Source: Sterolibacterium sp.
Lineage (GTDB): Bacteria; Pseudomonadota; Gammaproteobacteria; Burkholderiales; Rhodocyclaceae
Length of the DNA stretch: 33,277 nt
Reading direction: 5' to 3'
Assembly: GCA_018062105.1 (NCBI GenBank)
Contig: JAGOSV010000022.1
Coordinates: 1-33,277 of the forward strand
The stretch's first letter is position 1. Every line of letters begins with the position of its first letter. The translations under genes were made by a program, and so were the position numbers. The notes beneath the pieces were generated by a model, which saw nothing but the letters and a program-made list of their open reading frames with translations, was not told the origin of the DNA and ran no database searches. This document shows positions 1-33,277 of the stretch, piece by piece.

Positions 1-121
1 GCTGGATCAAGGCACTGACTCGCTTCGGCTTCATCCCCGCCGTCGCCTGATTCGCCACCACTTCAAACCAATGACCTTCACTGGTCAGGTTCTCGGTCGC
101 CTTGGGAGCCGTCTCTTTCAC
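1..121 (-). CDS. Partial unknown protein running off the left edge
   Basis: A minus-strand frame stays open from the window edge back to a GTG at 121-119, giving 40 codons (VKETAPKATENL..., then EGHWFEVVANQ). The composition looks protein-like and includes a Trp-Phe-Glu core. The frame is open further back to a TGA near 191 but contains no other usual start codon. No good ribosome binding site precedes the GTG, although GGAAGGA lies about 19 bases upstream. It would diverge from the reverse transcriptase leader. I do not recognise the family. It could be an accessory-element gene, a decayed remnant, or a chance frame. The opposite strand also carries a short open frame ending at TGA 48-50, and the two cannot be separated from this fragment. 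Confidence 0.3.
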   Translation of the reverse strand, partial: MKETAPKATENLTSEGHWFEVVANQATAGMKPKRVSALIQ

Positions 122-229
122 GTTAAGATGATATAAACTTGGTGTTTCCTTCCACGGTAGCGTGCTGGAATGGCCGGATAACGCAAATCACTGACCCACA
201 GTGCCTCGCACCGACTGCTTTTTTGAGTT

Positions 230-253
230 TTTTGAAAATCCTTTTGAAAATCC
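230..253 (+). repeat. Perfect 12-bp tandem duplication in the leader
   Basis: TTTTGAAAATCC occurs twice back to back, at 230-241 and 242-253. It is preceded by a T-rich run (218-229) and sits inside the candidate template RNA. The unit is a multiple of three and reads without stops in the minus-strand frame as the repeated residues DFQK. Confidence 0.9.
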
Positions 254-447
254 CGCCGCCTTCGTCGTTGTGATATTGAAGGCGCGTTTCCTGCTTCACC
301 CACTCACGGGAATCGGCTCGTGAGGTTTTACCTGTGCCTTGCGGCGCGGGTCTTTAAAGCATCTTTAAGCACACTTTGTTTTCTGCGGCGGTCGCCCCCG
401 CTTTTTCGGGCGGCTGTAGATCACTTCGGTGGTCCGAGTCTGTCGCA

Positions 448-511
448 AGGCAGGTTCTGAAGGTGGCAACATCCAGCGGCCGCAACAGGCTGGTGCCATC
501 TGCCTTTTTTT
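448..511 (+). terminator. Compound hairpin plus T tract closing the leader RNA
   Basis: Three nested helices line up: 448-453 with 500-505 (AGGCAG/CTGCCT), 464-468 with 494-498 (TGGCA/TGCCA), and 473-477 with 489-493 (CCAGC/GCTGG). A T tract (505-511) follows directly. This resembles a rho-independent terminator placed just before the ribosome binding site of the RT gene (GAGGAAGG, 514-521). It could set the 3' end of the leader RNA while letting some transcripts read through. The large internal bulge (454-463) makes it less regular than a standard terminator. Confidence 0.55.
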
Positions 512-528
512 GTGAGGAAGGATTTTCA

Positions 529-2076
529 ATGCGCGATGGTAGCGATGTTGGCCATGACAACAAGGACAACAAGGGCAACAAGGGCAACAAGGGCAACAAT
601 AACGACAACCGCAGCCCGGGGAATCAGGATGACAAGGGCAAACCGGCATTCGTCAGCAAGGCTTATGCGCATTTTGACCGGCCCCTCTCCCGCGAGAAGG
701 TGACGGCCCTTTTGTCTGCGCCGCAAAACGTGGCGCGTCATGCGTTCTGGCCCTTGATCCTGGATCCGGTCATGGTGGTGTCGCGCAAGACGGAAATCGG
801 ACAAAACGGGCAGCGTCGTTGGTCGCGCAAGCCCAGACCCATCGCGCTGGCCGCGCATGTCGATGCCCATATCCACGCGCATTACGCCGGGATTTTGTCG
901 CAACGGCTGGAGGCGCGTTATGCGGCCGCACCTGCCCTTTCCCGGGCGGTGCTGGCGTATCGCCGCTTTAAGTCTCCTCGCTGCAATGTGCATTTCGCAC
1001 TGGAGGCTTTCGAGGAAATCCGCCAGCGCGGGGCTTGTGATGTTCTGGCCCTCGATATCCGCAGTTTTTTCGATCATCTGAGCCATCGGCTGCTGAAAAA
1101 GGCGTGGAAGGATGTGCTGGGTTGCGATTCGATACCGGAGGATCATTACGCGGTGTTCAAGGCGGTGACCCAAAGCCCGGCCATCACTGTCTCGGCCTTG
1201 CGCGATATTTTCGGCGGTGAGATTCGTCGTCGTACCGGCCAAACGGGTGCGCGTATCTGTTCAACGGAGGAGTTTCGCCAGCGGGTCGCTCCTTTGCTGC
1301 GACCCTTGCCGGAGCTGGTCAGCAGCCTGACCGGGCGGGCGTTTCAGCCAGGGACGGGGATTCCGCAGGGGATCGCGATCAGTACGGTGCTGGCCAATCT
1401 TTATATGCTGGCAACCGATGAGCTTTTGCTGACGGAGTTGGGCGCGCTGGGTGGAAGCTATCGCCGCTATAGCGATGACATTCTGGTGATCCTGCCCACC
1501 GGGCAGGGTGCACAGGCTGAGGCGCGGGTCAAGCAGGCTGTGGCCGCAGCGGGGCTGGAAATTCATGATGGCAAGACGCGCCGTTACCGTTTTTCAACAG
1601 ACGTGGGCAATGGGCAGTCTTTCCAGATGGATGAACATTGGCAGATCATCGACCGGGGGGCCGTTTCCTATCTGGGCCTGAGCGATGACGGCCAGGCGGT
1701 TCGCATCCGGGAATCCACGATTTCGCGTTTCATGGAAAAGGCGACGGGGGCCGTGGAGCGTGCCCACATCGCCGCCGCCCGCCGGGATGATCCGCATCTG
1801 AGAAAGCGTCTGCTCTATACCCGTCTGACCCGTCTGGGCTATGGGCAGGCGTATGGGGAGCACTTCGATCCTTCGGGCATTCTGCCCAAGGGCGCGCCCC
1901 GGCTGGGTTTTTTCAAATACCTGAAACTGGTCGAGCGCGTCACCCAGAGCCCGGCCGTGCGAAAACAGGCCGCTCAGCTCGAAAACCGTGTGCATCGCCT
2001 GATCGCGCTGCATGAGGTACTGCTACAGAAGGAATTGCAGGAAAAAGCCCAGAAAAGGGCTGGGTGCGCAAGCTGA
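529..2076 (+). CDS. DRT-type (UG class, DRT2-like) antiviral reverse transcriptase
   Basis: RNA-directed DNA polymerase of 515 residues, resembling the defence-associated DRT/UG families rather than group II intron, DGR or retron enzymes. The start ATG at 529 follows GAGGAAGG by 7 bases; an earlier in-frame start at 376 has no such site. Residues 1-38 are a low-complexity Asn/Gly/Asp/Lys leader. Residues 45-165 (AYAHFD, KPRPIALAAHVDAHI, YRRFKSPRCNVHFA) resemble the N-terminal region I associate with Drt2-annotated proteins. Palm motif A is LDIRSFFDHL (175-184, Asp176), motif B is GIPQGIAISTVLAN (277-290), and motif C is YSDD (314-317). SYLGL (380-384) may be motif E. A basic, helical C-terminal thumb of about 130 residues follows. 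All catalytic Asp residues are present and no nuclease, maturase, nitrilase or integrase domain is fused. The RT class is firm; the DRT2 subtype is from memory, and DRT9 is an alternative. Confidence 0.85.
   Translation: MRDGSDVGHDNKDNKGNKGNKGNNNDNRSPGNQDDKGKPAFVSKAYAHFDRPLSREKVTALLSAPQNVARHAFWPLILDPVMVVSRKTEIGQNGQRRWSRKPRPIALAAHVDAHIHAHYAGILSQRLEARYAAAPALSRAVLAYRRFKSPRCNVHFALEAFEEIRQRGACDVLALDIRSFFDHLSHRLLKKAWKDVLGCDSIPEDHYAVFKAVTQSPAITVSALRDIFGGEIRRRTGQTGARICSTEEFRQRVAPLLRPLPELVSSLTGRAFQPGTGIPQGIAISTVLANLYMLATDELLLTELGALGGSYRRYSDDILVILPTGQGAQAEARVKQAVAAAGLEIHDGKTRRYRFSTDVGNGQSFQMDEHWQIIDRGAVSYLGLSDDGQAVRIRESTISRFMEKATGAVERAHIAAARRDDPHLRKRLLYTRLTRLGYGQAYGEHFDPSGILPKGAPRLGFFKYLKLVERVTQSPAVRKQAAQLENRVHRLIALHEVLLQKELQEKAQKRAGCAS
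556..609 (+). repeat. 9-bp tandem repeat inside the RT N-terminus
   Basis: Six 9-base units run from 556 to 609: GACAACAAG twice, GGCAACAAG twice, GGCAACAAT, then a degenerate AACGACAAC. They encode Asp/Gly-Asn-Lys triplets (DNK, DNK, GNK, GNK, GNN, NDN). Unit number can change without shifting the frame. Confidence 0.9.
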
Positions 2077-2141
2077 GGCTGAACCTCCCATGTGCCCCGG
2101 AAAAACGCACACTCGAAGGTTTCCACCTGCGATTTCTGGGT

Positions 2142-2522
2142 TCAAGCAGCAGCGGATAGCCTGGATGGGCGAATCAGGCTCTCGGCAGGGATTCCGAACT
2201 TCTCATGCAGTCGCCAGATCATATTGAGGGTCAGCGGACGCTTGTGATTCAGGATTTCATAAACACGGTTCAGACGACCGATGGCTGGCACCAAATCCTT
2301 CGGTGACAGCCCCGCTTGCTCCATGCGGAACTTGATGGCTTCCACCGGATCAGGAAGATCAATGGGGAAGTGCTTGGCCTCATAGGCTTCAAGCAGCGTT
2401 ACCAGCACATCGAACCGGTCTCCTTCCGGACTACCTGGCTCTGGCTCGTTTTCGAAATACGCTGATACCTCGCGCAGAACCGCGTGATAGTCGGCTTCGG
2501 TATGAATTGGGCGGATTTCCAT
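2142..2522 (-). CDS. higA: HigA-family antitoxin
   Basis: Antitoxin of a type II toxin-antitoxin pair, 126 residues. It binds the toxin and the shared promoter. The N-terminal half (MEIRPIHTEADYHAVL, then a stretch rich in Glu and Pro) is typical of the larger HigA proteins. The C-terminal half carries a Cro/C1-like helix-turn-helix (LSPKDLVPAIG, RVYEILNHKRPLTLNMI) of the kind that contacts DNA. I start it at ATG 2522, one base after the toxin stop, not at the earlier in-frame ATG that lies inside the toxin gene. The toxin-first order is the HigBA arrangement. It converges on the RT gene with a 65-base gap. Toxin-antitoxin pairs are common cargo of mobile DNA. Confidence 0.85.
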   Translation of the reverse strand: MEIRPIHTEADYHAVLREVSAYFENEPEPGSPEGDRFDVLVTLLEAYEAKHFPIDLPDPVEAIKFRMEQAGLSPKDLVPAIGRLNRVYEILNHKRPLTLNMIWRLHEKFGIPAESLIRPSRLSAAA

Positions 2523-2523
2523 C

Positions 2524-2829
2524 TCAGGGCTCCATTTCGACGGTTTCAGCGTCAATCAGATCGTACTCGGTGTGCGTGCCAATGAATTTCACGTAGATAG
2601 CTTGGAAGCGATAGGCCACCGAGAGCACTAGGCGATAGTCATTGCCCTTGATGTTGAATACGACCCGGCGGTTCTTCAAGATGCTGGCGCTTCGGTACTG
2701 CGCCTTGATGTCCGATGGCTGGCTCCAGTTCGCCTTCTTCACTTCATCCACCCATGACTTCAAGGGCTGCTCGGCATCCGGGTTGGATTCCCAGAAAAAT
2801 CGCAGGTAGCTGACGGCAATGATTCGCAT
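2524..2829 (-). CDS. higB: HigB-family mRNA interferase toxin
   Basis: Toxin of 101 residues matching the HigB_toxin family (RelE-like fold), which cuts mRNA on the ribosome. Family signatures are visible: MRIIAVSYLRFFWESNPDAEQPL at the N-terminus (split here across residues 1-22), RSASILKNRRVVFNIKGNDYRLV in the middle, and YVKFIGTHTEYD near the end. The conserved Lys/Arg and late His residues are present. I start it at ATG 2829, where family similarity begins; a longer frame reaching 2955 adds an unrelated Gln/Arg-rich leader. A promoter -10 box lies only 6 bases upstream of this ATG, so the mRNA may be nearly leaderless. Its stop is one base from the antitoxin start, so translation is probably coupled. 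Confidence 0.85.
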   Translation of the reverse strand: MRIIAVSYLRFFWESNPDAEQPLKSWVDEVKKANWSQPSDIKAQYRSASILKNRRVVFNIKGNDYRLVLSVAYRFQAIYVKFIGTHTEYDLIDAETVEMEP

Positions 2830-2835
2830 ACGGGC

Positions 2836-2865
2836 AATATAGTCCCAATCCGGGACAAAAGGCAA
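2836..2865 (-). promoter_or_regulatory. higBA promoter with embedded palindromic operator
   Basis: On the minus strand, TTGCCT (2865-2860) and TATATT (2841-2836) are separated by 18 bases. The spacer contains the inverted repeat GTCCC-GGATT-GGGAC (2842-2856) directly against the -10 box. A dimeric HigA bound there would block polymerase, the usual autoregulation of these operons. The predicted transcript start falls at or within a few bases of the higB ATG. Confidence 0.5.
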
Positions 2866-3167
2866 GTCACCTCGCTGTATCTGCCTTGAGGAATGCTTGG
2901 TCTGACATCTCAACTCCTGTTCGCGCTGTTCGCGCTGATCGTTTTGAACCTGCAATCACTGACTCTGACTGACTCTGCTGAGTCCCTACCAGGACAACGC
3001 TTGTCATCGTTAGATTTTCAAAACATCTGTGTGGATATTCCGATTTGTCCAGATTTGTCCAGATTGATCCCCTCCCGGGAATTTCCTTTGCCCCCTGTAC
3101 GACACCCTGAGTTCGCTCAGAGATTGAACACCCCTTCAATCCGCCAGAGTTTGGCTTGAATGCTATC
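2866..3167. other. Non-coding stretch rich in short tandem duplications
   Basis: No convincing gene lies between the higBA promoter and the helicase stop. I see three perfect tandem duplications. TGTTCGCGC is doubled at 2918-2935, ACTGACTCTG at 2958-2977, and GATTTGTCCA at 3042-3061. There is also a 5-bp hairpin with a TTCG loop (CTGAG/CTCAG, 3107-3120). The hairpin lacks a T tract on the helicase side, so I do not call it a terminator. The plus-strand frame here (88 codons) has no recognisable features. Confidence 0.6.
2918..3061. repeat. Three separate 9-10 bp perfect tandem duplications
   Basis: The doubled units are TGTTCGCGC (2918-2926, 2927-2935), ACTGACTCTG (2958-2967, 2968-2977) and GATTTGTCCA (3042-3051, 3052-3061). 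They are unrelated to each other in sequence, which points to repeated local slippage or repair rather than one repeat family. Confidence 0.85.
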
Positions 3168-4661
3168 CTACCCACTGAAGAAGTTTTCCGCGTTAACCAT
3201 GCACAGGCGTTTCTTGGCCCGGGTGATGGCGGTATAGACCCAGCGAAAGTGCGTGGTGCTGTGGCGGCCATCGAACCAGTGCGGCAAATCGACGATGATT
3301 TCTTCCCATTCGCCGCCTTGTGCCTTGTGGCAGGTCATGGCGTAGCCGTATTTGACGCGCAGGGCGTTGTAGTAAGGGTCGTCCATCAGTGCACGCATGA
3401 AAGCTCGGCTCTTCTTATTCAGATCCTTGTGGCGGTTACAAAAATGCACGAGGAGCGCGATGCGTTCGTTACGCATGAGTATGTTGTCTTCCCGATCCAG
3501 CAGATTTTCGAGAATCTTGCAGTTCTTTTTGGCGATTTCTCCGCTGGCCAGGCGGTAGACGAGGGTGACATCCCGAAAGCGCAAGGTGACCGGCCCGCCT
3601 TTTTGCAGGCGGATCGTGACATTTTCCGAGCGGGCTGAAAGCTCGCTGATTTTCACGAGATCGCCATTACTCATGCCATAAAGCGGGCAGTTCTGGTTGA
3701 TGAGCAGCAGCTCTCCTCGCACCAGTTCCGGTGCGGCTTCGCCACAAAGCTGCTTGCGAATGGCGGTGTTGTAGCCCAAGGCTTTGCCATTGCTGTGTGT
3801 GACGATGCTCGTGACCTTTCGGTCCCGGTACAGGCCCACATAGTAGGTGACGGCATCTTTCGATGAGAAGTAGCTGAGGCCCTCAGCCTCGTCAGGCAAT
3901 GGCGGTGCAACGCGCCAATCGTAACCCAGCGCATCCCGCAGACGGCTTGCCACATCGAGGATGCGGCTGCCATCCGTCTGGCGCATTACCTGATTCAGGC
4001 CGATTTCACACACTTGCAGACCGTATTTCCCGCGAAGATATTCCGCATCCAGTGCCGGCGAGCTTTGCTCCTTGACGGGCGGAAGCTGATTGTGGTCGCC
4101 TACGAAGATGAGTTTTCTGCGGATTTCTCCGTCTGTGCGGGCCAGGCTCATGCGGGTGTAGCGGAGCAGGTCATGCAGCACCCGGCCGGAACCAAATTGC
4201 AGGGTGGTCTGCTTCTGCTTCAGGTCGCCGAGCATGGAGGCTTCATCCACAATGGCAATCTGCCAGGAAGGCTCTTCGGTTTTCAGGGGGAAGTATTGGT
4301 GCAGCTCGTCTTGCACCTCCTCTGCCTGCAATTCGAATTCCTCCCGGGATTTCTCTTCGTCGAGCTCCAGTTGCGGCTCGCTGTAAATGCAGCTGTGCAA
4401 AGTGCTGCAAAAGGCTTTGTTTTCCTCGTCATCGCGTGCCGCGAGCTTCACGGTCAGCACACGCGCCGCCCGGGCTGTCGGGGCCATGAGCTGAACGCTT
4501 TTGTTCATGGAAAGAATCTGCTGCACCACTTCGGCAATCAGGGTCGTCTTGCCCGTGCCGGCACTACCACGCAGGATCAGCACGTCCTGTGCATCATCCT
4601 GAAGGAAGTCCAGAATGAAGGCGAGGGCTTGTTGCTGTTCCTGATTGAGCTGGATGGTCAT
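3168..4661 (-). CDS. Superfamily 1 (RecD/Pif1-like) ATP-dependent DNA helicase
   Basis: Helicase of 497 residues that probably unwinds DNA 5'-3' using ATP. Motifs are in order: Gln-rich start (NQEQQQAL), Walker A GSAGTGKTT (32-40), motif Ia APTARAA (60-66), Walker B DEAS (139-142), motif III GDHNQLPP (188-195), and VMRQTDGSRI for motif IV. Near the C-terminus are TCHKAQG (443-449) and YTAITRAKK (476-484), typical of the UvrD_C_2 fold of RecD, RecD2 and TraI helicases. There is no RecD2-type N-terminal extension, so it is a stand-alone core, as in phage (Dda-like) and plasmid helicases. AAGGA lies 9 bases before the ATG. It follows the pcfJ-like gene on the same strand after 115 bases. The cellular role is unknown; replication or repair of a mobile element, or defence, is possible. 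Confidence 0.8.
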   Translation of the reverse strand: MTIQLNQEQQQALAFILDFLQDDAQDVLILRGSAGTGKTTLIAEVVQQILSMNKSVQLMAPTARAARVLTVKLAARDDEENKAFCSTLHSCIYSEPQLELDEEKSREEFELQAEEVQDELHQYFPLKTEEPSWQIAIVDEASMLGDLKQKQTTLQFGSGRVLHDLLRYTRMSLARTDGEIRRKLIFVGDHNQLPPVKEQSSPALDAEYLRGKYGLQVCEIGLNQVMRQTDGSRILDVASRLRDALGYDWRVAPPLPDEAEGLSYFSSKDAVTYYVGLYRDRKVTSIVTHSNGKALGYNTAIRKQLCGEAAPELVRGELLLINQNCPLYGMSNGDLVKISELSARSENVTIRLQKGGPVTLRFRDVTLVYRLASGEIAKKNCKILENLLDREDNILMRNERIALLVHFCNRHKDLNKKSRAFMRALMDDPYYNALRVKYGYAMTCHKAQGGEWEEIIVDLPHWFDGRHSTTHFRWVYTAITRAKKRLCMVNAENFFSG

Positions 4662-4736
4662 GGTGTCTTGTCCTTGGCGGGTTGGAGATGGCCCGGCAGC
4701 TACCGGTACCCACTCAACGCCACGCGTTTCTGGAAT

Positions 4737-4750
4737 TTCAAACTTTTGAA
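4737..4750. promoter_or_regulatory. AT-rich palindrome between helicase and pcfJ-like genes
   Basis: TTCAAA-CT-TTTGAA is a perfect 6-bp inverted repeat in the 115-base gap between the two minus-strand genes. A T run follows on the plus strand only, the wrong side for terminating these genes. It may be a protein-binding site for helicase expression, or may mean nothing. Confidence 0.3.
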
Positions 4751-4776
4751 TGTTTTTTCAGGCGACATGGACAAAA

Positions 4777-5766
4777 TCAAAGGTTGAACACAAACTCTTC
4801 GTCGTACTTGGGCGTATTGTTTTGGCGCAGCCCGGAATTGCGTGCCTTTTTCATGGCATTTCGAACGGGATCCAGCGTCGTGTAGGCTTCTTCGAGGGCG
4901 TGAAGTACGGCGCAGGCGGCATTTTCGACTCGTTCGGAGACTGCCGCATTTTCTGTGCCCTTGATCTGTTCCATGCACCAGACACCCGGAGAAGTTTCTT
5001 TAACGGAAAGGGTCGCCACACGGCTGCCGGTTTGTGCATCGCGAATCGAATAAACCCGCAGCATTTCGTCCCGGCAGCGTTGGGCGTAAGTGCCGACACA
5101 ATGACGCATCGCCTTGCCTTCTTCGACCAGCTCCGCCTCGGTGCTCAGTGCCCGGATAAGATGTCCATCACTTTCAACCAACGTAACGAAGGAGGGCCAT
5201 TCTTCGCGTGCAGCGTTGATGGCCATCGCCGCCTTGTTCTTTTCCTGCTGGTGGCGATTCTGGATGACCGTCCAGCTTGCGTTGCGCCACCCGGGGCTAT
5301 TGTCCAGGTGCTGCTTGCTACGGAAATACCAGCGTGCAACCGGAACCAGCTCTTCACGGACGAAGGCATCGAGCGCACGATCGGCCGCTGGTCGCCCGGC
5401 GACCTGGTATGCAACCAGGTCGCAAGCCTTCCACAAGGCGCGAAAGAATCCGGCAGGAATCGCGCTCAATCCGGTATAGGCCAGCCCCCAGTGCGGCAAG
5501 GAAGCGAGCAGCCGGTAAGGCGGCAAAACATCCATTTCGCAGGATGCCAGCAGGCTCAGCAGGCTGGCGTAACAGGCTAGCCGCTTCTCGTGCGGCTTGT
5601 CATCCCAGGACCAGCCTTCGTCCAGCGGCTCGAAAATGCAATCGCCAAAGTCGGCATACAAACGCCAGCCGCGCGCATTCACGCCGCAGCCAGCCAGCTT
5701 CGCCTTGATCTGGCGAAAGTCGGTTTCTGGAATTTCCAGTATTTGGGCAATCCTTGTCTGGCTCAT
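4777..5766 (-). CDS. PcfJ-like protein
   Basis: Protein of 329 residues with a PcfJ-like domain in its C-terminal half. The most telling stretch is the Gly-Lys-Ala-Met-Arg-His-Cys-Val-Gly-Thr-Tyr segment (about 219-229), followed by YSIRD and RVATLSVKE, and then a short beta segment around WCMEQIKG. PcfJ was named for a gene of enterococcal conjugative plasmid pCF10, and homologues are common on plasmids, prophages and islands; no biochemical activity is established that I know of. The N-terminal half is helical, without membrane segments or signal peptide. ATG 5766 has no strong ribosome binding site; two ATCATG copies (5767-5772, 5779-5784) flank the position where one would be. With the helicase downstream it probably forms a two-gene accessory unit. 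Confidence 0.75.
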   Translation of the reverse strand: MSQTRIAQILEIPETDFRQIKAKLAGCGVNARGWRLYADFGDCIFEPLDEGWSWDDKPHEKRLACYASLLSLLASCEMDVLPPYRLLASLPHWGLAYTGLSAIPAGFFRALWKACDLVAYQVAGRPAADRALDAFVREELVPVARWYFRSKQHLDNSPGWRNASWTVIQNRHQQEKNKAAMAINAAREEWPSFVTLVESDGHLIRALSTEAELVEEGKAMRHCVGTYAQRCRDEMLRVYSIRDAQTGSRVATLSVKETSPGVWCMEQIKGTENAAVSERVENAACAVLHALEEAYTTLDPVRNAMKKARNSGLRQNNTPKYDEEFVFNL

Positions 5767-5891
5767 ATCATGCAGGAGATCATGTCGGCAGGGCTCAGGC
5801 AGACAACGACACGGAGCGTGACATTTTCAAAATGGGCAGTCGTGCTCGTAGTTGTGCTCGAATGGAGCAGCTAAATATTTTGCTCAAATGA

Positions 5892-5921
5892 TGGACACTG
5901 CCACATCCTTGCCGCTATAAT
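5892..5921 (+). promoter_or_regulatory. tRNA-Arg promoter
   Basis: TGGACA (5892-5897, one base from consensus) and a perfect TATAAT (5916-5921) are separated by 18 bases. Transcription would start about 10 bases before the mature tRNA 5' end. The promoter is intact, so the right edge of the accessory block lies to its left. Confidence 0.8.
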
Positions 5922-5938
5922 TTCGCTCCTAGACTTTT

Positions 5939-6015
5939 GCGCCCGTAGCTCAGTTGGATAGAGTACTTGGCTACGAACCAAGGGGTCGGGCGTTCGAATC
6001 GCTCCGGGCGCGCCA
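5939..6015 (+). tRNA. tRNA-Arg (anticodon ACG)
   Basis: A 77-base cloverleaf. The acceptor stem is GCGCCCG (5939-5945) with CGGGCGC (6005-6011), then discriminator G and encoded CCA (6013-6015). The anticodon stem CTTGG/CCAAG encloses loop CTACGAA with anticodon ACG at 5973-5975. GTTCGAATC forms the T loop. The first anticodon base would be edited to inosine to read CGU, CGC and CGA codons. tRNA-Arg genes are frequent island integration sites, but the accessory genes here lie on its 5' side and I see no second copy of its 3' end in the window. Confidence 0.97.
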
Positions 6016-6021
6016 AAGTCG

Positions 6022-6049
6022 AAAGGCCAGACCAAAAGTCTGGCCTTTT
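6022..6049 (+). terminator. Intrinsic terminator of tRNA-Arg
   Basis: An 11-bp perfect stem AAAGGCCAGAC (6022-6032) with GTCTGGCCTTT (6038-6048) closes a CAAAA loop, and its 3' arm ends in four T. It lies 6 bases after the tRNA CCA. Confidence 0.9.
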
Positions 6050-6205
6050 GCATTTTTGACCGGGCAACAGGTCACAAAGCCACAAAAAAACCCCGGCACC
6101 CAACAAAGCCGGTGCGCCTACAGCGACCATAAAGTGCCAAAAAGACAAGAGCCAAAAACAAAGCCACCACTCCCGCAAGGATTCCAGCCCCGTCTCCCCT
6201 GACTA

Positions 6206-6245
6206 CCGCTAAACTGCGCCCATGCGCCCTGTCTGGCGTTAGCGG
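6206..6245. promoter_or_regulatory. Inverted repeat upstream of the FAD dehydrogenase gene
   Basis: CCGCTAA (6206-6212) and TTAGCGG (6239-6245) are perfect 7-bp inverted copies spaced 26 bases apart, ending 21 bases before the GTG start. This could be a split regulator site or a leader-mRNA stem. No clear -35/-10 pair was found in the rest of 6050-6266. Confidence 0.35.
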
Positions 6246-6266
6246 ACCGGCATCAGGAGCTCGAGC

Positions 6267-7871
6267 GTGCAGCAGATTCAGGATGAAATCATCGTCATTG
6301 GTGGTGGCCTGGCAGGCATCGTCGCCAGCCTCGAACTCATCACCCAAGGCAAGAGGGTCACCCTGCTCGATCGCGATCTGATCGAAAACCTGGGTGGCCA
6401 GGCCAAGGAAAGTTTTGGTGGCCTGTTTGTCGTCGATAGCCTCGAACAACGCCGCAGTGGTTTTCGCGACACACCAGAACAGGCCTGGCAGGACTGGCTC
6501 TCCTTTGGCGAATTTCATGACCAGGATGACTGGCCGCGCCGCTGGGCAGAGACCTATGTGCACACCTGCAGGGATGAGGTATACCTCTGGCTGAAGCAGC
6601 TGGAGCTGCGGTTCCTGCCCCTGCCCAGCTGGGTGGAACGTGGTCAGCTTCGCACTGGCAATTCCCTCCCCAGATTCCATATCCTCTGGGGAACGGGGCA
6701 TTACCTGATCCAGCGTCTGCTGATGCACCTGCGCCGCAGGAACCCTTCCCACAAGCCGCTGCTGACCGTGAAATCCGGCTACCGGGTGGAGTCCTTGCTG
6801 ACCGAAGGCGGACGGGTTACCGGCTGCCGTGGCCACCATGAACAGGAGGCCACGCCCTTCGAGGCTCGCGCTGACACAGTGATCGTTGCCACCGGCGGCA
6901 TCAATGGCGATCTCGAGCGAGTACGCCGGCACTGGCATGTCGACTGGGGCACGCCGCCCGCCCTGTTGCTGAATGGCTCGCACTGTCATGCGGATGGGCT
7001 GCTGCATGATGCCGTTTTTGCCGTTGGTGGCCGGCTGACGAATCTGGAGCGGATGTGGAATTATGCTGCGGGCGTGCATCACTGGATGCCGCGCAAACCG
7101 CTGCATGGCCTGTCGCTGGTACCGCCGCGTTCCGCACTCTGGCTCAACTGGCGCGGCGAACGCTTCGAACACCCGCCGCTGGTCACGGGCTTCGACACCC
7201 GCGACCTGGTCACCCGCATCTGCCACGAAGAACGCGCCTATTCATGGCAGATTCTCAACCGTCGTATCGCCCTTCGTGAGCTGGCCATCTCCGGTGCCGA
7301 GTTCAACCCGTCCATCCGTGAACGCCGCATCCTGGGGTTTCTGCGCGACATGTTGCTGGGCAATCGTCGTGTGGTCGACGATCTAATTCGCCATTGCGAA
7401 GATGTCGTGGTTGCCGACACCCTCCCAGAACTAGCCGACAAAATGAACGCCCTGCAGCAGGATCAGGCCATCGACCGGGACAAGCTCAGCGCCACCATCC
7501 GCGCCTATGATGGCCGCATCGCCGCAGGAGACATGCAAGATGAGCAGTTGCAACGCATCGCCTGTGCCCGGCAATGGCGCGGGGACCGGATGAGAATAAG
7601 CAACAATCCGCTCATCGATGACCCACAGGCTCGCCCGCTGATCGCCATCCGTGAATTCATCATCAGCCGGAAAAGCCTTGGCGGCATCCAGACCGACCTC
7701 GATTGCCGTGTTCTCGACCAGGCCGGAGCGCCCATTCCCGGCCTGTATGCCATAGGCGAGGCGGCCGGCTTTGGTGGCGGCGGCATGAACGGGCTGCGCG
7801 CCCTCGAAGGAACGTTCCTGGGCGGCTGCATCCTGACCGGCCGCCGTGTTGCCCGCGCCCTCACCCGCTGA
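6267..7871 (+). CDS. FAD-binding dehydrogenase (KstD / fumarate reductase flavoprotein family)
   Basis: Flavoprotein of 534 residues. The N-terminus has the FAD-binding dinucleotide fold IVIGGGLAGIVASLEL (9-24) ending with an acidic residue (LLDRD). NLGGQAKESFGGLF follows, as in the fumarate reductase/3-ketosteroid dehydrogenase superfamily. The C-terminus has the matching FAD segment GLYAIGEAAGFGGGGMNGL and GTFLGGCILTGR. The overall layout recalls the group annotated simply as FAD-binding dehydrogenase. Enzymes of this superfamily introduce or reduce C=C bonds; the substrate cannot be read from sequence, so steroid use is only one option. It starts at GTG with AGGAG 8 bases upstream. No signal peptide or haem-binding CxxCH domain is present, so it is probably cytoplasmic. 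It ends 17 bases before the thiamine-enzyme gene, implying co-transcription. Confidence 0.8.
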   Translation: MQQIQDEIIVIGGGLAGIVASLELITQGKRVTLLDRDLIENLGGQAKESFGGLFVVDSLEQRRSGFRDTPEQAWQDWLSFGEFHDQDDWPRRWAETYVHTCRDEVYLWLKQLELRFLPLPSWVERGQLRTGNSLPRFHILWGTGHYLIQRLLMHLRRRNPSHKPLLTVKSGYRVESLLTEGGRVTGCRGHHEQEATPFEARADTVIVATGGINGDLERVRRHWHVDWGTPPALLLNGSHCHADGLLHDAVFAVGGRLTNLERMWNYAAGVHHWMPRKPLHGLSLVPPRSALWLNWRGERFEHPPLVTGFDTRDLVTRICHEERAYSWQILNRRIALRELAISGAEFNPSIRERRILGFLRDMLLGNRRVVDDLIRHCEDVVVADTLPELADKMNALQQDQAIDRDKLSATIRAYDGRIAAGDMQDEQLQRIACARQWRGDRMRISNNPLIDDPQARPLIAIREFIISRKSLGGIQTDLDCRVLDQAGAPIPGLYAIGEAAGFGGGGMNGLRALEGTFLGGCILTGRRVARALTR

Positions 7872-7888
7872 GTCCCGAAGGAGCCTCC

Positions 7889-9631
7889 ATGAAAAAAACC
7901 GGTGCCTGGCTGGCCGTCCATGCCCTCGAACAGCTGGGTATCCGCTGGACCTTCGGGATTCCCGGCGTCCATACCACCGAGCTGTATGACGAGCTCAACC
8001 GCTCGACACAAATCACACCCCTGCTCGTCAGCCACGAAGGTTGCGCCGCCTTCATGGCCGATGCCATCAGCCGTACCGCAGCCGATCATGGCAGCATCGG
8101 TGTTCTGGTGATCGTCCCGGCCGCCGGCCTGACCCACGCCGCCAGCGGTATCGGTGAGGCAAAACTGGCCGGTATCCCGCTGTTGATCCTCAGCGGCGGC
8201 ATCCGTACCGACCTCGACAAGCGCTTCCAGCTCCACGATATCGACCAGCTGGCGCTGGCAAAAGAGCTCACCAAAGCCGCCTTCCGCATCACCCGTCATG
8301 ACGAAATCATGACGACGATCTTTACCGCATACCGTATCGCCACCAGTGGTGAACCCGGCCCGGTACTAGTGGAGCTGCCCGTCAATCTGCAGCTGTTCCC
8401 CGGCCACGTCGACGTGCTGCCACACTGGCAACCACCTGCACCACCGCCCCCGCCGGATGCAACCCTCTTGATATCCGCCGTCGATCTGCTGCTCGCCGCC
8501 CGTCGCCCGGCACTCTATCTTGGCTGGGGCGCACGTCACGCCGTGGCCGAGAGCATGGCTCTGGCTGAAGCCCTGAAACTGCCCGTAGCCACCACACTAC
8601 AAGGTCTGGACGCATTTCCTGCCGATCACCCACTCCACGCCGGCTTCGGTTTTGGTACCTCGGCCGTACCCGCTGCACGCCATGCCTTCAAGGATTGCGA
8701 TTGCCTGCTGACCATCGGTGCCCGCTTCAGCGAAGTTGCCACCGGCAGCTACGGCATCCGTGTTCCGGCGCAGCTCATCCACGTCGACATCAACCCGGCG
8801 GTCTTCGATGCCAACTATCCAGCAAGCATCAAGATTGCCGCCGATGCCCTTGTTACCTTGCAAGGCCTCAATGAAGAACTGCGCCGCCGCGCCCTCACCA
8901 TCCCGTCCCGCACAGACCCGACCGCTGCCATTGCGAAAAACAAGCAGGCCTATCTCGACCAATGGCTCGCCCACGACAGCCGGGGCCGGGTTCATGCCGC
9001 ACGCTTCTTTGCCGAGCTGCGCCGCCAGTCGCCAAACGATGCCATCACCGTACTCGACGATGGCAATCACACCTATCTGGCAGCAGAGCTGTTCCCCATC
9101 CACCGGGGCGGACAGTTGCTGGTACCGACCGACTTCAACGCCATGGGCTATGCCGTCCCGGCCAGCATCGGCGCCAAGCAGGCCCAGCCGCAGCGTGAGG
9201 TATTCGCCATCGTCGGTGATGGCGGCTTCATGATGACCGGCATGGAACTCATTCACGCCGCCACCCGCCAGCTGGGCGTCGTGGTTTATGTGTTCCATGA
9301 CGGCGAGCTGGCACAAATCAGCCAGGCCCAGAAAATCCCCTATCGCCAGCAGACCTGCACCCGCCTGCCCCCTCTCAACCTGCAAGGTATCGCCCTGGCC
9401 ACCGGCGCTGCCTATATCAACCTGCCCAATGACGAAAGCATCGCAACAGCCATCCAGGAGGCCCGTCGCCTGTCACGGCAGGGACAACCCGTTATCGTCG
9501 ATGTCCAGATCGACTACCGCAAAGCCACCGCCTTCACCAAAGGCATCCTCAAAACCAATCTGCGCCGCCTCCCCATCCCGCAGCAGATCCGCATGGCCGG
9601 CCGCGCATTGAAGCGCCATTTCATCGAATGA
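7889..9631 (+). CDS. Thiamine-diphosphate-dependent enzyme, acetolactate-synthase-like
   Basis: Protein of 580 residues with the three-domain layout of acetolactate synthase, benzoylformate decarboxylase and relatives. The N-terminal domain has the cofactor-activating Glu in SHEG (Glu50). A central domain follows with GARFSEVATGSYG. The C-terminal cofactor domain has GDG (443-445) and MTGMEL. The canonical GDG-x24-NN motif reads GDG-x24-HD here (His470, Asp471, then GEL), so the usual metal-binding Asn is Asp. AAGGAG precedes ATG 7889 by 5 bases; an upstream in-frame start inside the previous gene is rejected. No acetolactate synthase small subunit gene is next to it, arguing against branched-chain amino acid synthesis. 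Pairing with a flavin dehydrogenase suggests a catabolic C-C cleaving or joining step, but the substrate is unknown. Confidence 0.85.
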   Translation: MKKTGAWLAVHALEQLGIRWTFGIPGVHTTELYDELNRSTQITPLLVSHEGCAAFMADAISRTAADHGSIGVLVIVPAAGLTHAASGIGEAKLAGIPLLILSGGIRTDLDKRFQLHDIDQLALAKELTKAAFRITRHDEIMTTIFTAYRIATSGEPGPVLVELPVNLQLFPGHVDVLPHWQPPAPPPPPDATLLISAVDLLLAARRPALYLGWGARHAVAESMALAEALKLPVATTLQGLDAFPADHPLHAGFGFGTSAVPAARHAFKDCDCLLTIGARFSEVATGSYGIRVPAQLIHVDINPAVFDANYPASIKIAADALVTLQGLNEELRRRALTIPSRTDPTAAIAKNKQAYLDQWLAHDSRGRVHAARFFAELRRQSPNDAITVLDDGNHTYLAAELFPIHRGGQLLVPTDFNAMGYAVPASIGAKQAQPQREVFAIVGDGGFMMTGMELIHAATRQLGVVVYVFHDGELAQISQAQKIPYRQQTCTRLPPLNLQGIALATGAAYINLPNDESIATAIQEARRLSRQGQPVIVDVQIDYRKATAFTKGILKTNLRRLPIPQQIRMAGRALKRHFIE

Positions 9632-9689
9632 CACCAGAGGCTATCCGGCCAAACCCACCAAGTCAGCGAAACCTGACAAACCGCAGCGG

Positions 9690-9698
9690 TGCTAAAAT
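9690..9698 (+). promoter_or_regulatory. Possible extended -10 promoter of the GGDEF gene
   Basis: TGC-TAAAAT (9690-9698) has the form of an extended -10 element and lies about 63 bases before the ATG. The -35 region is poor: ACCTGA/CTGACA near 9671-9677 is at a short or non-ideal distance. Confidence 0.4.
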
Positions 9699-9761
9699 CC
9701 GCTCCCGGTTTTGCATGCCCACGAACCACCTGCAATATCAGAGTCAACCGGAGCAATTTCC

Positions 9762-10793
9762 ATGAAATATGCCGACGATCCCACCAAAAGTGCCGAGTTC
9801 CTGCGCCTGGCACTACCCTTGATGAGCAAGCAGTCCGCCGGTCTGCATCCGGTCAGCTACTCCATCTGGTATGAATATGTTTCCGGCATCAATCCGGGCT
9901 TGAAAAGTGCGCTCGACGAGATTCTGAAACGCCAGGGCAAGCTGGACGAAGAAAGCACCCATGAACTGTTTCGCAAGCATGTCGCCGAGGTCGACACGGA
10001 AACCTTACAGCGCATCTCGAGCTCGTTTCAGGAACTTTTGAATGAAATGAACAACTCCGCCAGCCAGGCCGGAGAACAGGCCGGGAATTTCAACGCCACC
10101 CTGAGCCACTTCAATGCCCGACTGGACCCAGCCAATCCGGGCGGCGCACTGCAATCTGCCGACATCGGCGCCCTCCTGTCGAGCACCCGCTCCATGCAAT
10201 CCTCGGTCTCCGCCCTCAAGGCACACCTGGAGCAAAGCCGGCGCGAGGCCGAAGAATTACGCGAAGAAGTCAGCCGGGCGCGCCAGGATGCCCTGACCGA
10301 TGCCCTGACCGGATTGACCAACCGCAAAGGCTTTGACCAGATCATTACCCAGGCCCTGGCACAGCACGACCCGGCCAGCAAGGGACTCAGCCTGCTGATC
10401 TGCGATGTTGATCACTTCAAGAAGATCAACGACACCTACGGCCACGTCTTCGGTGACAAGGTATTGCAATCCGTCGGCTTCATCCTCAGGCAGAACGTCA
10501 AGGGCAAAGATGTCGCTGCCCGCTTCGGTGGCGAGGAATTCACCATCCTGCTGCCGGACACCCATCTCGACGGAGCCCGCGCCGTTGCCGAAGCCTTGCG
10601 AGCCACGCTTGAAGCCGCCCGCATCAAGCGCAGCAACAGCAACGAGACCGTGGCCCGGGTCACCATGTCCTTCGGAGTTGCCACCCATCGTCCGAGTGAA
10701 TCTGTCAGCGACTTGATTGCCCGGGCCGATGCCGCGCTTTATCAATCCAAGGAACGGGGACGCAACCGCGTCACCATAGAGACCGCCGGATAG
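9762..10793 (+). CDS. GGDEF diguanylate cyclase
   Basis: Protein of 343 residues that should make cyclic di-GMP from two GTP. The N-terminal 150 residues (KSAEFLRLALPLMSKQ, SIWYEYVSGINPGLKSALDE) are a soluble helical sensor-like region without membrane segments. A coiled coil of about 155-178 leads into the GGDEF domain. DALTGLTNRKGF (180-191) and the active signature GGEEF (256-260) are intact. The inhibitory RxxD site is KGKD (247-250) here, with Lys for Arg, so product inhibition may be weak. There is no EAL or HD-GYP domain. GGAG precedes ATG 9762 by 8 bases; an earlier in-frame ATG at 9711 adds 17 unconvincing residues. It stands alone, converging on purA. The input signal is unknown. 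Confidence 0.9.
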   Translation: MKYADDPTKSAEFLRLALPLMSKQSAGLHPVSYSIWYEYVSGINPGLKSALDEILKRQGKLDEESTHELFRKHVAEVDTETLQRISSSFQELLNEMNNSASQAGEQAGNFNATLSHFNARLDPANPGGALQSADIGALLSSTRSMQSSVSALKAHLEQSRREAEELREEVSRARQDALTDALTGLTNRKGFDQIITQALAQHDPASKGLSLLICDVDHFKKINDTYGHVFGDKVLQSVGFILRQNVKGKDVAARFGGEEFTILLPDTHLDGARAVAEALRATLEAARIKRSNSNETVARVTMSFGVATHRPSESVSDLIARADAALYQSKERGRNRVTIETAG

Positions 10794-10795
10794 GA

Positions 10796-10813
10796 ATCAG
10801 CGGGATCAGCGGG
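10796..10813. repeat. 9-bp tandem duplication after the GGDEF gene
   Basis: ATCAGCGGG occurs twice (10796-10804, 10805-10813), followed by a partial third ATCGG. It begins two bases after the stop codon, in the 80-base gap between the convergent GGDEF and purA genes. A 5-bp hairpin GCGGT/ACCGC (10840-10853) lies nearby without a T tract. Confidence 0.8.
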
Positions 10814-10873
10814 ATCGGCGCCGAAGCTGCCTGATCGAGGCGGTCTGCACCGCTCCGCTCACTTGATCGCTGC

Positions 10874-12217
<1,344 letters not shown>

Positions 12218-12230
12218 TCAATATCCGACA

Positions 12231-13403
12231 TTACAGCGCCACCAGCTGCCAGCGCCCATCGAGCCACTCCAGACAACGGTCACAGCCTGCCTCGCGCCAG
12301 TCTTGCCGCCCTTCGCCGGGCAAGGCATCGAGAACGATCTCTCCCGCCGCACGCAAACGGGCCACTTCCTCACGCAAGAAACGAACCGCTGCCCCCACCA
12401 CCAGCGGTGCCACGATCGTACGATGCGGTACCGGAGTGTCCACCAGGCGTGCCAGCTCGCGCAAATCGAGGCTGAACCCGGTAGCGGCACGATCACGACC
12501 AAATGCCCGGCCCACTTTGTCATAACGCCCACCCAGGGCAATGGCCCCGGGATGCCCGGCAGCATACGCTGCAAAGACGATGCCGCTGTGGTAGTGCAGC
12601 CCACGCAAATCCGCCAGGTCGATGCTCAATGGCAAACCCTCCAGCGCCTGAGCCAGCGTCTGCAATTCGTCCAGCGCTCGCGTGATCGCCGGCAGCACCG
12701 GCAAACAGGCGCGCGCCCGCTCGATCGTCTCGATTCCCCCGTACAACCCCGGCAAAGCCAGCAAGGCAGAACGGTACGGCTCAGCAAGAGAACCCAGCTG
12801 CTCTTGCAAGCCGGGCAGATCCTTGCCCTGCACAGCCGTCAGAAGCTCCTCGAGCTGCTCCTCTTCGAAGGCGGCTTCCTCCACCAGAGCGCGAAATACC
12901 CCGACATGCCCTAGGTCGATGCGCGTTGCCGTAACGCCTGACAACTGCAAACCACGCGCCAGCAGACGCAATATTTCGACATCCGCCCCGATCCCGGCAT
13001 GGCCATACAGCTCGGCACCCAACTGCAACGGCTGGCGTGTCGCCGTCAGGCTGGCCGGCCGGGTATGCAGCACACTGCCGCAATAGCACAGCCGAGCCAC
13101 CCCCTGACGGTTGAGCAGATGGGCATCGATGCGCGCGGCCTGCGGGGCAATGTCGGCACGCACCCCCATCGTCCGTCCTGAAATCTGATCGACCAGTTTG
13201 AAGGTTCGCAAATCGAGATCGCGCCCGCTGCCAGTCAGCAGCGACTCGACATATTCCATCAACGGCGGAATGACATATTCGTAACCATGACGACGAAATT
13301 CATCGAGCAAGGTACGACGCAAGGTTTCGACATGCCAGGCCTCAGCCGGCAGGACATCCTCGATTGCTTCAGGCAGCAGCCAGCGACGCATGAAGGCACT
13401 CAT
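12231..13403 (-). CDS. hisZ: ATP phosphoribosyltransferase regulatory subunit
   Basis: Catalytically inactive paralogue of histidyl-tRNA synthetase that binds short-form HisG and gives it feedback control by histidine, at the first step of histidine synthesis. 390 residues from ATG 13403, or 386 from the next ATG (MRRWLLPE, closer to typical HisZ starts). The class II synthetase-like core is visible: [49 protein letters not shown], and [12 protein letters not shown]. No C-terminal anticodon-binding domain follows, as expected for HisZ. The true synthetase gene (hisS) lies 7 kb upstream in the same gene series. Its ATG overlaps the DUF2065 stop by four bases (ATGA), so translation is likely coupled. 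Confidence 0.93.
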
Positions 13404-13588
13404 CTGAAAAAGACCAGCAAAAGCGTGCCAGTCAGCAAGGAAAAAAGACCCAAAAAGCGTATCTGCCCATCGGCCAATGCCCCGATACGCCGAAAGGTAT
13501 CACGCCAGGCCTGCGGTGCCAGAAAGGGCAACAGCCCCTCGATGACCAGCATCAACGCAAACGCCTGCAACAGACTCGAGCCCGACAC
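13400..13588 (-). CDS. DUF2065 (YjeT-like) small membrane protein
   Basis: 62-residue protein with two hydrophobic segments: [20 protein letters not shown] (residues 5-24) and [19 protein letters not shown] (43-61). A basic loop with the typical [11 protein letters not shown] lies between them. This matches the DUF2065 family found directly after hflC in many proteobacteria, including E. coli yjeT. Function is not established; the constant position suggests a link with the HflKC membrane complex. It starts 14 bases after the hflC stop and overlaps hisZ by four bases. Confidence 0.85.
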
Positions 13589-13602
13589 GGTCTGCGCCTC
13601 GC

Positions 13603-14496
13603 CTATTTGCCGGACTTGCCGGTCTTGCCGCCGCCGCTGCTCTTGAAATAGCGGAAAAAGTCGGCACTGGGGTCAACCACCAGCACATCGCTCTTGCTCT
13701 TGAAGCTCTGGCGGTAGGCTTCGAGGCTGCGGTAGAAGCCGTAAAATTCAGGGCTCTGGCCAAAAGCCTGGCCATACAGCGCCGTCGCCTTGGCATCTCC
13801 TTCCCCCTTGACCTTCTGGGCATCACGATAGGCCTCGGCAACGACGACCTCGCGCTGACGGTCCGCGTCAGCCTTGATCTTCTCGGCCTCGGCCGCGCCC
13901 TGTGAACGCAGCTCATTGGCCACCCGCTTGCGCTCGGTTTCCATGCGGCGATAAACCGAATCTGAAACCTCGGGCGTGAAATCGACACGCTTCAGGCGCA
14001 CATCGATGATCTGTACGCCCAGGGTACGCGCATCGGCATCGGCCTTGCGCTGCACCTCAGCCATCACCTTGTCACGCTCACCGGAAACGACATCATGAAC
14101 CGTGCGCCGGCCAAAGGCTTCCCGCAACCCGGAATTCACCGTCTGCGCCAGCCGCGTCTTGGCCAGCATCTCGTCGCCACCGACGCTGATGTAATACTGC
14201 TTGACATCATTGATGCGCCACTTGACGTAGAAATCCACCTGCACCGGCTTTTTCTCCGCCGTCAAAAAACGCTCGGGCTCGGGCGTATCCATGGTCAGGA
14301 TGCGCTTGTCGAACGTCCGCACGTTCTGGATCAAGGGCCACTTCCAGTTCAGGCCTGGTTCGCTGATGACATTCACCACCTCACCCAGCTGGAAGACGAT
14401 GGCGTAATAACGTTGATCGACGGTAAACAGGCACATTGCCAGCGTCACCAGGGTGACCAGCAGCATCGCCACAAAAGCAGACAAACGGCTGTGCAT
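13603..14496 (-). CDS. hflC: HflC, SPFH membrane protease regulator subunit
   Basis: Partner of HflK in the large periplasmic cage that surrounds and controls the FtsH protease. 297 residues, slightly shorter than E. coli HflC (334). One N-terminal membrane segment (FVAMLLVTLVTLAMCLFTV) is followed by the SPFH/band 7 domain (VDQRYYAIVFQLGEVV, PGLNWKWPLIQNVRTFDKRI, TAEKKPVQVDFYVKW). A long charged helix rich in Ala, Glu and Arg follows. The C-terminus ends in a Gly/Lys tail. Its ATG shares one base with the hflK stop (TGATG), so the two are translated together as expected for equal subunits. Confidence 0.95.
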   Translation of the reverse strand: MHSRLSAFVAMLLVTLVTLAMCLFTVDQRYYAIVFQLGEVVNVISEPGLNWKWPLIQNVRTFDKRILTMDTPEPERFLTAEKKPVQVDFYVKWRINDVKQYYISVGGDEMLAKTRLAQTVNSGLREAFGRRTVHDVVSGERDKVMAEVQRKADADARTLGVQIIDVRLKRVDFTPEVSDSVYRRMETERKRVANELRSQGAAEAEKIKADADRQREVVVAEAYRDAQKVKGEGDAKATALYGQAFGQSPEFYGFYRSLEAYRQSFKSKSDVLVVDPSADFFRYFKSSGGGKTGKSGK

Positions 14497-15749
14497 CAGC
14501 GCTCTCCCCGCTCACGCAGACGCGCCGTGTCACGCGAGCGCGACAGGCTGCCATCCGGTTTTTCCAGTTGCGGCGGAACATCGCCGGAAACCACAGTCGC
14601 CGGATGCGCCGGCGTCTCGTGCCCGGCGGCATTTGCTGTACCGGATGCCACTGGCGAAGCCGGCGCTCCAGCCGCCTGCATCAGCTTGTCCAGCGGCAGG
14701 TACAGCAGATTGCTGCCATTGCGCGCATCCACCAGCACCTTGCTGGTACTGGACAACACCTGCTGCACTGTCTCCAGATACATGCGATTACGCGTCACTT
14801 CCGGTGCCTTGTTGTATTCCACAAGAATCTGCTTGAAGCGGCTGGCCTCACCCTCGGCATTGGCAATCACGCTCTGCCGATAACCCTCGGCCTCCTGCAA
14901 CAGGCGTGAGGCCGTTCCACGGGCACGCGGGACCACATCATTGGCATAGGCCTGGCCTTCGTTCTTCTGCCGCTCGCGATCCTGCCCGGCCTTGACGGCA
15001 TCATCAAACGCCGCCTGCACCTGCTCCGGTGGCTGGGTGCTTTGCAGGGTGACCGCCGTCACCAGCACCCCGGTTTCATAGCGGTCGAGAATCTCCTGGA
15101 TCAGCTTGCTGGTGTTGCTGGCAATCTGCTCACGCCCTTCGTAGAGCACGAAATCCATCTTGTTCTTGCCAACCACCTCGCGGATGGCTGTCTCCGCCGC
15201 ACCCATCACGGTTTCATCCGGATGACGGTTCTTGAAAATGAAATTCTGCGGATCCTTGAGGCGGTATTGCACGGCAAACTGCACCATGACGATGTTCTCG
15301 TCATCGGTCAGCATCAAGGCTTCCTTCAGCACCTTGGCCGTGCCACGATAACCGACCTCGATGGTGCGCACACGCGACAGATCGACGATTTCATGCGTCT
15401 CGATCGGCCAGGGCAGGCGCAGATTGGGGCCAGGCCCGGTGATCCGGTTGAAGCTGCCAAAGCGCAGCACCAGACCACGTTGCCCTTCATCGACGATGTA
15501 AACGCCGCTGGCCAGCCACAGCGCCAATACCAGTACCAACAACATCACGATGCCACCACCGAATTGCCGCGGGCTCAAGGGAGACTGCTGCATACCTCCC
15601 CCCGGGCCGCCGTTCTTCTTGCCGAAGAACGACGACAACCGCCGATTGACATCGCGCCAAAGCTCTTCGAGATCCGGAGGCCCTTGATTGCCCCGGTTGT
15701 TCCCACCCGGATCAGGGCGAGGCCCCCAACCGTGGTCATTCATGGACAT
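14496..15749 (-). CDS. hflK: HflK, SPFH membrane protease regulator subunit
   Basis: Larger subunit of the HflKC complex controlling FtsH. I start it at ATG 15749 (MSMNDHGWG), which matches the conserved beginning of HflK, giving 417 residues. The frame reaches back to 15929 but that part overlaps hflX and has no family features. The cytoplasmic Gly/Pro/Asn-rich N-terminus is followed by one membrane segment (GIVMLLVLVLALWLASGVYIV), the SPFH domain (EGQRGLVLRFGSF, TDDENIVMVQFAVQYR), a charged coiled-coil region, and a Pro/Ala-rich tail. An 82-base gap separates it from hflX. No strong ribosome binding site is visible, and ATG 15743 is an alternative start. Confidence 0.95.
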   Translation of the reverse strand: MSMNDHGWGPRPDPGGNNRGNQGPPDLEELWRDVNRRLSSFFGKKNGGPGGGMQQSPLSPRQFGGGIVMLLVLVLALWLASGVYIVDEGQRGLVLRFGSFNRITGPGPNLRLPWPIETHEIVDLSRVRTIEVGYRGTAKVLKEALMLTDDENIVMVQFAVQYRLKDPQNFIFKNRHPDETVMGAAETAIREVVGKNKMDFVLYEGREQIASNTSKLIQEILDRYETGVLVTAVTLQSTQPPEQVQAAFDDAVKAGQDRERQKNEGQAYANDVVPRARGTASRLLQEAEGYRQSVIANAEGEASRFKQILVEYNKAPEVTRNRMYLETVQQVLSSTSKVLVDARNGSNLLYLPLDKLMQAAGAPASPVASGTANAAGHETPAHPATVVSGDVPPQLEKPDGSLSRSRDTARLRERGER

Positions 15750-15831
15750 GAGTATCGCCGCAATCAATTTTTTACCCGATGTTTTTTGCTGGAAGATGCT
15801 CCCCAAACACCTTGGGAAACAGCTCTCCCGA

Positions 15832-16995
15832 TCAGCCACGCACCGTAGGACATGGCTCCTGTTGTTCCTGCTCTGGTTCTGTCTCGGCTCCGGCAGTCTG
15901 CCCGCTCCGTTCCCGATGTGCCTGCGCAACTTCGGTCAATGTCTGGCGCAGTAGCTCCAACCCCACGCCACTACGCGCACTCAAGCGAATCCGCGAGATT
16001 CTAGCATATTCATCCCGCTCCACTCCCGGCGCGACCTGGGTAGCATCGATCTTGTTCCAGACGATGATCTGCGGCACGCCGGCCGCGCCGATTTCCTCGA
16101 GCACCGCATTCACGGCCGCAATCTGCTGGTCACGGTCCGGACTGGAAGAGTCAACGACATGCAGCAGCAAATCCGAGCTAGCCGTCTCTTCCAGCGTGGC
16201 ATGAAACGCCGCCACCAGCGCATGAGGCAGATCACGAATGAAGCCCACCGTATCCGACATCACGATCTGGCCAGCCTCCGGCAGATACAGACGGCGGGAG
16301 GTTGTATCGAGCGTGGCGAACAACTGGTCAGCCGCATAGCTGCCGGCCTTGGTCAAGGCATTGAACAGAGTCGACTTGCCGGCATTGGTGTACCCCACCA
16401 AAGACACCGTCAACACCTCGCGCCGCGCCCGCGCCCGTCGCTGCACCATGCGCTGACGCTCAAGCTGCCTGAGTCGCTCTTTGAGCATGGCAACCCGTTT
16501 GCCAAGCAACCGGCGGTCCGTCTCCAGCTGGGTTTCTCCTGGTCCACGCAGGCCGATCCCGCCCTTCTGACGCTCCAAGTGCGTCCAGCCACGCACCAAC
16601 CGTGTTGCCAGATGCTGCAACTGAGCCAGTTCGACTTGCAGCTTGCCTTCATGACTCTTGGCACGCTGGGCAAAAATATCCAGGATCAGGGCGCTGCGAT
16701 CGACCACCCGGCAACCGAGCACCTTTTCCAGATTGCGCTGCTGACCGGCAGACAGCTCATGATTGAACATGACAATGTCCGCCTGATGCAGCCGGGCCGC
16801 CTCGCCGATTTCCTCTGCCTTGCCCTTGCCGGCATAAGTCGCTGCATCCGGTGCATGGCGCTTGCCGCGAATCACAGCCAGCGGCTGCGCTCCGGCACTG
16901 GCAGCCAGCAAGCTGAACTCCGCCAGGTGTTCCTCATAACCTGCCGTACCGAAATCCAGCTGGACGAGAACGGCACGGATTCTGTTTTCCGTCAT
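15832..16995 (-). CDS. hflX: HflX ribosome-associated GTPase
   Basis: GTPase that binds the 50S subunit and splits stalled ribosomes, for example after heat stress. 387 residues. The HflX N-terminal domain (KRHAPDAATYAGKGKAEEI, VMFNHELSAGQQRNLE) and the GLRGPGETQLETDRRLL linker come first. The G domain has the P loop GYTNAGKST, the DTVGFIRDLPHALVAAFHATLEE switch region and NKID. The Gly-rich G1 and G4 motifs are complete. The C-terminus ends in Glu/Gln-rich sequence. It follows hfq by 51 bases, the classic hfq-hflX arrangement. Confidence 0.96.
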   Translation of the reverse strand: MTENRIRAVLVQLDFGTAGYEEHLAEFSLLAASAGAQPLAVIRGKRHAPDAATYAGKGKAEEIGEAARLHQADIVMFNHELSAGQQRNLEKVLGCRVVDRSALILDIFAQRAKSHEGKLQVELAQLQHLATRLVRGWTHLERQKGGIGLRGPGETQLETDRRLLGKRVAMLKERLRQLERQRMVQRRARARREVLTVSLVGYTNAGKSTLFNALTKAGSYAADQLFATLDTTSRRLYLPEAGQIVMSDTVGFIRDLPHALVAAFHATLEETASSDLLLHVVDSSSPDRDQQIAAVNAVLEEIGAAGVPQIIVWNKIDATQVAPGVERDEYARISRIRLSARSGVGLELLRQTLTEVAQAHRERSGQTAGAETEPEQEQQEPCPTVRG

Positions 16996-17046
16996 GTCAT
17001 CCTTACCCTGAGGGTCGCCGTACCGAACCCAGCACAGACGAAGGAC

Positions 17047-17283
17047 TCAATCGTCCGCATTGTCCTGGCTGATTGTCACCGGACGGCCCGGCACGATGGT
17101 TGAGATAGCATGCTTATAGACCATCTGCGTCACGGTGTTCTTGAGCAGCACGACATATTGATCGAAGGACTCAATGTGCCCCTGCAGCTTGATACCATTC
17201 ACCAGATAGATCGAAACCGGCACATGTTCCTTGCGCAGTGTGTTCAGAAACGGGTCTTGTAACAATTGCCCTTTGTTGCTCAT
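17047..17283 (-). CDS. hfq: Hfq RNA chaperone
   Basis: Sm-like hexamer that pairs small RNAs with mRNAs. 78 residues, the usual short betaproteobacterial form without the long disordered tail of E. coli Hfq. Sm1 contains [30 protein letters not shown], and Sm2 contains [11 protein letters not shown], with the conserved Tyr-Lys-His. The Gln and Phe residues of the proximal RNA-binding face are present, and the C-terminus is acidic (DNADD). GAGGTAG lies 6 bases before ATG 17283. The gene lies 58 bases after der. Confidence 0.98.
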
Positions 17284-17341
17284 GGTGTCTACCTCGTTGG
17301 TTGCAATATGTGATGCACTTCAATGTAAGACCCGCCGCAGC

Positions 17342-18727
17342 TCATGAGCGCGGCGGCCGGCCACGGCCGGGTTTCTTGCCCCCTGTACTGCGGGGTTTCC
17401 CGGACTCGTCCTTGTCATACGGATTCTCGCTGCTCTTGAACTGTACGCGCAGCGGCGTTCCCTGCAGTTTGAACCCGGTCATGAAACTTCGTTCCAGATA
17501 ACGTCGATACGATTCTGGCACCTGATCTAGGGCATTGCCGTGAATGATGATCAGGGGCGGATTCTGTCCGCCCTGGTGGGCATAACGCATCTTGGGGCGG
17601 AAAATTCCAGCACGCGGCGGTGCCTGTTTGGCCACAGCCGCCTGCAGCGCGCGCGTCAGCCGCGGTGTCGACAGTTTGGCCATCGCGGCGCCCCAGGCTT
17701 TATCGACCGAATTCAGCACCCCCCCCGTACCTGTATCCTGCAAGGCGGAGATGTAATGGATTCTGGCGAAGCCAAGAAAATTCAACTTGTGCTCGATGTC
17801 CTGCTTGATCTGTTCACGCCGGTAACCATCAACGGCATCCCACTTGTTGACGGCCACCACCAACGCTCGCCCGGCCTCGATGGCAAACCCGGCGATATGT
17901 GCATCCTGATCGGAAATGTCCTGGCTGGCATCCACCATCAGCACCACCACATTGCTTTGCTCGATGGCCTGTAGCGTCTTGATGACAGAGAACTTCTCGA
18001 TGGCCTCGAAAACCTTGCCGCGCCGCCGCAAGCCAGCGGTATCGACCAGCACATAATTGCGCCCTTCGCGACTGAAAGGAATCTCGATGGCATCGCGCGT
18101 CGTACCCGGCAGGTCGAAGGCAATGACGCGCTCCTCCCCCAGCAGGGCATTGACGAAGGTGCTCTTGCCCACATTGGGCCGCCCGGCAATGGCTACGCGC
18201 GGCCCATGATCCGCACGCTCCTCCTCATCCTCCGCAGGAAACGCCGCCAAAGCCTCATCGACCAGCGCTCGCACACCATCGCCATGCGCCGCCGAAATAA
18301 CCAGTGGCTCGCCGCAACCCAATTCATGAAACTCGGCCGCCACGACCGGACGATTCATGCCCTCCGCCTTGTTGACCACCAGCAGCAACGGACGCCCGGC
18401 CTTACGCAGACGGTCTGCGATTTCCTGATCCTGCGGCGTCATCCCAACCCGGCCATCGACCACGAACAGCAGCACATCCGCCTCGGCAATGGCACTTTCT
18501 GCCTGACGCGCCATTTCGTGCATGATGCCACCCTTGGCCTGTGGCTCGAAGCCCCCGGTATCGACGACCAGATAGGGGCGATCACCGAGACGGCCATGCC
18601 CGTAGTGACGGTCGCGCGTCAGCCCCGGAAAATCGGCCACCAGGGCATCCCGCGTCCGGGTCATGCGGTTGAACAGCGTTGACTTCCCCACATTCGGGCG
18701 TCCAACGATCACAAGTGTCGGCTTCAT
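17342..18727 (-). CDS. der: Der (EngA) double GTPase
   Basis: Essential GTPase for 50S ribosomal subunit assembly. 461 residues with two tandem G domains, unique to this family: the first P loop is [14 protein letters not shown] near residue 8 and the second [15 protein letters not shown] near residue 182. DTGGFE and [10 protein letters not shown] are the two switch II regions; NKAEG and NKWDAVD are the base-recognition motifs. The KH-like C-terminal domain ([28 protein letters not shown]) ends in a basic Arg/Gly/Lys tail. It lies 31 bases after bamB. Confidence 0.97.
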
Positions 18728-18758
18728 GATTCAGCGTGCCACGGTATCAACATCGGGG

Positions 18759-19901
18759 TCATTTCATCGACAAGGCGTACAACGAACCGTCCTGTGTCTG
18801 AACGACCACCCCTCCTTGATAGGATTGCGGATCCGCCAGCACCGGGCTGCCATCCGTCTCGAAGCGTGCGGCAAAGCCACCATCCTCCTGCCGCAGCAGA
18901 TGAACAATGCCGGAACGATCCGCCACAACGATGTGATGAGCCACTGCCAACGGGCGGGACAGCCCCCGGTAAGACAAGCGATCCTGCTTCCAGAGGCTGG
19001 AGCCGCTCTGGCGATCAAAAGCCAGCACCGTTCCCTTCTCGTCGCTCACATAAACGCCCTTCTGATCGACATCGAGACCCGCCACGCTCGACACATCGCG
19101 TGACCAGAGCAGGCTGCCATTGCTCAGTTCAAAGCAGGCTACACGTCCCTGATAAGCCACAGCACACACCTGGCTGCCATAAACTACCGGGGCACTGGTC
19201 AGATCCGCCACCCGCTCAAGTTCCGTCGTTCCCTTAGGCAAGGCGACAGCGCCTTCCCACAAAGCCCCCCCGTTAGCCGGGCTCAAGGCCACTAGCTTGC
19301 CCCCCGGAAAGCCGGCCAGGATGGCACGCCCGCCCAGGACAACGCCGACATGGCTGCGCAATGACAAGGTCGGCGTATTACGCTGGTACACCCAGCGCCG
19401 CTTTCCATCATTGGCCTCAAACGCAAAAATGCGCGCATCACCACTGCGCACGATGACCACCCCGTCCCCTACGGTCGGTGCCGCCAGGATTTCAGAACTG
19501 ACCTGCGCCCGCCACAGCGGCTTGCCATTGGCGGCATCGAAGGTCAGCACCTCACCCTTGGCCGTCCCCACTGCCACCAGACGGCCATTACTGCCCACCC
19601 CTCCCGACAGCGCCTGACCAACCTGAATGCGCCAAACCACCTTGCCTTCGTCAAACCTGGCCAGCGCGCCATCGGCACCGGCCGCATACACACTGCCTCC
19701 GGCGACCGCCGGGGTAAAGACATGGTTATCCGCCGCAGACAGCCGCTCGCGCCACAGGCTGCGCACCTCGGCAGTCGCCTTGAAGGCCGTCAATTCAGCC
19801 GGTTTGTTCCTGACCTCACGGGCAAAAGGATTGAGCGATGAGCAGGCCGACAAGGCCAGCGACCACAACACCGCCTGCACGACTGCGGTACGGCGCATCA
19901 T
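18759..19901 (-). CDS. bamB: BamB outer-membrane assembly lipoprotein
   Basis: Beta-propeller lipoprotein of the BAM complex that inserts outer-membrane proteins. 380 residues. The signal peptide ends in the lipobox LSAC with lipidated Cys20 (Cys19-20 region if the second ATG is used). PQQ-like propeller repeats run through the rest: SVYAAGADGALARFD, GKPLWRAQVSSEILAAP, ARIFAFEANDGKRRWVYQ, GSSLWKQDRLSYRGLSRP. The ATG overlaps the stop of the yfgM-like gene by four bases (ATGA), matching the conserved hisS-yfgM-bamB-der order of proteobacteria. There are two consecutive ATG codons at the start. Confidence 0.96.
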   Translation of the reverse strand: MMRRTAVVQAVLWSLALSACSSLNPFAREVRNKPAELTAFKATAEVRSLWRERLSAADNHVFTPAVAGGSVYAAGADGALARFDEGKVVWRIQVGQALSGGVGSNGRLVAVGTAKGEVLTFDAANGKPLWRAQVSSEILAAPTVGDGVVIVRSGDARIFAFEANDGKRRWVYQRNTPTLSLRSHVGVVLGGRAILAGFPGGKLVALSPANGGALWEGAVALPKGTTELERVADLTSAPVVYGSQVCAVAYQGRVACFELSNGSLLWSRDVSSVAGLDVDQKGVYVSDEKGTVLAFDRQSGSSLWKQDRLSYRGLSRPLAVAHHIVVADRSGIVHLLRQEDGGFAARFETDGSPVLADPQSYQGGVVVQTQDGSLYALSMK

Positions 19902-20635
19902 GGCTGGGTTCCCTTGTGATCGGCTGCCGGGGCAGCAGCAGTCGCCGCCGGTGCCACTGATGCCGCCGGTGCCGCAGCATGCTGTGCATCGAGTTTGACC
20001 TGCAAAAGCTCGCGATAAGGCCCCGGGCGCTGGGCTGTACCGGCAGATTTCTGCAATTCATCCAGCTTGTTGAGTGCCATCTGATAAGCCGCTCTCGCTT
20101 CAGCGCTCTTACCCTGGGCTGACAGGACATCGCCCTTGAGTTCCTCGAAGCGTGGCGCAAATGGCAAGGTATGCTCCGCTGCCAGCTGCTTGAGTGCTTC
20201 GTCATAAGCCTTTTCACCAAAATACAGTGAGGCCAGACGTATCCGCGCCAGATCGCGCAAACCGGGATCAGGTGCATGCTCCACCGCCCAGCTCAGCTGA
20301 GCCTTGGCAGTCTGGGTATCGGCAACGTCCATCTGCAGACGGGCCGACAGTAATGCACCCATGCTGGCATAAGCCGTCCCCGGAAATTTGGCAATCAGTT
20401 CTCCAGCTGCCTCACGGGTTCTCTTGGCATCGCGCCCGCGTGCTGCCTCCTCGACGACGACATACAGTGCCCCGGCCTGCTTGGCCTGATTGCGCTGCCA
20501 CCAGTTCCAGCCCTGCCAGGCGGCAACCGCCAGGGTCACGACCAGCACCGCAGCGGTCAGCCAATGACCATAGCGCTGCCACCAGACCTTCAGTTCGTCG
20601 ATCTGTTCCTGTTCTTCGAGATCATAGACTGCCAT
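19898..20635 (-). CDS. YfgM-like tetratricopeptide membrane protein (TPR_21)
   Basis: 245-residue inner-membrane protein whose E. coli relative YfgM sits with the Sec translocon and periplasmic chaperone PpiD. The cytoplasmic start [19 protein letters not shown] is the family signature. One membrane segment (about 24-40, [15 protein letters not shown]) follows, then a periplasmic helical TPR-like region ([46 protein letters not shown]). The tail is Ala/Pro-rich and probably disordered. I start it at ATG 20635, which overlaps the hisS end by 14 bases; the frame extends to 20719 but adds only sequence antisense to family expectation. Confidence 0.93.
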
Positions 20636-21920
20636 CTTCGTCCTCCCGTCCAAAAAACAGCTGCCCAATGACTTCGGGCAACCGGTCCACTGCGACACGC
20701 TGCTGCGTGCCGCCCTCACGCAAGGTTTTCACCGTCACCTCAGCCGCAGCCACCTCATCCTCGCCAAGAATGAGGGCCAGGGTAGCGCCCGAGGCATCCG
20801 CCCGCTTCATCTGCGCCTTGAAACTACCCCCGCCACAATGCAGCTGCACGGCAAATCCTTGGCTGCGCAATGCTTCCGCCATCAGGAAGGCCTGACGCTG
20901 CGCCGCTGCCCCCTGATGCACCAGATAGGCATCGGGTGCCGCCATTGCCGTCGCCGCCCCCCCCTGTTCCTGCCACAAGGCCAGGACACGCTCCATGCCG
21001 ATGGCAAAACCACAGGCCGGTGCGGGCTTGCCGCCCAGCTGTGCCACCAGACCATCGTAACGCCCGCCGGCACACACCGTGCCCTGCGCCCCGAGACGGT
21101 CGGTAACCCATTCAAAGACGGTCAGGTTGTAATAATCCAGCCCACGCACCAGCCGTGGGTTGATACGGCAGGCGATGCCGGCATCCTTGAGCAGCCCCTG
21201 CACCTCCTCGAAATGCTTCAGCGAGGCCTCACCAAGATAATCCATCAGCCGGGGGGCTGCCTCGACGATTTCCTGCATCGCCGGATTCTTGCTGTCGAGA
21301 ATGCGCAACGGGTTGCTGTGCAGGCGCCGCTGGGCATCGGCATCGAGTGCCGCCGCGTGCCGCTCGAAGTGCTGGATCAAGGCACTGCGGTGCTGCTGGC
21401 GCTCTTCGAGCTGTCCCAGTGTATTGATTTCGAGGTGGATGCCTTCCAGCCCCAGGTCATCCCAGAGACGCTGCCCCATCAGTATCTGCTCGGCATCGAT
21501 ATCCGGCCCGGCAAACCCCAGAGCCTCTACCCCGATCTGGTGAAACTGACGGTAGCGCCCCTTCTGCGGCCGCTCATGGCGGAACATCGGGCCGGCATAC
21601 CACAGACGCTTCGGGCCGTCATACAGCAGGTTGTGCTGCAACACCGCCCGCACACAGCTGGCCGTGCCTTCCGGGCGCAAGGTTAGCTGCTCGCCGTTCA
21701 GGCTGTCGGTGAAGGAATACATTTCCTTCTCGACGATGTCCGTCACCGCCCCGATCGCCCGGGCAAACAGTGGCGTTGCTTCCACCAGCGGCATGCGGAT
21801 CGGCCGATAGCCATAGCTGCGCAGCCAGGTACGGACGAGCTCCTCAAACTGTTCCCAGCACTCGGCCTCCTCCGGCAAGATGTCGTTCATGCCCCGTATG
21901 GCCTGCAATACCTGACTCAT
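20622..21920 (-). CDS. hisS: Histidyl-tRNA synthetase
   Basis: Class II synthetase that charges tRNA-His. 432 residues from ATG 21920 ([16 protein letters not shown]), the family start; it overlaps the ispG stop by four bases (ATGA) with GGAAGGGA just upstream. Motif 1 is near [21 protein letters not shown] and motif 2 includes [12 protein letters not shown] and [17 protein letters not shown]. The HisRS-specific loops are [15 protein letters not shown] and [10 protein letters not shown], with [10 protein letters not shown] as motif 3. The anticodon-binding domain forms the last 100 residues. Paralogue hisZ lies further along the same strand. Confidence 0.97.
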
Positions 21921-23197
21921 GCTTCCCTTCCGTTTGCGGATTCGACCTGACACGATGCATCAGTGCGAGGGTAAGTGCGCGCCACATAGTCGTCGATGAT
22001 GGCGCGAAACTCGCTAGCGATGTGTTCACCTTTCAGCGTTACCGTACGCTCGCCATCGACATACACCGGTGCTACCGGCATCTCGCCCGTTCCCGGCAGG
22101 CTGATGCCGATGTTGGCATGCTTGCTTTCGCCCGGGCCATTGACCACGCAGCCCATCACAGCCAGGGTCATGTTCTCCACACCCATATGCCGCTGCCGCC
22201 AGACCGGCATGCTGTTGCGCACATAGTCCTGAATATCCTGGGCCAGTTCCTGGAACACCGTGCTCGTTGTCCGGCCACAGCCCGGACAGGCCGCCACCAG
22301 CGGGGTGAACGCCCGCAACCCCATGGTCTGCAGGATTTCCTGCGCCACGATGACTTCCCGGGTGCGCTCGCCGCCCGGCTCCGGCGTCAATGACACCCGG
22401 ATGGTGTCCCCGATACCTTCCTGCAGCAGTACCGACAAGGCTGCCGTAGACGCCACGATGCCCTTGGAGCCCATGCCGGCCTCGGTCAGCCCGAGGTGCA
22501 GGGGGTAATCGCAGCGTACCGCCAGATCACGATAAATGGCGATCAGATCCTGCACGGCGGAAACCTTGCAGGACAGTATGATCCGTTCCCCCGGCAGGCC
22601 CAGCGCCTCGGCGCGTGCCGCGCTTTCCAGAGCCGAGGCCACCATCGCTTCACGCATGATGGCGGCAGCATCACGCGGCACCGGGCGGGCAGCATTCTCA
22701 TCCATGATGCGGGCCAGCAGAGACTGATCCAGACTGCCCCAATTCACGCCGATACGCACCGGTTTTTCAAAGCGACAGGCAATCTCGATGAGCTGGGCGA
22801 ACTGCTCATCGCGGCTCTTGCCTTTGCCCACGTTGCCCGGGTTGATGCGCAGCTTGTCAAGCGTGGCCGCGCAGTCCGGGAACTCCTCCAGCAGCTTGTG
22901 GCCATTGAAGTGAAAATCCCCGACCAGCGGCACTTCGACACCCATCCGCAACAACTGTTCACGTATCCGTGGCACGGCAGCGGCCGCCTCGCGACTATTC
23001 ACGGTAATGCGCACGATCTCAGAGCCGGCGCGCGCCAGCTGCGCCACCTGGATGGCCGTAGCGACATGATCCACCGTATCCGTGTTGGTCATGGATTGCA
23101 CGACCACCGGAGCGTCCCCGCCAATGGGCACGCCCCCGACCTGGCACTGACGGGTCGGGTGGCGAGAGGCCAGCCCCTCCCTCATTTGGATTGCCAA
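21917..23197 (-). CDS. ispG: 4-hydroxy-3-methylbut-2-enyl diphosphate synthase
   Basis: Iron-sulphur enzyme converting cyclic methylerythritol diphosphate to HMBPP, the penultimate step of the MEP isoprenoid pathway. 426 residues. The N-terminal barrel domain ([41 protein letters not shown]) leads to the iron-sulphur domain. Cluster ligands are in CPGCGRTT and in the later segment [20 protein letters not shown]. Two Cys of the first motif and one of the second bind the 4Fe-4S cluster, and the conserved Glu follows. It lies 14 bases after the rodZ-like gene. The electron donor (flavodoxin or ferredoxin) is not encoded here. Confidence 0.97.
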
Positions 23198-23211
23198 GCG
23201 ATATTCTCCAT

Positions 23212-24165
23212 TTACTCGAGCGTCAGACGGGCGACATCGACCTGGGTATGCGGCGCGAGATCGACCGCCGTCTCGCCATACTGCAGGCGAACGCTCGAAG
23301 CATTGCTGATGACGATGGACAGAGGAGGCTTGCCACGCACGACCTGCTGCGTACCGGCCAGGTTATTCTGGGCATACACCACGCGCCGGTCAGCATCCTT
23401 GACCTCAACCCAGGCCGTTCCGTCAAAAGCAAAAGTCAGGGGACGCAATGCCGCCGCTTCCGAATTATCCTCAGGTCTGCGCTCGGTGCCAGCGTCCGCA
23501 GCCACAGAAACGGGTGCAGAAGCAGCCCCAGGGAGCGGCGGCTTGCTGCTCACCGGAACCGCCCCAGGCGTTGCCACCGTTTTTTCGGCACGAACCAGCA
23601 AGGCCGCCGCCGTATCCTCCGGAGCGCTCAAGGGCCGTGCTGCGGCCTGTGCAGCCTGTGCTGAAGCCGCAGCCTGCAGCGCCGCCGCATCCTCTCCATT
23701 CATGGCCGTCCCACCCTCACCAGGGGAATACCTCATGTGGACGCCAGCCGCCACGATAACCCCACCCAAGATGACTGCCAGCAGTACCCGGCGCCACGGC
23801 CAGCCGCGCTCGATCAAGGGCGGCAAGTCCGAAACATCGAGCTGATCCATGGTCGTGGCAACACACACGCTGCTCAGCTGCCGGTCCAGCAGCTGCAACA
23901 ACGGTGCTGGTTCGATTCGCAGCAAGCGGGCATAGCTGCGCACAAAGCCGCGCACAATGGCGGCCTCGGGCAAGCTGGAAAAATCATCACGCTCCAGTGC
24001 CGCAATCTGGCGGGGGCTGAAACGGACGACGCGCGCCACATCCTCCACGGCCAACCCTTGCGCACCGCGTGCTGCAGCCAGGCGCTGTCCCAATGTTGCG
24101 GCCTCATCGGGGCACACTGCCGCCCCGGGTGTGCCCTGTGCGGGCAATCCAGTTATTTCAGTCAT
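23212..24165 (-). CDS. rodZ: RodZ-like helix-turn-helix membrane protein
   Basis: 317-residue bitopic protein that in rods links MreB to the cell-wall elongation machinery. The cytoplasmic N-terminus has an HTH_25 helix-turn-helix (about 24-85: [46 protein letters not shown]). A basic WPWRR anchor and one membrane segment (about 124-143) follow. Next is an Ala/Pro-rich periplasmic linker, then a C-terminal DUF4115 beta domain ([39 protein letters not shown]). I start it at ATG 24165, overlapping the pilW stop by 8 bases; the longer frame to 24273 is shadow. Gene order rlmN-pilW-rodZ-ispG-hisS is conserved in proteobacteria. Confidence 0.92.
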
Positions 24166-24955
24166 ATTCACCACGAGACAGCTTGATCTGCTCGGGACTC
24201 CCAGGGAAATTACGCTGCAATTGTGCTGCATAGCGCTTCTCGCTATCACGAGCCCCTTGATGGCGTGCCACACGCAATGCCAGCCAGAGCGCGGCTGCCC
24301 CCGGCTCGGTCACTCTGTCCAGCTCCGCCAGACGCAACTGTGCCACGGCCATCTGGCCACGACGATAGGCAATGTCGGCCAATGAAAAAAGAGCCAACGT
24401 ATTTTGCGGATCGAAACGCAGGGCACGACTGAAATAACCCTCTGCTGCGTCATCGTCCTTCAGGCGCAGCAGGCAAATCCCGGCATTGACATGGGGCATG
24501 ACCGGCGTGACATACAGGGGGGCACGAATGGCGACATTGAAATAATCCAGGGCGCGCCGCTCCCGGCCTGTCTGGCACAGGAACCAGCCAAAACTATTGT
24601 TGATTTCCGGATCATTCGGCGCCAGCCGCAGTGCCGCCTCGAAACTTTGTTCCGCCGCCGCATTTTCCCGCAGCTGCATATAGGCCAGCCCCATCAGGTT
24701 ATGGGCGGGAGCATAACCAGGATCGGCAACCAAGGCCACGCGCCCTTCATCCAGCGCCACGGCAACCGTGCCCTTTTGCAAATAGAGCGCACCAAGCTCG
24801 GTATGCACCTTGGCACGCTGCTGCGCGTCGCTGGCCGCAGCCTGTTGCGACATGGGCTGCTCTGCCGGGCGATCCGTTCCTGCCGGCGTCGCAGCACAGC
24901 CCGCCAGCAACAGGAGCATTCCCCACACAGCAAAAATAACGGAAAAGTTTTTCAT
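24158..24955 (-). CDS. pilW: PilW/PilF type IV pilus biogenesis TPR lipoprotein
   Basis: 265-residue pilotin-type lipoprotein that helps the PilQ secretin reach and assemble in the outer membrane. The signal peptide ends in LLAGC with lipidated Cys20. Tandem TPR motifs follow: [60 protein letters not shown], and [21 protein letters not shown] 24955 overlaps the rlmN stop by four bases (ATGA). A longer frame up to 25099 would add a His/Pro-rich start lacking a signal peptide and is rejected. No other pilus gene is present in the window. Confidence 0.93.
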
Positions 24956-26145
24956 GACCGATGCAATATGACCGTGGCCGTGGCTTCTGTCTCGGCCTCG
25001 GCGGCGAGCGGTTGAGCAACCCGCGCAGTGTGGATGGTGCGGGTGGTGCGGATGGTACGGGTAGTGCGATCCTGAACCTGACCGGCCAGCTGCCCGCAAG
25101 CAGCATCGATGTCATCCCCACGCGTCTTGCGCGTCGTCGTGACCACCCCTGCCGCCATGAGAATATCGGCAAACCGCCGCACCCGGGGGGCAGCAGAACG
25201 GCGAAAACCAGAGCCCGGGAAGGGATTGAAGGGAATCAGGTTGAACTTGCAGGGCACATCGCGCGTCAGCTGCAATAGCTCATGGGCATGCTCATCATGG
25301 TCATTGACACCTGCCAGCATGACATATTCGAACGTCACGAAGTCACGCGGTGCCTTGTCCAGATAACGACGACAGGCGGCCATCAGCTCGACCAGCGGGT
25401 ACTTGCGGTTGATCGGCACCAGTTGATCGCGCAGGGCATCATTGGGCGCATGCAGAGAAACGGCCAGAGCCACGGGGCACGCCTCACGCAAGCGATCCAT
25501 GGCCGGCACCAGCCCCGAAGTCGATACCGTAACCCGGCGGCGCGACAGACCATAGGCATGATCGTCCAACATCAGATGTAAAGCGGCAAGGACATTGTCC
25601 AGATTGGCCAGCGGCTCCCCCATGCCCATCAGCACCACATTGCTGACGATGCGCTCGCGCCCACCGGATTCCTGCATTTCAGCGGGGGTGAGCAGACGAT
25701 TGGCCTGCCAGAGCTGACCGATGATCTCCGCCACCGTCAGGTTGCGGTTGAAGCCCTGCTTGCCCGTCGAGCAAAAGGCACAATCGAGCGCGCAACCGGC
25801 CTGGGTCGACACACACAAAGTGCCGCGCCCACCCTCCGGGATAAAGACCGTCTCGATGGCATTGCCCTTGCCGACGTCGAACAGGAATTTACGGGTACCA
25901 TCTTCCGAATGGCTGTCGCGCACCAGCGCCGGCGGCTGAACGCAAGCGGCAAGCGCCAGGCGCTCCCGCAAATCCCGGGCAATGTCCGTCATCCGGGCAA
26001 ACTCATCCACACCGGACTGATGCAGCCAGTGCATTACCTGATGCGCCCGCATCCGGCTACGTGCCGGAGCCTCACCCAGGGTCACGAAAAACCTGGACAG
26101 CCCGGCCGCGTCGAGATCGAGTAAGTTGGGGTTTTCCGGCACCAT
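24952..26145 (-). CDS. rlmN: Dual-specificity 23S rRNA / tRNA adenine-C2 methyltransferase
   Basis: Radical SAM enzyme methylating C2 of A2503 in 23S rRNA and A37 in some tRNAs. 397 residues. The radical SAM cluster motif is CALDCAFC (Cys118, 122, 125) followed by [23 protein letters not shown] is the SAM-binding GEP motif. The C-terminus has [18 protein letters not shown], where family members usually carry a catalytic Cys in this segment or just after (here Cys350). About 40 residues beyond the usual end are extra, starting with a [12 protein letters not shown] repeat; the last codons overlap pilW. The gap from ndk is 73 bases. Confidence 0.96.
25026..25070 (-). repeat. Imperfect tandem repeat in the 3' end of rlmN
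   Basis: On the minus strand, units built on CGCACCA(T/C)C recur about five times, encoding [12 protein letters not shown]. The segment lies in the non-conserved tail of RlmN, 70-115 bases before the pilW start. Confidence 0.7.
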
Positions 26146-26218
26146 GAACGAGCCTCCCGCCTCCGGAATGCCTCAGAATATCCAGAGGATTCCGGTTCCG
26201 AAGGTTCCGCGTGAGGGG

Positions 26219-26644
26219 TCAGCGCGTATAGACGCTGGACGACGGGAAGAAGTAGGCAATTTCAACAGCCGCCGTTTCCGGTGCATCGGAGCCATGGACG
26301 GCATTGGCATCGATGCTGTCGGCGAAATCGGCGCGGATGGTGCCCGGTGCGGCCTTCTTGGGGTCGGTAGCACCCATCAGGTCGCGGTTACGCAAAACGG
26401 CACCTTCACCTTCCAGTACCTGGATCATCACCGGCCCGGAGATCATGAACTCGACCAGATCCTTGAAGAAAGGACGCTCGCGATGCACGGCATAAAAGCC
26501 TTCAGCCTCACGACGCGACAGGTGCGCCATCCTCGAGGCCACGACCTTCAGGCCGGCGGCTTCAAAGCGGGTATAGATCTGACCAATGACGTTCTTGGCA
26601 ACGGCGTCCGGCTTGATGATGGACAGGGTACGTTCAACAGCCAT
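26219..26644 (-). CDS. ndk: Nucleoside diphosphate kinase
   Basis: Transfers the terminal phosphate of ATP to other nucleoside diphosphates through a phospho-His intermediate. 141 residues, the normal length. The start [51 protein letters not shown] and [21 protein letters not shown] are all conserved, and the active His lies in NAVHGSD. It ends in the usual EIAYFFP. GGAG lies 10 bases before ATG 26644. It appears to open the sixteen-gene minus-strand series. Confidence 0.98.
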
Positions 26645-26676
26645 GTTTGCTTACTCCAGGTAAGGTTGAAAAAAAT

Positions 26677-26682
26677 TGTATA
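26677..26682 (-). promoter_or_regulatory. Possible -10 box of the ndk promoter
   Basis: On the minus strand TATACA, followed by AT, lies about 32 bases before the ndk ATG in an AT-rich gap. No good -35 hexamer stands 16-18 bases upstream. Confidence 0.35.
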
Positions 26683-26723
26683 ACTTGCCATTCTAATGGA
26701 TTCCGGCGGCGCCCCCTCAGACT

Positions 26724-27767
26724 TCAGCCAGTTTTTTCCAGCCGGACCTCACGGCGCACCCGCACCAGCACATGCGTCCCCAGCGACACCGCCGGATGAC
26801 GATCAGGCCGGGCAGTCAGCAACTGGCGCAAAGCCTCCTTCAAACGTACCTCGGCAGGAATCATGACCCCCTGCTGCGCCAACAAGAAGCGCAGCACATT
26901 GCGCCCGCGCGGTTCGGACAGGCCGGCAAGCACGGCCAGCGGCAGCGGAAAGCGCGGCACATTCCCGGCCAGATCAACCAGCGCCAGCTCATCGAGCAAG
27001 CCCTGTGCCTCCTCGATATGGGCGGCCGTTACGGCCAGTCGCTCCTGCACTGCCGGAAAACGCTGGTGCAGCAGGGGCAACACCTGCCGGCGCAGAAAAT
27101 TGCGGGCAAACCGGGTCTCGGCATTGCTCTCATCCTCAACCCAGGCCTCCCCCCGGGCAGCAAGATAAGCCTCGATGTCATGGCGACAAACCTGCAACAA
27201 GGGACGGATCAGATTCAGTCCCGGACGCAGCGGACGCACCTGCGGCATACCCCGCAACCCGGCCAGCCCGGCCCCGCGCAGCAGGTTGAACAGCCATGTC
27301 TCGGCCAGATCCCCCTGGTGATGAGCCAGCGCCAGCCAGTCGGCCTCGAGTGCCGTAAACGCCTCGTAGCGCACCCGTCGGGCTGCGGCCTCCAGTCCTT
27401 CAGGAGAATCTGCCGGAACGCAGACCCGGTACACCGTCAGCGCCACGCCCAGACGCTGGCAATAATCCTGACAAAAAGCCTGCCAGTCATCTGCCTGCGG
27501 ACTCAAGCCATGATGAACATGACAGGCAGACAACCGATAACCCCAGCGGGGCTGCAATGCTTGCAGGCCGGCCAGCAGAGCCACGGAATCCCGCCCGCCG
27601 GAAAAGCCAGCAACGATGCGGCAGCCCGCTGCATCCTGCGGCAAATGACGCGACAGGGCGCGCGCCAGTGCCCCGGTCAGGACATCGACATCCGGATCAG
27701 GCAGCTTTCTGTTCCTTGAATTTGCCGTAGCCGGCCAACCGTTCGAGGCGGCGCTGTACCAGCGCAT
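26724..27767 (-). CDS. tilS: tRNA(Ile)-lysidine synthase, apparently short form
   Basis: Converts C34 of the AUA-decoding tRNA-Ile to lysidine with ATP. The PP-loop [12 protein letters not shown] is intact, followed by [38 protein letters not shown] and a helical tRNA-binding region. The protein ends at about 347 residues, shortly after [15 protein letters not shown], whereas E. coli TilS has 432 and a C-terminal domain. Only 79 bases separate the stop from ndk, so the missing domain is not just frameshifted out of view. The start is uncertain: ATG 27767 or GTG 27782 both lie inside accA, and there is no later ATG/GTG/TTG before the conserved region. Overlap with accA is about 70 bases. Confidence 0.88.
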
Positions 27768-28665
27768 CTGCTGAAAGCTCACCCAACTGACGCAGCGACT
27801 CCTGGATAGCCTTCTTCAACGAAACCGCCATGGCCTGGGGTGCGCGATGCGCCCCGCCCACCGGTTCGTTGATGACACGGTCGATCAAGCCCAGTGCCTT
27901 CAGGCGCGCTGCCGTAATACCCATGGTTTCCGCCGCATCACAGGCACGCTCCGAGCTCTTCCAGAGGATGGAAGCACAGCCTTCGGGCGAGATGACCGCA
28001 TAGGTCGAGTATTGCAGCATCATGACGGTATCGCCCACCGCAATCGCCAGCGCCCCACCGGAGCCACCCTCACCGATGATGGTGGTGACGACCGGCACCT
28101 TCAGCTCGGCCATGACCAGCAGGTTGCGGCCGATGGCCTCGGACTGCCCGCGCTCCTCGGCACCGATGCCCGGATAAGCGCCCGGGGTATCAACGAACGT
28201 AACGATGGGCATCCCGAATTTTTCTGCCAGCCGCATCAGCCGCAGCGCCTTGCGGTACCCCTCCGGCCGGGGCATGCCGAAATTGCGCAGGATCTTTTCC
28301 TTGGTATCGCGCCCCTTCTGGTGGCCGATCACCATGACAGATTGACCATTCAGCCGTGCCATCCCGCCGACAATCGCCCGATCATCCGCGTAATTCCGGT
28401 CGCCATGCAGCTCCTCAAAATCCGTGAACATGTGTTCGATGTAATCCAGCGTATAGGGGCGCTGTGGATGCCGCGCCACCTGAGCGATCTGCCAGGGCGT
28501 CAGCTTGGCGTAAATATCCTTGGTCAGGCTCTGGCTCTTGACCTCTAAACGCCCGATCTCATCCGAGATATCCACAGCAGAGTCTTCCTGCGCAAAACGC
28601 AGCGACTCTATCCGCGCATCCAGTTCTGCAATGGGCTGCTCGAAATCAAGGAACGTAGTTTTCAT
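27697..28665 (-). CDS. accA: Acetyl-CoA carboxylase, carboxyltransferase alpha subunit
   Basis: With AccD, moves the carboxyl group from biotin to acetyl-CoA to give malonyl-CoA for fatty acid synthesis. 322 residues against 319 in E. coli. Family segments are [20 protein letters not shown], the [12 protein letters not shown] region, [58 protein letters not shown] and [15 protein letters not shown]. The oxyanion-hole glycines are present. Possible -10 TACAAT lies at 28701-28696, 31 bases before the ATG, without a clear -35. Confidence 0.97.
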
Positions 28666-28773
28666 GATGCTTCCCGATCACAAATGAATCCCGCCATTGT
28701 ACAAGAAGAGTCTGCCCTGCTCCCTTCTTGGCCTTGCTCCAGGCCAAACCCGGAACAACCATGATGCAACACC

Positions 28774-30114
28774 TCAGTGATGCGCCATCCCCTGCTCGGC
28801 ATCAAAGAAATAGGTGACGTGTTTGCGCGGATTCAGGTAAGCCACGACCTTGGGGGGCAATTGCCCCGGCGGGATTCCTTTGCTGATATTGATCTCGGGG
28901 GCGACATCAAGATCCATCATCAGCGCCTCTTCCTTGGGTACATGCTCATCATAAACCCGCACCCAGGGGCGTAGTGGCTTCTTCAGGTTAACTGAGATGA
29001 CCACCGCAATGGCCTCATTCGACAGCTGTACGAACGAGCCCGGCGGATAGACACCCAGATTGCGGATCAGCAATTGCAAGGCGGCCTTCTCAAATTTCGT
29101 ACTGCGCTTGGCGAACATGAAGGAAAGCGCCGCATGCGGCGTCATCGCCCGGCTGATATCGACCGGGTTGCACAACCGGTCGTAAAAATTGACCATCGAC
29201 ACCAGCCGCGCCCCCGGCGACAGCACGGCTTCCGAGGTACCGCGCGGATAACCACTGCCATCGCAGAATTCATGATGTTGGCCGATGATCCGGATAACAT
29301 CCGCAGACAACCCCAGCTTGCGGGCAATCTCGACCCCGTAATCCACATGCATGCGATACAGTGCCAGCTCGGCATTGTTGTACTCTTCCGGGCTCTTGTT
29401 CAGCACGTTGTCCTGAATATCGACTTTGCCCACATCATGAAGCATCGCGCCCACGCCAAGATTGCGGGCATCCTCGGCAGAAAAACCAAGATGCTTGGCC
29501 AGCATCATGGCCAGAATCGTGACATTCAGGCTGTGGTAATAGACATCCTCGCCCCCGACACGTTCGCCCATGAGATGCAGCGTGGCCTCGTTGCTTTCGA
29601 GAAACACGTCAATCATCTGCTGCACCAGTGCCCCCATGTCGCTCAGGGTTTCGCCAGGACGCGAAAACAGGTTGCGATTCAGGTTACGCATCACCGTGCT
29701 GGCCTTGCTGAACGCCTTTTCCACCTGCGCCAGACGTTCGCGTTGCACCCGCATCATCTCGGCATGCTGCTTTTTTTGCGCCATGGCCGGTGTCAGCTCG
29801 GCAGCCTCATCCTCTGCCGAAGAACCATCCACTGGCTCGGCAGGCACTTCAGTTTCTGCTGCCGTGCCTTCTGCCGCCTTCCAGCCCGGTGGCGGTGGCG
29901 TGGTTCGCTCCGGGTCATAACGATAGCGCTTGAGTTTGAGCGCACGCAGTTCACGCAGCTGCTCGATGCTGCTGATCCTGAAATTGTTCAGGGTAAAAGG
30001 ATGATTGAACCAGGGCAGGTCAAGAATGACATAAACGCCAATCCGCAACTGTTCCGGTGGCAAATAGCACCCCTCCTTCAACGGCTCCTCCACCACAACC
30101 AATCCTTTCCTCAC
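28774..30114 (-). CDS. HD-GYP cyclic di-GMP phosphodiesterase with DUF3391
   Basis: Should hydrolyse cyclic di-GMP. Up to 446 residues. The N-terminal DUF3391 domain (LKEGCYLPPEQLRIGVYVILDLPW) is typical of soluble HD-GYP proteins. A Pro/Glu/Ala-rich linker (about 70-115) and a coiled coil follow. The HD-GYP domain has HDVGK (226-230) and HHEFCDGSGYPRG (280-292), with His194 and other metal ligands in place, so it looks active. No signal peptide or membrane segment is present. The start is uncertain: GTG 30114, or GTG 30096, which has AGGAAAGG 7 bases upstream. It is a partner in principle to the GGDEF gene at 9762, though not linked to it. Confidence 0.9.
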   Translation of the reverse strand: MRKGLVVVEEPLKEGCYLPPEQLRIGVYVILDLPWFNHPFTLNNFRISSIEQLRELRALKLKRYRYDPERTTPPPPGWKAAEGTAAETEVPAEPVDGSSAEDEAAELTPAMAQKKQHAEMMRVQRERLAQVEKAFSKASTVMRNLNRNLFSRPGETLSDMGALVQQMIDVFLESNEATLHLMGERVGGEDVYYHSLNVTILAMMLAKHLGFSAEDARNLGVGAMLHDVGKVDIQDNVLNKSPEEYNNAELALYRMHVDYGVEIARKLGLSADVIRIIGQHHEFCDGSGYPRGTSEAVLSPGARLVSMVNFYDRLCNPVDISRAMTPHAALSFMFAKRSTKFEKAALQLLIRNLGVYPPGSFVQLSNEAIAVVISVNLKKPLRPWVRVYDEHVPKEEALMMDLDVAPEINISKGIPPGQLPPKVVAYLNPRKHVTYFFDAEQGMAHH

Positions 30115-30292
30115 CCTTTTTCAAGGCAGACAAGCCCTGCAAACAGGCTGCCCCCAGAGCATCCCGCACCAAGATCCGCCGCAATCCGCCCAGTCTAACC
30201 CAGACACCCCGCCACCGCCGCAGCGCCCACGCCACAACCCGTTAACCATGCCACATTCACCATGCCAGGCGTGCCACAAATTTCCCGGCACA

Positions 30293-30316
30293 ATCGATCA
30301 CCATCGATCAATCGAT
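30293..30316. repeat. Three ATCGAT copies in a divergent intergenic region
   Basis: ATCGAT occurs at 30293-30298, 30303-30308 and 30311-30316, between the divergent HD-GYP and foldase genes. Each is a palindrome. No strong promoter was found; TAGAAT near 30351-30356 is a possible -10 for the foldase gene. Confidence 0.6.
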
Positions 30317-30404
30317 TCACCATACACGCGGCAGAGCCCAACCACGGTTTAGAATCCCCTCCCTGATCCAACTACTCCCCAACCTTTCCGAAAGCACATT
30401 GTCC

Positions 30405-31382
30405 ATGTCCCGCACCCTCCAGATTTTCGCCGTCAGCTCCGTGACTCTGCTGATGCTTGCCGCCTGCAACGAGCCGGGCACTTCCGCCAAGAACGAGACA
30501 TCCCCGGCGGCACAGACCCTGCCGCACTCCCCCGTCACAAAAACGGAATCATCGCCGGCCGCCGCTGCAACAGGCGTGCTGGCCACTGTCAATGGCACAC
30601 CCATCACGACCAGCCGCGTCGATGAACTGGTCAAGAGCTTCACCAGCCAGAACCCGGGCCAGAGTGCAGACGCTGAGACGCGCAAGGTGATCCTGGAACA
30701 ATTGATCATGCAAACCGTCATTGCCCAGGATGCCGTCCAGAAAGGTCTCGACAAAAAGCCCGAGATTGCCGAAAAGCTCGAACTGACGCGCCAGTCCGTG
30801 CTGGCCAGCGCCCTGATCCAGGATTACCTGACCAGCCACCCGGTCAGCGACGATGCCGTCCGTGCCGAATACGACAAAGCCAAGGCCGGCATTGCCAGCA
30901 CCGAATACAAGGCACGCCACATCCTCGTCGACAAGGAAGATACCGCCAAGGCACTCATCGCCAAGCTCAAGGCCAATCCCGCTTCCTTTGCCGCACTGGC
31001 CAAGGCCAACTCCAAAGACCCCGGCTCCAAGGACAAAGGAGGCGATCTGGGCTGGTTCGATCCGCACATCATGGTGCCGGAGTTTGCTGAGGCCGTCAGC
31101 AAGCTGCAAAAGGGCAAGATGACCGAAGAGCCCGTACACACCAAGTACGGCTACCACATCATCACCCTCGACGATACCCGCCAGCAGGCCGTACCGCCGC
31201 TAGATCAGATCAAGCCCATGATCCGCCAACGCCTGCAGCAGCAAATGGTCAAGAGCATGCTCGACGAACTGAAGGCCAAAGCCAAGATCGACATGGCTGC
31301 CGCACCGGCAGCATCCACCGTCCCCGCCACGACACCGGCAGCAGAGGCACATCCCGCCGCCAAGCCGGCCGAAAAGAAATAA
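30405..31382 (+). CDS. Parvulin-type peptidyl-prolyl isomerase, predicted lipoprotein
   Basis: 325-residue foldase. The N-terminal signal sequence ends in a lipobox (LMLAAC, Cys21), so the protein is probably anchored to a periplasm-facing membrane, like PrsA. After a Ser/Thr/Pro/Ala-rich spacer comes a SurA_N-like helical region (LATVNGTPITTSRVDELV, LEQLIMQTVIAQDAVQKGL). The PpiC rotamase domain follows (EYKARHILVDKEDTAKALI, PGSKDKGGDLGWF, FAEAVSKLQKGKMTEEPV, KYGYHIITLDD). The tail is Ala/Pro-rich. I use ATG 30405 over the TTG two codons earlier; the ribosome binding site is weak. The carbonic anhydrase gene follows 28 bases later. Confidence 0.88.
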   Translation: MSRTLQIFAVSSVTLLMLAACNEPGTSAKNETSPAAQTLPHSPVTKTESSPAAAATGVLATVNGTPITTSRVDELVKSFTSQNPGQSADAETRKVILEQLIMQTVIAQDAVQKGLDKKPEIAEKLELTRQSVLASALIQDYLTSHPVSDDAVRAEYDKAKAGIASTEYKARHILVDKEDTAKALIAKLKANPASFAALAKANSKDPGSKDKGGDLGWFDPHIMVPEFAEAVSKLQKGKMTEEPVHTKYGYHIITLDDTRQQAVPPLDQIKPMIRQRLQQQMVKSMLDELKAKAKIDMAAAPAASTVPATTPAAEAHPAAKPAEKK

Positions 31383-31410
31383 GACCGGCAAGCGCACACC
31401 TCCTCCGCCC

Positions 31411-31956
31411 ATGCCGCTTTACGCTCTTGGTCAGCAGACCCCGCGCTGCGCCCCCGATGCCTGGGTGGCCGACAACGCCACCCTCATCGGTGCGGTGGTG
31501 CTGGAATCCTGTGCCAGCGTCTTCTTCGGGGCGGTAGTGCGCGGCGACACCGATCTCATCACCATCGGCGCGCGCACCAACATCCAGGACAATGCCGTTT
31601 TGCACACCGATGCCGGCATCCAGCTGACGCTCGGCCAGCGCATCATCGTCGGCCATCAAGCCATGCTGCACGGCTGCACGGTCGGTGACGGCTCGCTGAT
31701 CGGCATCGGAGCCATCATCCTCAACGGGGCGAATATCGGCGCACACAGCATCGTCGCCGCCGGTGCCATGATCCCCGAAGGCAAGACATACCCACCCTAT
31801 TCACTCATCCTTGGCAGCCCCGGCAAGGTTGTACGCCAGATCAGCGAAGCCGAAGCCCAGGGATTGATGGCCGGCGCAGATGCCTATGTCGCCCGCTGGC
31901 AAAGCTATCAGGGCCAGCTACGCCGCATCGACCAGAACATCGCCCCGAACATATAG
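31411..31956 (+). CDS. Gamma-class carbonic anhydrase family protein
   Basis: 181-residue left-handed beta-helix protein built of hexapeptide repeats (VADNATLIGAVVL, ASVFFGAVVRGDTD, TIGARTNIQDNAVL, GDGSLIGIGAIIL). The three metal-binding His of the family are His65, His82 and His87. The catalytic acidic loop of the archaeal Cam enzyme is absent, as in YrdA/PaaY-type members, so carbonic anhydrase activity is likely but not certain. It lies 28 bases after the foldase gene on the same strand and ends at a terminator. Confidence 0.92.
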   Translation: MPLYALGQQTPRCAPDAWVADNATLIGAVVLESCASVFFGAVVRGDTDLITIGARTNIQDNAVLHTDAGIQLTLGQRIIVGHQAMLHGCTVGDGSLIGIGAIILNGANIGAHSIVAAGAMIPEGKTYPPYSLILGSPGKVVRQISEAEAQGLMAGADAYVARWQSYQGQLRRIDQNIAPNI

Positions 31957-31958
31957 CA

Positions 31959-31989
31959 ATCGCCGCAGCTCACGGTGGCGGTGATTTTT
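31959..31989 (+). terminator. Intrinsic terminator after the carbonic anhydrase gene
   Basis: ATCGCCGC (31959-31966) pairs with GCGGTGAT (31978-31985) over 8 bp with one G-U, and T31985-31989 follow. It starts 3 bases after the stop codon and overlaps the final codons of the convergent ftsB gene. Confidence 0.7.
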
Positions 31990-32254
31990 GCGGCACCTGC
32001 ACGAACAGCTCGCCCGGCTTGACCAGCCCCAGCTCATAGCGGGCACGTTCTTCGATGGCATCGAAGCCATTTTTCAGATCACCGACCTCGGCATCGAGGC
32101 CGGCGTTGCGCTGCTCGAGTTTCTGATTGACCTCGCGCTGCGCCTGCAATTGACGGTCGCTCTCCCAGACGCGCAGCCAGCCGCCCTTGCCCAGCCACAG
32201 TGGATACTGCAACAGGGCAATAACGATGAGCAGCACCAGCGTCGGCCAGCGCAT
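31970..32254 (-). CDS. ftsB: FtsB cell division protein
   Basis: 94-residue bitopic protein that joins FtsL and FtsQ in the divisome. A single N-terminal membrane segment ([16 protein letters not shown], about 6-21) is followed by a coiled coil ([35 protein letters not shown]) and the conserved ending [14 protein letters not shown]. The length is normal. It lies 22 bases after eno on the same strand, the standard eno-ftsB arrangement in proteobacteria. Confidence 0.95.
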
Positions 32255-32276
32255 GGGCGTCGTACCGGCTTACCGT

Positions 32277-33277
<1,001 letters not shown>

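What the first reader, a model, noticed from the sequence alone, without database searches (positions are those of the whole stretch)
200..2076. DRT-type reverse transcriptase with its own structured upstream RNA
A 515-residue RT with intact catalytic motifs (Asp176, YSDD at 314-317) and a Drt2-like N-terminal region follows about 300 bases of gene-free, stem-rich DNA. In DRT2 and DRT9 an RNA encoded in this position is the template for unusual DNA products used in phage defence. The RT lacks any fused domain and has no partner enzyme gene beside it, so activity would depend on RNA plus RT. The stems and RT motifs are seen; the defence role is inferred. A betaproteobacterial member with a long Asn/Gly/Lys leader may be divergent.
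Basis: partly seen in the sequence, partly recalled or inferred. Interest (0 to 1): 0.85.

Follow-up and report, generated by a model that had tools for sequence, protein, structure and literature searches.

The report
DRT2 reverse transcriptase lacking visible neo
This is a divergent member of a known family of bacterial anti-virus reverse transcriptases, but the hidden toxin gene predicted in the RNA beside most of its relatives cannot be found here, so it either makes a different DNA product or has lost its function.

Summary
The RT is real, intact and a divergent DRT2 (PADLOC Drt2 E 1e-115; KpDRT2 structure E 2e-48; below NCBIfam's equivalog cut-off). It pairs with one 45%-identical relative, L015 (support 100/100), outside the Klebsiella-like DRT2 clade. 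The upstream RNA is only partly supported: the region folds no better than shuffles (z -1.15), but one block (443-464) is shared with L015's RNA (4 of 300 shuffles reach it). I then tested DRT2's hallmark, a template whose head-to-tail copies create a sigma-70 promoter and a stop-free neo frame. With one common test 27 of 34 homologs score at least 10/12 (28 of 680 shuffles) and 12 of 34 score 12/12 (0 of 680), L015 included. The window scores 8/12, as shuffles do, and has no TGTCAA (-35) site, which 29 of 34 homologs have. So DRT2 membership by protein stands, but DRT2's mechanism is not visible in this locus. Best reading: a DRT2 RNP whose template has lost neo; whether it makes short non-coding repeats or is decayed is open.

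The parts
529..2076 (+). DRT2-family reverse transcriptase, 515 aa, intact catalytic residues (D176, YSDD 314-317)
   Evidence: keeps 50 of 53 near-invariant DRT2 residues
529..642 (+). N-terminal Asn/Gly/Lys leader of about 38 aa, with no counterpart in the other eight aligned proteins; contains a 9-base tandem repeat at 558-599
303..325 (+). candidate 5' handle hairpin CTCACGGGAATCGGCTCGTGAGG (weak)
   Evidence: best of 7 matches of handle model R1 in 1-700 but only 6.6 bits, E 0.41, next match E 0.49; alignment to L020's handle not significant (103 of 300 shuffles); 303-324 was also flagged as terminator-like
326..409 (+). candidate template region between the handle and the 3' scaffold, if the handle is right (about 40-80 nt, against 87-150 in homologs); inference
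   Evidence: no junction promoter
351..368 (+). TCTTTAA-AGCA-TCTTTAA, an A-B-A' pattern like that of DRT10/telomerase templates (suggestive only)
   Evidence: 97 of 2000 shuffles of 326-384 have a repeat as long
340..390 (+). direct repeat TGCGGCG (340-346 and 384-390), 44 nt apart; alternative jump-motif pair, length not a multiple of 3
388..417 (+). predicted hairpin 1 of the 3' scaffold
419..434 (+). predicted UUCG hairpin GATCACTTCGGTGGTC, placed like a hairpin of L012 that I take for the buttress
   Evidence: analogy by eye
443..464 (+). block TCGCAAGGCAG..TCTGAAGGT shared with the scaffold of L015
   Evidence: local alignment score 25, 4 of 300 shuffles reach it
461..501 (+). predicted tower-like hairpin with GGCCGCA (478-484) at its tip, as in Kp-like DRT2 towers
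   Evidence: model R2 as a whole gives no significant match
505..511 (+). run of seven T after the tower-like hairpin, a possible 3' end of the RNA (inference)
   Evidence: not among the terminator-like sites
2524..2832 (-). HigB-type toxin gene (PF09907), convergent neighbour, not part of the system
   Evidence: E 8.1e-33

Best explanation
A divergent DRT2-family RT sits behind its own RNA gene. The RT probably binds the 3' part of the RNA (about 388-511) and copies a stretch 5' of it. In relatives this stretch is predicted to carry a permuted toxin gene (neo): the RT jumps from the template end back to its start at a short repeated motif, and the junctions create a promoter and an endless frame. 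Here the neo module (TTGACA/TATAAT junction promoter and matching stop-free frame) is not found. I think it most likely that the lineage lost neo after parting from L015 and that the RNP, if active, makes repeats of a shorter, non-coding template. Shown: DRT2 membership of the protein, intact RT residues, a predicted neo in L015 and most homologs, no recognisable neo here. Inferred: that the RNA is made, its ends, its template, any DNA product, any defence role. Rough odds: DRT2 protein 0.97; cognate upstream RNA 0.75; no canonical neo 0.85; active with a non-coding repeat product 0.35.
For: Protein: PADLOC Drt2 385.6 bits against 73.5 for the next group; KpDRT2 chain 9c0i E 2.1e-48; tree: window + L015 100/100 inside a DRT2 branch of 34 rows. 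RT not visibly decaying: 50 of 53 near-invariant residues kept; the 32 other homologs compared keep 47-52 of 52-56. Neo loss: strict test passed by 27 of 34 homologs at 10/12 or more, 21 at 11 or more, 12 at 12/12 (shuffles 28, 3 and 0 of 680; 420-base stretches of other RT loci 2, 0 and 0 of 136); window 8/12. A relaxed test with imperfect jump motifs finds nothing in the window. Exact TGTCAA in 29 of 34 homologs, none in 109-528 here. If the template covers 328-367, TAA at 365-367, 354-356 and 328-330 breaks all three frames of the neo strand. RNA: block shared with L015.
Against: The RNA is not proven: folding no better than shuffles, models R1 and R2 without significant match, no promoter found in 1-700. 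A neo with another promoter type cannot be excluded. The short-template signs are weak (97 of 2000 shuffles) and no handle of the 27 homologs aligns to the window better than shuffles (best 70 of 300, elsewhere in the window). Only one relative of the subclade is known and it has a predicted neo. The genome is a draft (156 contigs, 88.5% complete), so a local assembly error is possible.
Confidence: 0.4

Rival explanations
1. Decayed system: a deletion or drift destroyed the template, the RT gene remains intact only because the loss is recent, and the locus is inactive.
For: All recognisable neo features are gone although sister L015 has a full set; no promoter found upstream; RNA fold unremarkable.
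Against: RT open over 515 codons and 50 of 53 near-invariant residues kept; part of the scaffold conserved with L015.
Confidence: 0.3
2. A neo exists but is read from a promoter other than consensus sigma-70 or uses an imperfect jump motif, so the tests miss it.
For: Stop-free minus frames exist, e.g. 126-353 (228 nt) and 331-420; candidate units such as 215-331 (117 nt, CTG) or 341-409 (69 nt, GCGGC) keep a frame. Wilkinson et al. speculate on phage-specific promoters (PMC12039810 discussion). Some homologs with weak scores still look like neo carriers once imperfect motifs are allowed (L028, L021).
Against: A 228-nt open frame arises in 176 of 500 shuffles and its product is 32% hydrophobic, against 48-66% in most predicted Neo units. 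GC-rich homologs (L020, L029, L074, L075, L076) keep promoters of 10-12 of 12.
Confidence: 0.2
3. The RT acts on an RNA made elsewhere in the genome.
For: The local RNA lacks the hallmark.
Against: Own-genome search for TGTCAA, 65-126 bases, ATTATA gave 2 matches (reversed-pattern control 1), which I did not test further; it covers exact motifs only and the genome is 88.5% complete.
Confidence: 0.04
4. Ordinary DRT2 with a normal neo that the draft assembly has corrupted.
For: Draft genome of 156 contigs.
Against: A single error would not remove both promoter boxes and close all three frames (inference); the RT next to it is intact.
Confidence: 0.04

Closest known systems
DRT2 of Klebsiella pneumoniae (PMC12039810, PMC11100668)
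   Same: RT family and catalytic motif; single RT gene without partner enzyme; RNA-like region directly upstream; GGCCGCA at the tip of a tower-like hairpin
   Different: No ACA-flanked template, junction promoter or stop-free neo frame found; extra 38-aa leader; a C-terminal region shared with L015 rather than with Kp-like members; protein scores below NCBIfam's DRT2 cut-off
L015, DRT2 in a contig binned as Erysipelotrichia (JAAZFO010000208.1)
   Same: Closest RT found (45% over 466 residues); shares the 443-464 scaffold block
   Different: Has a predicted neo: 141-nt unit, jump motif TATTTATT, 12/12 promoter with 17-bp spacer; region folds better than shuffles
DRT10 (PMC12632851)
   Same: If the short-template reading holds: A-B-A' template behind a stable hairpin, tandem-repeat DNA
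   Different: The RT scores as Drt2; the PADLOC copy of 2023 shows no family called DRT10 among the 25 listed, so kinship to DRT10 was not really tested; the A-B-A' sign here is weak

Membership tests
DRT2 (UG2) | RT protein of the Drt2 family | tested here: met
   PADLOC 1.1e-115, PDB 2.1e-48, tree; but NCBIfam 336.6 bits is under the curated cut-off of 390
DRT2 (UG2) | Intact catalytic aspartates | tested here: met
   D176, D316, D317 on invariant columns
DRT2 (UG2) | No fused or partner effector protein | tested here: met
   (RT and its four downstream neighbours; the upstream side is cut by the contig end)
DRT2 (UG2) | Conserved structured ncRNA directly upstream (handle, template, scaffold) | tested here: inconclusive
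   Block shared with L015; models R1, R2 not significant; R2 finds L023 (E 0.00077) but not L015, L020 or L074, which pass the neo test
DRT2 (UG2) | Template flanked by a repeated jump motif, length a multiple of 3, stop-free antisense frame, sigma-70 promoter across the junction | tested here: not met
   Window 8/12, 27 of 34 homologs 10/12 or more; relaxed test 0 solutions
DRT2 (UG2) | Phage-triggered concatemeric cDNA and toxic Neo protein | not testable with these tools
   needs expression and phage
DRT10 | DRT10-type RT in a tripartite system | tested here: inconclusive
   Best PADLOC models are Drt2 and no partner gene was recognised, but no model named DRT10 was available
DRT10 | A-B-A' template behind a stable stem-loop | tested here: inconclusive
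   351-368, but 97 of 2000 shuffles reach it

The most novel reading that the evidence does not exclude
A DRT2 lineage that has given up gene synthesis: its RNA template has shrunk from a permuted toxin gene to a short non-coding repeat template (e.g. TCTTTAA-AGCA), so that the same RNP now makes telomere-like tandem repeats as DRT10 does, an independent switch between the two product types.
Probability: 0.17. Interest if true: 0.85.

Novelty: new variant of a known kind. Interest (0 to 1): 0.5.

Why it matters
Tang et al. reported that Neo was harder to annotate in more divergent DRT2 clades and left open whether those clades work otherwise (PMC11100668). The comparison here makes that testable: twelve homologs outside the Kp-like clade pass the neo test, none with ACA as the motif found, whereas this locus keeps the RT and shows no neo. 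A working neo-less DRT2 would show that the RNP can change its product; a dead one marks how the systems decay.

Tried and rejected
(1) A covariance model of the 3' scaffold (R2, 15 Kp-like sequences) to place the RNA: no significant match in the window, and none in L015, L020 or L074, so its silence says little; it does find L023. (2) Handle model R1: best match at 303-328, E 0.41, not significant; nothing when the whole window was scanned with default filters. (3) DNA pattern of the window/L015 block in viral contigs: one match, L068, inside a listed ORF and with no RT ORF of 120 aa or more in its first 4 kb, rejected as chance. (4) Sense-strand neo: window best 9/12, 20 of 40 shuffles as good. 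(5) Trans cassette in the own genome: 2 matches against 1 in the control, not pursued. (6) Closer relatives: nothing above 45% identity in the plasmid, phage, viral-contig and genome-contig scans or the genomes searched; no DNA match in plasmids; three short DNA matches in 180 genomes lie in or beside the leader's simple repeat. (7) Structure prediction: job lost, so the fold was not tested.

Rows dropped before the counts: of the DRT2-like loci fetched, L026, L034 and L091 (same contig as L010), L011, L027 and L092 (one contig, cut at the 5' end), L019 and L070 (no start motif found by my pattern), L022 (second half of the broken gene in L021). Plasmid records: searches matched 26 and 28; nine were fetched and eight used. 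Of the phage records (3 in each) none was fetched. The upstream stretch was 420-446 bases (L029 266). L021 was left out of the tree, L021 and L013 of the residue count. 7 of 34 homologs fail the strict test (L013, L021, L025, L028, L071, L073, L077). Of these, L028 and L021 have a solution with an imperfect jump motif and 11/12; L071 has 12/12 with a 16-bp spacer but a hydrophilic frame; L077 has an open frame that ends like L035's, no junction solution; L013, L025 and L073 stay unclear. L072 passes at 10/12 but is a weak case. In single-region shuffles L024, L025, L035 and L036 are reached by 3-7 of 40, so the scores of 10 are not firm one by one. The test was designed after seeing the published mechanism and L015, and lengths, spacers and thresholds were varied. 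The jump motif of each homolog is the one the scan chose, not one shown by experiment.

Full report
OBSERVATION. The reverse transcriptase gene is as described: ATG at 529 with a good ribosome site, 515 codons, stop at 2074-2076. Its catalytic residues D176 and Y314, D316, D317 are invariant in a nine-sequence alignment. The leader of Asn, Gly and Lys holds a 9-base tandem repeat and has no counterpart in the other eight aligned proteins. The roughly 300 bases upstream hold mechanical ORFs only. The claim that they are rich in stems does not survive a control: 140-520 folds with z -1.15, 12 of 100 shuffles as good.

WHAT THE PROTEIN IS. PADLOC gives Drt2 at 1.1e-115, the next group at 73.5 bits. 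NCBIfam's Drt2 model matches at 336.6 bits, under its curated cut-off of 390, so it is a divergent member. The solved KpDRT2 chain matches residues 38-413 at 2.1e-48. In a tree of 39 proteins (34 DRT2 rows, 5 other RTs) the window pairs with L015 at 100/100; the pair stands next to L020, L074 and L075 at 86/82, under the tool's mark for firm support, and outside the 17-row Kp-like clade. A member of that clade, L033, matches the KpDRT2 chain at 4.9e-169. Of 53 positions near-invariant in the other homologs the window keeps 50; the 32 others compared keep 47-52 of 52-56. The RT therefore looks maintained.

HOW DRT2 WORKS. I read, in PMC12039810, the outline, the first part of the main text, sections 7, 8 and 10, the first part of section 9 and the figure legends, and in PMC11100668 the outline, section 5 parts 1 and 2, section 10 and found passages. 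A central stretch of the upstream RNA is copied again and again; the RT jumps back at two ACA triplets; the antisense copy carries TATAAT near one end and TTGACA near the other, so only the junction of two copies makes a promoter with 17-bp spacing, and one frame runs through all copies without a stop (neo).

TEST FOR NEO. In L015 I saw TGTCAA and ATTATA in the right order but no ACA. With a longer repeated motif, TTTATT (extended to TATTTATT by the scan), as jump site, the unit is 141 nt, a multiple of 3, one antisense frame is open and the junction promoter is a perfect 12/12 with 17 bp. I then scored all usable homologs: direct repeat of at least 3, unit 81-198 nt and a multiple of 3, open antisense frame, 17-bp promoter over the junction. 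Of 34 homologs 27 reach 10/12, 21 reach 11/12 and 12 reach 12/12; of 680 dinucleotide shuffles 28, 3 and 0 do; of 136 stretches of 420 bases from other RT loci 2, 0 and 0 do. Twelve of the 27 stand outside the Kp-like clade and none of these twelve has ACA as the motif found: they include CGTT (L020, L074, L075), TCGT (L018), GAAG (L076), ATTG (L017) and AGTATTA (L038). The window reaches 8/12, 38 of 40 shuffles did as well. A relaxed search with imperfect jump motifs and 15-20-bp spacers gives no solution in the window; it gives none in L077 either. Exact TGTCAA is found upstream of 29 of 34 homologs and nowhere in 109-528 of the window; the only stretch there with one mismatch, TGGCAA at 464, lies in the tower-like hairpin. 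Since L015 has a predicted neo and, more distantly, L020, L074 and L075 too, loss in the window's lineage is the simplest reading.

WHERE THE RNA WOULD BE. 443-464 aligns to L015's scaffold with 4 of 300 shuffles as good; of the 27 homologs compared the next best is L020 with 30 of 300. The heptamer GGCCGCA at 478-484 equals the conserved tip of the Kp-like tower. A hairpin at 303-325 resembles the 5' handles by eye and is the best match of handle model R1 in 1-700, but at E 0.41 and hardly better than the next, 497-527 at 0.49; by plain alignment no homolog's handle matches the window better than shuffles (best 70 of 300, at another place). If 303-325 is the handle, only some 40-80 nt are left for a template, whereas homologs have 87-150. 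That short stretch holds TCTTTAA-AGCA-TCTTTAA, a pattern like the A-B-A' template of DRT10 (PMC12632851; abstract, outline and section 8 seen), but 97 of 2000 shuffles have a repeat as long. I found no promoter in 1-700 by consensus scan.

SURROUNDINGS. Downstream lie a convergent HigB-type toxin gene, a RecD-like helicase gene and a PcfJ-like gene up to tRNA-Arg at 5939-6015, then housekeeping genes (the housekeeping names are recalled from the translations, not searched). This looks like a mobile island beside a tRNA gene, a usual home of defence genes (recalled); no 14-base piece of the tRNA recurs elsewhere in the window.

VERDICT. By protein it is a DRT2; the feature that defines how DRT2 works was tested and not met. 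It may still work like a class 2 DRT, by copying its own RNA into repeats, but nothing here shows it. In print: three library searches (6 of 6 papers listed, 15 of 704, 12 of 373) listed no paper whose title or shown start of abstract describes neo-less DRT2s or non-ACA jump motifs; most subscription papers and the supplements of the two DRT2 papers were not seen. PMC12596737 (abstract, outline, section 17) and PMC13174585 (passages) add nothing on this point in what I saw.

Noticed in passing
L015:626-766; upstream of the RT in L020, L018, L074, L075, L076, L017, L038: Divergent DRT2 homologs carry a predicted neo with a 17-bp junction promoter but jump motifs other than ACA, and units of 129-150 nt. 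This may resolve the trouble with Neo annotation in divergent clades.
   Followed up: partly
L074:1177-1311 and L075:1177-1305: Annotated minus-strand hypothetical proteins of rhizobial plasmids lie upstream of the RT, about where the predicted neo template lies; they may be single-copy readings of neo, not genes (overlap judged by eye).
   Followed up: no
window 558-599: 9-base repeat, in frame, coding Asn-Lys-Gly units in the RT leader (4.7 copies, 96% matches), possibly variable in copy number.
   Followed up: no
window 230-253: Exact tandem duplication TTTTGAAAATCC x 2 upstream of the RT.
   Followed up: no
window 2142-5766: HigB-type toxin gene with putative antitoxin, RecD-like helicase and PcfJ-like protein beside tRNA-Arg (5939-6015): probable mobile island holding the DRT2 gene.
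   Followed up: partly
window 9340-9437: ARAGORN tRNA-Ala call inside listed ORFs on both strands, not found by the Rfam tRNA model; probably spurious.
   Followed up: no
   Followed up: no
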